Assembly: GCA_037388465.1 (NCBI GenBank)
Contig: JARRKE010000009.1
Coordinates: forward strand, 1-52,376
Length of the DNA: 52,376 nucleotides
From: Gammaproteobacteria bacterium
GTDB taxonomy: Bacteria > Pseudomonadota > Gammaproteobacteria > SpSt-1174
Reading direction: 5' to 3'
Shown: in pieces, positions 1-52,376 of the stretch
Layout of the letters: each line of letters opens with the position of its first letter
Numbering within the stretch: position 1 is the first letter of the stretch
Program-made: the position numbers and the translations under genes
The notes under the pieces: generated by a model
What the model saw: the letters and a program-made list of their open reading frames with translations, nothing else
Database searches by the model: none
What the model was told of the DNA's origin: nothing

Positions 1-200
1 CGGGCACCCACATCGAAGGCCACCAGCGCAACCAGTAACACGGTCGACCAGGCACTCAGCCGGCCCAACCACTCTATAGCCTTATCGACCTTGTAACCCC
101 AAGCATCCACAATCTCGACCGCCCGACGAGTACGACCGGCCGATTGGCCGGTCGTACTGTCTGTCAACGAGGCTCGCACGGATTCACCGATAGAAGCCAT
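1..200 (-). CDS. dctQ: TRAP transporter small permease DctQ (N-terminal part)
   Basis: The first 66 codons read on the minus strand from ATG 198-200; the rest lies beyond the left window edge. After a hydrophilic N terminus of about 45 residues, a hydrophobic segment begins (WSTVLLVALVAFDV), as expected for the first membrane helix of a small TRAP permease. A good ribosome site (AGGAAAGG) ends 4 nt before the ATG, and only 11 nt separate it from the dctP stop, so the two are one operon in the usual dctP-dctQ order. The assignment rests mainly on this position, because little of the protein is visible. The N terminus holds a perfect DNA hairpin (129-158). Confidence 0.75.
   Translation of the reverse strand, partial: MASIGESVRASLTDSTTGQSAGRTRRAVEIVDAWGYKVDKAIEWLGRLSAWSTVLLVALVAFDVGA
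129..158. repeat. Perfect 13-bp inverted repeat inside the start of dctQ
   Basis: Arms AGTACGACCGGCC (129-141) and its exact reverse complement (146-158) flank a 4-nt loop. It lies 42-72 nt inside the dctQ coding region. In the mRNA it would form a very stable stem just after the start codon. It could lower permease expression relative to dctP or protect the dctP transcript end; that role is inference. Confidence 0.6.
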
Positions 201-211
201 TGCACCTTTCC

Positions 212-1297
212 TCAAAGGTTCTGATTCAGAACAACGGCCTCACTCACGTTCAGCCAGTTGTCCGCCCGCTTTTTGAACGCGAAGTACTGGTCGTTGACCT
301 TTTTCGCCATGGGGTCCTTGCTGGACAAGGTCGCCAGGGTGTCGAAGGTGACCTCGCGCAGGCGCTTGATGATCGCCGGCGAGAGGTGCTTCAGCTTGAC
401 GCCTTGGTTGTCGACCAGATCCTGCAGGGCTTCGGCGTTATTCGCGTTACACCAGGAGAAACTGAGTTCATTACAGGCTGCCGCCGCATTTTCGACCACG
501 GCCTGCAGGTCCTTGGGCAGGGAATCCCAGGCCTTCTTGCCGATGAGCAGTTCGCTGACGGTGGTCGGCTCGTGCCAGCCCGGGGTGTAGTAGTACTTGG
601 CGGCGTTCTGCAGTCCCAGCTGACGATCCAGGTAAGGACCGACGAATTCCGCCGCGTCGATGACGCCACGCTGCAGGGCCGGGAAGATTTCGCCACCGGG
701 CAGCAGCTTCACGCTCACGCCCAGCTGTTCGTATACCTTGCCTGCCAGGCCGGGGATGCGCATGCGCAGGCCCTTGAAATCGGCCACGGATTCGATCGGC
801 TTGCGGAACCAGCCGGTCATCTGCATGCCGGTATTGCCGACCGGCAGCGCCTTGAGCCCGAAAGGCGCATAGACCTCGTCCCACAGCGCCTGGCCGCCGC
901 CGTGATACAGCCACGAATTCATCGCCATGACATCCATGCCGAAAGGCACGGCCGCAAAGTACTGCGCGGCAAACGACTTGCCCGCCCAGAAATAGGAGTT
1001 GCCCCAGTTCATGTCGACGGTGCCTTCGCGCACCGCATCGAAACCGGCCAGCGGCGGAATCAATTCCTTGGCGGCATAGAACTTGATCTTGATTCGCCCA
1101 TCGGACATGGCCTCGACGCGCTTACAGAAGTCCGTGGCGCTGCCCGGTCCCGTCGTATAAAACGGCGCGCCCTGCGGATAGACGCTGGTCATTTTGAATT
1201 TGAAGGTCTTTTTGGAATCGGCCTTCACGATGGCCGGAGCCATCAGGGTGCCGGCCAGAGCCCCTGCCTTAAGAAAGTCGCGTCGCTTCATAGCCAT
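212..1297 (-). CDS. dctP: TRAP transporter substrate-binding protein DctP, Tat-exported
   Basis: 361-aa periplasmic solute-binding protein of a tripartite ATP-independent transporter. The N terminus carries a twin-arginine signal (RRDFLK at 5-10, then AGALAGTLMAPA), which suggests export of a folded protein. The body has typical DctP features: an early YPQGAPF segment, the LRMRIPG motif near residue 175, and a Trp-His-Glu-Pro segment near 235 like that in keto-acid binding TakP-type members. Substrate is therefore guessed to be a 2-oxo acid or carboxylate, not proven. AGGAG lies 7 nt before the ATG at 1297; a second ATG two codons later is possible. It is followed by dctQ and divergent from an Lrp/AsnC regulator that is a plausible controller. 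Confidence 0.9.
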   Translation of the reverse strand: MAMKRRDFLKAGALAGTLMAPAIVKADSKKTFKFKMTSVYPQGAPFYTTGPGSATDFCKRVEAMSDGRIKIKFYAAKELIPPLAGFDAVREGTVDMNWGNSYFWAGKSFAAQYFAAVPFGMDVMAMNSWLYHGGGQALWDEVYAPFGLKALPVGNTGMQMTGWFRKPIESVADFKGLRMRIPGLAGKVYEQLGVSVKLLPGGEIFPALQRGVIDAAEFVGPYLDRQLGLQNAAKYYYTPGWHEPTTVSELLIGKKAWDSLPKDLQAVVENAAAACNELSFSWCNANNAEALQDLVDNQGVKLKHLSPAIIKRLREVTFDTLATLSSKDPMAKKVNDQYFAFKKRADNWLNVSEAVVLNQNL

Positions 1298-1686
1298 GAA
1301 TTAACTCCTGCAAGTATCGGTAATCAATCGGATGAAGGCCGCGTCTGAATTTACAAACGCATCCCCCTGCGCTTGCATTAGCAACGGGCATGCCAACCAA
1401 CAAAAACACATATATCTATATGTTTTTAATGATTTTTATATATTTTCACCCGATCACATGAAGCCGCGCCCAGCGCACCAACACAAGGCACGGATCGGCG
1501 CACACGCAACCGCTTGTAAGGTAGGCATGCTGATTGCAGACACTTGTAAGCAGGAAGAGCGGATACCGCGTGCAAACGCCATCTGAAGCGGTATCCAGGA
1601 CGGATTTTGTCAATCACCGCGCCCTAATGGGGCGCCAACGCACCGTGACGGTGCAATTTAGACGTCGTAGCACACTGAACAGCACC
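1298..1686. other. Divergent intergenic region between dctP and the Lrp/AsnC gene
   Basis: 389 bp without a supported gene. The dctP-proximal half (about 1400-1445) is strongly A+T rich and contains a palindrome (1402-1429). The half near the regulator has two copies of CTTGTAAG (1513-1520 and 1543-1550) exactly 30 bp apart. These are consistent with two divergent promoters and operator sites. A reading frame open from 1534 joins the regulator in frame but its upstream part lacks the family's conserved start. Confidence 0.5.
1402..1429. promoter_or_regulatory. A+T-rich palindrome, candidate Lrp/AsnC operator
   Basis: Core ACATATA-TC-TATATGT (1408-1423) is a perfect 7-bp inverted repeat; A-tract and T-tract flanks extend the symmetry with one mismatch. 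Lrp/AsnC proteins typically bind A+T-rich palindromes near their own gene and divergent targets. The binding claim is inference. Confidence 0.4.
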
Positions 1687-2133
1687 ATGAACAAACTCGA
1701 TACAGAAATCGTCAGCCTATTGATCAAGCATGGCCGCATGTCGTTCGCGGAGATCGCCCGGCGGCTGGGTGTCACCCGGGCGCACGTGCGCGACCGTGTA
1801 CAGATTCTTCAGGATGAAGGCGTGATCGAACAGTTCACGGCCGTCATCAATCCGGAAAAGCTGGGCAAGACGGTATCCACCTATCTGGATATCAAGGTGG
1901 CCCCGCAGGGCATTGAGCAGTTTGCGGAGGAGCTGGCCGACCAGCCGGAGATTGCCAGCCTGTACATCATGAGCGATATGAAAAGCCTGCACGTGCATGC
2001 GCTGACCGACACCTACGAGCGACTGCACGAATTCGTGCGCAGGGAAATCTTCTCGCGCGAGCACGTGCTCAGCGTGGAAAGCCAGACATTGCTCAAACGC
2101 GTGAAAAACCGGCGTGGCGGGCCACGCCTTTAG
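1687..2133 (+). CDS. Lrp/AsnC family transcriptional regulator
   Basis: 148-aa regulator. The start MNKLDTEIVSLL matches the family's usual N terminus, so the ATG at 1687 was chosen over longer in-frame extensions. Residues about 5-50 form the helix-turn-helix (FAEIARRLGVTRAHVRDRVQIL), and residues 60-140 form the RAM/ligand-sensing domain. Members usually sense amino acids and act locally. It is divergent from dctP across an A+T-rich region with a palindrome, so control of the TRAP operon is likely. It converges on the HD-GYP gene, with only 5 nt between the stops. Confidence 0.88.
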   Translation: MNKLDTEIVSLLIKHGRMSFAEIARRLGVTRAHVRDRVQILQDEGVIEQFTAVINPEKLGKTVSTYLDIKVAPQGIEQFAEELADQPEIASLYIMSDMKSLHVHALTDTYERLHEFVRREIFSREHVLSVESQTLLKRVKNRRGGPRL

Positions 2134-2138
2134 GGACC

Positions 2139-4946
2139 CTACATCATGGACTCTACGGACGACTGCTCGGGGATATAGCCCTCATCCAGAACCTTCAGGG
2201 CCGAATCGACGACCCGGGCGTCGTATTTGGTGCCGCGGTTTTTGGTGATTTCATCCCGGGCCATCGCCAGACCCAGGCCGGGCCGGTAGGGGCGATGCGA
2301 GGTGATCGCCTCGATCACGTCGGCCACCGCCAGAATACGGGCTTCGAGCGTGATCTGATCGCCGGTCAGACCGTCCGGGTACCCGGAACCGTCCAGGCGC
2401 TCATGATGCTCCCGGATCATGGCGGCCACCGGCCAGGGAAATTTCACATCCTTGATGATGTCGTAACCGACATCGGGATGCGACTTGATCAGATCGAATT
2501 CCGCCTGTGTAAGACGCCCCGGCCGATTGAGGATTTCGGAGGGGATATAAATCTTGCCGATGTCATGAATCATCGCTCCCAGGCGCAAGCCATCGATCTT
2601 TGATTGATCAAGCCCCATGTCCGCCCCTATTCGGGCGACGAGTTCGGACACACGCTGCTGATGCCCGGCCGTATAGGGATCGCGCTTCTCGACCGTCATC
2701 GCGATAGCCTGAATGGTTTGCACCAGGGAGTCCTGCAGGGCGCGTTCGCTTTCGTGTCTGCGTGCATTGGCAATCTCACGCTCCGCACGGGTTCGCAGAC
2801 TTCTTATGCCATAAGCCAGGTCGTCCGCCAATTCCTGCAGCAGTGTGATTTCCTCGGCATCGAACGCATCGGTCTGCGCCGAATAAATAGCCAATACCCC
2901 GAATGTTTTCTCATCACGTTTCAGTGGCAACACCAGCAGAGAATTGAATCCGTTCGCCAAGGCCATATCGCGCCAAGGTTGAAAGGTAGGCTCAATGGCA
3001 ATATTCGATAAAGCGATCAGTTCCCCATCCCGGACAACCTTGCCGGCCGGGCCGTTCCCGTACGGCGATGCCGCATCCCAACTGACGGTGATATTGTCGA
3101 TATAACCTGAGCCGGCACCTGCATATGAAACGATGCGGATCGGCTTTTTGGGGTCCTCTTCCGCATATCCGACCCAGGCCATTTTGTAGCTCGCTTCGTC
3201 CACAATGAGGCGGCAAATCTCGTCCAGGAGACCTTGTTCGTCGGCGGCATGTATCAGCGTCTGGTTGCACCGACTGATAGCCAGCAAGGACCTGTTCATG
3301 CGGCGAACCGATTCCTCAACCTTTTTTCGTTCCGTGATATCGGCAAAAATCACCAACAGGCCGATCACGATGCCGTAATCATCCCGCAGAGGAACCTTGC
3401 TGATTAAAGCGACGTGTTGACCTCCATCCGAATCGGTCAGCACCTCCTCCATATCGAGCCGGGGCTCCCCGGACTCCATGATCTCCATATCCTCCAACCG
3501 GTGGCGTTCGTTGACGGCGGGATCAAGCTCCAGATCAAAATCCGTCTTGCCCACGATATCCTGACTGGCTTCCAATCCCATTTGTTGCGCAAACTTTTTA
3601 TTGCAGCCCCAGATCACCGAATCACGATCCTTCCAGAAAACGGCAAAAGGAATGTTCTCGATCAGGTTGGAGATCAGCTCTTCGCGCTCGCGCAATGCGG
3701 TTTCCGATCGAATACGATCCGTTATGTCCACGCCGATGCCACGAATCTCGACAAGCTTTCCATTCTCATCGTATCGGTTAAAGGAGCTCAGACTCAGCGT
3801 GTATGTAACGCCACTGCGCGCCTTCAGGTCCATGGCATAGTCGTGAATATCACCTTTCGATATCAAACGCTTTATCTTCAGCACCTGATCGATGCTTTGA
3901 TCCCGGTAAAACAGCTCCCAAACGTTATGGCCGATCACTTCATGGGGATCATATCCCGTAAGCGTCTTAATATATTGGTTGATGAACAACAGCTCCCCGC
4001 TCGGGGTCATACGAACGATCAGCCCAGGCGTGGAATCGACCAGTTCTTTTAGATAGGTTCCGGATTCCCGTACGTCATACATCAAGCGTTGCCGATGCAA
4101 CGCCATACCGATCTGCCGCGCAATCGCCTCGACGAGAGGCTGATGAGTACGGTCAAAAGGTTTTACCTCACCCAATGATGCGACAATCATGGCACCGCGC
4201 ATCTCGTTTCCTACCGGGATGGGAACCGCCACCAGACTCCGAATGCCGTCTTTGACAAAGGAAGGAACGGCAAGCTCGAATGCAGCATAGTCATCGATAA
4301 TTTGGGTATTCCCCATCCGCATGGCCATCCCGCCCGCACCGCTTTCGACTGATACCTTAAGCTCTTCCATGTGGGCCTTTTTTTCCTTGGACAATCCGTG
4401 CACCCAACGGTATCTAACATTACGCTGATCAGGCTCGACCAGTGCTAATGCGCCCACATCACACCCCGTCAGTTCGATCGCCGTTTGCATGGCCTTGTCG
4501 TACAGCGACTCGGAATCCAGTTTGGTGGACAAATCCTCAATGACCTGCAAAAAGGTCTTGGTACGTTTTCTCTCCTGGTCACTCGTCCGAAGGTCTATAA
4601 GGGAGGCAACGTACACGGCGGGGTCTTCATCGTGCCCGGTAAAACGCGCAGCGTTAATTTTGACCGGCACCAGGTCCCCGTTCTGGTGACGACGCAGTGT
4701 TTCGCCATACCAGGCGCCGTCACGCTGCAGGGAGGATCTGATTGTCTGGGCGACCTCCAGCTCGCTTTCGGGCCAAAGCATCGACACATGGTTGCCTAAA
4801 ATGCCCCGAGCGGGATAACCAAACAACTTTTCGAAGGCGGGATTCACATAACTGATGCACAAGCCGTCATCCAAAGCAATGACTGCTTCGTCAATCAACT
4901 GCAGGGCGGCGCACAATGCGCCATCGAGTAACTTATGATCCGTCAT
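2139..4946 (-). CDS. PAS/GAF sensor protein with HD-GYP domain (putative c-di-GMP phosphodiesterase)
   Basis: 935 aa with no membrane segment, so probably cytoplasmic. Domains in order: PAS (about 10-120), GAF (130-290), PAS (300-415), PAS (420-545), GAF (560-715), HD-GYP (745-925). The output domain is complete: the HD pair is in MIHDIGK near residue 793 and the GYP signature in HHERLDGSGYPDGL near 850, with the following ADV/EAITSHRPYR segment intact. HD-GYP proteins hydrolyse c-di-GMP. With a GGDEF protein, PilZ and LapD in the same window, it probably feeds the same attach-or-swim decision. GGAGG precedes the ATG at 4946. It stands alone, with no linked response regulator. Confidence 0.9.
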   Translation of the reverse strand: MTDHKLLDGALCAALQLIDEAVIALDDGLCISYVNPAFEKLFGYPARGILGNHVSMLWPESELEVAQTIRSSLQRDGAWYGETLRRHQNGDLVPVKINAARFTGHDEDPAVYVASLIDLRTSDQERKRTKTFLQVIEDLSTKLDSESLYDKAMQTAIELTGCDVGALALVEPDQRNVRYRWVHGLSKEKKAHMEELKVSVESGAGGMAMRMGNTQIIDDYAAFELAVPSFVKDGIRSLVAVPIPVGNEMRGAMIVASLGEVKPFDRTHQPLVEAIARQIGMALHRQRLMYDVRESGTYLKELVDSTPGLIVRMTPSGELLFINQYIKTLTGYDPHEVIGHNVWELFYRDQSIDQVLKIKRLISKGDIHDYAMDLKARSGVTYTLSLSSFNRYDENGKLVEIRGIGVDITDRIRSETALREREELISNLIENIPFAVFWKDRDSVIWGCNKKFAQQMGLEASQDIVGKTDFDLELDPAVNERHRLEDMEIMESGEPRLDMEEVLTDSDGGQHVALISKVPLRDDYGIVIGLLVIFADITERKKVEESVRRMNRSLLAISRCNQTLIHAADEQGLLDEICRLIVDEASYKMAWVGYAEEDPKKPIRIVSYAGAGSGYIDNITVSWDAASPYGNGPAGKVVRDGELIALSNIAIEPTFQPWRDMALANGFNSLLVLPLKRDEKTFGVLAIYSAQTDAFDAEEITLLQELADDLAYGIRSLRTRAEREIANARRHESERALQDSLVQTIQAIAMTVEKRDPYTAGHQQRVSELVARIGADMGLDQSKIDGLRLGAMIHDIGKIYIPSEILNRPGRLTQAEFDLIKSHPDVGYDIIKDVKFPWPVAAMIREHHERLDGSGYPDGLTGDQITLEARILAVADVIEAITSHRPYRPGLGLAMARDEITKNRGTKYDARVVDSALKVLDEGYIPEQSSVESMM

Positions 4947-5158
4947 TCATCCTCCAACCAGGCGTCGCGTATTGTTGTTATCGACACCGGTGCGGGCCGT
5001 CAGCTTTCCGACAAGCCGACCCCTTCCCATCGAGTCCTACGCCGCAAGTATAGCCTATTGAAATCCTATAGATATCATGGCGTAACAGGTATTTTTTACA
5101 ACCATCATGAGCTAGGCCAGAAAAGCATGACGTGATATATGCACAAAAATACCCACAC

Positions 5159-5185
5159 AAAAAAAGCGGGCCCCGAAGGGCCCGC
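5159..5185 (-). terminator. Rho-independent terminator of the Gly-rich exported protein gene
   Basis: Perfect 8-bp stem GCGGGCCC / GGGCCCGC (5166-5173 and 5178-5185) with a 4-nt loop. On the minus strand it is followed by seven T (complement of 5159-5165). It sits 36 nt past the stop at 5221. It closes the minus-strand surface-protein block. Confidence 0.92.
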
Positions 5186-5220
5186 CAGTGCTTGAGGTAT
5201 TCATTACCTCTTAGCCGACC

Positions 5221-6135
5221 TCACTCCCCATGCTCTTCGAGGATCGCTTCGCGGACGCTGTCCGCCGCCTGGGCCAGCGATTCTTCCGTGACGCCGCTCG
5301 GCAGACTCACATCCAGGATGGTATCGATCGCCTCGACAGTCTGCGAGGTAATCTCAACCGTCTTGTCGGATGCGCCGCCCAGGAAGATCGCGAGCAGATC
5401 CTTGGTGCTCAGCGAGGTGGTGAAGACCGTGCCGTCCGGCAGGACGATCTGGCCGTCCGCCAACAGGTCCTTATACAGGGCCAGGTTTTCGAGCGGCGAG
5501 TCGATACGGACGTACGTATCGGCCAGGATCGCCTCATTCACCGCCTGCAGATTATCGAGCTGGTACAGCTCGGGGCTCGCAGCCAGGGCGGCAAGCGCCT
5601 CAGCCAAGGAACGATCCATCACCTTGGACGGAGCACGCGCCACATTCAGGCGTCCGAGTTCAACCTCGGGAATGCCTTCCTGAGCCCAGGCAGGTTTACC
5701 GCCGTGCTCGGCGTCACCCTGTCCGCCGGAATAGCGCGGACCTTTGGCGTCGCTGTCTTCACCGGGGCCGCCTGAACCGCCGCCCTGCATCTTGTTATTG
5801 TCATATTGGCCCTGGTCATGACGCGAACCGCCCATTGCGCCCTTGCCGCCTTCGCCTTCCTCGCCCTCATCTTCTTCGAGGACCGTACCGACGTCGCTGC
5901 TCGGACTCGTTGTGGCTTCATGTCCGCCTTTCTGACCCTGCTGGCCACCCTGATCAGCGTTCCGGCCACCCATGTAGCCATGACCGCTGCTCTCTGCCGC
6001 CTGAACCGTCGAGATCAGACTGAAGTCGATCCCTGATACGTGACCGACCACCAGCGGTGCCGCGAATAACGCCACCACTGCAGCCTTCGCAACCCACGGT
6101 AAGCGAGTCTTGAATGTCGCATTCCGCGTTTTCAT
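5221..6135 (-). CDS. Sec-exported Gly-rich protein of unknown function, co-regulated with the RTX adhesin
   Basis: 304 aa from ATG 6135, chosen because AAGGAG lies 8 nt upstream; a longer in-frame start lacks a site. Residues 1-47 look like a Sec signal with a long basic N region and cleavage after VQA. Residues about 50-155 are low-complexity, rich in Gly, Gln, Asp, Glu and His. Residues 165-304 form a compact, probably helical domain (MDRSLAEALAALAASPELYQ and following) ending in an acidic tail. I do not recognise the family. Its upstream region shares a conserved element with that of the adhesin gene, and it has its own terminator. A role in the cell surface or biofilm matrix is inference. 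Confidence 0.75.
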   Translation of the reverse strand: MKTRNATFKTRLPWVAKAAVVALFAAPLVVGHVSGIDFSLISTVQAAESSGHGYMGGRNADQGGQQGQKGGHEATTSPSSDVGTVLEEDEGEEGEGGKGAMGGSRHDQGQYDNNKMQGGGSGGPGEDSDAKGPRYSGGQGDAEHGGKPAWAQEGIPEVELGRLNVARAPSKVMDRSLAEALAALAASPELYQLDNLQAVNEAILADTYVRIDSPLENLALYKDLLADGQIVLPDGTVFTTSLSTKDLLAIFLGGASDKTVEITSQTVEAIDTILDVSLPSGVTEESLAQAADSVREAILEEHGE

Positions 6136-6166
6136 TGCCGTGCTCCTTCCGGGTTTCCCCGATTTT

Positions 6167-6202
6167 GCATGACGGGTATCAGTTATCCCCATCCCGTCAT
6201 GC
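6167..6202 (-). promoter_or_regulatory. Stem-loop in the leader, proximal to the Gly-rich protein gene
   Basis: Arms GCATGACGGG (6167-6176) and CCCGTCATGC (6193-6202) are perfectly complementary over 10 bp with a 16-nt loop. The stem ends 32 nt before the start codon, leaving the ribosome site free. Confidence 0.5.
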
Positions 6203-6226
6203 GTAGCCTCTCTTGCCTAACTCGCT

Positions 6227-6279
6227 ACGCGCAGAAGGCGCGTTTCACTTTTTCGTTTCGGCCCGCGCCTTCTGCGCGT
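6227..6279 (-). promoter_or_regulatory. Perfect 16-bp hairpin in the leader
   Basis: Arms 6227-6242 (ACGCGCAGAAGGCGCG) and 6264-6279 are exact reverse complements, with a 21-nt loop. On the minus strand the upstream arm lies inside the possible upstream reading frame and the downstream arm begins 2 nt after its stop. No T tract follows, so it is not a simple terminator. Confidence 0.6.
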
Positions 6280-6334
6280 GGCTCCGTCCGCTTGTTGGCG
6301 TGCGGCCCGCCTTTTCAATTTCTACATCGATCAC
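6245..6334 (-). CDS. Possible 29-aa upstream reading frame (leader peptide)
   Basis: A GTG at 6332-6334 is preceded by a strong ribosome site (GAGGAGG, 4 nt spacing), and the frame runs 29 codons to a TGA at 6245. The peptide starts MIDVEIEKAGR and is Lys/Arg rich. Codons 19-24 cover the 5' arm of the 16-bp hairpin and the stop falls in its loop, the geometry of translation-coupled leader control. No homologue is recognised. It could instead be chance, since the window is G+C rich and the frame short. Confidence 0.35.
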   Translation of the reverse strand: MIDVEIEKAGRTPTSGRSHAQKARAETKK

Positions 6335-6408
6335 GCTTCCTCCTCATTTTGTTGTTTCTTAACGGCTTCCACCTGCGCCGTTAATCCAATAAATTTCTTT
6401 CATAAGTA

Positions 6409-6520
6409 GTATGGGCTTCACCAAGCCAGCGGCCATCGTACTTCGGTACAGGTGTCCCTCCGAGGAGACCGCACACTTGATTTAAGTCATGATTTAATTT
6501 GGCTTAATCTCCGGTTAATC
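6409..6520 (-). promoter_or_regulatory. Conserved upstream element, copy A (Gly-rich protein gene)
   Basis: It shares with the region upstream of the RTX adhesin: GTATG (6409-6413); ATCGTAC-N4-GTACAGGT (6435-6453); and TTGATTTAAGTCATGAT (6477-6493, 17/17 identical). The spacings are equal within 1 nt. A second, weaker TTAA-N9-TTAATC copy starts 22 bp after the first. A common activator or repressor binding both genes is the simplest reading. Confidence 0.6.
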
Positions 6521-6572
6521 AGGTTGTTTCGTTCAGCCTCTGCATCCGGCACTACCGTGGTTACCCACAGGC

Positions 6573-9113
6573 TCAGAGTTTTGCGCTGATACGCGCCAGG
6601 ACCCGGTTGATCTGGTAATTGTCCAACGGTTCATCGGAGGTGCGTTGAATGTGCTGCACGCCGCCCTCCAGGCTCATGTGCCGGTCAAAGGCATAGTTCA
6701 CACCCAGACCAAAGCTGTTGACCTTATCGGTGCGCACGATGTCCTGGTACTCACCCAGCCCATTCGAACCATCCACCTTAAGCGTCCAGGCCGGTGCGAC
6801 TCGGATATCCGCGGAACCGCTGATCCGTGTGTACAGATAGCTGGACGAACCCGGCAGAATGGTTTCTTCCAGCGAGCGCCTCACCGCCAGCGTGAATGCC
6901 GATCCACCCCGGGGTTTCCAGCTCATGCGCATGCCGTAGTCCAGATCGTTTACGTCCTTGAATCGGCTGTCGTCGAACTTCTGTGACAGGCCGCCCAGGT
7001 AGAGACTGCCATGCAAGGCACCCTGCCTTACGTTCATGCCCGCTACCGCCCGATAACCGGACGAATTGCGGTCGTAACCGTAGTCGTCCGGGCGGTTGAC
7101 GTAATGGCGCTGGTCGTAGGTACCCTGCACGAAGGGTTGATAACGCCCGCCGGTATTCAGGGTCAGGCGCGCACCGTATCCCGCCACGTCGCGATCCCGA
7201 TCGTCGTTGTTGATCACGCCGCCGGTCGTGGTGGCGACACTCTTGAAATCGAGCTCCGTGAGCGAACCCGCCACACGCAGGCTGGCGTTGCCGAACTTCC
7301 AATTCGCGCCCAGGTTACTGCGGGTCTGATCGTAAACAATGGGGCTGACCGGAATGTTGACAAGATAGGTGTAGTCCGGCGATGTCCGGTCCTCATGCAG
7401 GTGACTGCGGGTCACGCCACCGAAGACGTTAAAGCTGTTGGTGAAGTCGAATCGACCGTTCGCTTCGCCCCAGTAATCGCCGGTGTTTTCCGAATCGTAG
7501 GTGCCATAGCGCGTGGCTATGCCGCCGGCGCCGAAGTTAAGCATGTGCCTTGACCAGTCGGACTTCAGGTCCACGTTGGCCCGGATCAGCGTTGCCGTAT
7601 CGGACGTCGTGTTATCCGGCGTAGCATAGATGTTGTCGTCGTACATCTCGGTCATGGCCAGTTCGGGATGCAGCACGAACGATCCAACCCGGTACTGCGA
7701 GGCGCGGAACTCACGCCCCCGCTCCTGCGCCAATACCAGTGCCTGGGCCTGATTTGCATAGGCCGGGCCGAAGCAACTGGCGCCATCCGCACAGGCGGCC
7801 GCGCCTGGCATGGGCTGACCGATGGAAGCAAGCAGCTGACCGTTGTCCGCCAGCAGGCGGTAACCGTTAACCAGCCGGCGGTACTGGCCGTTGATGTAAT
7901 CCCGCGAGGCCTCGAACAGCTCGTTCTCGCCGTTCAGCATATCCAGCAGGCTGCGCCGCCCGAGGCGGAACTGGCTCACGTAGGCATCCCGTGTCCTGGC
8001 TGCGGCGTCGCGGTGCTGCCGCAGATCATCGAGCTGCGAACTCGCCGCCTGATAGCCCTGCCAGTCGACGCGCGTGATTCTGACGATTTCACGATAAACG
8101 TTATCGCTGTGGTCACGCGCCGCATTGGCGCGATAGGCCTGCGCGCGCGCCGCCGCGTCGTCCGCCCCACCGTTGAACAGGTTGTACCGCAGGTTGAGCA
8201 TGGCGCGATAACCCTTGTCGACACCCTTGAGGCCGTAGAGGTTTTCGCCCCAATCCTGCGATGCGACGAAATCGATGTTGGGATAGAAATTCCCCCGCCT
8301 TGCACGCTGCTCCGCCAATGCGGCGGCTACCTCGGCCTGTGCCGACTTCAGATCGGGATTACCGGAGACGGTCAGTTGTACCGCTTCATCAAGCGAGTTC
8401 GGCAGTGCATCCGGACCCAGCGCTGGCAATTCCAGTGCCTCGTCCGGCGACCCGCCGACCACGCTGCGATAGCGGTTGACCGCATCGCGCAGGTTGGCCT
8501 CTGCCGCCACCACGTTGCTGTTGGCCAGCGCCAACCGTCCGCTGGCCTGCGCCAGGTCGCCCTGATTGCTCAGCCCGGAGGCGACACGACGACGGATGCG
8601 TTGGTAAATTTCTTCATGTGTCTTGAGGAATTGCTGTGACAGCGACAGCAGTTCACGCTGGCGACGGACATCCAGGTAGGCCTCGACCGACTGCAAGGCT
8701 ACCGATTCCGCCTGCTGCTGCACCTGATAGGCGGCTGCGTTCACCCGTGCACGTTCGCGCGCGACCTCATTTGTCGTGGTGCGCCCGTTGAACAGGTTTT
8801 CGCGCAGGCTGATCGAGGCCTCCTTACGGGTCAGCCCCACATAGCCGTTGTTGCCTTCCGCCTGGGTAAACGGGTTGTCGCTGTTTTCCCACCCCCAATC
8901 ACCATACACATTGACGTCCGGATAATATCCGGCGCGTGCCTGGCGAAGCTGCTGTGCCCTTGCGTAGCGCTCGCTGATCGAGGCCTGCATCTGTGGGTTG
9001 GTGGCCAGTGCCTGTCGCACGGCCTGTTGAACTGTTTCTGCGGGCGCGGGCATCGGCACTACGAGTGCCGCCCCGAGCATCACAGCCCCTAAGATTTCTT
9101 TTTGGATGCGCAT
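6573..9113 (-). CDS. TolC-family outer-membrane factor fused to a C-terminal beta-barrel domain
   Basis: 846 aa from ATG 9113, chosen because AAGGAAGG precedes it and a normal signal peptide follows (cleavage after APA, about residue 25). Residues 26-436 are a full TolC-type protein with its two repeats (GYYPDVNVYGDWGWENSD and FYPNIDFVASQDWGENLYG) and two YNLFNGGAD/ENLFNG strands. Residues 437-475 are a linker with two cysteines (441 and 447). Residues 476-846 are rich in alternating aromatic beta strands (YDDNIYATPDN near 491) like putative beta-barrel porin family 2. TolC proteins usually end near 450 aa, so this is a genuine fusion in one frame. It follows a normal TolC gene by 90 nt, suggesting a second outer-membrane pore or surface anchor in the Lap operon. 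Confidence 0.85.
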   Translation of the reverse strand: MRIQKEILGAVMLGAALVVPMPAPAETVQQAVRQALATNPQMQASISERYARAQQLRQARAGYYPDVNVYGDWGWENSDNPFTQAEGNNGYVGLTRKEASISLRENLFNGRTTTNEVARERARVNAAAYQVQQQAESVALQSVEAYLDVRRQRELLSLSQQFLKTHEEIYQRIRRRVASGLSNQGDLAQASGRLALANSNVVAAEANLRDAVNRYRSVVGGSPDEALELPALGPDALPNSLDEAVQLTVSGNPDLKSAQAEVAAALAEQRARRGNFYPNIDFVASQDWGENLYGLKGVDKGYRAMLNLRYNLFNGGADDAAARAQAYRANAARDHSDNVYREIVRITRVDWQGYQAASSQLDDLRQHRDAAARTRDAYVSQFRLGRRSLLDMLNGENELFEASRDYINGQYRRLVNGYRLLADNGQLLASIGQPMPGAAACADGASCFGPAYANQAQALVLAQERGREFRASQYRVGSFVLHPELAMTEMYDDNIYATPDNTTSDTATLIRANVDLKSDWSRHMLNFGAGGIATRYGTYDSENTGDYWGEANGRFDFTNSFNVFGGVTRSHLHEDRTSPDYTYLVNIPVSPIVYDQTRSNLGANWKFGNASLRVAGSLTELDFKSVATTTGGVINNDDRDRDVAGYGARLTLNTGGRYQPFVQGTYDQRHYVNRPDDYGYDRNSSGYRAVAGMNVRQGALHGSLYLGGLSQKFDDSRFKDVNDLDYGMRMSWKPRGGSAFTLAVRRSLEETILPGSSSYLYTRISGSADIRVAPAWTLKVDGSNGLGEYQDIVRTDKVNSFGLGVNYAFDRHMSLEGGVQHIQRTSDEPLDNYQINRVLARISAKL

Positions 9114-9203
9114 TTCAAACCTTCCTTTATTATTCGTTCGTTTCGGTGGCCATCGGCCGCCGTTCAACGATTTCACCGGGCGACTGGATCAGCCCCGTGG
9201 CGA

Positions 9204-10538
9204 CTATCCCTTGTCGTCTGGAGTGGTCTGTTGCGCCCGGCTGATTCCCATATCGCCGAGCAGGGCACCCATACCCGCGAGCACCCGATACTGCGCATAA
9301 ACACGGTCGTACCTGGCATTCGTGTATGCCTTGGACGCCTCGTAGAACTCTTTTTCGGTGTCCAGCACATCCAGCAGCGTGCGTCTTCCAACACGCCACT
9401 GCTTGATGTAGGCATCACGCGCCTGACGGCTGGCGTCCTCATGTGCCTTGAGATACTGAAGCTGACTGGTGGTCGCCTCGTAGGCACTCCAGGACAAGCG
9501 GACGCCTTCCAGGACCTGACGGCGGGTATTATCCCGGACGTCCTCGGCCTGTTTCAGGCGGTATTGATACTCCTTGTAGCGGGCCGAGTCGGCGCCGCCG
9601 TTAAACAGGTTGTAATTACCTTCGAGCATCAGTGACTGACGCTGATCCAGGCCTTTCAGGCCATTCAGGTCACGCCCCCAGCTTTGACTCGCCACCGCAT
9701 CGATATGCGGATAGAAAGTGTTGCCGGCTGCTTTCATCTGCGCCTTGGCCGCCGCGACATCCGCCTCGGCCGCCTGCAGGGTGGGATGATCCTTGAGCGC
9801 CATGGCCTCCGCGGTCGACAGACCGGCGGGCATGTTCGCGGCCACTGTGGCCGGAACAGCCATGGGATCCCGCGGCATCTCGCCCACCACGCGCATATAA
9901 TTGGAACGCGCATCCGCGAGATCGCGCTGCGCGTTGATCAAAGTCGTGCGGGCGAGTGCCAACCGCCCCTGCACCTGCTCGAAATCCGCCGTTCGCGCCA
10001 GACCCGACTCGCTGCGTCTGCGCACCTGGTCATAGGTACGCTGGTGTGCCGCCAGATAGGCCTTGGCGAGCCGTACCTGCTCTTCGCTGCGCAACACGTC
10101 CAGGTAGGCGCGAATGGAACTGAGCGCCACCCGCTGCGAGGTATCCATGACGGTAAAGTCGGCGGCGTTCACACGCGCCTTTTGCCGCTTAGACTCGTTG
10201 ACCGTTGCAAAACCCGCGAAGAGATTTTCGCGGGCGGTCAATTCGGCTTCGCGGCGTGTCAGGCTGCGATAACCTGTTTCACCCGCAGCGCGGGTGAAGG
10301 GGGAATCGGTGTTTTCCTGACCGATGCCCGCCGTCAGGTCAACGCTGGGGTAATACCCGGCCCTGGCCTGCCGCAGCTCCTGTCCACGGGCCAGCCGTTC
10401 ATTTCTGCTCGCCTGTACCTCGGGGTTGGTGTTGAGCGCTTGTCTTACCGCCTCCTGGAGTGTGGTCGCTCCGGCAACCGGAGCGAAGGCCGTCAAACCC
10501 GCCAGGACCGCAGCCATCAGTTTTTGTTGTGTGCCCAT
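9204..10538 (-). CDS. lapE: TolC-family outer-membrane channel of the adhesin type I secretion system (LapE-like)
   Basis: 444 aa with a signal peptide (cleavage after VAGA) and a complete TolC fold of two repeats (residues about 25-230 and 235-430), including ENLFAGF and YNLFNGGAD strand motifs. It is expected to form the trimeric outer-membrane channel joined to LapB and LapC for export of the RTX adhesin. It is encoded 54 nt after the adhesin, with no terminator between, and is clearly related to the N-terminal half of the next gene, so a local duplication is likely. The ATG at 10538 gives the best signal; an internal ATG at residue 8 is possible. Confidence 0.88.
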   Translation of the reverse strand: MGTQQKLMAAVLAGLTAFAPVAGATTLQEAVRQALNTNPEVQASRNERLARGQELRQARAGYYPSVDLTAGIGQENTDSPFTRAAGETGYRSLTRREAELTARENLFAGFATVNESKRQKARVNAADFTVMDTSQRVALSSIRAYLDVLRSEEQVRLAKAYLAAHQRTYDQVRRRSESGLARTADFEQVQGRLALARTTLINAQRDLADARSNYMRVVGEMPRDPMAVPATVAANMPAGLSTAEAMALKDHPTLQAAEADVAAAKAQMKAAGNTFYPHIDAVASQSWGRDLNGLKGLDQRQSLMLEGNYNLFNGGADSARYKEYQYRLKQAEDVRDNTRRQVLEGVRLSWSAYEATTSQLQYLKAHEDASRQARDAYIKQWRVGRRTLLDVLDTEKEFYEASKAYTNARYDRVYAQYRVLAGMGALLGDMGISRAQQTTPDDKG

Positions 10539-10592
10539 TTCACCGCTTCCTATGTTTTTATGTGAGTGATTTACGGAACCATCGACGATCCA

Positions 10593-12590
10593 TCACGCGA
10601 TGTTCCCCGTAACGATGCTGTTCATGATCTGGTCGATTGCCTCGGTGCCGCCCTCGCCGGACATCTGCAGCGTGACCAGCGGCTGGAATCCGTCACCCGT
10701 GTTGAGAGAGACCTGGTAAACGTTATCGCCGCTTACATCGACCTGCAGATAGTCAGCCAACGCCACGGCACCGGGATCGATACCCGCGCCGTCGAGCACT
10801 TCGCTGATATCCAGCTTGTCGCCCTGGCCCGGCTTGAAGTCCATGATGGTGTCCTGCGCCTCGTCCATGGTCAGGTATTTGAAGACATCGTTGGCGCCGC
10901 CGCCGAAGAGGATGTCCTCGCCTTCGCCACCGACAAGGATGTCGGCACCGCCGCCGCCCTTGAGGACGTCGTCACCCGCACCACCTATCAAGGTGTCCGG
11001 ACCGCCGCCGCCGAAGAGCTGGTCGTTACCGCTGCCGCCATCCATGTAATCCGGGCCACCGTCACCGTAAAGGATGTCGTTGCCCTCGCCGCCCAGCATG
11101 GTGTCCGGACCGCCGCCGCCAACCATATAGTCGTTGCCGGTACCGCCCTCCATGTGATCGGGTCCGCCGCCGCCATCCATCATGTCGTCGCCGGCATCGC
11201 CGTACATGCTGTCGGGCGAGCCGAAGCCGGCGAGAATGTCGTTACCCTCGCCGCCGTGCAGCTCGTCGGGGCCACCGTAGCCTTCGAGGATGTCGTTGCC
11301 CTCGTCGCCGTAGATGGTGTCGGGACCGCCGCGGCCGACCAGATGGTCGTCGCCGCCCTGGCCGTAGATCGTATCCGGCCCACCGCCGGCGTCGATGTAA
11401 TCGTCACCGGGCGTGCCCACGAACTCCTGGTGCCCACCGTGCTGGCCTTCGCCATGCCCGCTGTCCAAGATCGTGCCGACGCCCGTGCCGTCACCCAGGT
11501 CGGCGTAGCTCGGGTCGGAGAGCTGGACGTAGAAGTTTTCGTCGCCCTCGACCACCCGGTCGCCGTAGACCACGACCTCAATGGTCGCGCTGGTCTCACC
11601 GGCCGGAATCACCAGAGTGCCGGAGGTCTGACCGTAGTCCGCTTCGTCCACGCCGCTGCCGCCCGCAATGGCGGTACCGTCAGCAGTCGTGAAGTGCACC
11701 GTGACCGGCAGCAGGGAAGGTGCGCTCAGCGTGACCGTGAATACGGCGACCGCTTCACCCGTGGGATGCTCGCCATGCTGGCTGTGGGCCTCCCAGGTCC
11801 AGTGGCTGCCGCCTTCCTCGCCGTGCGAATCGCTACCGCCTTCTTCGCCGTGCGAATCACTGCCGCCCTCCTCACCATGCGAGTCGCTGCCACCTTCCCC
11901 GCCATGCGAGTCGCTACCCGCCGCGCTGACGGCGACCACCTCGGATTCACCATGTTCCTCACCGTGGTCGCCACCTTCATGACCTTCGCTTCCGCTGCCG
12001 TGTTTCGGGGCGGGCCAGGGCTCCCTGATCGTCACATCGGCGATGGAGATGACCGGTACGTTTTCGGCCGCGCTGTTGAACATGCCCAGGCCAGCCTGCG
12101 CCGAATCGGCGATCTGCTCGGCACCGCCGGTCACATCGCCTTGCGCCGCCTGGTGGGTCTCGAAACCGCTGTCGGGTGTGGTCTCACCACCGACCCGGTC
12201 CACGCGCACGAAACTGCGTCCGCCGCCGCTTTCCTCGCCGGCGCCGGCCGCTTCAAAAGAGGTGGTCGGGTCCATACCTGCCAGAATCGCTGCCTGCAAT
12301 GCGGCCAGGTCGGTCACTACGCCACCTTCGCCCGCAAGCATGCCGGGGTCGAAAACCTGGTTGTCGAGCACCGCTTCGGCGTTCGGACCGATGGTCAGGT
12401 GACTGCCGTCCGCGAAGCCGAGCGTGACGCTTCCGTCATCCCCGGTTTTGACGACGTCATCTGAATTGACCGATTCCCCCAGATGCAACAGCCGCTTGAG
12501 GCCGTCTGTCCCCTGCAGCAGCACATAACCTGTAATGGCAGCCACGATACCAATTGGTACCGCTTTGCCGATTTTGACGTATGCAGCCAT
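10593..12590 (-). CDS. Short LapA-like RTX adhesin with LapG-type cleavage site
   Basis: 665 aa from ATG 12590, chosen for GGGGGAG 6 nt upstream. Residues 1-110 resemble the LapA retention module (VTLGFADGSHLTIG near 55-68). A Glu-Ala-Ala-Gly at 113-116 sits where LapG cuts LapA. A His/Glu/Gly-rich stretch with four 8-residue repeats spans about 226-261. Residues 280-376 form a Calx-beta-like domain. Nine 18-residue RTX units span 403-564, and a C-terminal secretion region follows. LapA relatives are usually several thousand residues, so this is a miniature version. Predicted role: exported by LapBCE, retained in the outer membrane, released by LapG. The upstream regulator and secretion genes face the same way. 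Confidence 0.85.
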   Translation of the reverse strand: MAAYVKIGKAVPIGIVAAITGYVLLQGTDGLKRLLHLGESVNSDDVVKTGDDGSVTLGFADGSHLTIGPNAEAVLDNQVFDPGMLAGEGGVVTDLAALQAAILAGMDPTTSFEAAGAGEESGGGRSFVRVDRVGGETTPDSGFETHQAAQGDVTGGAEQIADSAQAGLGMFNSAAENVPVISIADVTIREPWPAPKHGSGSEGHEGGDHGEEHGESEVVAVSAAGSDSHGGEGGSDSHGEEGGSDSHGEEGGSDSHGEEGGSHWTWEAHSQHGEHPTGEAVAVFTVTLSAPSLLPVTVHFTTADGTAIAGGSGVDEADYGQTSGTLVIPAGETSATIEVVVYGDRVVEGDENFYVQLSDPSYADLGDGTGVGTILDSGHGEGQHGGHQEFVGTPGDDYIDAGGGPDTIYGQGGDDHLVGRGGPDTIYGDEGNDILEGYGGPDELHGGEGNDILAGFGSPDSMYGDAGDDMMDGGGGPDHMEGGTGNDYMVGGGGPDTMLGGEGNDILYGDGGPDYMDGGSGNDQLFGGGGPDTLIGGAGDDVLKGGGGADILVGGEGEDILFGGGANDVFKYLTMDEAQDTIMDFKPGQGDKLDISEVLDGAGIDPGAVALADYLQVDVSGDNVYQVSLNTGDGFQPLVTLQMSGEGGTEAIDQIMNSIVTGNIA
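10899..11384 (-). repeat. Nine 54-bp RTX repeat units
   Basis: Each 18-residue unit holds two nonapeptides. In the first the turn is Gly-Gly-Pro-Asp (eight of nine units have Pro-Asp); in the second it is Gly-Asn/Asp/Glu-Asp. In a beta-roll one turn is 18 residues, so all Pro-Asp turns would stack on one face. Confidence 0.85.
11807..11919 (-). repeat. Four-copy 24-bp tandem repeat in the adhesin
   Basis: It encodes four successive copies of Ser-Asp-Ser-His-Gly-Glu-Glu-Gly-Gly-like octads (first copy Gly-Glu). Copies differ mostly at third positions, so the peptide is conserved although the DNA has diverged. It is a candidate for copy-number variation and metal binding. Confidence 0.75.
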
Positions 12591-12611
12591 GGCTGACTCC
12601 CCCATTCAATA

Positions 12612-12632
12612 ACGGATGACTTGCTCATCCGT
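12612..12632 (-). promoter_or_regulatory. Small hairpin in the adhesin leader
   Basis: Arms ACGGATGA (12612-12619) and TCATCCGT (12625-12632) with a 5-nt loop, lying just upstream of the ribosome site of the adhesin gene. A role in translation is inference. Confidence 0.4.
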
Positions 12633-12660
12633 CGAGGCTCTATAACTTCTTTCGTATTAA

Positions 12661-12744
12661 GTATGAGCCGCGCCCGTAGAGTCGGTATCGTACGGAAGTA
12701 CAGGTAAGCCTTAGGGGGGACGGTTTGTTGATTTAAGTCATGAT
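12661..12744 (-). promoter_or_regulatory. Conserved upstream element, copy B (RTX adhesin gene)
   Basis: Contains GTATG (12661-12665), ATCGTAC-N4-GTACAGGT (12687-12705) and TTGATTTAAGTCATGAT (12728-12744), in the same order and spacing (within 1 nt) as copy A upstream of the Gly-rich exported protein. The TTCTTTC block at 12647-12653 is also shared and may mark the promoter start region. Confidence 0.6.
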
Positions 12745-12774
12745 TAATCTTGACTTAAGTCAAGATTAATCATG
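12739..12774. promoter_or_regulatory. Perfect 36-bp palindrome between the LuxR gene and the adhesin
   Basis: The sequence CATGATTAATCTTGACTT followed by its exact reverse complement. It overlaps two direct copies of TTAAGTCA(T/A)GATTAATC (12733-12749 and 12755-12771, 16 of 17 identical, 22-bp period). It begins 4 nt after the LuxR stop. It is A+T rich with no T tract, so a multimeric operator is more likely than a terminator. Confidence 0.6.
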
Positions 12775-12777
12775 CTG

Positions 12778-13443
12778 TCACACACACTGGCCATTAAAAC
12801 GCATGGCCAGCTGCAACCGGTCCGGTATCCCTGTCTTGCGGAAAATGGAGCTGAGGTGCGCCTTGACGGTTCGTTCGCTGATATTCAGGCTGATGGCGAT
12901 CCGCTTGTTGCTTTTGCCTTCGCAGATCTTTTTGACGATTTCGTATTCCCGGTCCGTGAGCCTGGCGAGCATGCGCTGAATGCTTTCGTCCATGCGCTCC
13001 GGCGCGTACGTCTGCAATTGATCCAACAGCGCCTTCATCAACTCGCTGCTGACCAGCACCTGCCCCGACCCGGCCAACCCCATTGCACGCCTCAGCAAAG
13101 GCGGTGACAGGTAGGTATTGAAGTAACCGTTGACGCCGTGTTTGAGCAGGTACAGCCCTTCCTGATTGTTGGGATGATCGGCGAACACCAGCACGGGCAG
13201 GCCGGGGTGGGCCTCACGCAAGCGCACAATCCCCTCCGCGCCACCCAGGTCCGGGAGCTGCATATGCAGGAGCACGAGCAGGTTTTCGCGTTCGCCTAAC
13301 CACGTCCGCAATGCCGCAAACGACCCGCATGCCAGCGACCTCAGACCATCGTCCAGCGCCTCCAGCCAGCGGGCGCGAACCTGTTCGTTGGCACTGCACA
13401 AAAGGACTTCGTCCAGATAATGATTACCTTTCTCTGAAGGCAT
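12778..13443 (-). CDS. LuxR/NarL-type regulator with degenerate receiver domain
   Basis: 221 aa. Residues about 155-215 are a complete LuxR-type DNA-binding domain (LTDREYEIVKKICEGKSNKRIA, then ISERTVKAHLSSIFRKTG). The N-terminal half has a receiver fold, but the phosphate-acceptor Asp position reads His (VLLHMQLPDLGG), the acidic pair is missing (LLCSANEQ) and the usual Lys is absent (GYFNTYLSPP). It is probably phosphorylation-independent. It overlaps the lapC end by 20 nt, so it is translated with the secretion genes. It is followed by the 36-bp palindrome upstream of the adhesin, a likely target. That link is inference. Confidence 0.85.
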   Translation of the reverse strand: MPSEKGNHYLDEVLLCSANEQVRARWLEALDDGLRSLACGSFAALRTWLGERENLLVLLHMQLPDLGGAEGIVRLREAHPGLPVLVFADHPNNQEGLYLLKHGVNGYFNTYLSPPLLRRAMGLAGSGQVLVSSELMKALLDQLQTYAPERMDESIQRMLARLTDREYEIVKKICEGKSNKRIAISLNISERTVKAHLSSIFRKTGIPDRLQLAMRFNGQCV

Positions 13444-14884
13444 ACTCTTTGGCCCTTAACACCGGTTTTAACAAATACTCCAGCACACTCTTCTTGCCGG
13501 TAATGATGTCCACGGTACAGGTCATACCGGGAATAATCGGCAAGGGTTTTGCTTCCGAGCCCAGGTGGTTATGGGCAGTCTCCAGGCGTACCAGATAATA
13601 GGCATGTCCCTGTGCGTCGGCGATGGTGTCGGCACTGATATGCTCGACCTTGCCCTTGATGCCGCCATAGATTGCGAAATCGTAGGCACTGAATTTCACC
13701 GTGGCCTCCTGGCCGGGATGGATAAAGGCGATATCGGCGGGCTTGATGCGCGCCTCGACCAGCAGTTTGTCCTCCAGCGGCACGATCTCCATCAGGTCCA
13801 TGCCCGGCTGAATGACCCCGCCGACCGTGTTGACCATGATGCGCTTGACCGTGCCGCGGATCGGCGCGCGCACCGTGGTGCGGCTGACCCGGTCGGCCAG
13901 AGCGACGTTCGACTCCGACAGCCGGGACAATTCGGTCATGGTTTCGTTGAGTTCGCTGCGCGCCTTGTTGCGGAAATTGAGCACTTCCTCGTCGACCTTC
14001 TTGCGGGCCTCCTCCAGCTTCGATCCCGCCCGTGGCAGCTGTAACTTGGTGGCGTCAAGCTCGCCCTTGAGTTCGTTGACCTCGCGCTCCAGGCGCAGTA
14101 CCTCGACCTCGGATACCGCGCCGTCCTTGATCAGCGGCTTGGTCATGTCCAGTTCCCTGAGCAGCAGACCGTAGCTGCGGACCAGTTGGTCCCGTTTGGA
14201 CTTCAGTTCGGCCAACTCCTGTTCGCGCTGATCCGCCTGGCGACGCAGGATTTCGAGATTGGCGTCCAGCTGTTTCATTTCCGATTGATACAGTTCGAGC
14301 GCCTGCTCGACCAGTTGGGGCGCTTCGCGCATGACATCCTCGGGTGGAACGAACGGCTTGCCGTCCGCCTCCGCCCGCAGGCGTGCCGCCGCGACCTTGT
14401 GCGACAAGTAGTGAATGCGGTTTTCGCGCAGGCTGGAGGACGACAGGGTATCGTCGATGCGCAGCAGCGGCTGCCCCGCGTTGACGACCTCGCCCTCCTT
14501 GACCAGGATCTTGTCCACGATCCCGCCCTCGAGATTCTGGACCACCTGCAGTTGACGCGAAGGGATGACCTTGCCCGGCCCACGCGTCACCTCGTCGAGC
14601 TGGGCAAGGCTGGCCCAGACCAGGCCCACGACCAGGAACAGCGCCACGGCCCAAAGAAGGTAATGACCACCGCGCGGACTTTGCTGCAGATAGGCACGAC
14701 GCGTGTCGGTCACGAAGTCCAGGTCTTCTTCCATGAACAGCTCACGCCGGTGCTGTGACGCATTGTCCTGCGGCACGCCGCCCGACGGCGGGCGCTGCGC
14801 CTCGCGCTTCTTTCCGGCGGCCTGGTCCTGGTTGCCGGTCTGGCCGTCATCGCCCGGCAATGTGGGGTCAACTGGTTTCTGCAC
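13424..14884 (-). CDS. lapC: Type I secretion membrane-fusion protein (HlyD family, LapC-like)
   Basis: 486 aa from a GTG start with a ribosome site 7 nt upstream. A hydrophilic N-terminal stretch of about 70 residues precedes a single membrane helix (about 74-95). Next come the HlyD lipoyl half (VQNLEGGIVDKILVKEGEVV), a long coiled coil (about 185-340) and the second lipoyl/beta-barrel part (RAPIRGTVKRIMVNTVGG). It links the LapB ATPase to the outer-membrane TolC. It overlaps lapB by 17 nt. An internal ATG at residue 51 would remove the unusual N-terminal extension and cannot be excluded. Confidence 0.9.
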   Translation of the reverse strand: MQKPVDPTLPGDDGQTGNQDQAAGKKREAQRPPSGGVPQDNASQHRRELFMEEDLDFVTDTRRAYLQQSPRGGHYLLWAVALFLVVGLVWASLAQLDEVTRGPGKVIPSRQLQVVQNLEGGIVDKILVKEGEVVNAGQPLLRIDDTLSSSSLRENRIHYLSHKVAAARLRAEADGKPFVPPEDVMREAPQLVEQALELYQSEMKQLDANLEILRRQADQREQELAELKSKRDQLVRSYGLLLRELDMTKPLIKDGAVSEVEVLRLEREVNELKGELDATKLQLPRAGSKLEEARKKVDEEVLNFRNKARSELNETMTELSRLSESNVALADRVSRTTVRAPIRGTVKRIMVNTVGGVIQPGMDLMEIVPLEDKLLVEARIKPADIAFIHPGQEATVKFSAYDFAIYGGIKGKVEHISADTIADAQGHAYYLVRLETAHNHLGSEAKPLPIIPGMTCTVDIITGKKSVLEYLLKPVLRAKEYAFRER

Positions 14885-17063
14885 GGACCCGTCCTTCCTT
14901 CAGCAAATTCAGCACCTCGTCTTTGGGGCCGTCGGCGACGATCATGCCGTTGTCGACCACCAGCAGGCGGTCGACCAGGCCAAGCAGCGATGCCCGGTGA
15001 GTGACCAGCAAAAAGGTCTTGCCCTTGATCAGTTCAGCCAGCCGCTGCTTGAGCTGGAATTCCGTGCCGTTGTCCATGGAATTGCTGGGTTCGTCCATGA
15101 GCATCACCGGCGGATCATGCAGCAGCGCCCGGGCAATCATCATGCTTTGCCGCTGACCGCCCGACAGGCCTTCGCCGCGCTCCCCCAGTGGCATGTCGTA
15201 GCCCAGCGGATGCCGGTCGACGAATTCGGAAACCCCGGCATTTTCGGCGGCGCGGATCATGCTGCGGTCGTCGACGTACGGCGAACCGAACAGGATGTTT
15301 TCACGCACCGTGCCATAGAACAGCATGGGGTCCTGCGGCACATAGCCGATGTTACGGCGCAGTTCCGCGGGATCGAGCTGGCGCACGTCGACGCCGTCGA
15401 TACGCACGGCACCGCCAGTGGGCGAGTAAAGACCGAGTACGAGTTTTTCGATGGTGGTCTTGCCGGAACCGGTACGTCCGATAATGCCGACGTGCTCCCC
15501 CGGTTTGACCTTGAACGAGATCTTTCTGAGCGCCTGGGTCGACTGGCCGGGATAGGAGAAGGCAACCTCGTCGAACTCGATGGCGCCGTCCAGGCGGGGA
15601 CGGCTCACGAACGACTGCCCCGCCGCACGCTCCACCGGCATGTTCATGATGCTGTTCAGTGTCTTCAGCGCCGCCTTGGCCTGGTGATAATGCGCGGCCA
15701 GATTCACGACCTGCCCCATCGGCGCCATGGCCCGGCTGGTAAGGATCACCACGGCGATCAGGCCGCCCATGCTCATCTGCGCGTCGGCGATCAGATACAC
15801 GCTGGCCGCCACCACGCCGACCGTGGCCAGTTGCTGCACGAAGATCGCCGCATTCGCCACCGAATTGGTCAACAGCCGCGCCCGCGCGCCCCAGCGCGAG
15901 ATGAAGCCCACGGCCTGCTCCCAGCGGCGCTGCAGAATACCCTCGGCGCCCAGGGTCTTGACGACCTCCATACCGATCAGGCTCTCAACCAGCGTGGCAT
16001 TCTTCAAGGCGGCCGCGCGGAAGGACTTGTCCACCGCATCGCGCAACGGCGCCTGCACCATCAGGCCGTAAACGACGATGATCGGAATGCCGGCCAACGG
16101 TATAAGCACCACCTTCAGGCTGATGGCGGCGATGACGGCCAGAAACAGCAGGGTGAACGGCAGGTCCACCAGAATCGCGACCGTGCCGGAAGTGATGAAG
16201 TTGCGCACACTCTCGAACTCGGAAAGGTTGTTGGCGAACGCCCCCACCGAAACGGGCCGCGCCTCCATGCGAATACCCATTACCTTTTCGAAGATCATGG
16301 CCGACAGGGCGACGTCCGCCTTCTTACCCGCCACATCGATGAAATAGCTGCGCAAGCCGCGCATGAGCAGGTCGAAGCCATAGACCAGACTGACCCCGAT
16401 CACCAGCACCCACAGGGTTTCGACCGCGTTGTTGGGCACCACCCGGTCGTACACGTTCATCAGGAACAAGGGGCTGGCCAGGGCGAACAGGTTGATAAGA
16501 AAGGAGGCCACCAGCACGTCGCGGTAGATGCGCCAGGAACGGGCCAGGGTGCCCCAGAACCAGTGGCGGGTGGGCGGCGCCAGCACGTCGGGGGCGCGCT
16601 GGTCGAAGTGATGTTCGGGTTTGACGAAAACGGCGTAGCCCAGGTACTCGTGCTCCAGCCGCGCCAGGGAGACCTTCTGTTCCCCGATGCCGGTCTCCGG
16701 CTCGATGATCACCGCATGCCCGGACATCGGATTGATCTCGCTGAGCACACAGGCCTGTTCGTCCTTCAGCAACAGCACGGCGGGCAGCACCAGACTGGAG
16801 ATCTTGCGCAGTGGCCGTTTGACGATTTGCGCGGACAACCCGACGCGTGCCGCGGAACGCACGAAGAGTTCGGGGGTGAGACGGTTTTCAACCAGCGGCA
16901 GACCCGCCCGCAACGCGTCCGCAGAGGTCGGGACGTCGTAGGTCTTGGTCAGCAGCACGAGGCAGAACAACAACGGATCGTCGTACTGCACGGCCGCCTC
17001 GTGCAGATGCCAAGCGTGCTCTGATGATGTGGCTGAAGAGGAGCTAGGCATCTGATCTATCAC
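14868..17063 (-). CDS. lapB: Type I secretion ABC transporter LapB (permease plus ATPase)
   Basis: 731 aa. It has an N-terminal C39-like domain without an obvious catalytic arrangement (about 20-150), six membrane helices (about 175-450), and a full ATPase with Walker A GRTGSGKTT, signature LSGGQRQ and Walker B VMLMDEP. This architecture exports RTX proteins whose leader is not cut during export. It should drive secretion of the LapA-like protein. The start is uncertain: GTG at 17063 or ATG at 17051, neither with a clear ribosome site. It is divergent from the 110-aa conserved gene. Confidence 0.92.
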   Translation of the reverse strand: MIDQMPSSSSATSSEHAWHLHEAAVQYDDPLLFCLVLLTKTYDVPTSADALRAGLPLVENRLTPELFVRSAARVGLSAQIVKRPLRKISSLVLPAVLLLKDEQACVLSEINPMSGHAVIIEPETGIGEQKVSLARLEHEYLGYAVFVKPEHHFDQRAPDVLAPPTRHWFWGTLARSWRIYRDVLVASFLINLFALASPLFLMNVYDRVVPNNAVETLWVLVIGVSLVYGFDLLMRGLRSYFIDVAGKKADVALSAMIFEKVMGIRMEARPVSVGAFANNLSEFESVRNFITSGTVAILVDLPFTLLFLAVIAAISLKVVLIPLAGIPIIVVYGLMVQAPLRDAVDKSFRAAALKNATLVESLIGMEVVKTLGAEGILQRRWEQAVGFISRWGARARLLTNSVANAAIFVQQLATVGVVAASVYLIADAQMSMGGLIAVVILTSRAMAPMGQVVNLAAHYHQAKAALKTLNSIMNMPVERAAGQSFVSRPRLDGAIEFDEVAFSYPGQSTQALRKISFKVKPGEHVGIIGRTGSGKTTIEKLVLGLYSPTGGAVRIDGVDVRQLDPAELRRNIGYVPQDPMLFYGTVRENILFGSPYVDDRSMIRAAENAGVSEFVDRHPLGYDMPLGERGEGLSGGQRQSMMIARALLHDPPVMLMDEPSNSMDNGTEFQLKQRLAELIKGKTFLLVTHRASLLGLVDRLLVVDNGMIVADGPKDEVLNLLKEGRVRAETS

Positions 17064-17109
17064 GTATCCATTTATACATATATTATTTGTCCAAGGACTA
17101 AGATTCTAT

Positions 17110-17123
17110 GTGACCAAGGTCAC
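17110..17123. promoter_or_regulatory. Small palindrome in the lapB divergent promoter region
   Basis: GTGACC-AA-GGTCAC is a perfect 6-bp inverted repeat in the gap between lapB and the 110-aa gene, next to an A+T-rich stretch (17070-17092) that probably holds the promoters. It is a possible operator; nothing identifies the protein that would bind. Confidence 0.35.
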
Positions 17124-17142
17124 GAAACCGAAGGATTCGCAC

Positions 17143-17475
17143 ATGCTGTACGCGGAACGCGACGAGCAGGGCAATATCACCTCCCTCTCCCACACCCCCC
17201 AATCCGAACAGGCAGAGGCCGTTTCATTGCAGGAACCGGCGGTTACCGAGTTCCTTACCGATAAGGATAACAGGCAGGCCCTTCACGACCTGCTCAAGGC
17301 CACCGACGCCGACCTTGCACGCGTCACCGAAGACCTGATCGATGTGCTCGTCGAGAAAGGCGTCATCATGATGACCGACCTGCCGGAGGCCGCCAGGCAA
17401 AAGCTGATCACCCGGCGCCAGGCGCGTCTCTCGCTGTCCGAACTCATCGTCGACCCGGACGACCTTATTCTTTAG
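17143..17475 (+). CDS. Conserved 110-aa protein of the 'tryptophan synthase subunit beta-like' group
   Basis: It starts MLYAERDEQGNITSL, a pattern I recognise from short proteins often misnamed as tryptophan synthase beta-like; it has none of the enzyme. ATG 17143 has AAGGA 8 nt upstream and is preferred over a GTG 11 codons earlier. The C-terminal half (VTEDLIDVLVEKGVIMMTDLPEAARQ) is helical and acidic. It is encoded alone on the plus strand between divergent lapB and convergent lapD, overlapping the lapD end by 11 nt. Function is unknown; a role with LapD/LapG is only suggested by position. Confidence 0.7.
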   Translation: MLYAERDEQGNITSLSHTPQSEQAEAVSLQEPAVTEFLTDKDNRQALHDLLKATDADLARVTEDLIDVLVEKGVIMMTDLPEAARQKLITRRQARLSLSELIVDPDDLIL

Positions 17476-19408
17476 GCGCGGGCTGGTTCAGCGGCTTCGG
17501 CCTGCCCATCAAATAGCCCTGCAGGGCATCGATGTGCAGTTGCTCCAGCACCTCGCGCTGCGTATCGGTTTCCACCGCCTCCGCGATCGCCAGGATATCC
17601 AGGCTGTGGGCAACCGAGATCAACGTACCCACGAAGAACTGGCGATCCGAGTCGCGCACCAGTTCCCTTACGAAAGCGGCATCGATCTTGACGTAATCCG
17701 GTCGTAGGGAACGCAGATAACCGAAATCGGCCAACCCCCTGCCGAAGTGGTCGAAGCCGTAGCCGAACCCCGCCCCGCGCAGACGCGACACCAGCGCGCG
17801 CAAAGGCGTCAGATGGGCGATCGCAAGCTGCTCGGAAAACTCGAACACGGGCCGCGTCGAGGCGGGCGGCAAGCGGGCGAGTTCAGAGAACAGCCATTCG
17901 ACAAAGGCCGAATCCTGCACCGAGCCGGCGGACAGGTTGATGGCCAGCGCCGGGCCGCCTGCTGCCTGCGCCGCCTGCTGCAACGCCAGCTCGACGATCA
18001 GGCGATCGAATTCGCGGGCCAGCCCCAGCTCCTCGGCCAGCGGCATGAACACCCCCGCCGGCCAGAGGCTGTCGGTCTGGTCGCGATACCGGACCAGGAC
18101 CTCCTGGTGCAGGATGCCGCCCTCTTTGGCAATGACCGGCTGGGCATGCAGGACCAGCTCCCGGTTCTGCAGCACGCGGCGCAGCCGTTCGCCCCACTCC
18201 CGGTGGCCGACCATGCCCTCCAGGGCTTCGCCGGCCCGCTGCCAGGTGTTCGGACCGATCGTCTCGGACTCCCGCAGGGCGGCATCGGCGGCGGCGAGCA
18301 CGGCATCTGCCGTCTGTCCCGGGGCATAGGCGGCCACCCCGATGTTGATACCCTTTCCCGAGGGCACCAGCCCCATCGCCTCGGTACATATATCCGCGGC
18401 CAGTTGATCCAGTTCCTCCGGGCTCGCTCCGGTCATCAGCAGCCCGAAATCGCCGCCACCCAGCCGAGCCAGGGTCGCATAATCGGCCTCACCGGTGCGT
18501 TCGCTCAAAATGCCCGCCAACTCCCTGAGCAGGGCGTCGCCCGCAGGCAGCCCCTGGGTGTCGTTAATGCCCTTGAGGTCCTGCAGCTGGATCAGCAACA
18601 GACCGCCCCGGCCGTGTTCTGCATCCGGTGCCAGACGGATATGCAGTTCGTCCATGAACAACCGCCGGTTGGCCAGGCCGGTAAGCGGGTCCTCGTACGA
18701 CAGGGTCTGGAGGCGGCGCGCCGTGCGCGCATCCTCTTCGAACAGACTGCGTATTTTGCCCGTCAGGCGATTCATCGCCTGCACCACCCGGCGCAATTCG
18801 CGGGTGCGCGGCAGCTTGTGCTGCGTCTCGTAATGCCGCTGAGCCAGCTGCTCTGCCTGGCGCTCGACAGCCCTCAACGGCCGCAGCAGGACGCGCAGGG
18901 CCACCCCGCCCATCACCAGCAGGACCAGGGCCACGCTGCCGAACCAGACCCCCGTTTCCACCGTGGTCCGCCACAACTCGCCGTAGGCATAACCGGGATG
19001 ACTCCATACGTGCACCGTACCCACCTGATGCCAGCCGGACATCACCAACGCCGAGGCGTCGGGTACGTTGAGATGCACCAGATGCACGAACCAGCCCGGC
19101 ACGCCATGAACCACCACCGGCGCACTGCGCGACACCAGCGGATGGCCCTCGTTGTCCTCGATCCGGATGGCCTGGTAGTAGCCCCGGTCGAACACCGCGT
19201 CCACCATGGACGTCATCAGGGCAAGGTCGCGATGCTGCATGTGGGTGGACAGAGACAGGCCGAGCGAGGTCGCGGTGTCCTGGGCATGCGACTCGAGCTG
19301 CGCCGTCAAAAACGTGCGGGTACTCTGAAAGTTCAGCCACAGCGTCCCCACGAACATCAGCAGGAACAGCGTCACGATCACAATCACCAGCTGCCGGTAT
19401 AGCGTCAT
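17465..19408 (-). CDS. lapD: LapD-like c-di-GMP receptor with degenerate GGDEF and EAL domains
   Basis: 647 aa inner-membrane protein. It has a first membrane helix (5-27), a periplasmic sensor (28-150) with a Gly-Trp at 125-126 like the LapG-contacting Trp of LapD, a second helix (153-175), HAMP (176-228), GGDEF (235-400) and EAL (405-640). The GGDEF signature reads GGGDF and the EAL motif reads EVL, so it should bind rather than make or cut c-di-GMP. LapD holds LapG when c-di-GMP is high and releases it when low. It follows lapG by 43 nt, with GAGGA before the ATG. Confidence 0.92.
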   Translation of the reverse strand: MTLYRQLVIVIVTLFLLMFVGTLWLNFQSTRTFLTAQLESHAQDTATSLGLSLSTHMQHRDLALMTSMVDAVFDRGYYQAIRIEDNEGHPLVSRSAPVVVHGVPGWFVHLVHLNVPDASALVMSGWHQVGTVHVWSHPGYAYGELWRTTVETGVWFGSVALVLLVMGGVALRVLLRPLRAVERQAEQLAQRHYETQHKLPRTRELRRVVQAMNRLTGKIRSLFEEDARTARRLQTLSYEDPLTGLANRRLFMDELHIRLAPDAEHGRGGLLLIQLQDLKGINDTQGLPAGDALLRELAGILSERTGEADYATLARLGGGDFGLLMTGASPEELDQLAADICTEAMGLVPSGKGINIGVAAYAPGQTADAVLAAADAALRESETIGPNTWQRAGEALEGMVGHREWGERLRRVLQNRELVLHAQPVIAKEGGILHQEVLVRYRDQTDSLWPAGVFMPLAEELGLAREFDRLIVELALQQAAQAAGGPALAINLSAGSVQDSAFVEWLFSELARLPPASTRPVFEFSEQLAIAHLTPLRALVSRLRGAGFGYGFDHFGRGLADFGYLRSLRPDYVKIDAAFVRELVRDSDRQFFVGTLISVAHSLDILAIAEAVETDTQREVLEQLHIDALQGYLMGRPKPLNQPAPKE

Positions 19409-19451
19409 GCAGTTTGTTCCTCTTTAATTATCCCGTTTCGTTTATGCGTGC

Positions 19452-20159
19452 TTAATGCGCCAGCTCCAGCCCTTCGGCACGCATCCGGCGTTTCAGGCCC
19501 TGCCACAGACTCAGACGGTTGGCGCTGCCGACGAACCGGCCCAGACCGCGCTGTTTGGCCAGCCACAACCCCTCGCCGTTGAAGCTGTAGACGGGCAACA
19601 GGTCCGGCCTGAGCGAAGCGCGCTTGATCTGCCCGTCCAGGTTGTCCAGCACCAGCGGCTCGGCGCCCGGACGCTTGTAATAGGTGACGACCATGTGGGC
19701 CTGGTCCAGCGTAAGTGACTTGACGTAGGTCAGGCGCAGGCGCTCGGCGGGCACCCCCAGCTCGCGCAGGGTGAAGTACTTGGCCAGTGCGAAATCCTCG
19801 CAGTCCCCCCCGTCGGTCTCGAGGAATTCGAGCGGCGTCGCCCAGTAATCGGTCTGCCCCCAATGGCGCTGATCGGGCAGAAACGGCAACTGGTTGAAGA
19901 AGTTGTTGACGATGACCAGCTTGCGCGATTCCGGCTGCTGCCGGTCGGTGCGCAATATTTCCCCCCAGCGCGCCACCCGGCGTTTGGCATATTCCCCGTA
20001 CTGCTTCTCGACCCGTGACAGAAGCTGGGGCGTGACCGCAAAGGCCTCCGCTGCTCCCGCCGCGGGCCCCAGCGACAGGACCAGCAACAGCCCCATTGCA
20101 CTCAGCCAACGGTTGTCGCGGCGCCCCGGCTTCCGCGTATCTGTTATTTGACGGTCCAT
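19452..20159 (-). CDS. lapG: LapG-like periplasmic cysteine protease
   Basis: 235 aa of the bacterial transglutaminase-like cysteine proteinase family. A signal peptide spans about 17-37. The catalytic triad is visible as Cys120 (GGDCEDF), His155 (QAHMVV) and Asp172 (LVLDNLD). The acidic residues beside the Cys are those used for calcium binding in the family. It should cut the adhesin at its N-terminal Ala-Ala-Gly, releasing it from the surface. It is upstream of lapD in the same operon and divergent from the sigma-28-controlled small gene. GGAG lies 4 nt before the ATG. Confidence 0.92.
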   Translation of the reverse strand: MDRQITDTRKPGRRDNRWLSAMGLLLVLSLGPAAGAAEAFAVTPQLLSRVEKQYGEYAKRRVARWGEILRTDRQQPESRKLVIVNNFFNQLPFLPDQRHWGQTDYWATPLEFLETDGGDCEDFALAKYFTLRELGVPAERLRLTYVKSLTLDQAHMVVTYYKRPGAEPLVLDNLDGQIKRASLRPDLLPVYSFNGEGLWLAKQRGLGRFVGSANRLSLWQGLKRRMRAEGLELAH

Positions 20160-20246
20160 GCCGCTCCGATGGTACCGCGTTGCAATCCCTTGATGTTAGG
20201 CGATTTTTCTGGATTTCGACAGAAAAGCTCGGGTCAGCCCAAGGGC

Positions 20247-20273
20247 TAAAGTCTGGCGAATTCCTGCCGCTAA
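20247..20273 (+). promoter_or_regulatory. Sigma-28 (FliA) promoter of the first small exported protein
   Basis: TAAAGTCT-N11-GCCGCTAA against the consensus TAAAGTTT-N11-GCCGATAA (14 of 16, exact spacing). Transcription should begin about 8 nt after the -10 box, near 20281, which is 2 nt from the ATG. Confidence 0.8.
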
Positions 20274-20282
20274 TCCATACTT

Positions 20283-20696
20283 ATGGCAATGAAAAACCAT
20301 GAACCGCCGCCGCTGCACCACAAACACCGCGGCCTGCTTTGGCTGGCCGTGTTAGCCGTGCTGGTGGAACAGCTGTGTTTCACGGCGCCATACGCCGAGG
20401 ATATCAGCGCCAGCGGGTCGCACGCGACGGCCTCAGCGCATCTGAATTTCAAGATCGTCATTCCCGAACAGCTGCGCCTCCAGGTCGAACAACAAAGCGA
20501 CAATCATTCCATCACGGGCATTAACGTACGCATGGACGTGCGCGACCGCTATGCCGTCCACAAAACACTCCCCGGCACCGCACTAAGCCAGTCGAATACC
20601 ATGCCCCCCTTTTCCAACTCCCCTTACCCCAACCTGATGGAATGCCGCAGCGGCACGACGCGAAAACCTGCCTACTGCCTCCTCGCCCTGCCCTGA
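20283..20696 (+). CDS. Small exported protein, tandem family member 1
   Basis: 137 aa. A hydrophobic signal or anchor spans about 17-38 (HRGLLWLAVLAVLVEQL), then a strand-like motif AHLNFKIVIPEQLRLQV (52-68). The C terminus has two Cys ten residues apart (Cys121 and Cys132) ending in CLLALP. The same plan recurs in the next two genes. No ribosome site precedes the ATG; with the sigma-28 promoter ending at 20273, the transcript would be nearly leaderless (a second ATG two codons on is possible). I do not recognise the family. Flagellar-class control suggests a periplasmic or surface role linked to motility. Confidence 0.7.
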   Translation: MAMKNHEPPPLHHKHRGLLWLAVLAVLVEQLCFTAPYAEDISASGSHATASAHLNFKIVIPEQLRLQVEQQSDNHSITGINVRMDVRDRYAVHKTLPGTALSQSNTMPPFSNSPYPNLMECRSGTTRKPAYCLLALP

Positions 20697-20740
20697 AGCC
20701 CGCCACTCTCCACCGAACGCCCAATACCCTCACGAGGGGC

Positions 20741-20767
20741 TAAAGTTCGTCGTCATGCCGCCGATAC
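20741..20767 (+). promoter_or_regulatory. Sigma-28 (FliA) promoter of the second small exported protein
   Basis: TAAAGTTC-N11-GCCGATAC, 14 of 16 to consensus with exact spacing. Eight nt after its end is position 20775, the A of the ATG, so the mRNA is predicted to be leaderless. Confidence 0.85.
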
Positions 20768-20774
20768 AGCGTGC

Positions 20775-21194
20775 ATGAACCCCGGTATTCCATCCCAACG
20801 CTGGCCGCAAACCCCGCTCCACACCGCCCGCCGGCTGCTTTGGGGCCTGATTACCGTCCTGGTCCTGGCTTTGACAACCGCAACCCCCGTCCCCGCCCAG
20901 GAAGATCTGGCCCAGGGACGCGGCGCCAGTGCATCCGCCCGTCTCCGCTTCAAGATCGTCATCCCCCAGCAGGTCGCCATCCGGGTAGTCAACGCCTCGA
21001 CCGGTGACGAGTCCGGGCGGCCCCGGGTCAGCGCCCAGGCCAATGACGTTTTCGCGATCCGGGTCCGACTCAGCGACAACCGCATCGAACACGGGTCGGA
21101 CATCGCGCGGCCGGCCACCCCCCTGCCGGATCTACTGGCGTGCCGGCGGTCGCGCCCCCAACAAGCGGCGGACTGCCTGCTCGCCCTGCCCTGA
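20775..21194 (+). CDS. Small exported protein, tandem family member 2
   Basis: 139 aa. A signal peptide spans about 18-41 (LLWGLITVLVLALTTATPVPA), then ARLRFKIVIPQQVAIRV, a central SAQANDVFAIRVRLSDNR, and the C-terminal LPDLLAC (Cys123), ten residues, then CLLALP (Cys134). Closest in its body to member 3, more diverged at the N terminus. No ribosome site is visible; the promoter places the transcript start on the ATG itself. The two Cys with fixed spacing suggest a disulphide after export. Function unknown. Confidence 0.72.
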   Translation: MNPGIPSQRWPQTPLHTARRLLWGLITVLVLALTTATPVPAQEDLAQGRGASASARLRFKIVIPQQVAIRVVNASTGDESGRPRVSAQANDVFAIRVRLSDNRIEHGSDIARPATPLPDLLACRRSRPQQAADCLLALP

Positions 21195-21321
21195 AGAGTC
21201 CCGTGCAACCGTCCGGTTCAGGCCCGGTCGGCGGCAAAAAATTGACGCTTTCCAGGCAAATACAGGCCAAGCGTCGGATTATTGGCGTCAAAAATCCGTG
21301 TAAAGGTACAAAGCGAATTCA

Positions 21322-21334
21322 TAACCTATTGATT
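21322..21334 (+). promoter_or_regulatory. IHF site upstream of the third small gene
   Basis: On the minus strand it reads AATCAA-TAGG-TTA, a full match to the IHF consensus WATCAA-N4-TTR. It ends 30 nt before the sigma-54-like element, a usual place for DNA bending toward an enhancer-bound activator. Confidence 0.6.
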
Positions 21335-21363
21335 TAAATAATATTAAAAAACAAGGCGCCCAC

Positions 21364-21379
21364 TGGCACGGAACATGCG
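21364..21379 (+). promoter_or_regulatory. Sigma-54 promoter of the third small gene
   Basis: TGGCACGGAACATGCG: GG and GC in the required 10-nt spacing, TGGCACG perfect, and one mismatch in TTGC. Transcription should begin near 21390, leaving a short leader that contains the GGGAG ribosome site. Confidence 0.7.
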
Positions 21380-21411
21380 GGGAAATTAACAGAGATCCAG
21401 GGAGCGCGATC

Positions 21412-21849
21412 ATGAACGCAAATACGACGCACCTGAGTGGGTGGAACCGCCATAACGGACCGGCCCCACTGCACCACAAGCACCGCGGCCTGCTTTGGCT
21501 GACAGTCATCGCGCTACTGCTCGAACAACTGAGTTTTACGGCACCATATGCGCAGAGTATCAGTCTCAGCGGCACACATGCCGCGGCCGCCGCGCATCTG
21601 AATTTCAAGGTCGTCGTCCCCCAGCAGATCACCATCCGGGTGGTCAACACGGCGGCCGCCAATGAACCCGCACGGTCTCACGTCAGCGCCCAGGCCAATG
21701 ACGTGTTCGCGGTGCAGGCCCGGTTCGACAACGGCCGTAGCGAACGGCGGATACCCCCTTTCCACGCCGCAACTCCGCTGCCCGACCTGCTGGCATGCGG
21801 ACAAACCACGGGCCAGACATCAGCCAATTGCCTGCTCGCCCTGCCCTGA
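21412..21849 (+). CDS. Small exported protein, tandem family member 3
   Basis: 145 aa. Its N terminus nearly repeats member 1 (PLHHKHRGLLWLTVIALLLEQL) and its body resembles member 2 (AHLNFKVVVPQQITIRVVN and SAQANDVFAVQARFDNGR). It ends LPDLLAC (Cys129), ten residues, CLLALP (Cys140). Unlike the other two it has a ribosome site (GGGAG, 7 nt spacing) and an IHF plus sigma-54 promoter. The mosaic of features suggests repeated local duplication. Predicted to be exported or anchored by its N-terminal helix; function unknown. Confidence 0.72.
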   Translation: MNANTTHLSGWNRHNGPAPLHHKHRGLLWLTVIALLLEQLSFTAPYAQSISLSGTHAAAAAHLNFKVVVPQQITIRVVNTAAANEPARSHVSAQANDVFAVQARFDNGRSERRIPPFHAATPLPDLLACGQTTGQTSANCLLALP

Positions 21850-21943
21850 GTACCTCACCCTCCCGCTGCGCCGCAGCGCCAGGGGAAATCGCACAAAATA
21901 ATCCCCGGCGTGCCGGTACGGCCCCGAAAACGCCAAAGCCTCA

Positions 21944-21956
21944 TAACCCATTGATT
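21944..21956 (+). promoter_or_regulatory. IHF site upstream of the diguanylate cyclase
   Basis: On the minus strand AATCAA-TGGG-TTA, a full consensus match. The surrounding 20 bp (from 21942) are 19/20 identical to the block at 21320, and the distance to the sigma-54 element is the same (30 nt). Confidence 0.6.
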
Positions 21957-21985
21957 TAAATGTAATTGCCTGGCAAAACAATGCT

Positions 21986-22001
21986 GGGCATGAAGTTTGC
22001 T
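21986..22001 (+). promoter_or_regulatory. Sigma-54 promoter of the diguanylate cyclase
   Basis: GGGCATGAAGTTTGCT has GG-N10-GC spacing and a perfect TTGCT -12 box. Two bases of the -24 box differ from TGGCACG. It lies 35 nt before the ATG at 22036. Confidence 0.65.
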
Positions 22002-22035
22002 TTAGTGACAGGCAGACACTTTATGGAATGCGATC

Positions 22036-22929
22036 ATGAATGAACATCCGACACGCGCGGGCGTGTGGAACCAGCGGACCGGCGGCGCCCTTCCCACCCT
22101 GCGCCCCAGGCTTACACCGCATGAGGTCATGCTGCAGCTGCATACGACCCTGGATGTGGAAGAAATCATCGCGCGTTTCGTCGAGCTGATTCAGACCGAG
22201 TTCCCCGTCAGCGGCCATGTGTACATGAACGAGACGCCGGCAATCAGTTGCCGCGGCGGACACACCAACCGGCACTCGCTTGCCTATACCCTGACCATGG
22301 AAGGCCATGCCCTCGGCGAACTCCGGCTGTTTCATTCACGGAGCATGGCCGAAGCCGACGTCCGGCAACTCGAGGAGAGGATATCCCTGCTGTTCTACCC
22401 GCTGCGCAACGCCATACAGTATCGACTGGCCGTGGAATCAGCCTTCAAGGATCCGCTGACCGGTCTGCGCAACCGTTTCGACATGGCGGTGGAGATCGAG
22501 CGGGAGATCAACCTGTGCCATCGGCATGAACAGCACATGTGCCTGCTCATTATCGACATCGATCATTTCAAGCGGCTCAACGATACCCACGGGCATCTCA
22601 ACGGCGACCGCGTCATCATATGCGTCGCCCACGCACTGCGCGAGACGCTGCGCGAGACGGATCTGATCTTCCGCTATGGCGGGGAGGAATTCACCATCGT
22701 GCTGAGCAACACGGCGGCGGCGGACGCACTGCAGATCGCCGAACGCATCCGTACGACGATCGCGGGACTGAACTGCAAAATCGAGGGGAACGTCGACGTC
22801 TCCCCCAGGGTCAGCATCGGCCTCACCCAGCTCCAGCCCGACGACGGAGCCGGCAGCCTGTTCCAACGTGCCGATACCGCCTTATATAATGCCAAGTCGG
22901 CCGGCAGGAACTGCTGCCGACTGGGTTGA
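22036..22929 (+). CDS. Diguanylate cyclase with N-terminal GAF-like domain
   Basis: 297 aa, soluble. Residues about 30-130 look like a divergent GAF sensor and residues 135-295 are GGDEF. The active site is GGEEF at 215-219 with DIDHFKRLNDTHGH upstream, so it should make c-di-GMP. An RxxD inhibitory site (RETD at 206-209) sits five residues before the GG, indicating product inhibition. It has its own IHF/sigma-54 promoter resembling that of the third small gene. Its output may be read by PilZ and LapD nearby. Confidence 0.9.
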   Translation: MNEHPTRAGVWNQRTGGALPTLRPRLTPHEVMLQLHTTLDVEEIIARFVELIQTEFPVSGHVYMNETPAISCRGGHTNRHSLAYTLTMEGHALGELRLFHSRSMAEADVRQLEERISLLFYPLRNAIQYRLAVESAFKDPLTGLRNRFDMAVEIEREINLCHRHEQHMCLLIIDIDHFKRLNDTHGHLNGDRVIICVAHALRETLRETDLIFRYGGEEFTIVLSNTAAADALQIAERIRTTIAGLNCKIEGNVDVSPRVSIGLTQLQPDDGAGSLFQRADTALYNAKSAGRNCCRLG

Positions 22930-23007
22930 TACTGGTTTCCCGCGCCGCTACGAGCAAACGCGTCAGTCACCATCCACCAACGCCCTGCGCACCGACGAGC
23001 CGCATTG

Positions 23008-23754
23008 ATGCATTTCGAAGACATACCGGGGGACGAGCAGGACGATTACGAGAAAATCACCTCGCCCCGGCAGATAGCCGAATTTCTCAAAAAGATGGAA
23101 ACCCGCTGCAACCTGGTATCGGCCCGGCTGCATGACCATCCCCAGGCCTTCACCACGGCCATTCTCAAAGTCGATACCCGGAAAAACCGCCTGATGCTGG
23201 ATGAACTCATGCCCCGTGACGGGAACGACCTGCTGACGCCCGGCGATCCCCTGGTGCTGCGGGGACAGTGCCACGGCACCCGGTTCGGGCTGCAGACCCA
23301 CGTTGCCGAACACGGCGAGGAAGACGGCGCCAGTTTCTTCTGGCTGCCCTTTCCGGACGAGCTGCACTATCAACAGCGGCGTTCGGCCTTTCGTATCCGC
23401 GTCGGCCTCGGGCTCGACGCCGGCGTCCGCCTCGGGGACGAACAGGATGCCGTGCTGGCGGAAGGCGATTTGTTCGACCTGTCGGCGGGCGGCTTTTCCG
23501 TCATGCTGCCCGGCTCGACGGCCATCGATCTGCAACCCGGCGACCGGCTTTCCCGTTGCCGGATCGAACTGCCCAACCATGGCACGATAACGGTCGAGAC
23601 CGAGATCCGGCACATCAGCACCCACCCCAAATACGGGTGCACCCTGATCGGGATCACCTTCGTGAATCTCGCACCGGAACTGCTGCGCCAGGTGCAACGC
23701 TGCGTGACCTTTCTGGAACGCGAGCAGCTGCGCAAGCAGCCGCGTGACGATTGA
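23008..23754 (+). CDS. YcgR/FlgZ-like c-di-GMP effector (YcgR plus PilZ domains)
   Basis: 248 aa from ATG 23008. The N-terminal YcgR domain spans about 15-115 and PilZ about 120-240. The c-di-GMP residues are present: RRxxxR at 124-129 and DLSAGG (DxSxxG) at 157-162. Such proteins act at the flagellar motor to slow swimming when c-di-GMP is high. In pseudomonads the equivalent gene sits beside flgMN; here it is on the opposite strand with cheR between. It overlaps the longest cheR start by 11 nt. Confidence 0.88.
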   Translation: MHFEDIPGDEQDDYEKITSPRQIAEFLKKMETRCNLVSARLHDHPQAFTTAILKVDTRKNRLMLDELMPRDGNDLLTPGDPLVLRGQCHGTRFGLQTHVAEHGEEDGASFFWLPFPDELHYQQRRSAFRIRVGLGLDAGVRLGDEQDAVLAEGDLFDLSAGGFSVMLPGSTAIDLQPGDRLSRCRIELPNHGTITVETEIRHISTHPKYGCTLIGITFVNLAPELLRQVQRCVTFLEREQLRKQPRDD

Positions 23755-24613
23755 GCCGGCAGCCGACGGGCAGGACACCGTATTGAACACATCCTCCGAG
23801 ATGGCGCCCAGTCAAAGCGAGTACGACGCCTTTTGCGATTTTCTGCGGCGCAGTTGCGGCATCGTCCTCAGCCAGGACAAGCAGTATCTGGTCAACAGCC
23901 GGCTGAGCAGACTCGCCAGGGAACGCGGCTATCCGTCCATTTCCCAACTGCTCAGGGAACTGAACACCGACCGCGCGCTGGCCCACGCCGCCATCGAGGC
24001 GATGACGACCAACGAAACCTCGTGGTTCCGGGACCGGACGCCCTTCGTCAATCTGCAGGACCACATCCTGCCCGAGCTGTTTTCCAAACGCGATCGCCTG
24101 CGCATCTGGTCGGCGGCCTGCTCCACGGGGCAGGAACCCTACTCGATCAGCATGACGATCGACGAGACCCAACGCCTGCAGCGAATGGCAACGGCGCCCA
24201 CGGTCGATATCCTGGCCACCGACGTGGCCCAGAAGGTGTTGAACGAAGCGGAGATCGGGCGTTTCGATGCGCTCAGCACGGCCCGGGGGCTGACCGATGA
24301 CATGCGGGCGCGCTACTTCAAGCGCGAGGGGGAGCAGTGGCAGCTGCAGGCGCACATCCGCAACCGGGTGACGTTCCGCCAGTTCAACCTGTTGAACAGC
24401 TTTGCGGTGTTGGGTCCGTTCGACCTGATCTTCTGCCGTAACGTCCTGATCTACTTCGCCCCCGAAGTGAAGGAGGACGTCCTGCGCCGGCTGGCCCAGG
24501 CGCTCAATCCGGGCGGTTATCTGATTCTGGGGGCATCGGAAACGGCAAACCGGATCACCGATCTGCTGGAGCTGGTCCGCCTGCCCCAGGGACTGGTGTA
24601 CCGGCGCCGCTGA
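23744..24613 (+). CDS. cheR: Chemotaxis methyltransferase CheR
   Basis: 289 aa from a GTG start; TTG 23783 or ATG 23801 (residue 20) are alternatives, and no start has a strong ribosome site. The N-terminal helical domain (about 25-90) and the SAM-binding methyltransferase are present (IWSAACSTGQEPYSI; LATDVAQKVLNEAE; FDLIFCRNVLIYF). It methylates glutamates of chemoreceptors. There is no C-terminal pentapeptide-binding extension. It converges on flgN with 6 nt between stops. Confidence 0.92.
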   Translation: MTIEPAADGQDTVLNTSSEMAPSQSEYDAFCDFLRRSCGIVLSQDKQYLVNSRLSRLARERGYPSISQLLRELNTDRALAHAAIEAMTTNETSWFRDRTPFVNLQDHILPELFSKRDRLRIWSAACSTGQEPYSISMTIDETQRLQRMATAPTVDILATDVAQKVLNEAEIGRFDALSTARGLTDDMRARYFKREGEQWQLQAHIRNRVTFRQFNLLNSFAVLGPFDLIFCRNVLIYFAPEVKEDVLRRLAQALNPGGYLILGASETANRITDLLELVRLPQGLVYRRR

Positions 24614-24619
24614 ACGACG

Positions 24620-25093
24620 TCAGGCCTTGGCGAGGGTGTGTCCGGTCGGGCTGTCGCCTTGGGCGGGGGCGTAGGTGTCGGGTTCCGCCGGCTGTCCGCG
24701 CAAGACGCGCAACAGGCGCAGCAGCTGGGCCTCGCCATTCTGATTGAGCCGGGCGTTGCGGGTGTTCAGGTCGGCGCAGACCGACGTGGTCTCGACCAGC
24801 TGATCGAAGCACCGCACCAGGGAGGGCGGTGCGGCGGAATCCTGCATCAGGCGCTTCAGCGCGGCGGCATCCGCGTCCCAACCGGCGCGGCGCATCAGGT
24901 CATGGCGGCGCCGGGCCAAGGCCTCGAACGCCTCGACCACGGTCTGCTTGGCCGCCACCAGCTCGAGCAGCCGCTCGTGCTGCAGACGGGCCAGCGCACC
25001 GGCCTCCTCGACCAGCAGGTCATGCAGTTCGCGGGCCCGCGCCAGTTCTCCGGCGATCAGGGACTCGAGCTCGCGCCAGTGCTGGGGTGACAT
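24620..25093 (-). CDS. flgN: Flagellar export chaperone FlgN
   Basis: 157 aa, almost all alpha-helical with a long coiled coil (about 5-130), matching FlgN, the chaperone for the hook-filament junction proteins FlgK and FlgL. ATG 25093 is chosen over a TTG four codons earlier that overlaps the flgM stop. It lies directly after flgM in the usual flgM-flgN order. Confidence 0.85.
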   Translation of the reverse strand: MSPQHWRELESLIAGELARARELHDLLVEEAGALARLQHERLLELVAAKQTVVEAFEALARRRHDLMRRAGWDADAAALKRLMQDSAAPPSLVRCFDQLVETTSVCADLNTRNARLNQNGEAQLLRLLRVLRGQPAEPDTYAPAQGDSPTGHTLAKA

Positions 25094-25101
25094 GGCCTGG
25101 C

Positions 25102-25434
25102 TCAACGTTTGTGGGCCGCCTCCATGCCCAGCAGCTTGTCGGCCACCTTGGCATGATCGATGGTGTAACTGCCGTCCTGGACGGACTGCTTGATGCTCTG
25201 CACGCGCTGGGCATCGACGGGCGGCTGGTTGCCGCCGGCGGCATCGAGTTGGGCCAACTGCTTGCCCCCCTGGGTCAGGGTCACGGAATCGCCGGGATTT
25301 CCGGTCCGATCCGTTCCCGTGCCGGCCTTGGCGGCGCCGTCGTCGGCGGGACTCGCGTCGCGCGTGCCCTCGACGGAGGAACGGGAGGCCTTGTTGATAT
25401 CACCAACCGACATGTTCTTGATCTCTATAGACAT
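25102..25434 (-). CDS. flgM: Anti-sigma-28 factor FlgM
   Basis: 110 aa. A disordered N terminus (about 1-60) is followed by the FliA-binding C-terminal helices (VDAQRVQSIKQSVQDGSYTID and AKVADKLLGME). FlgM holds FliA inactive until hook completion allows its export. GGAG lies 7 nt before the ATG. A sigma-28 promoter (25486-25512) lies 52 nt upstream, giving the known autoregulatory loop. Confidence 0.9.
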   Translation of the reverse strand: MSIEIKNMSVGDINKASRSSVEGTRDASPADDGAAKAGTGTDRTGNPGDSVTLTQGGKQLAQLDAAGGNQPPVDAQRVQSIKQSVQDGSYTIDHAKVADKLLGMEAAHKR

Positions 25435-25485
25435 TTCAATTCTCCGCTGCGCTCAACCAGGGTGCGCAATGGTTTCCTGTACAAG

Positions 25486-25512
25486 TTTACGGCCGGAACC
25501 GGCGTTACTTTA
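25486..25512 (-). promoter_or_regulatory. Sigma-28 (FliA) promoter of flgMN
   Basis: On the minus strand TAAAGTAA-N11-GCCGTAAA, 12 of 16 to consensus with exact spacing. Confidence 0.7.
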
Positions 25513-25579
25513 GCCCGATCCGATCCACGTTCAATCAGACGCCGCGAGCGCGACAGCCTCTTTTCCGATATCCCAGCGC

Positions 25580-26374
25580 TCATCCCTGCACCTGGACCTG
25601 CCCGGGTGCGATCACCACGCCTTCCACGACCCGCCTGGAGCGGGTATTACGCACCTTGACCCGGCCGTTGCGCGGCGCATCCCCCAGGGCCACGCCCTGC
25701 GTCGACACGCTGACCCCGGCCAGCCCGGAAACAATGCTGACCGTCTGGCCGCGATGCACCAAGAGCGGCCGACGCAGCATGGTGGGTGTCAGGACCTGGT
25801 CGGCCAGAACCTGGCGGGTCAGCACCTGTCCGGCGACCTGCGCCGCATCCGTATAGTAACCATACGGCAGGCGGGCGACATTTCTCGACACCAGCCGGAC
25901 GTCCGAGGTCTGCAGGGTCGCCGCACGCGGCAGGGTCCGCCCGACCACCAGGATACGAATGCGCGCATCCACCGTCACGGGGACATACACGGTCCACGGC
26001 TTGGGGGCCGTACAGCGCACCCCGACCACGGTGTTGCCCACCGCCGGCATGCTGTTGGCGCGAAAGGCCTCGAGTTCCGCCCCGCAACGGGCCAGGCTCA
26101 AGCGGGTGTCCAGCGGCGACGCCTCGACATGCAACCTGGCCTCCGGCAGGGCCTGTCGCGCCTGATCCAGGGCGTATTGCCGGGCCGTCGCGCCGATCCT
26201 GGCGTGCGATTCGAGTTCGCCGGCCTGGACCCCGCCAGCACAGACGGCCAGCATCATGACGGCACAGCGGATGCACTTGCGCCATACCCCATGCCACGGG
26301 GCGTCATGATCACGGCGCGGCAAGCGCCTGACCGCCGCCCCGAACGCCGGGGATTTGACGTCTCCGCCCCTCAT
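25580..26374 (-). CDS. flgA: Flagellar P-ring assembly chaperone FlgA
   Basis: 264 aa from ATG 26374. A signal peptide with a long N region ends near residue 51 (AVCAGGVQA). The SAF-like domain spans about 130-195 and the C-terminal FlgA domain 195-264 (LLVHRGQTVSIVSGLAGVSV). FlgA escorts FlgI in the periplasm during P-ring assembly. It has its own sigma-54-like promoter, separate from the sigma-28 promoter of flgMN, fitting earlier expression. The start is uncertain because the N region is unusually long. Confidence 0.88.
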   Translation of the reverse strand: MRGGDVKSPAFGAAVRRLPRRDHDAPWHGVWRKCIRCAVMMLAVCAGGVQAGELESHARIGATARQYALDQARQALPEARLHVEASPLDTRLSLARCGAELEAFRANSMPAVGNTVVGVRCTAPKPWTVYVPVTVDARIRILVVGRTLPRAATLQTSDVRLVSRNVARLPYGYYTDAAQVAGQVLTRQVLADQVLTPTMLRRPLLVHRGQTVSIVSGLAGVSVSTQGVALGDAPRNGRVKVRNTRSRRVVEGVVIAPGQVQVQG

Positions 26375-26417
26375 CACGCTCACAGGCCTGTCTCGATGCT
26401 GCTCATGCCCGTCATGC

Positions 26418-26433
26418 TGCAAATTCCAGGCCA
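26418..26433 (-). promoter_or_regulatory. Sigma-54 promoter of flgA
   Basis: On the minus strand TGGCCTGGAATTTGCA: correct GG-N10-GC spacing, perfect TTGCA -12 box, two mismatches in the -24 box. It lies 44 nt before the ATG. Confidence 0.6.
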
Positions 26434-26484
26434 GCCATTGGACCCCGCCGCGCCCGGAGCATCCCGAATCCCGTGCATTAGGCC

Positions 26485-26511
26485 TAAATATTTCCCCGCT
26501 CAGGCCGACAA
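26485..26511 (+). promoter_or_regulatory. Sigma-28 (FliA) promoter of cheV
   Basis: TAAATATT-N11-GCCGACAA, 13 of 16 to consensus with exact spacing. It leaves a leader of about 105 nt before cheV. Confidence 0.6.
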
Positions 26512-26624
26512 CCTCAGTGCGACCCGACCTGCGGCCCGGCCCATCACGCGATGGCCGGCGCGGCGGGGACAAGGCCCCGCTGGGGCGCCATTCGACAACC
26601 ACTCACGAGCTGACTCGATCGCCC

Positions 26625-27539
26625 ATGAGAAATACGCTTGCCTCCGTCGATCAAAGAACCCGCCTGGCCGGCCAAAACCGGCTGGAGCTGCTGCTGTTCC
26701 GGCTCGACCAGCGCCACGTGTTCGGCATCAACGTGTTCAAGATCCGCGAGGTCATCAACGAACCGGCGCTGAAGAGCGTGCCTCAGGCCCACCCCTACAT
26801 CCTCGGCATCGCGAATATTCGCGGCCAGGCCACCCCGACGATCGACCTGGCCCAGCCACTCAAGATCCGTTCCTCCGCCGAACCCGGCAAGGGCTTCCTG
26901 CTGGTTACCGAATTCAACCGCTCCGTGCAGGCCTTTCGCGTGGCGTCGGTCGACCGCATCATCAACATCAGCTGGGAGTCGGTAATGCCGCCGCCCAAGA
27001 CTTCCAGCATCAGCAATTACATGACGGCAGTTACGGATCACGAGGACCAGCTGATTCAGCTGCTGGATCTGGAACGAATCCTCGCGGATATCCGCAATCA
27101 GGACACCTCCGTCTCCGAGTCCATGATCTCCCGATGCACCGGCCTGGACGGACAGCCGCGTCGACTGCTGGTGGTGGACGATTCCGCCGTGGCCCGGCAT
27201 CAGATGCTCAAGACCCTGGAACAGATCGGCATGGAGGTCGAACTCGCCAAGGACGGGCAGGAGGCCCTGGAACTGCTGCAGGGGATCGCCGAGGCCGATG
27301 ACGACAGCCGCATGATCGATGCCGTGATCTCGGACATCGAGATGCCGCGCATGGACGGCTACACCCTGTGCAGCCGTATCCGTCACGATACCCGCCTGTC
27401 CGGGCTGCCCGTGATGCTGCACACCTCGCTGAGCGGCTCCTTCAACGAGGAACTGGTCAGGCAGGTCGGCGCCAATGCATTCCTGCCCAAATACCACCCC
27501 GACGAACTGGTCGATGCGGTATGGAAAATATTCCAATGA
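26625..27539 (+). CDS. cheV: Chemotaxis coupling and receiver protein CheV
   Basis: 304 aa. A CheW-like coupling domain spans about 15-160 (VFKIREVINEPALKSVPQAHPYILG) and a receiver domain about 178-300, with phosphate-acceptor Asp237 (SDIEMPRMDG) and the acidic pair DD at 185-186. It couples receptors to CheA and adapts by phosphorylation. The start MRNTLASVDQRT matches family practice. It is divergent from flgA and probably under sigma-28. Confidence 0.93.
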   Translation: MRNTLASVDQRTRLAGQNRLELLLFRLDQRHVFGINVFKIREVINEPALKSVPQAHPYILGIANIRGQATPTIDLAQPLKIRSSAEPGKGFLLVTEFNRSVQAFRVASVDRIINISWESVMPPPKTSSISNYMTAVTDHEDQLIQLLDLERILADIRNQDTSVSESMISRCTGLDGQPRRLLVVDDSAVARHQMLKTLEQIGMEVELAKDGQEALELLQGIAEADDDSRMIDAVISDIEMPRMDGYTLCSRIRHDTRLSGLPVMLHTSLSGSFNEELVRQVGANAFLPKYHPDELVDAVWKIFQ

Positions 27540-27625
27540 TCCGCCTCGACCGACAACCCCACGACCGTTACGGCCTGGCCGTATACGGCGTTCATTAACC
27601 CCTGCAACCCAAGGCGGATTGAATC

Positions 27626-28852
27626 ATGGCTACGCCAGACATCGCACCCGAACTGCTGGATCAACTCGATCCGATTCTTCACCTGAGCGCGAACGGGAAA
27701 AAGATGCTCCTGACCGAAGCGCGCGTAGACCTCCTGGAACGCGGCAGAAAACTGCCGTCCAGTAACGAGGAAAGCACGGTTCAGTATCTACTTGAAGGGG
27801 AGCTGGCGCTGATTTCCGGAGAAAAGGTCGTGGAACGCATCACGCCGGAGGACAGCAACGGGCGCGCCATGCTGCCCATCTTCACGGCCGGCAATACCGC
27901 CGATGCCGCCCTGGCGCTGCATCCCGTCCGCGTCCTGAGCGTCAGCCGCAGCGCCCTGGAAAAGATGCTGACCGAGGAATCGGTCGCCGGCATGGAGGTG
28001 CGGGAAGACACGGTCTCCGAGGTGGAAGGCGGACTGCTGCAGCGGCTTTACCAGGCCATGCACGACGGCGGCCTGCCTCTGCCGATCATGCCCGAAATCG
28101 CCATCAACATCCGTGAACTGGCGCAGGACCCGGATGCCGAACTCGCCGACCTGGCCAAGGCGGTCCAGGCGGCCCCGCCGGTGGTCGCCAAACTCATCCA
28201 GGCCGCCAACAGCGCGGCCAACCGCGGCACCAAGAGCGTGGACAGCGTACGCGAGGCGGTTACCCGCCTCGGCCTCAAGCGCAGCGCCAATCTGGCGGTC
28301 AGCATCGTGCTGGGCAACATATATAAGGTGCGCACCCCCGCCGTCGAACCGCTGATGCGCAGGGAATGGCTGAACAGCGTGGAGGTCTCCGCCGTCGCCA
28401 ACGTGCTCGCCCGCATCGCACCCGGCATCGATCCGGAACGTGCCCTGCTCGCCGGGCTGATGCACGCCATCGGCGCGGTGCCCATCCTGACCTTTTCCGA
28501 GGAGCTCGATCCCTCGCTGGAAGACCTCGAGCAGGCGCTGACGCGCCTGACGCCCATCGTGGGCGGCACGCTGCTCCAGAACTGGGGTTTCGAGCCCGAA
28601 TTCGTTCAGGCCGCCGAGGAGTCCGGCAACTGGGAGCGCGACAGCGGCGCAGCCCTCGACCTCTGCGACGTGGTCCTGCTCGCCCGCATGTGCGTCAATC
28701 TGCATGCCCCGCAGCCCATGCAGCTGCCGGACATCACCAGCGTGCCGGCATTCGCCAAGCTGAAACTGGACAATCCCAGCGCCGAAGAACTGATGCAGCA
28801 CATCTCGGAAGCGGATCAGGATATCGCGGAAATCCGCGAATTCCTCAGCTGA
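27626..28852 (+). CDS. HDOD domain signalling protein with N-terminal cyclic-nucleotide-like fold
   Basis: 408 aa, soluble. Residues about 1-130 resemble a degenerate cNMP-binding beta-roll without the phosphate-binding motif. Residues 137-340 are an HDOD domain (LPIMPEIAINIRELAQDPDAE near 148), which resembles HD but lacks the metal-binding His-Asp pair (LMHAIG). HDOD proteins usually act as signalling scaffolds. AAGGCGG precedes the ATG at 27626. It lies after cheV in a mobile-style gene cluster for motility; its partner is unknown. Confidence 0.82.
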   Translation: MATPDIAPELLDQLDPILHLSANGKKMLLTEARVDLLERGRKLPSSNEESTVQYLLEGELALISGEKVVERITPEDSNGRAMLPIFTAGNTADAALALHPVRVLSVSRSALEKMLTEESVAGMEVREDTVSEVEGGLLQRLYQAMHDGGLPLPIMPEIAINIRELAQDPDAELADLAKAVQAAPPVVAKLIQAANSAANRGTKSVDSVREAVTRLGLKRSANLAVSIVLGNIYKVRTPAVEPLMRREWLNSVEVSAVANVLARIAPGIDPERALLAGLMHAIGAVPILTFSEELDPSLEDLEQALTRLTPIVGGTLLQNWGFEPEFVQAAEESGNWERDSGAALDLCDVVLLARMCVNLHAPQPMQLPDITSVPAFAKLKLDNPSAEELMQHISEADQDIAEIREFLS

Positions 28853-28897
28853 GCCGATGGCCGCGCCCGCACCCCGCAAGCAGCGCAACGGCTAAGC

Positions 28898-28917
28898 CGG
28901 CGGGACATTTCCCGCCG
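28898..28917 (+). other. Hairpin upstream of the FliK-like gene
   Basis: Arms CGGCGGGA and TCCCGCCG (8 bp) with a 4-nt loop, between the HDOD gene and the FliK-like start. It has no T tract. The 3' arm lies about 10 nt before the ATG and could mask the ribosome site. Confidence 0.35.
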
Positions 28918-28927
28918 CAGCGCGACC

Positions 28928-30010
28928 ATGGACGCCCGCCTTCAGCTCACCGGCACCCCGGGCGCGGCAACCAGCCCGCCGGCCATCACTGCCTGGCGGG
29001 TCGGTCAGGTGCTCGACGCGACGGTGGTGCGTGACGGCACCGCACAGCAAGGGGATGCCCGAACCGTGATCCGTATCGGCGGCCGGGACTACGCGGTGCA
29101 GGCCGATCATCCCCTGCCCGCCGGAGAAAACCTGAAACTGCGGGTACTCGCCAGCGGGCCCCGGCCCGTGCTTCAGCTGCTGCAGGCTGTCACGGGCGAC
29201 GCGCCGGGAACCCCGCCGTCCATTGACCTGCATATCAGCCTGCTCAACCAACGCACCCGGCTCCCGGCGGGTCTGTCCGAACTGGCACGCCGGGTTGCGG
29301 AACAACCCGACCCGGCACTGCGCAACGAGGTCCGCACCCTGCTCGACCGGCTGCCCGGCCCCGAGACCCTCACCAGCGCGGACGGTGTCCGCCGCAGTGT
29401 CGCCGCGGCAGGCCATCACCTCGAAGCAGGCCTGGCGGCCGGGGTGGCGCCGCACCCCGCCGACCACAAGGCTGCCTTGTTCAGGCTGCTGGATACCCTG
29501 ACCCGGGCCGAGTCCATGCCCTTGTCCACCGGAAACGCCGGCGACCCTGTCGACGGGCTGAAACAGGCCGTGACCGGGCTGGTCAACCAGATCGCGCTCA
29601 ACCAGCTGCAGTCGCATGCCACACCCAACGGCCAGCACTGGGTGATCGAGCTTCCCTTTCGCTACGGCGATCACTTCGATGCGGTTCATGTGGAACTCGA
29701 CACCGAACGCAATGCAGGCGAGGCAACGCATGAGACCGTGGACTGGTCCGTCCGCCTGCGCCTCGACCTGCCCGGACTCGGCCCCCTCGTGGTCCACCTG
29801 CAAAGCCGGGAAGCCGCGGTTTCCGGTCATTTCCGTGCCGAACAGGCGGCCACCGCACATCGCATCAACGCGCATCTGCCGGAACTGGCCGCTGCCTGGC
29901 AGCGCGCGGGACTCTCCCCCGGCGCCTTGAGTTGCGAACATCAACCGCCTGCGCCCACCGACGCCGAAGAACCGTCCCGTCCCGCGGAACGGGTGGATAC
30001 CCGCGCATGA
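28928..30010 (+). CDS. FliK-like flagellar hook-length control domain protein
   Basis: 360 aa. The C-terminal part (about 215-325: GLVNQIALNQLQSHATPNGQHWVIELPF) matches the FliK C-terminal (Flg_hook) domain that talks to the export gate. The N-terminal half is Pro/Ala rich with a small beta domain. It overlaps the next gene, an FlhB C-terminal-domain homologue, by 4 nt (ATGA). FliK normally lies next to fliJ, so this is probably an extra copy with a separate partner. Confidence 0.8.
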   Translation: MDARLQLTGTPGAATSPPAITAWRVGQVLDATVVRDGTAQQGDARTVIRIGGRDYAVQADHPLPAGENLKLRVLASGPRPVLQLLQAVTGDAPGTPPSIDLHISLLNQRTRLPAGLSELARRVAEQPDPALRNEVRTLLDRLPGPETLTSADGVRRSVAAAGHHLEAGLAAGVAPHPADHKAALFRLLDTLTRAESMPLSTGNAGDPVDGLKQAVTGLVNQIALNQLQSHATPNGQHWVIELPFRYGDHFDAVHVELDTERNAGEATHETVDWSVRLRLDLPGLGPLVVHLQSREAAVSGHFRAEQAATAHRINAHLPELAAAWQRAGLSPGALSCEHQPPAPTDAEEPSRPAERVDTRA

Positions 30011-30306
30011 AAGAGAAACCAGCCGCCATAAACAACCGGCGCCTGACGGTGGCGCTCAGTTACGGCGGCACGGGCGCACCGCGCGTCACCGCCAAGGGCG
30101 AGGGGTTGCTGGGGGAACAAATCGTCGAACTGGCCCGCGAGCACGGGATTCCGATTCAGGAGGACGGACAGCTCAGCGAGGCGCTCGCCCAGGTCCCGCT
30201 GGGGGAAGAGATTCCCGAGACGTTGTACATCGCCGTTGCGGAGGTGCTGGCGCTGGCGTTCCGCCTCAGCGGCCGCGTGCCGCCGGGGAACACCGCAGAC
30301 GATTGA
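30007..30306 (+). CDS. FlhB C-terminal-domain homologue (YlqH/FhlB-like)
   Basis: 99 aa. It resembles only the cytoplasmic FlhB cleavage domain: AVALSYGGTGAPRVTAKGEGLLGEQIVELAREHGIP parallels the region after NPTH in FlhB. The NPTH cleavage motif itself is absent. Such proteins can replace the FlhB C-terminal domain. It is translationally coupled (ATGA) to the FliK-like gene. It converges on the DUF2802 gene with 7 nt between. Confidence 0.85.
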   Translation: MKEKPAAINNRRLTVALSYGGTGAPRVTAKGEGLLGEQIVELAREHGIPIQEDGQLSEALAQVPLGEEIPETLYIAVAEVLALAFRLSGRVPPGNTADD

Positions 30307-30313
30307 AACAGGT

Positions 30314-30733
30314 TCAGGCGGCCGGGCGGGCGCGGCCCGCCTGGTGCAGCGACTTGAGCAGATCGGCCTCGCCGCGCGTGAGGCCGCACACCGACATCAA
30401 TTCGTCGGTCTCCATGCCTCGGTTCAGCAGCTTGAACGCCGCCTGCAAATGACCGCCCGCACTCCCGGCAGGGGTCTGCTGCGTACTGAGTTCGAAGCGT
30501 TCCTGCTGTTCCTGCAGCTGCTGGTAGAACTGGGTCACGCGCTTTTGCAGGGTGATGTTGCCTTCCTGCGCATCGAGCAACAGGCCTTCCAGCATGACGA
30601 CCCGTTCCTCCAACTGCCGGACCTGCGGGACGTAGCCGCGCAGACGCCAGACCTGCCAGGCGGCCCAACCGGCCACCACGGGGAAATAGACCAGATCCAG
30701 CGCAATCAGGATTCTCAGCCAGTCGATATGCAT
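30314..30733 (-). CDS. DUF2802 family membrane protein
   Basis: 139 aa. One N-terminal membrane helix (about 6-28), a coiled coil (about 35-85), then the DUF2802 domain (about 92-132: AAFKLLNRGMETDELMSVCGLTRGEADLL). Found at the end of polar flagellar and chemotaxis operons in gammaproteobacteria. Function unknown; likely a structural or polar-targeting role. Last gene of the long minus-strand operon. Confidence 0.88.
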   Translation of the reverse strand: MHIDWLRILIALDLVYFPVVAGWAAWQVWRLRGYVPQVRQLEERVVMLEGLLLDAQEGNITLQKRVTQFYQQLQEQQERFELSTQQTPAGSAGGHLQAAFKLLNRGMETDELMSVCGLTRGEADLLKSLHQAGRARPAA

Positions 30734-30760
30734 GGACTCACCGCGTAGGAAGGTTCTGGC

Positions 30761-31234
30761 TCAATAGGAAGTAACCTCTTCCCATTCCTCTTCGCTGAGC
30801 AGTTTGCCGGCATCAACGATGATAATGAGGTCCTGCCCGTGCGAGGCGACCCCCTGGATGTAGCGCGCCGCCTCCTTGTTGCCGACATTGGGGCTCGGGT
30901 CGATGTCGTCGCGCTGAATCTGCACCACGTCGGCCACGCTGTCGACCAGCAGACCGACGGGCTGGTTGGCGACCTCGAGCACCACGATGCGGCTCAGGTG
31001 GGTCGGTTCCGTATTCGGCAATCCGAGCCGCAGGCGCATGTCGATCACCGTGACCACGTTGCCGCGCAGGTTGATGATGCCCAGCACGTAGTCCGGCGCA
31101 CCGGGGACGGGCGAGATCTCGCCGACCCGCAGCACTTCCTGCACCCGCATCACATCCAGCGCATAGACCTCGTCGCCGAGCGAGAAGGTCACGCACTGCA
31201 GGGCCTCCGAGGTATTCAGATTGTCGTCAGTCAT
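30761..31234 (-). CDS. cheW: Chemotaxis coupling protein CheW
   Basis: 157 aa single CheW domain (about 10-150) with the usual YALDVMRVQEVLR, VLGIINLRGNVVTVID and VGLLVDSVADVV segments. It links receptors to CheA. It overlaps the end of the ParP-like gene by 4 nt. Its ATG has a ribosome site (GGGAGA). Confidence 0.95.
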   Translation of the reverse strand: MTDDNLNTSEALQCVTFSLGDEVYALDVMRVQEVLRVGEISPVPGAPDYVLGIINLRGNVVTVIDMRLRLGLPNTEPTHLSRIVVLEVANQPVGLLVDSVADVVQIQRDDIDPSPNVGNKEAARYIQGVASHGQDLIIIVDAGKLLSEEEWEEVTSY

Positions 31235-32010
31235 TCACTTCTCCCTAGCACTGCCTCAACGTCAATTTTCCGCCGCGCCGCGTTACCCACCCATACAGGG
31301 TATGCACCATATGTGCCAACCCCAATGAGGTTGTCGACCAGGGCGGCGAGATGCTGCAGATCGAGTATCGCGCAGCGATGTTGCAGGGACGTGCCGGCCA
31401 GCCATTGGCGTGCCGTGCGCTGGGTACGCCAGTGCACGGCCTCCTCCGGCAGGGACAGGATCTCGTCGATCTCGTCGCAGGCCAGCCCCCAGGAGCAGCC
31501 GTCCATCACCAGCACGTGCGCCGGGGCGGCATCCGGGGCCCGGCACAGCCCCAGCAGGTCGTCCGGCAATATCAGCCTGGCGGCATCGATCACGCCGATC
31601 GAACGTTCAAGACAATCAACACCGTTCGGTTCGAGCTTCAGCTGTCCCAGGTACCACGGCGGAAAGCCGGGGCGGGATGAAAACGCGAAGCCCGCCGCCG
31701 TGGAAAGAATGCGGGTGACACGGCGGTGCTGCACGGCCAGCCGAAGGGTGCCCGCGCGTATCATCTGGTAGTGGTAATGATTCAGTGCCTGCGCGGACTG
31801 TTCGCTCAGCCAGTCCTGCGCGCGCGGCGGCGCGGCGGCGGACTGCGTTTCCGGCACGCCCGGGGACGCCGCCGCAGTCCCGGCATCAGCGTCGCCCGAC
31901 GGTGCGGCCGCAGCGGATCCGCCCTCGTCCAGCAACAGGTCGTCCAGATAACCATCCAGCGCCTGCTCCTGTGGTTTAAGAACGCCCGGTGCGGATTCAG
32001 ATCGCTTCAT
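31231..32010 (-). CDS. parP: ParP-like protein with C-terminal CheW domain
   Basis: 259 aa. An Ala/Pro-rich variable N terminus (about 1-80) precedes a divergent CheW-like domain (about 85-255). In Vibrio, ParP links polar ParC to chemotaxis arrays, and the order parC-parP-cheW is the same here. It overlaps parC by 14 nt. In this position a role in placing chemoreceptor arrays at the flagellar pole is well supported by family knowledge, but not by visible catalytic motifs. Confidence 0.85.
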   Translation of the reverse strand: MKRSESAPGVLKPQEQALDGYLDDLLLDEGGSAAAAPSGDADAGTAAASPGVPETQSAAAPPRAQDWLSEQSAQALNHYHYQMIRAGTLRLAVQHRRVTRILSTAAGFAFSSRPGFPPWYLGQLKLEPNGVDCLERSIGVIDAARLILPDDLLGLCRAPDAAPAHVLVMDGCSWGLACDEIDEILSLPEEAVHWRTQRTARQWLAGTSLQHRCAILDLQHLAALVDNLIGVGTYGAYPVWVGNAARRKIDVEAVLGRSE

Positions 32011-32803
32011 GCATCACCTCGTCTCTTGGCGTGGAGAGGTTCTGGTTCAGCCAGGCCAGCAACTTCGCATAGGCCATGCTGCCTCTCGCCTGCGGATACA
32101 GCGTGGTCAACGGATGGCGCGTGCGGCTCGCTTCCTTGAATTTCACGTCCTCGGGAATCGCCCCGGGCCAGACCAGGTCGGCATAATCCCGGCGCAGCTG
32201 ACGCAGCATGTCGACGGACGTCTGCTCCTTCAGGTCGAACATGGTCGGCACGATGGTCAGGGGGATTTCACGGCCCAGGGAGCGCGACACCATCTTGAGG
32301 GTGTGCAGCATGCGCTCCAGACCTTTCAGGGCGAGAAACTCGTTCTGCACCGGCACCAGCAGATGCTGGCAGGAGGCCAGTGCATTCACCATGAGCACCC
32401 CGAGCCCGGGCGGGCAGTCGATAAGCACATGGGAGTAGCGGCCCTTCAACAGGGCCAGGGCATCCGCAATGACGCGGCCCATACCGGCCTGGGTACCCAA
32501 CTGCCGGTCCAGCGTGGCCATGGCGGTACTGGCGCACAGCACCGAGAGGCCCGACTCGACCAGCCGGACCATGCTGAGCGGGTCGACGGTCTGTTGCTGG
32601 ACCTTTTGTTGAAACAGGGTATAGACGCTGTCTTCACGGCCCTCGGGATTGAAGCCGAAATAACTCGTCAAAGACCCCTGCGGATCGAGATCGACCATGA
32701 GCACGTTCTTGCGCTGGCCGGCCAGCAGTCCGCCCAGGCTGACGGTGGTGGTCGTCTTGCCGACCCCGCCTTTTTGATTGGATACCGCCCAGATCTGCAT
32801 CAT
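31997..32803 (-). CDS. parC: ParA-family ATPase ParC, polar localisation of chemotaxis arrays
   Basis: 268 aa ParA-type ATPase with deviant Walker A NQKGGVGKTTT at 9-19, an Asp-rich switch (MVDLDPQGSLT) and VLIDCPPGLG. It positions chemotaxis proteins at the pole. A double ATG overlaps the motD stop; the second ATG (32800) has the better spacing to GGAGG. Confidence 0.93.
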   Translation of the reverse strand: MMQIWAVSNQKGGVGKTTTTVSLGGLLAGQRKNVLMVDLDPQGSLTSYFGFNPEGREDSVYTLFQQKVQQQTVDPLSMVRLVESGLSVLCASTAMATLDRQLGTQAGMGRVIADALALLKGRYSHVLIDCPPGLGVLMVNALASCQHLLVPVQNEFLALKGLERMLHTLKMVSRSLGREIPLTIVPTMFDLKEQTSVDMLRQLRRDYADLVWPGAIPEDVKFKEASRTRHPLTTLYPQARGSMAYAKLLAWLNQNLSTPRDEVMHEAI

Positions 32804-33696
32804 CCACCTCCCGCCGGCTCAGGCGCCTGATTGGCGGCCGTATTCAACGCATCCGGCAGCGGCTTGACCGGCACCTGCATGGCCTTGGATGCCGCCAGCA
32901 CGACCAGGTCGACGCGCCGGTTCTGCGCCCTGCCCTCAGCCGTATCGTTGCCGGCGATGGGTCGGTATTCCCCGTAGCCGATGGCGGCCATGCGATCGGG
33001 GTTCACGCCGAACTGGGTCATCAGCCTGACCACGGACGCCGCGCGCGCCGCCGAAAGCTCCCAGTTGGAAGGAAACTCGCGGCTGACGATCGGCACGTTG
33101 TCGGTAAAACCTTCCACCTGGATGCGCGCCGGCAGCGGCGCCAGCGTATGGGTGACGTTTTCGATTATGTGGCTCGCCACGGGGGAAAGCCGGATGCTGC
33201 CGCTGCCGAACAGAATGTCGGTGTTGATTTTGATGTCTATCCACAGCTTGTGCTGCTTCACGATGATGACCTTGTCGTCGATCATCGATTTCAGGTTGGT
33301 ACGAATCGCCTGCGCCATTTTCTGGATCGCGGCCTCGGTGGCGGCGAGCTCGTCGGGGTCGGCGACTTCGGCGCGCACCATCGCGTCACGGCGCGGATCG
33401 GGGGCATCCTCGATCAGCCCCTTGAACTGCACCGGTGCCGGGAAATTTTGCACGGGACTCTGCATGGGCGGACCCGAAGCCTCGACATTGCCCACCTGGA
33501 TCGGCTCCAGCGAACGGGGCGCGGAATGAAACGCCGCGATCAACGACTGCGACAACACGCGGTACTTGCCTTCGTTGATGGATGAGAGGGCGTACATCAC
33601 CACGAAGAACGCGAACAGCAGGGTGATGAAATCCGCATAGGACACCAGCCAGCGTTCGTGATTTTCGTGTTCTTCATGTTTTTTCTTTCGTGCCAT
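32800..33696 (-). CDS. motD: Flagellar stator protein MotD (MotB family)
   Basis: 298 aa with one membrane helix (about 17-38) carrying the proton-binding Asp22 (SYADFITLLFAFF). A plug and linker follow, then the OmpA-like peptidoglycan-binding domain (about 165-270: GFTDNVPI, NWELSAARA, AIGYGEYRPI). It pairs with MotC. Confidence 0.93.
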   Translation of the reverse strand: MARKKKHEEHENHERWLVSYADFITLLFAFFVVMYALSSINEGKYRVLSQSLIAAFHSAPRSLEPIQVGNVEASGPPMQSPVQNFPAPVQFKGLIEDAPDPRRDAMVRAEVADPDELAATEAAIQKMAQAIRTNLKSMIDDKVIIVKQHKLWIDIKINTDILFGSGSIRLSPVASHIIENVTHTLAPLPARIQVEGFTDNVPIVSREFPSNWELSAARAASVVRLMTQFGVNPDRMAAIGYGEYRPIAGNDTAEGRAQNRRVDLVVLAASKAMQVPVKPLPDALNTAANQAPEPAGGG

Positions 33697-33726
33697 GATT
33701 TTTCCAAGCTGCGTCCCGCAGCGTAA

Positions 33727-34467
33727 CTAAGGCAGATAGCCCTGGAGTTTGGCTTCGATGGAACGGGGGTTCTCGCCTTCCGCGATCGCGGCGAGCCCTT
33801 CGATGATCATTTCCTGCCCCTTGACCTGGGTCTGGATGATCGCCTTGAGCTTGTTGGCGATCGGCAGCAAAAAAAGATTCGCCGAACCGACGCCGTAGAT
33901 GGTCGCCACGAAGGCCACGGCGATTCCCGCGCCCAGCTTCGACGGATCGGCCAGGTTCTCCATCACGTGGATCAGCCCCATGACCGCGCCCAGGATGCCG
34001 ATGGTCGGCGCATAGCCGCCCGCCGCTTCGTACACCTTGGCCGCCTGGGTCAGCCGATGTTCGAAAACCTCGATATCGACTTCCAGGATGTTGCGTATCG
34101 CCTCGGGCTCACGCCCGTCCACCAGCAGCTGAAGACCTTTTTTCGCAAACGGTTCAGTTAATTCGTCGGCGGTCTGCTCCAGTCCGAGCAGCCCCTCCTT
34201 GCGTGCGGTCTGCGCCCATTCCAGCAGGTTCTGAAGTTGCTGATCGAGTTTTACGCGCGGCGGCATCAGCACCCACAATCCCATCTTCAATGCCTGCAGG
34301 AACACCTTCATCGGGCTTTGCAGCATGACGGCGCCCAGCGTGCCGCCGATCACGATCAGAAAGGCCGTGAATTGCAGCAGCGAGTCGAGGTGTCCGCCCT
34401 CGATGAAATTGCCGCCCAGTATCGCGGCAAGCGCGACGGCGATTCCGAGCAGGGTGAGAAAATCCAT
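33727..34467 (-). CDS. motC: Flagellar stator protein MotC (MotA family)
   Basis: 246 aa with four membrane helices (about 1-25, 30-48, 150-170, 178-205) and the conserved Pro-Gly segments between them (GGYAPTIGILGAVMGLIHVMENL). With MotD it forms the second stator found in polar-flagellum operons. It starts 2 nt after the cheB stop. Confidence 0.93.
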   Translation of the reverse strand: MDFLTLLGIAVALAAILGGNFIEGGHLDSLLQFTAFLIVIGGTLGAVMLQSPMKVFLQALKMGLWVLMPPRVKLDQQLQNLLEWAQTARKEGLLGLEQTADELTEPFAKKGLQLLVDGREPEAIRNILEVDIEVFEHRLTQAAKVYEAAGGYAPTIGILGAVMGLIHVMENLADPSKLGAGIAVAFVATIYGVGSANLFLLPIANKLKAIIQTQVKGQEMIIEGLAAIAEGENPRSIEAKLQGYLP

Positions 34468-34469
34468 GC

Positions 34470-35513
34470 TCAGAAACTCCGCGCCAGTTCGGGACCGATT
34501 GCATTCAGTTCGAGCACCCGGTCACTGAGGCCGGCCTCGGCGACCGCCGCGGGCATGCCGTAAACGGTGGAGCTGGCCTGGTCCTGGGACCAGACCACCG
34601 ACCCGTGCTGCTTCATCAGGCGCGCACCTTCGCGCCCGTCCGCGCCCATGCCGGTCATCACGATGCCGAGGTTTTTGCCGGGACCGGCGCGCTCGGCGCT
34701 CGAAAAGGCGATATCGACGCTGGGGCGGTAATTGATCTCGGGCGGGCTTTCGCCCACGCGGGCGACCAGCCCCGCGCGCGTCGCCTCGACGGCGAGTTGC
34801 ATGCCGCCGGGCGCCAGCAGCGCCACGCCGGGTTCCAGGGCGTCGTGATCCCCCGCCTCGCGGACTTCGATGGCGCACAGGTTGTCGAGGCGCTGGGCGA
34901 AGGCCGGCGTAAAGGAGGCGGGCATATGCTGGATCAGCACCAGCGGGCGCGGAAAACCGGCGGGCAGTTCGGTAAGCACCTTTTGCAATGCGACCGGACC
35001 GCCCGTCGACGTGCCGATCAGCACCAGGCGGCAGGCATCGAGCCTGCCGTGGCGAGGTGTCGCCGGGGCGGGTCTTGCATCGCCGGCCGGCGCCGCCGGC
35101 GACGCGACGGGATGATGCCGGCGCGCGAGCGCCCTGACGCGCTGCGACAGTATGCGCGCCACTTCGTCGCGCTCACGCGCGACCTGATCGAACTGCTTGG
35201 GCAAAAAGTCCGCAGCACCTGCGTCCAGCGCTTCCAGGGTCGCCTGTGCCCCCTCGTGCGTCAGCGAGGAGAACATCAGAATGGGAACGGGGTTGTGCGC
35301 CATGATGCTGCGCACGGCGGAAATGCCGTCCATCTCCGGCATTTCGATGTCCATGGTGATGAGGTCGGGCTTCAGGGCCTGGGACTGCTCCACGGCCTGC
35401 CGCCCGTTGGTAGCCACGCCCACGACCTCGATATGGGCATCCTGCTCGAGCATGCCGCTGATCGCGCGGCGGAAGAATGCCGAGTCATCGACGACCAATA
35501 CGCGTATCGTCAT
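34470..35513 (-). CDS. cheB: Chemotaxis response regulator protein-glutamate methylesterase CheB
   Basis: 347 aa. A receiver domain (1-120) with phosphate-acceptor Asp55 (MDIEMPEMDG), an Ala/Pro linker, and a C-terminal methylesterase (about 155-345) with Ser in IGTSTGG, His in IQHMP and Asp in TGMGADGREG. It removes methyl groups from receptors for adaptation. Confidence 0.95.
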   Translation of the reverse strand: MTIRVLVVDDSAFFRRAISGMLEQDAHIEVVGVATNGRQAVEQSQALKPDLITMDIEMPEMDGISAVRSIMAHNPVPILMFSSLTHEGAQATLEALDAGAADFLPKQFDQVARERDEVARILSQRVRALARRHHPVASPAAPAGDARPAPATPRHGRLDACRLVLIGTSTGGPVALQKVLTELPAGFPRPLVLIQHMPASFTPAFAQRLDNLCAIEVREAGDHDALEPGVALLAPGGMQLAVEATRAGLVARVGESPPEINYRPSVDIAFSSAERAGPGKNLGIVMTGMGADGREGARLMKQHGSVVWSQDQASSTVYGMPAAVAEAGLSDRVLELNAIGPELARSF

Positions 35514-35546
35514 TCCGGTTCTCTGATATCCAGGGACTGCATTGGC

Positions 35547-37784
35547 TCAGGCCGCCATGTCGTGGGCGCGTAGCAGCCCGGCCAGGTCCAGGATGAGGGC
35601 CAGCTTGCCGTCGCCCGTGATGGTCGCCCCCGCATAACCCGGCACGTTCAGCAACCCGGCCGCCAGCGGCTTGATCACCACCTCTTCCTGGCCCAGCAAT
35701 TCGTCCACGACGAAGCCCACCTTGCGCGCACCCACCATGGCCACCACCACATGCTGCGGGGTCTCCACCCGGGCCTGGCCGCGGATACCCAGCCATTCCG
35801 CCAGACGTACCAGCGGCAGCGCACCGCCGCGCACCACCATGACCTCGCGCTGTTCGACGCGCTTGGTCTGACTGACATCGAGATCGAGAATCTCGGAAAT
35901 CGCACTCAACGGAATGGCGAAGGGCCGGTTGGCCAGCCGGATCATGAGTGTCGGCACGATGGCCAGCGTCAACGGCATGCGGACACGAATCGTGGTGCCC
36001 TCATCGAGCGCCGAATCGATTTCGATAATGCCGTTGAGGTCGGAGATATGGGTCTTGACCACGTCCATCCCGACCCCGCGTCCGGACACGTCCGACACCT
36101 GTTCCTTGGTGGAAAACCCCGGCTGGAAGATCAGATCGAACGCTTCGGTATCGCTCAGGCGCTGGGCGGTCTCCTCGTCCATCAACCGCTTTTCCACGGC
36201 CTTCTTGCGCAACTGCACCGGGTCCATGCCCTTGCCGTCGTCGGTGATGGACAACAGGATGTGATCGCCCTGTTGCGAGGCCGACAGCGTGACGCGTCCC
36301 GTCGCCGGCTTGCCCTTTTTCCTGCGTTCGTCGGGCATTTCGACGCCGTGATCCACGGCGTTGCGCACCAGGTGGATCAGCGGATCGGCCAATGCCTCCA
36401 CCATGTTCTTGTCCAGCTCGGTCTCTTCGCCGTAGAGCTCCAGCTCGATTTCCTTGTTCAGGTTGCGCGCGAGATCGCGCACGACGCGCGGGAAACGGCC
36501 GAATACCTTTTTGATCGGCTGCATGCGCGTACGCATCACCGCCATCTGCAAATCGGTGGTTACCAGTTCCAGGCTCGACATGGCGCTGACCACCGCCTCG
36601 TCCTTGCTGTTCGCGTGCAGCGTCATGAGACGGTTTCTGACCAACACCAATTCGCCGACCAGGTTCATGATGTCGTCCAGGCGATGCACGTCGACGCGTA
36701 CCGTCGTTTCGTGCGCAGGTGGTGCGGCGGCAGCCGGCGCGGTTGCGGCAGGCCGTTCGGCAATGGAATGCACCTCGGCGCTCGGCTTTTCGCTTGCCGG
36801 TTTTTTGCCGGCCGTGTTTTTCGATTTGTCGGATTGTTCGGATTTGCCCTGAGTCTCGGCAGCGCCCGTCGGCACCTGTTCCGCGGGGACGGACTTGGCT
36901 GCCGCGGTTTCGGCTGCGCCGGGACCCTTGCCCGTGCCGTGCAACTGGTCGAGCAATGCCTCGAATTCGTCTTCGGTGATCTTGTCGTCGCCCGCAGGTG
37001 CGCTCTTTTCGGCGACCGCCGGCGTGACGGCTGACGCTGCAGGGCTCGCTGCCACCCCGGCATCGACGCCCGTTTCATCAATGCTTACCAGCAGGTCCGC
37101 GTATTCCTGTTCCGAAATTTCGGCCGGGGCGGCAGCGTCCGCCGCATCCTGCGCCGATGCCGGTACGCCGCCGTGTTTGCCGGCACCGTGCAAATCATCG
37201 AGCAGCGTCTCGAATTCCTCATCCGTGATCTTTTCCTTGTCGCCGCCTGCATCCTGCAGGCCGTCTCTGGCCGCGTCGAGCAGCATGTCGAATTCGGCGT
37301 CGACCGGATCCTGCGCCACCACCGGCACGGCGGGCGACTCGACGGGGACTTCCGGCTCGGCGACCGGTGCCGGCGAGGGGTTGTTCGCGGCGACCTCACC
37401 CTGTGCCAGCCCGTCCAGACGCATCATCAGCCCGGCATCCGCCGGTTCCAGCGTATCGCCGGCACGCAGGGTGCCGAACATGGCGTTCAGGTGATCCAGC
37501 GCCACCAGCATGGTGTCCATCAACTCGCTGTCGACCGCGCGTTCGCCCTGGCGCAGCTGATTGAAGACATCCTCGGCGCGATGGCAGACGTCGACCAGCG
37601 CCGTCAGTTCGAGAAACCCGGCACCGCCCTTGATGGTGTGGAAACTGCGAAAGATCGCGTTGAGCAGTTCGGGATCGTTCGGGCTGCGCTCGAGTTCCAG
37701 CAGCTGTTCGCCCAGCGCGTCCAGCAGTTCGCCGGCCTCGACCAGAAAGTCCTGCATCAACTCGTCATCAGCACCGAATCCCAT
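35547..37784 (-). CDS. cheA: Chemotaxis histidine kinase CheA
   Basis: 745 aa. HPt domain with His49 (FHTIKGGAGF), a long low-complexity linker (about 106-355) containing two copies of an acidic DEFExLLDxLHG motif, the dimerisation region (355-425), the ATPase (about 425-590: N, G1 and G2 boxes as in DGVEMPDERR and GRGVGMDVV) and a C-terminal CheW-like domain (595-735). It is the central kinase of the array. Confidence 0.96.
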   Translation of the reverse strand: MGFGADDELMQDFLVEAGELLDALGEQLLELERSPNDPELLNAIFRSFHTIKGGAGFLELTALVDVCHRAEDVFNQLRQGERAVDSELMDTMLVALDHLNAMFGTLRAGDTLEPADAGLMMRLDGLAQGEVAANNPSPAPVAEPEVPVESPAVPVVAQDPVDAEFDMLLDAARDGLQDAGGDKEKITDEEFETLLDDLHGAGKHGGVPASAQDAADAAAPAEISEQEYADLLVSIDETGVDAGVAASPAASAVTPAVAEKSAPAGDDKITEDEFEALLDQLHGTGKGPGAAETAAAKSVPAEQVPTGAAETQGKSEQSDKSKNTAGKKPASEKPSAEVHSIAERPAATAPAAAAPPAHETTVRVDVHRLDDIMNLVGELVLVRNRLMTLHANSKDEAVVSAMSSLELVTTDLQMAVMRTRMQPIKKVFGRFPRVVRDLARNLNKEIELELYGEETELDKNMVEALADPLIHLVRNAVDHGVEMPDERRKKGKPATGRVTLSASQQGDHILLSITDDGKGMDPVQLRKKAVEKRLMDEETAQRLSDTEAFDLIFQPGFSTKEQVSDVSGRGVGMDVVKTHISDLNGIIEIDSALDEGTTIRVRMPLTLAIVPTLMIRLANRPFAIPLSAISEILDLDVSQTKRVEQREVMVVRGGALPLVRLAEWLGIRGQARVETPQHVVVAMVGARKVGFVVDELLGQEEVVIKPLAAGLLNVPGYAGATITGDGKLALILDLAGLLRAHDMAA

Positions 37785-37793
37785 TGCCGTCTC

Positions 37794-38573
37794 CTAAAAT
37801 CCCAGACTCGAGAGCAGATCGTCGACTTCGTCCTGACTGCTCACCACGTTGTTCTGATCGACACCGGGCACCACCGGCCCCAGACCGTTCACCGGCAGTG
37901 ACGCCTGTTCGGTGTCATGCGCCAATACGTTGTCGGTTTTGCTCATGTAGGCGCCGACGCCGCGGATCAGGTTCACCAGTTGGGTCTCGACTTCCTGCAC
38001 CAGTTCGATGACCCGGCGAATCACCTGGCCGGTAATGTCCTGGAAGTCCTGTGCGAGCATGATCTCCGACAATTGACCACCGATGGTGCCGGACTCCCGT
38101 TCGATATCGTTCAAAAACGCATTCAGGTCGCCGGTGAATTCCCGGAACGCCTCGACCGGCAGCTCGCGGCGCATGAACCGTTGCCAGGTAGCGCCCAGGT
38201 TCGCTGCACGTTCCTTGAGGTCGGAGATCCGCGGCATGACGTCCTCGACGACATTCAGCGTCTTGTTCGCCGACTGCTCTGTCAGAGTAACGACATATCC
38301 CAGCCGTTCTTTAGCGTCCGGTATATCTTTTTCGGTAAGTCCCGCGACACGCGGGTCGAGACGAAAACTGTTGAGCGCGTCGTGCAGCTGGCGGGTCAGC
38401 CGCCCCAGTTCGTCGAACAGACTGCGTTCGTGACGTGCGCCCAGGGCATCGAGCAGCCGTGAAACCTCCGGCTCGTCTCCCACCCGCAGGGCGTCGATCA
38501 GGGACAGCGCCAGTTCGATGCGCGCATCATCCCCTTCTCCCGCCTCCCGCATGGTTGCGGAAAGCGGGTCCAT
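37794..38573 (-). CDS. cheZ: Chemotaxis phosphatase CheZ
   Basis: 259 aa from ATG 38573 (GGAGGAG 9 nt upstream). A GTG at 38591 with AGGAGG closer upstream would add six residues and is also plausible. It is helical with the catalytic region (QDFQDITGQVIRRVIELV) and a C-terminal CheY-binding tail (DDLLSSLGF). It dephosphorylates CheY. Confidence 0.93.
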   Translation of the reverse strand: MDPLSATMREAGEGDDARIELALSLIDALRVGDEPEVSRLLDALGARHERSLFDELGRLTRQLHDALNSFRLDPRVAGLTEKDIPDAKERLGYVVTLTEQSANKTLNVVEDVMPRISDLKERAANLGATWQRFMRRELPVEAFREFTGDLNAFLNDIERESGTIGGQLSEIMLAQDFQDITGQVIRRVIELVQEVETQLVNLIRGVGAYMSKTDNVLAHDTEQASLPVNGLGPVVPGVDQNNVVSSQDEVDDLLSSLGF

Positions 38574-38602
38574 CCCAGCTTGCTCCTCCACCGGGCCTCC
38601 TC

Positions 38603-38992
38603 TCAGCCATCCAGCCGTTCAAATATTTTTTCGATTTTTTCTTTCAGCGTTTCGGCGGAGAACGGCTTGACTACATAGCCGTTGACGCCCGCCTGGGCGG
38701 CCTCGACGATCTGATCGCGGTGCGCCTCGGCCGTCACCATCAGCACGGGCAGATGCGCCAGTTCGGCGTCGCCGCGCACGGCCTTCAGCAACTCGATGCC
38801 CGGCATGTTGGGCATGTTCCAGTCGGTGACCAGAAAATCGAACTTGCCGCTTTTGAGCATGGGCAGCGCCGTACTGCCGTCGTCGGCTTCCGACGTATTG
38901 TTGAAACCGAGCTCCCGCAGCAGATTCTTGATAATGCGTCGCATCGTCGAGAAATCGTCCACGATGAGGATCTGCATCTCTTTATTCAGCAC
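38603..38992 (-). CDS. cheY: Chemotaxis response regulator CheY
   Basis: 129 aa from a GTG start with AGGAG 6-7 nt upstream. Single receiver domain with Asp12-Asp13, phosphate-acceptor Asp57 ([11 protein letters not shown]) and Lys in VVKPFS. It binds FliM to change rotation. Confidence 0.95.
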
Positions 38993-39029
38993 AACACGCT
39001 CCTCGAATCATTGCATTGAGGCGGAAGGC

Positions 39030-39743
39030 CTATTCCCGCCAATTACTCATCCGCGCCCGCAGCCTCACGAGCGCCTGGCTGTGAATCTGCGAAACCCGCG
39101 ACTCGGTCACCCCGAGCACCTCCCCGATTTCACGCAGATTCAATTCATCTCCGTAGTAGAGCGACAGGACCAGCGCCTCCCGCTCCGGCAGTCCGGCGAT
39201 CGCCTCCGCCAGGCTGTCCTTGAAATCACCGTCCATCAGCCGGCTCAGCGGTCCGGCCATCTCGGCCGACTCGCTCTGCACACTGTCGCCGCGCGGCTCT
39301 TCGTCGACGTCCTCGAAACCGAACACCTGGAAGCTCGCCGACGCCTGCACCCACTGGTAGTACTCCTCCAGCGACAGCCCCAGTTCGGCCGCCACCTCGG
39401 CATCCCGCGCCGCCCGGCCGAGATTCGCCTCCACCTTGCGGATGGCCTCGTTCAGCGCCCGGGCCTTGCGATGCGCCGAGCGCGGCCCCCAGCTGTGCTG
39501 GCGCACCTCGTCCAGCATGGCGCCGCGAATGCGGATCCCGGCGTAGGTCTCGAAGCTCGCGCCCTGGTCGGGGCGAAACCGCTTCGCGGCCTCGATCAGT
39601 CCCACGATGCCCGCCTGAATCAGGTCATCCACCTGCACGTTGGACGCCAGACGCGGCAGCAGGTGATAAGCGATGCGCTTCACCAGTGCGGCGTGTTCGG
39701 CGACCAACAGCTCCAGATCGTTTCGCTCTGCTGCCTGGTACAT
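39030..39743 (-). CDS. fliA: Flagellar sigma factor FliA (sigma-28)
   Basis: 237 aa from ATG 39743, chosen because GGCGG precedes it and MYQAAERN is a typical start. Regions 2 (DDLIQAGIVGLIEAAKRF), 3 and 4 (LREIGEVLGVTESRVSQIHSQALVRL) are complete. It should recognise the five sigma-28-like sites in this window. It follows fleN with 2 nt between. Confidence 0.95.
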   Translation of the reverse strand: MYQAAERNDLELLVAEHAALVKRIAYHLLPRLASNVQVDDLIQAGIVGLIEAAKRFRPDQGASFETYAGIRIRGAMLDEVRQHSWGPRSAHRKARALNEAIRKVEANLGRAARDAEVAAELGLSLEEYYQWVQASASFQVFGFEDVDEEPRGDSVQSESAEMAGPLSRLMDGDFKDSLAEAIAGLPEREALVLSLYYGDELNLREIGEVLGVTESRVSQIHSQALVRLRARMSNWRE

Positions 39744-39745
39744 GG

Positions 39746-40639
39746 TCAATCCGCCCATAAACCGTCGGCTGCAGCCGCCGGCCGGACCACGCGCTCGAGG
39801 AAAAACTCGAGGTGACCGCTTGATCCGCCGCGTCTAGGCCAGTTATCGGCCACTGCCGCCAATTTCTTAAATGCCTTGCCCGCCTGACTGCCGGGATAAA
39901 GCTCCACCACCGCGCCCTGACGCTGTACGGCACGGCGCAGGTACGTGTCCTCCGGGACCGCCCCCATGTAATCCAGGGTCACGTCCAGGAACCGGCCGCA
40001 TACCGCCGCCATCTTGCGGAACAGGGCGACGCCGTCCGCCTCGCCCGGGACCCGGTTGGCCAGGATGTGGAAGCGCCCGATGTTCTGTTCCCGGCTCAGT
40101 ACCTTGATCAGCGCATAGGCGTCGGTCATCGAGGCCGGCTCGTCGCATACCACCACCACGACCTCCTGGGCCGCGCGGCTGAAACTGACCACGTCGTCCG
40201 CGATCCCGGCGGGGGTGTCGACCACCAGCACGTCCAGCGGCGTGGTCAGATGGCTGAAGGCGCCGATCAGGCCCGCGTGCTCGGCCATCGACAGCTTGGC
40301 CATGCGCGAGATGCCCGAGGCCGCGGGGATGATGTGCACGCCCAGGGGCCCCTCGACCATGACCTCCTCCAGGGAGCAGTCGCCGCTGAGCACGTGGGAA
40401 AGATTGGCGCGCGGCTGCAGGCCGAGGACCACGTCGATGTTGGCCAGCCCCAGGTCGGCGTCCAGCAGCATGACCTGTTTGCCCTGGCCGGCCAGCGCCA
40501 CCGCCAGATTGACCGAAACGTTGGTCTTGCCGACCCCGCCCTTGCCGCTGGTGACGGCGACAACACGGACCGGACGCTGGGCAGCGGATTGCCCGGGTGC
40601 TTCGGCCTGTTCGCTGGTGGCATCACTCGGCATAAGCAT
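39746..40639 (-). CDS. fleN: Flagellar number regulator FleN/FlhG
   Basis: 297 aa MinD/ParA-like ATPase with Walker A TSGKGGVGKTN near 30-40, LLDADLGLANID and VVDTPAG. It limits flagellar number in polar flagellates by antagonising FlhF and FleQ. It overlaps flhF by 17 nt. The start is an ATG at 40639 or two codons later. Confidence 0.93.
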   Translation of the reverse strand: MLMPSDATSEQAEAPGQSAAQRPVRVVAVTSGKGGVGKTNVSVNLAVALAGQGKQVMLLDADLGLANIDVVLGLQPRANLSHVLSGDCSLEEVMVEGPLGVHIIPAASGISRMAKLSMAEHAGLIGAFSHLTTPLDVLVVDTPAGIADDVVSFSRAAQEVVVVVCDEPASMTDAYALIKVLSREQNIGRFHILANRVPGEADGVALFRKMAAVCGRFLDVTLDYMGAVPEDTYLRRAVQRQGAVVELYPGSQAGKAFKKLAAVADNWPRRGGSSGHLEFFLERVVRPAAAADGLWAD

Positions 40640-41861
40640 TCTGTTGCATCCTCATCTTCTTGGTTCGTGGTTGCGGGCTGCGCGTACTGCTGACGGCCTG
40701 GTGCTCGACCAGCGAAACCGCCCTCTCGATCAGGCCATGTGCCTGTGCGGGCTCCAGATCCTCCGCCACGCGCTGGCCGGTGCCCAGATAGGCCAGCGGC
40801 AGGCGTGCACCGATCAGACACGACAGCGCCCCGCCCAGGGATTCCGCCTCGTCCAGCTTGCTCAGGATCACGCCATACAGCGGCGCCTGGCTGAAGCTCT
40901 GCAGGGCCCGGCGCAACACATCGCGTTCGGCGTTGGCGGCCAGCACCAGGCAGATATCCAGTCGGGGAATCGCCGCCAGCCCCGCCAGGTCGGACAGCAG
41001 CCGGCCGTCGCGGGGGGACATGCCGGGGGTGTCGATCAGGATCAGGCGCTTGGTTCCCAGCCCCGGCAGCAGCCGGCGCAGTTCGTTGACGTCGCCGGCG
41101 TGATAGGTCGGCACGCCCAGCAGCTGACCGTAGGTGGCCAGCTGGGACTGCGCGCCGATGCGATAGTCGTCCATCGAAACCAGCGCGATCTGCTTGCGTC
41201 CGTGGTGGATGATGTGGCGTGCCGCGAGCTTGGCCAGCGTGGTGGTCTTGCCCACCCCGGTGGGACCCACCAGGGCGTAGATGCCGCCCTGCTTGGCGAT
41301 GCGGTCGTCGGCGAAACGCATGCGCCGTGCCAGGCCATGCAATGCGGTGCGCCAGGCCAGCCTCGGGTTGTCCAGCACCGGAATGCCGGCGGCGATCTGG
41401 CGCGCGACGCCGACGTCGATGCCCATGCGCTTGAACTTGCGCACCAGCTCCGCCTGCTGGGGATGCTGGCGATTGAACTCGCCCCAGGCGATGCGCGCGA
41501 GATGTCCTTCCAGCAGGCCGCGCATGGACTGCAGTTCCTGTTGCAGTTCGCTCAGCGACTGCCCTTCGGGATTTTGCTGCTCCGCTATCGCGGCGGCGAC
41601 CACGGCTGCCGCCGGCTGCGGTGCCGCTGCGGGTGGCTGCGGTTGTTCGCTCGCCCGGGGCGCGGCCGGCGGTGCCACCACCGGCTCCACCTTGCGCGCG
41701 ATCTCGCTGACCAGTTCGGCATCGAAGTCGGCCGCCGCCACCAGCTCGATGCCTTCCGGCAAACGCTGGCTGGACAGAATCACGGCATCCTGCCCCATGG
41801 ACTCCCGCACCAGGCGCAACGCCTGCCGCATGTCCTGTGCCACAAACCGTTTGATCTTCAT
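40623..41861 (-). CDS. flhF: Flagellar GTPase FlhF
   Basis: 412 aa SRP-type GTPase. An N-terminal B domain and Pro/Ala-rich linker (about 55-100), an N domain, and a G domain with GPTGVGKTTTLAKLA, VSMDDYRIGA, IDTPGMSPRD and LSKLDEAESLG. It sets the pole where the flagellum is built. Confidence 0.94.
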   Translation of the reverse strand: MKIKRFVAQDMRQALRLVRESMGQDAVILSSQRLPEGIELVAAADFDAELVSEIARKVEPVVAPPAAPRASEQPQPPAAAPQPAAAVVAAAIAEQQNPEGQSLSELQQELQSMRGLLEGHLARIAWGEFNRQHPQQAELVRKFKRMGIDVGVARQIAAGIPVLDNPRLAWRTALHGLARRMRFADDRIAKQGGIYALVGPTGVGKTTTLAKLAARHIIHHGRKQIALVSMDDYRIGAQSQLATYGQLLGVPTYHAGDVNELRRLLPGLGTKRLILIDTPGMSPRDGRLLSDLAGLAAIPRLDICLVLAANAERDVLRRALQSFSQAPLYGVILSKLDEAESLGGALSCLIGARLPLAYLGTGQRVAEDLEPAQAHGLIERAVSLVEHQAVSSTRSPQPRTKKMRMQQNAYAE

Positions 41862-41884
41862 ACTTCAATACCCTCGATTCACAC

Positions 41885-44002
41885 TCAGCCCGCGGCCCGG
41901 ACCGGCGATTCCAAACCGTTCTGCGCGCCGATGGTAGCCACGACCCGCAGCTGCCTGTTGTCCGGAATCTCGGTGTAGGCCAGTACGTGCAGCCCGCGGA
42001 CCACCGGTCGCAGCCAGCGGCCCAGGGGCGCGCGCAATTCCGGAGACACCACCAGTACCGCGGGCTCTCCGGTCAATTCCTGGTGCTGGGCTGACTCGCT
42101 CACGGCGCGTTGCACGCGCTCGGCAAGATTCGGTTCCACACCCAGTCCGCCACTGCCCTGGAGGGACTTGTGCAATAACTGTTCCAGAGACGGATCCAGG
42201 GTCATCAACTGCAGTTCGGCACTGGTACCAAAGACTTTTTGCACAATGGTGCGGGCCAGCGCGCCGCGCACACCGGCGGTGAGAACGTCGGGGTCTTGAC
42301 TCTTGGTGGCCTGGTCCGCCAGAGATTCGGCGATGGTGCGCATGTCGCGCACGGGGATGCCTTCGGCCAGCAGGTTCTGCATCACCTTGAGCACCACGCC
42401 CAGCGGCAAAGGCTTGGGCGTGAGGTTCTCCACCAGCTTGGGTGCGCTGCGCGAGAGGATGTCGAGCAGTTGCTGGACCTCCTCGTGGCCGAGCAGTTCG
42501 TGGGCGTGGGCCTGGAGTATCTGGCTGAGGTGGGTGGCGATCACCGTGGCGGGATCGACCACGGTGTATCCCATGCCCTGGGCCTGATCGCGCATGCCCG
42601 GTTCCACCCACACGGCCTCCAGGTCGAAGCTGGGATCGCGGGTGGCGATGCCGTCGAGCGGGCCGCTGACCTGTCCCGGGTTGATGGCGAGCTCGCGCTC
42701 GGGATAGATCTCCGCCTCGCCGACGGGGACGCCCATCAGGCTGATGCGATAAGCATTGGGAGTGAGATCGAGGTTGTCGCGGATATGCACCGCGTGCACC
42801 AGGAACCCGAGCTCCTGCGACAGCTTGCGACGCACGCCCTTGATACGGGTCAGCAGGGGCGCGCCCTGCGCCTGATCCACCAGCGGGATCAGGCGGTAAC
42901 CGACCTCCAGGCCGACGATGTCCACGGGCGGCACGTCGTCCCAGGAAAGCTCGCGCGGACGCGTGTCGTCCGGCATCAGATCGGTCTCCGCCTCCACCAA
43001 CTCGCCCTCCTGGGGACGATTGGAAACCCAGTAGCCCCAGCCGGCGAACAGGGCCGCCAGGCCGAGAAACACCAGGTTGGGCATGCCGGGCACCAGCCCC
43101 AGGGAGGACAGCACGCCGGCCGTTATATAAAGCGCGCGCGGCGAGGCGAACAGCTGGCTCATGACCTGCTGTCCCATGTCCTGCTCCGAGGACACGCGGG
43201 TCACGATGATCGCGGTGGCGGTGGACAGCAGCAGCGAGGGAATCTGTGCGACCAGACCGTCGCCGATGGTGAGCAGCACGTAGTTCTGCGCGGCGGCCGA
43301 CAGACTCATGCCGTGCTGCAGCATGCCCACGCTCAGGCCGCCGATGATGTTCACGAACAGGATGATGATGCCGGCCACCGCATCGCCGCGCACGAACTTG
43401 CTGGCGCCGTCCATGGAGCCGTAGAAGTCCGCCTCGTTGCGTACGTCCTCACGCCGCGCCCGCGCCTCCTCCTGAGAGATGATGCCGGCGTTGAGATCGG
43501 CGTCGATGGCCATCTGCTTGCCGGGCATGGCGTCCAGAGTGAAGCGCGCCGACACCTCGGAGACACGCCCGGCGCCCTTGGTGACCACCGCGAAATTGAT
43601 GACCACCAGAATCGCGAACACCACCAGACCGACGGCGTAGTTGCCGCCGACCACGAAATCGCCGAAGGCCTCGATGACCCGACCGGCGGCGCCCGTACCG
43701 GTGTGACCATTCAGCAGCACCACGCGGGTGGAGGCGACGTTAAGCGCCAGACGCAGCAGGGTCGCCACCAGCAGCACGGTGGGGAATACGGCGAAGTCGA
43801 GCGGGCGGCGCGTATAAACCGTGACCAGCACCACCATCATCGACAGGGCGATGTTGAAGGTGAACAGCACGTCCAGCGCGAACGGCGGCAACGGCAGGGT
43901 GACCATGCCGAGCAGCGCGACCAGCAGCAGCGGCACGCCGAGGCCGAAGCGCGAGATGCCGCGCAGGTTCTGCATCACGCCGATATCTCCGGATTGCGCC
44001 AT
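41885..44002 (-). CDS. flhA: Flagellar export gate protein FlhA
   Basis: 705 aa. Eight membrane helices (about 15-330), the conserved FHIPEP-type region (AGRVSEVSARFTLDAMPGKQ, SKFVRGDAVAG), and a large cytoplasmic substrate-docking domain (345-700). A 1-nt overlap (TGATG) with flhB shows translational coupling. Confidence 0.96.
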   Translation of the reverse strand: MAQSGDIGVMQNLRGISRFGLGVPLLLVALLGMVTLPLPPFALDVLFTFNIALSMMVVLVTVYTRRPLDFAVFPTVLLVATLLRLALNVASTRVVLLNGHTGTGAAGRVIEAFGDFVVGGNYAVGLVVFAILVVINFAVVTKGAGRVSEVSARFTLDAMPGKQMAIDADLNAGIISQEEARARREDVRNEADFYGSMDGASKFVRGDAVAGIIILFVNIIGGLSVGMLQHGMSLSAAAQNYVLLTIGDGLVAQIPSLLLSTATAIIVTRVSSEQDMGQQVMSQLFASPRALYITAGVLSSLGLVPGMPNLVFLGLAALFAGWGYWVSNRPQEGELVEAETDLMPDDTRPRELSWDDVPPVDIVGLEVGYRLIPLVDQAQGAPLLTRIKGVRRKLSQELGFLVHAVHIRDNLDLTPNAYRISLMGVPVGEAEIYPERELAINPGQVSGPLDGIATRDPSFDLEAVWVEPGMRDQAQGMGYTVVDPATVIATHLSQILQAHAHELLGHEEVQQLLDILSRSAPKLVENLTPKPLPLGVVLKVMQNLLAEGIPVRDMRTIAESLADQATKSQDPDVLTAGVRGALARTIVQKVFGTSAELQLMTLDPSLEQLLHKSLQGSGGLGVEPNLAERVQRAVSESAQHQELTGEPAVLVVSPELRAPLGRWLRPVVRGLHVLAYTEIPDNRQLRVVATIGAQNGLESPVRAAG

Positions 44003-45141
44003 CAGTCGGCCTCGCGTCGGTCAGGGGAACGGGTCATGTCATCCGGCACCGGCAGGTCGAGTTCCACGCCGGGTTCGGCGTCGCCGGATTTGAGCTGGTA
44101 GATGTAGGCGAGCAGCTGGGCGACGGCGACGTACAGGGCCGCCGGCACCTCCTCGCCCAGTCGGGTATGGAAATAAATGGCACGCGCCAGAGGCGGTGCC
44201 GAATACAGCGTCACGTCATGTTCGCGCGCCACCGCGCGAATGCGCGCCGCCACTTCGTCGGCGCCCTTGGCGACCACGCGCGGCGCACTCATTCTTTCAC
44301 CGTCGTAACGCAGCGCCACCGCGTAATGCGTCGGGTTGGTGACCACCACGTCGGCCTTGGGCACCTCTTCCATCATGCGGCGCTGGGCCATCTCGCGCTG
44401 CAATGCGCGCTGGCGGCTCTTGACCTCGGGCTGGCCGTCGGTTTCCTTGAATTCGTCGCGGATCTCCTGGCGGGTCATGCGCAGCTGCTTGGCGTGCTGC
44501 CAGAGCTGGAACGGCACGTCCGCGGCGGCGATGATCACCAGGGTCGCGCTGAGGACCAGGAACGACCAGCCGACCAGATGACCCATCTGGTTCAGGGCCG
44601 GCAACAGCGGTGCCGCCCCCAGGCCGAGCAATGTGGGAATCTCGTGCCACAGCAGCAGCACCGCCACCCCGCCGACCAGCAGGAACTTGACCAGCGCCTT
44701 GCCCAGCTCCATCAATCCGTTGGCGGAAAACACGCGCCCCAGGCCTTTGAGCGGATTGAGACGTTCCCACTTGAAGCCGAGCGCCTCGGTGCTGAAATTG
44801 AGTCCGCCCAGAGCCACCGAGGCGGCCAGGGCCGCTACGGCCACCGCCGCGAACAGCGGCGCCACCGCCCACAGGGCCTGCCAGATGGCCCCGGTCAGGG
44901 CACCGTACAACCCGCCGCTGTCCAGGGCGCGGGCCCGGTCCAGCGTCAGCCAGCTCTGCATGAGGTCGGCGAACCGGCCCAGGATGGCGGGACCCAGCAT
45001 CAGGCCCGTGCCCGCCGCGGCCAGGGTGATGGCCATGGTGTTGAGTTCGCGTGAACGGGCGATCTGGCCTTTTTCACGCGCCTCCTTGAGCCGTTTGGGC
45101 GTCGCCTGTTCTGTACGTTCCTGCGAATCGTCGCGCGCCAT
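44002..45141 (-). CDS. flhB: Flagellar export switch protein FlhB
   Basis: 379 aa. Four membrane helices (about 30-215) and a cytoplasmic domain with the self-cleavage motif NPTH (VVTNPTHYAVALRYDG near 265). It controls the change from rod/hook to filament export. The FlhB-C-like protein encoded at 30007 is a paralogue of its C-terminal part. Confidence 0.96.
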   Translation of the reverse strand: MARDDSQERTEQATPKRLKEAREKGQIARSRELNTMAITLAAAGTGLMLGPAILGRFADLMQSWLTLDRARALDSGGLYGALTGAIWQALWAVAPLFAAVAVAALAASVALGGLNFSTEALGFKWERLNPLKGLGRVFSANGLMELGKALVKFLLVGGVAVLLLWHEIPTLLGLGAAPLLPALNQMGHLVGWSFLVLSATLVIIAAADVPFQLWQHAKQLRMTRQEIRDEFKETDGQPEVKSRQRALQREMAQRRMMEEVPKADVVVTNPTHYAVALRYDGERMSAPRVVAKGADEVAARIRAVAREHDVTLYSAPPLARAIYFHTRLGEEVPAALYVAVAQLLAYIYQLKSGDAEPGVELDLPVPDDMTRSPDRREAD

Positions 45142-45142
45142 G

Positions 45143-45916
45143 TCACATCCCCGCCACGCGGCCCATGAGTTCGAAGGTGTTGGTCAGCAGACTGCCGAAG
45201 CGTGGCACCAGGGTGGGCAGGCTGAGCAGGATGAGCGCGAATCCCATCACCAGGGTGATGGGGAAACCGACCGCGAAGATATTGAGCTGGGGCGCCGCGC
45301 GGGTGATCACGCCGAAGGCGAGATTCACCAGCAACAGCGAAGCCACGGCCGGCAGCGCCACCAGCAGACCCGCGGCGAACATCTGCCCGCCCCAGCGTGC
45401 GACCTGCCAGAAGACCTCGCCGTTCAGCCCGGGCGTGCCGACCGGCAGGGAACGAAAACTGCGCGCCGCCATCTCGATCAGAAACAAATGCCCGTTGAGG
45501 GCGAGAAACAGCAGCGTGCCGAGAATGAGGTAATACTGGCTGACCACCGGCACCTGTACGCCGTTCTGCGGATCGACCAGGGTGGCGAAGCCCAGCCCCA
45601 TGCTCAGGCCGACGGCCTCCCCCGCCATGACCAGCGCGCTGAACACCATGTGCAGCACGAACCCCATGGCCGCGCCAATCAGCACCTGATAGCCCGTCAC
45701 CAGCAGGCCCGACAGACTGAACGGATCGATCGACGGTACCGGCGGAATCAGATCATGGATCGCCCAGGTCAGCACCAGGGCGAGCGCGATGACCACGCGG
45801 ACCGGCACGGTGCGCGCGCCGAACAGCGGCGCGGCCACCAGCATGGCGGCGATGCGGATGAACGGCCAGTACAGGCCCGCCATCCAGCCCGTCAGTTGAT
45901 CCGCCGACAACGTCAT
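45143..45916 (-). CDS. fliR: Flagellar export protein FliR
   Basis: 257 aa from ATG 45916. Six membrane helices, typical FliR segments (SMGLGFATLVDPQNGVQVP). Forms the export gate core with FliP and FliQ. Separated from fliQ by 8 nt; a longer in-frame extension covers fliQ and is rejected. Confidence 0.94.
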   Translation of the reverse strand: MTLSADQLTGWMAGLYWPFIRIAAMLVAAPLFGARTVPVRVVIALALVLTWAIHDLIPPVPSIDPFSLSGLLVTGYQVLIGAAMGFVLHMVFSALVMAGEAVGLSMGLGFATLVDPQNGVQVPVVSQYYLILGTLLFLALNGHLFLIEMAARSFRSLPVGTPGLNGEVFWQVARWGGQMFAAGLLVALPAVASLLLVNLAFGVITRAAPQLNIFAVGFPITLVMGFALILLSLPTLVPRFGSLLTNTFELMGRVAGM

Positions 45917-45924
45917 GGGCAGGC

Positions 45925-46197
45925 CTAGCTGATCAGTCCCGGGATGCTGGTGATCAGCTGCCGGGTATAGCTCACGGCGAGATCCAGCATCCAGTGGCCG
46001 GTGAGGAACAGCACCGCCGCCATGGCGATGAGTTTGGGAATGAAGCTCAGGGTCATTTCCTGAATCTGCGTCGCGGCCTGCAGCATGCCGATCAGCACGC
46101 CGACCGCCAGCCCGGTGAGCAGCAGAGGCGAGGCCAGCATCATGGTGACCTTCATCGCCTGCTTGCCGATTTCCAGTATCGCGTCGGGTCCCAGCAT
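45925..46197 (-). CDS. fliQ: Flagellar export protein FliQ
   Basis: 90 aa, two membrane helices (about 17-37 and 52-75) with the family's ATQIQEMTLSFIPK between. Part of the FliPQR export gate core. Confidence 0.95.
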   Translation of the reverse strand: MLGPDAILEIGKQAMKVTMMLASPLLLTGLAVGVLIGMLQAATQIQEMTLSFIPKLIAMAAVLFLTGHWMLDLAVSYTRQLITSIPGLIS

Positions 46198-46210
46198 ATC
46201 GGTGCTCCAA

Positions 46211-46957
46211 TCAGTGATAAAAACTCGAAGCCAGCGAGCCCATCACCAGCGACCAGCCGTCGACCAGGACGAACAGGATGAGCTTGAACGGCAGGGAAAT
46301 GAGCATGGGCGAGAGCATCACCATGCCCATCGACATCAGTACGCTGGCCACCACCAGGTCGATGATCAAAAACGGGATCAGGATCAGAAAACCGATCTGG
46401 AAGGCCGTCTTCAGCTCGCTGGTCACGAATGCCGGCACCAGCAGGGAAAACGGCACGTCCTTGGGCGTGTTGAACTTACCGTGCCCGGCGATACGCGCGA
46501 ACATGGCCAGATCGCTTTCGCGCGTCTGGTTCAACATGAAGGTGCGAAACGGCCGCTCCCCGGTCTGCAGGGCGCTCTGCACCGACAGCTTGCCCTGCAG
46601 ATAGGGCTGCACGGCCTGCCGATAGGTCTGGTTGAACACCGGAGACATGACGAAAAAGGTCAAAAAAAGCGCCAGGCCGAGCAGCACCTGATTGGATGGC
46701 GTCTGGGTGGTGCCCAGACCCTGGCGCAGTATCGCCAACACCACGATGATGCGGGTAAAGGAAGTCATCATGATGAGCACGGCGGGCAGGAAGCTCAGCA
46801 CCGTCATCAGCGCCAGCACCTGCAGGCTCACCGAATACGTCTCGCCGCCGTGCCCGCCCGGGGTGACGGTCAACAGCGGTATGTTCCCCGGCGCGGCCGC
46901 GGCCAGACCCGGCAGCAACGGCAGGATGCCCGCAAGCAGCCAGATCACGCGCTTCAT
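46211..46957 (-). CDS. fliP: Flagellar export protein FliP
   Basis: 248 aa from ATG 46957. A cleavable signal peptide (about 1-21) is followed by the conserved FliP core ([29 protein letters not shown]). It overlaps fliO by 4 nt. Confidence 0.95.
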
Positions 46958-47421
46958 GAAACGGCCCTCCGACCCAATGCGGTCTTGAGCCGTTCGGCGA
47001 ATCCCGCCGCTTCGCCGCCCCGGGGCGAATCGACCGGCAGGGGCTCGGCGAGTACATGCAGGCGCGACACCCGCCCGGGGGCGACGCCAAGCAGCACCTG
47101 CTCGTCGCCCACCTGAATCAACACCGCACGCTCGCGCGTGCCCAGCGAGATCCCGCCCAGAATGCGCAGCCGCCCCTGGGCGCCGCCCTGGAATCCCTGC
47201 ACGCGTTTCATCATCCAGGCCAGCAGCAGGATGGCGCCGATCACGACGATGAAGCCCAGCGCGAACTGCAGCATGAACGCGCCACCGGGGCCGCCCACGG
47301 CGGGCAGCGCGCCGGGTTTGACGGCAGCGTCCTGCGCCCAGACGGATGCCGGCCACAGCCCCATGAACGCCACGGATATCAGTCGGGCGGTTCGGGAGCG
47401 GCGCACGAGGACGTGTCGCAT
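46954..47421 (-). CDS. fliO: Flagellar biosynthesis protein FliO
   Basis: 155 aa from ATG 47421, preferred over a GTG four codons earlier that overlaps fliN without a ribosome site. Signal-like N terminus, one main membrane helix (about 47-70), and a cytoplasmic FliO domain ([22 protein letters not shown]). It stabilises FliP during gate assembly. Confidence 0.88.
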
Positions 47422-47429
47422 GACGGCGC

Positions 47430-47894
47430 TCACCTGAGCTTGCGCACGCGCTCGGCAGGGCTGATCACGTCGGTCAGCCGAATGCCGTATTTTTCATTGA
47501 CCACCACCACTTCCCCGTGGGCGATCAGGGTGCCGTTCACCAGCACGTCCAACGGCTCGCCAGCCAGGCGGTCGAGCTCCACCACCGAGCCCTGATTCAG
47601 GCGCAGCAGATTCCTGATCGGCAGGCGGGTGCGCCCGATCTCCATCGACACCACCACCGGGACGTCAAGGATGATGTCCATTTCGACCTCGCGCTCCTCG
47701 CCGTCGGAGGCCGGTGCCTCCGATGCCGGCTGGCCGTCGAGATTGCCGAATTCGGCCTTTTCGTAATCGCCCCCGCCCTTTTGATCGGCGGCCTCCTCCT
47801 GGCCAGGCTGCGCGGCGGAGGTCTGTTCGGCCATGGCCGCGGCCCAGTCGTCACCCATTGCTTCCTGCTGGTCGGTATCGGTTTCCGTAGTCAT
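47430..47894 (-). CDS. fliN: Flagellar motor switch protein FliN
   Basis: 154 aa from ATG 47894 (GGAGC upstream). A variable acidic N terminus, then the SpoA domain (about 72-152: [33 protein letters not shown]). Forms the C ring base with FliM. Confidence 0.94.
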
Positions 47895-47919
47895 GAAGTG
47901 CTGCTCCATCGGCCGTTGT

Positions 47920-48894
47920 TCAGCCGCGTTTGACGTGTTCGTTTACCCGTACGGCGTAAGCATCGTTATGCGTGCCGAGCTCGCCGCGCAGAACCGGCAG
48001 ATCGTTCGAGCGCAGCGTGACCTTGTGCGGCGCATCGATCGGAATGATGTCGCCCTTTTTCAGGCGCATGACCTGATCCAGGCTGAGTTGCGTTTCGTTC
48101 AATTGCGCAACCACCTCCAGCGGCGCATCGTAGATGTCGTCCTGCAGCGAGCGCTGCCAGCGCACATCGGTGTCGGAGCGGTCGCTCTGGATACCCGCAT
48201 CGAGAACCTCGCGCATCGGTTCGATCATGGAGTACGGCATGGTGACGTGGATGTCACCGCCGCCGCCTTCGAGCTCGACGTGAAAACTGGACACCACCAC
48301 GACCTCGGTGGGACTGACGATGTTGGCGAACTGCGGATTCACCTCTGAGTTCAGATACTCGAACTCCAGCGGCATGACCGGTGCCCAGGCCTTTTGCATG
48401 TCCGCGAAACCGAGTTCGAGCACCTTGTGAACGACGCGCATTTCGGTGGGCGTGAAATCGCGTCCTTCGATCTTGGCCTTGAACCGACCGCCGCCGCCGA
48501 AGAAGTTGTCCACCAGAATGAAAACCAGCTGCGGATCGAGCACGAACAGTGCCGTGCCGCGCATGGGCCGGATACGCACCAGGTTCAGATTGGTCGGCAC
48601 GAACAGGCTGTGCACGTATTCGGAAAACTTTTGAATACGGATACTGTTGGCGCTGATCTCAGCGGTGAACCGCAACAGATCGAACAGGCTGATGCGCAGC
48701 AGGCGGGCAAAGCGTTCGTTGATCATCTCCAGGGTGGGCATGCGCCCGCGCACGATGCGCTCCTGGCTGCTCAGATCGTAAGAACGCGCCACATCCGTCG
48801 GGGTATTGATCTCGCCCGTTTCGACGTCGCCGCTGTCGACGCCGTGCAAGAGGGCGTCGATTTCATCCTGCGATAAGACTTCGCTGCCGGCCAT
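47920..48894 (-). CDS. fliM: Flagellar motor switch protein FliM
   Basis: 324 aa. The N-terminal CheY-binding motif LSQDEIDALLHG (7-18) is followed by the CheC-like middle domain and the C-terminal SpoA domain. Phospho-CheY binds here to switch rotation. Confidence 0.96.
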   Translation of the reverse strand: MAGSEVLSQDEIDALLHGVDSGDVETGEINTPTDVARSYDLSSQERIVRGRMPTLEMINERFARLLRISLFDLLRFTAEISANSIRIQKFSEYVHSLFVPTNLNLVRIRPMRGTALFVLDPQLVFILVDNFFGGGGRFKAKIEGRDFTPTEMRVVHKVLELGFADMQKAWAPVMPLEFEYLNSEVNPQFANIVSPTEVVVVSSFHVELEGGGGDIHVTMPYSMIEPMREVLDAGIQSDRSDTDVRWQRSLQDDIYDAPLEVVAQLNETQLSLDQVMRLKKGDIIPIDAPHKVTLRSNDLPVLRGELGTHNDAYAVRVNEHVKRG

Positions 48895-48902
48895 GAGTCT
48901 GA

Positions 48903-49412
48903 TTACTGCATCACGAAGCTGGTGAAATAGACCTGCTCGACCTGTTCCTTGGCACCGGACTCCTTGAGCGCATCGTTGATGCTCTGCAGGGTCTGCTTAC
49001 GCAAATGCTCCTTGCCGGCCGGAGAATTGATGTCCGCATACTTCTGGGCGCTGAGCAGGATGATCAGGCGGTTGCGGATGGCCGGCATGTTCTGCTTGAC
49101 CGCGTCCAGGATCTTCTGGTCACGCGCCATGACGTCGATACCGACCTGCAGAAACCGCGCCTGCTGGGGATTCTGGAAATTGACCACCAGCGCGGGCGTG
49201 ATGGACAGATAAAGCGGGGGCTTTTGGGGCTCGACAGTCTTCTCGCCGGCCGGTTTGCCGGCAGCCTTATCCTGAGCCGCTTTATCGTGGGAGAGGGCTC
49301 CGGTAAAGAACAGGGTAGCGCCCACCGCGATCACCAGCAGCAGGACCACGATGATGGCGATAAGGATGATGCTCTTTAATTTCGAGCCTTCTTTGGCAGG
49401 TGCTTCCGCCAT
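48903..49412 (-). CDS. fliL: Flagellar basal body-associated protein FliL
   Basis: 169 aa from ATG 49412 (GGAG 7 nt upstream). One membrane helix (about 13-37) and a periplasmic FliL domain (about 65-169). It supports stator function. First gene of the long operon, behind a strong sigma-54-like promoter. Confidence 0.93.
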   Translation of the reverse strand: MAEAPAKEGSKLKSIILIAIIVVLLLVIAVGATLFFTGALSHDKAAQDKAAGKPAGEKTVEPQKPPLYLSITPALVVNFQNPQQARFLQVGIDVMARDQKILDAVKQNMPAIRNRLIILLSAQKYADINSPAGKEHLRKQTLQSINDALKESGAKEQVEQVYFTSFVMQ

Positions 49413-49447
49413 TGCTGATCTCCGTTGTGACTGTTGCAACGGTTAAA

Positions 49448-49463
49448 AGCAAAGAGCGGGCCA
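49448..49463 (-). promoter_or_regulatory. Sigma-54 promoter of the fliL operon
   Basis: On the minus strand TGGCCCGCTCTTTGCT: one mismatch to TGGCACG-N4-TTGCW, exact spacing, 35 nt before the fliL ATG. This would drive fliLMNOPQR-flhBAF and probably much of the operon. Confidence 0.78.
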
Positions 49464-49525
49464 ATCTCGCAACTGTTTGTTTTATTGCGGTTATTTACTA
49501 ATTCGCTGCTTGCCGCGTCAAGAAG

Positions 49526-49550
49526 CCGGCACCTCGTGACGGGGTGCCGG
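49526..49550 (-). terminator. Hairpin after the first chemoreceptor gene
   Basis: An 11-bp stem (CCGGCACC/GGTGCCGG plus an inner wobble and CG pairs) with a 3-nt loop, 26 nt after the MCP stop. The T tract on the minus strand is weak (CTTCTTG), so terminator function is only likely. Confidence 0.5.
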
Positions 49551-49575
49551 ACCTTCGACGTCAAAACTCCGCGGC

Positions 49576-51207
49576 CTAGACCTTGAAATGCCCGACCAGC
49601 GTCTGCAGCTCGGCCGACAAGCGCGCCAGCTGTTCGCTGGCCGCCGCCGTCTGTTGCGAGCCCGCGGCGGTCTGCTCGGTGGCCTGGCTGATGGTGGTGA
49701 CATTGCGGTTGATCTCCTCCGCCACCGCCGACTGTTCCTCGGCCGCACTGGCGATCAGCGCATTCATGTCGTTGATGCGCGTCACCGCCTGCGTGATCTC
49801 CGCCAGCGACTGGCCGGCATGACGTGCCTGCTCGACGCTGGAGCCGGCGCGTCCGCGCCCGCTTTCCATCGCGGTAACGGCATTCTTCGCGCCGCTCTGC
49901 AGGCGCTCGATCATTTCGCGGATCTCCTGGGTGGACTCCTGGGTGCGCCGCGCCAGGGTGCGTACCTCGTCGGCCACCACCGCGAAGCCGCGGCCCTGCT
50001 CGCCGGCGCGCGCCGCCTCGATGGCGGCATTCAGGGCCAGCAGGTTGGTCTGCTCGGAGATGCTGTTGATCACTTCCAGCACGCGCCCGATCTGCTCGCT
50101 GTCCTGATTCACGCCCTGGATCACCTGTGCGGCCTGTTCCACTTCGCCGGCCAGCATATCGATTGAAGTAATGGCCGCATCGACCACCTGGCTGCCCTGT
50201 TTCGATTCGGCATCCGCCTGCTGTGCGGCACCGGCCGCTTCGCCGGCGTTCTTGGCCACCTCCTGCACCGTGGCCGACATCTCATTCATCGCCGTGGCCA
50301 CCTGTTCGGTTTCGGTCTGTTGTTCGCGCACGTGGCGGTTGGTGTCCTCGCTGGTGGCGGACAGTTCCTCGGCCGCGGCCGCCAGCTGCGCCGTCGATCC
50401 GGCCACCTGCCCCACCAGTGCATGAATACGCTCCACGAATTGATTAAACGCATGTCCCAGACGGTCGAGTTCGTCGCGGTTGCCCTTGAGCGGCATGCGC
50501 TGGGTGAGATCACCCTCGCCGGCGGCAATATCTTCCATGATCAGCGTCACGCCCTTGAGGCGGCGCACCACCATCCACATGGTGACGCCCATAAGCCCGC
50601 CGCCCAGCACCAGCGCCAGCACGTTGAGCAACGAACTCCAGAAGGCGGAGTCTTCGAAATCGGTCCGCATATTGTGGTCGTCCGCCGCCATCTGGGTTTT
50701 GAGCTCCGCATCGATCTTGTCCAGGTCCAGGCGTGCCTGATGCCATGCCGGCTGAGCATCGTGCATCAGGAGCTGCTGGGCCTGGTCATACTGACCTTTC
50801 TGCACCAGTGACATGGCCTGCAGTCGTTCGCGTTTCGCCTTGGCCAGCAGCGGACCGACATCATCGAGCTGGGTACGGATACTCGTTCCTTTCGGCGTCA
50901 CGGTGACGGCGTCGTGATAGGACTTGTCCAGATTGTCGAGCGCCGTCTGCATGGCCTGGGCCCAGTTCAGGTCGAGGTTGTGATTGAGCAGTTTGTTACG
51001 GATCGCCATGCCGGCAAGCAGGCTGTTCGCCTTGATGGCGGCCATGTCGGTGAACAATGGCAGGTCGGTCTTTATCCCCTGGTGATAATCTTGCATGGCG
51101 ACACGTTGCCCGACAAAGGAAACCGTCAGGGCGGTGATCATAAGTACACTGGCGAAAATGATGACGCTTAAAAGTTTTGCCGTGATGGTGCGTGGCATGA
51201 TGTTCAT
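49576..51207 (-). CDS. Methyl-accepting chemotaxis protein (MCP 1)
   Basis: 543 aa from ATG 51207 (AGGAG upstream). Membrane helices at about 11-33 and 190-214 flank a helical periplasmic sensor with no obvious ligand motif. HAMP (215-270) and the signalling hairpin follow, with the conserved tip [20 protein letters not shown] near 380. There is no C-terminal CheR-binding pentapeptide. Its signalling half is nearly identical to the next gene's. A sigma-28-like promoter lies about 110 nt upstream. Confidence 0.95.
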
Positions 51208-51320
51208 GGTTGTCTCCTTGAGGATCTTCGTTATCCCCCTCCCGGTACAGCGCATCAACTTCTAGTTATGGAAAGTCATGGGTCTATGTGTTCCGGACTC
51301 ACACGCACGGTCCAGACTTT

Positions 51321-51347
51321 GTATCGACCTTAACCACTGAACATTTA
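51321..51347 (-). promoter_or_regulatory. Sigma-28 (FliA) promoter of MCP 1
   Basis: On the minus strand TAAATGTT-N11-GTCGATAC, 12 of 16 to consensus with exact spacing. Confidence 0.5.
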
Positions 51348-51455
51348 GTAACCACAGAACAAAACTGAGGAACGGGCACACGAAAATGCGCCCGATGCAT
51401 GTCCGCCGGGAAGCGGACGGGCGGGTAAAGCCAGGAAGTAACAGCCCAGGAAGAA

Positions 51456-51484
51456 CGCCCTGCCCGGCTTATCCGGGCAGGGCG
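51456..51484 (-). terminator. Terminator of MCP 2
   Basis: Perfect 12-bp stem CGCCCTGCCCGG / CCGGGCAGGGCG (51456-51467 and 51473-51484) with a 5-nt loop, 15 nt after the stop. On the minus strand it is followed by a short TTCTT tract. Confidence 0.75.
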
Positions 51485-51498
51485 ATGAAATGAAAAAA

Positions 51499-52376
51499 CT
51501 AAACCTTGAACTGCCCCACCAGCTGTTGCAGTTCGGCCGACAGCCGCGCCAGCTGTTCGCTGGCCGCCGCCGTCTGCTGCGAACCCGCCGCGGTCTGGTC
51601 GGTCGCCTGGCTGATGGTGGTGACGTTGCGGTTGATCTCCTCCGCCACCGCCGACTGTTCCTCGGCCGCACTGGCGATCAAGGCGTTCATGTCATTGATG
51701 CGGGTGACGGCATCGGTAATCTCCGCCAGCGACCGACCGGCATGGCGCGCCTGTTCGACGCTGGAGCCGGCGCGTCCGCGCCCACTTTCCATCGCGGTAA
51801 CGGCGTTCTTCGCCCCTTCCTGCAGGCGCTCGATCATTTCGCGGATCTCCTGGGTGGACTCCTGGGTGCGCCGCGCCAGGGTGCGCACCTCGTCGGCCAC
51901 CACCGCGAAGCCGCGGCCCTGCTCGCCGGCGCGCGCCGCCTCGATGGCGGCATTCAGCGCCAGCAGGTTGGTCTGCTCGGAGATGCCGTTGATCACTTCC
52001 AGCACGCGCCCGATCTGCTCGCTGTCCTGGTTCACGCCCTGGATCACCTGCGCGGCCTGATCGACCTCGGTGGCCAGGGCATCAATGGCGGCAACCGCCG
52101 CCTCGACCACCTCGCGTCCCTGTTTCGATTCGGCGTCCGCCTGCTGCGCGGCACCGGCCGCTTCGCCGGCGTTCTTGGCCACCTCCTGCACCGTCGCCGA
52201 CATCTCGTTGATGGCCGCGGCCACCTGTTCGGTCTCGGTCTGTTGTTCGCGCACGTGACGGTTGGTGTCCTCGCTGGTGGCGGACAGCTCCTCGGCCGCG
52301 GCCGCCAGCTGCGCCGTCGAACCCGCCACCTGGCCCACCAGTCCCTGAATACGTTCCACAAAACGGTTGAAGGCGT
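51499..52376 (-). CDS. Methyl-accepting chemotaxis protein (MCP 2), C-terminal part
   Basis: The frame is open to the right window edge, so the sensor, membrane helices and most of HAMP lie outside. The visible 292 residues are the complete signalling domain with the same conserved tip as MCP 1 and about 93% identity to it. No C-terminal pentapeptide. Any start inside the window would be an artefact of truncation. Confidence 0.93.
   Translation of the reverse strand, partial: AFNRFVERIQGLVGQVAGSTAQLAAAAEELSATSEDTNRHVREQQTETEQVAAAINEMSATVQEVAKNAGEAAGAAQQADAESKQGREVVEAAVAAIDALATEVDQAAQVIQGVNQDSEQIGRVLEVINGISEQTNLLALNAAIEAARAGEQGRGFAVVADEVRTLARRTQESTQEIREMIERLQEGAKNAVTAMESGRGRAGSSVEQARHAGRSLAEITDAVTRINDMNALIASAAEEQSAVAEEINRNVTTISQATDQTAAGSQQTAAASEQLARLSAELQQLVGQFKV

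Follow-up and report, generated by a model that had tools for sequence, protein, structure and literature searches.

Three tandem genes for predicted exported proteins that share an N-terminal strand with pilin-like subunits, two of them behind flagellin-type promoters

The three genes and their products

The window analysed here, a 52,376-nt stretch of a gammaproteobacterial genome, carries three adjacent genes, all with intact reading frames (table 1). LapD-like and LapG-like genes lie before them on the opposite strand, and genes for a GGDEF protein, a PilZ/YcgR-like protein and CheR follow on the forward strand, so that the position between lapGD and flagellar regulators given in an earlier note on this DNA is correct. 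The alignment of the three products has 34 invariant columns, which include the strand A-x-L-x-F-K-[IV]-V-[IV]-P-[EQ]-Q, both cysteines and the terminal CLLALP. Exactly ten residues separate the cysteines in all three proteins (C-x10-C-LLALP end). The sizes of 137, 139 and 145 aa, the export helix, the A-x-L-x-F-K strand and the C-terminal motif described earlier are all borne out by this alignment.

All three proteins are probably exported by Sec, as predicted from a hydrophobic helix followed by an A-x-A-type cleavage site. The mature protein would comprise about 95–100 residues and start with a beta strand of the donor-strand type, A-x-A-x-L-x-F-K-I-V-I-P, to be followed by a second strand, a body that is short and variable, and a loop at the C terminus. 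The conserved cysteine pair and the predicted periplasmic location make it likely that this C-x10-C-LLALP loop is closed by a disulphide. AlphaFold models reached pLDDT values of 44 and 39, too low to be informative, from an input alignment of three sequences, which is too shallow for structure prediction.

Table 1. Features of the window, followed by related loci elsewhere (contig given with the position).
Feature	Position	Strand	Details
LapD-like gene	17465-19408	-	
LapG-like gene	19452-20159	-	
Gene 1 sigma-28 (FliA)-type promoter, TAAAGTCT-N11-GCCGCTAA	20247-20273	+	14/16, exact spacing
Gene 1, putative exported mini-pilin-like protein, 137 aa	20283-20696	+	ORF, alignment
Gene 1 segment: signal-peptide end and donor-strand-like N-terminal strand, common to pilin-like subunits	20379-20498	+	
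Gene 2 sigma-28 (FliA)-type promoter, TAAAGTTC-N11-GCCGATAC	20741-20767	+	14/16, exact spacing
Gene 2, putative exported mini-pilin-like protein, 139 aa	20775-21194	+	ORF, alignment
IHF-type site, AATCAATAGGTTA, within 21-nt repeat common to the GGDEF gene promoter region	21326-21339	-	
Gene 3 sigma-54-type -24/-12 element, TGGCACGGAACATGCG	21364-21379	+	10/12
Gene 3, putative exported mini-pilin-like protein, 145 aa	21412-21849	+	ORF, alignment
GGDEF gene sigma-54-type element, GGGCATGAAGTTTGCT, probable donor of the gene 3 promoter	21986-22001	+	10/12
Diguanylate cyclase (GGDEF) gene, 5' region duplicated before gene 3	22036-22929	+	PF00990, E 2e-45
Un-named surface-assembly locus of the source genome	G000:C14 (L012:9011-14511)		
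Short exported proteins (predicted) of G165	C45:7787-8122 and C45:6080-6376		
Short exported protein (predicted) of G013	C10:256-552		

Sigma-28-type promoters of genes 1 and 2

The FliA regulon box TAAAGTTT-N11-GCCGATAA is correctly placed before genes 1 and 2 and absent before gene 3. Boxes of the quality seen here did not occur in eight Markov-generated control windows, and the strict sigma-28 pattern is found only three times in the 2.79-Mb genome: before flagellin, gene 1 and gene 2. The flagellin of a sister genus is preceded by the same consensus. The flagellar-type promoters ascribed earlier to the whole family are therefore upheld for genes 1 and 2 (14/16 with an 11-nt spacer), and not for gene 3, which has a sigma-54-type arrangement. 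FliA would thus switch on genes 1 and 2 together with flagellin. The boxes end 9 nt (gene 1) and 7 nt (gene 2) before the ATG; since the usual start of transcription lies some 7 nt past the -10 element, both mRNAs are probably leaderless or nearly so.

The window contains a third sigma-28 box (13/16, 26485-26511), upstream of a CheV-type gene (frame 26355-27539), called by eye from its CheW and receiver domains.

Mosaic structure of gene 3

In 21-column blocks of the alignment, proteins 1 and 3 are identical at 16 and 15 positions in the N-terminal blocks and at 4–7 in the body, and proteins 2 and 3 at 11 and 13 in the body. The DNA follows the same division, with a repeat of 183 nt (75%) joining the N-terminal halves of genes 1 and 3 and one of 156 nt (74%) joining the bodies of genes 2 and 3, which confirms the mosaic sharing claimed earlier. 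The dN/dS ratio is about 0.24 for the N-terminal part (1 versus 3) and about 0.44 for the body (2 versus 3); such values indicate purifying selection and thereby support the coding status of the genes. It is quite improbable that the genes are tandem copies of a pilin fragment that now serve no function and are decaying: the variable bodies, the mosaic history and the lack of full-length homologues (see below) would suit decay, but the selection, the three intact frames and the conservation of the cysteine pair, the C terminus and the promoters all speak against it.

Gene 3 also resembles the neighbouring diguanylate cyclase gene. Their upstream regions share the 21-nt repeat that contains the IHF-type site (95%), a 48-nt repeat spans the start codon in both (73%), and the first 14 or so codons of gene 3 resemble those of the GGDEF gene. 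In both promoters 25 nt separate the IHF site from the sigma-54-type element. The duplicated sigma-54/IHF promoter and start region covers 21319-21448 at gene 3 and 21941-22072 at the cyclase gene. This looks like local promoter capture, by which gene 3 would have acquired its sigma-54/IHF promoter from the adjacent cyclase gene. As a whole, gene 3 looks like a fusion of the promoter and start of the cyclase gene, an N-terminal part of the gene 1 type and a body of the gene 2 type. The window contains about a dozen single sigma-54 matches of 10/12 quality, so that this assignment rests on the conserved arrangement and not on the score, and it is weaker than the sigma-28 assignment of genes 1 and 2. 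For the GGDEF gene, TGGCAAAACAATGC was also considered as the -24/-12 element, but it is wrongly spaced, and aligning the region with that of gene 3 singles out GGGCATGAAGTTTGCT.

Near-copies of the gene 3 element, TGGCACAGGACATGCG and TGGCACGGCGCATGCG, are present on the reverse strand at 41842 and 41332 of the window, just downstream of a probable flhA (41885-44002, reverse strand, recognized by eye).

Relatives of the family

Profile searches of Pfam, NCBIfam, PHROGs and PDB gave no match to the three proteins, in line with the earlier remark that they belong to no known family; chaperone–usher and fimbrial models gave none either, and literature searches yielded no description of such proteins. 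No full-length relative was found among 369 genomes of the class and 398 of the phylum. Two scans of 84,980 species genomes, made with short peptide patterns that strongly diverged relatives would escape, gave none, and neither did searches of viral contigs and of plasmids. The order of the source genome contains only two other genomes, neither with the three genes. As full-length proteins, the family thus appears so far confined to this lineage. Weak matches in the phylum were rejected as relatives, since each was short, had a broken frame or belonged to a large protein.

The profile of the three proteins does reach further through their N-terminal module. A lack of conservation outside this genome, which the earlier note named as grounds for refuting its proposal, thus applies to the full-length proteins and not to that module. 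In the source genome the profile matches the three proteins themselves and one 218-aa pilin-like protein on contig C14 (E 2e-5). The matches in the class (E 3e-6 and 1e-4) are to the N-termini of pilin-like proteins of about 200–220 aa, besides one frame-broken match, and the 398 phylum genomes added one more pilin-like N-terminus. In the reverse direction, a pilin profile built without the window sequences matches gene 1 (E 1.1e-4), gene 2 (E 8.1e-6) and gene 3 (E 3.6e-5). Comparison of the N-terminal module with the pilin-like proteins by hhalign gave probabilities of 95–96% (E 2e-8 to 2e-9), and in 300 shuffles that kept the alternation of residues no score exceeded 20, whereas the real score was 48.

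The common segment comprises the last part of the signal peptide together with some 35 residues, with the pattern A-x-A-x-L-x-F-x-[IV]-V-[IV]-P-x-x-[LI]-x-[FI]-R-V. The three proteins possess the export signal and the strand A-x-A-x-L-x-F-x-[IV]-x-[IV]-P of the pilin-like subunits, and the likeness to those encoded at G000:C14, G154:C218, G125:C270 and G165:C45 lies in the signal end and the strand A-x-A-x-L-x-F-x-I-V-I-P-x-x-L-x-F-R-V. The C-terminal residue of these subunits is usually proline, as in the three proteins. Past the first 40 residues there is no statistical similarity: the bodies do not resemble pilin bodies significantly (p 0.11; HMMER no better than shuffles), and the three proteins lack the beta body of about 130 residues with its 'SNAGQVTIT' and 'WTYSY...GTYTGxVTYTAxxP' blocks. 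A pilin-like body suggested by eye from a SNAG/SAQAND block and the final proline failed the shuffle tests. Unlike the pilin-like subunits, the three proteins have a cysteine pair and FliA- or sigma-54-type promoters.

The un-named surface-assembly locus

The C14 pilin-like protein belongs to a conserved locus encoding a barrel-like outer-membrane protein whose C-terminal domain is of the SdrD_B type, a two-Ig protein, a 160-aa protein and two subunits, of which the major one carries the N-terminal strand and the second, tip-like one lacks precisely this strand. Neither the subunits nor the two-Ig protein have a name in Pfam or NCBIfam. About a dozen of the 369 class genomes contain relatives of this locus. 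The three genes lie outside it, in the flagellar/lap region, and region L012 around the C14 locus has no sigma-28 box of 13/16 or better.

Chaperone–usher pilins carry an N-terminal donor strand that is absent from tip subunits. The related loci resemble them in this respect, and the lack of the strand in the second subunit is what would be expected of the tip of a donor-strand fibre. The difference is that Pfam and PDB gave no match and that no recognized usher or PapD family is encoded in the related loci. The two-Ig protein is nearest, weakly, to EfmWxLIP1 of Enterococcus (E 0.0016; in Pfam the similarity stays below threshold), and strand insertion between WxL and WxLIP partners has been predicted (PMC10599100). 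It is this two-Ig protein, and not the three window proteins, that resembles the WxL/WxLIP clusters of Gram-positive bacteria. With no chaperone–usher family match and a two-Ig protein only weakly nearest to WxLIP, donor-strand exchange at this locus is a matter of inference, and the locus should not be called chaperone–usher without further proof.

Other short proteins with the strand

Searching with the N-terminal module alone revealed the short, putatively exported proteins of G165 and G013 (table 1). They resemble the window proteins in their mature length of about 100 aa, their terminal proline and the N-terminal module (hhalign 87%, E 4e-6), but differ in a body that is not alignable, a YTVAxP end, the lack of a cysteine pair and their occurrence in genomes without flagellin. 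Homology of the bodies failed shuffle tests here too. Given that the bodies are significantly similar neither to pilin bodies nor to these short proteins, they may have a different fold. The gene for one of the G165 proteins lies within a pilin-like locus, flanked by those for the major subunit and the tip-like one. A further 100-aa protein, in G040 (L109:4529-4831; G040:C515), keeps the pilin-like strand and the last hairpin and lacks the middle; it is solitary, its 7.7-kb contig containing no pilin-like locus. Several lineages have thus gained or kept short strand-bearing proteins, in one case inside the locus.

Flagellin was not found in G165 and G013, an absence that is provisional as these, like G001 and others, are draft assemblies; the flagellar tie would accordingly be specific to the source lineage. 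This bears on the possibility that the three proteins are flagellum-associated components of the periplasm or surface, accessory to the filament, ring or motor, and resemble pilins by common descent only. Strict FliA boxes in common only with flagellin, and a place in the flagellar/chemotaxis region, would agree with such a role. We nevertheless consider it unlikely, both because of these short relatives in genomes lacking flagellin and because flagellins and cheR occur in G002, a sister-genus genome, without the three genes.

The lapGD neighbourhood

Gene 1 is divergent from lapG across a gap of 123 nt, an arrangement that could suit proteins that pair with or regulate the LapG protease or the LapD receptor, for example a secreted inhibitor or substrate of LapG. 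Such a role is very improbable: the flanks (up to about 1.5 kb) of 29 other lapG loci contain no relative of the three genes, which answers in the negative the question of whether homologues accompany Lap genes, and the promoters of genes 1 and 2 point to flagella. G002, which lacks the three genes, lacks lapG as well. The link to lapGD is one of adjacency and is not otherwise supported. Of the earlier proposal of a periplasmic or surface component tied to motility or attachment, the location is favoured by the pilin-like strand and motility by the sigma-28 boxes, and a tie to Lap finds no support.

A possible role at a surface fibre

That the proteins carry the strand of pilin-like subunits at the N terminus favours a role at the surface or in the periplasm. 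We tentatively regard the three proteins, with somewhat less than even confidence, as a young, lineage-specific family of flagellum-coupled, very short pilin-like proteins ('mini-pilins'), which would most likely act as a small accessory subunit engaging a surface fibre. Their strand would be the one with which a C14 pilin-like subunit completes its neighbour. As a cap, terminator or anchor, a mini-pilin would engage the groove of a fibre subunit or of its chaperone, and it would do so while the cell builds flagella. Both the strand exchange and the site of action are inferred here from sequence.

The same features could be read as those of assembly decoys, which in swimming cells would either cap the elongating pilin-like fibre or tie up its chaperone, and thereby keep attachment structures blocked for as long as flagellar expression lasts. 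A donor-strand module without a detectable pilin body able to receive the next subunit would serve this purpose; genes 1 and 2 have sigma-28 boxes in common with flagellin, the C14 locus has none of comparable quality, and c-di-GMP genes adjoin. The short G165 protein inside a pilin-like locus suits a structural part better, and we judge decoys to be decidedly unlikely. That the flagellar sigma factor directly drives such exported donor-strand decoys, so that the swimming cell would block its own attachment organelle by strand exchange at the protein level and not by gene repression, is improbable.

Gene 3 would exemplify a new gene that has gained the promoter of a second-messenger enzyme through local duplication. 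The three proteins would also offer a way into a surface-assembly locus that is nameless in Pfam and NCBIfam. If the mini-pilin reading is true, tiny exported strand-bearing proteins with the rare promoter of flagellin would constitute a direct molecular bridge between swimming and sticking.
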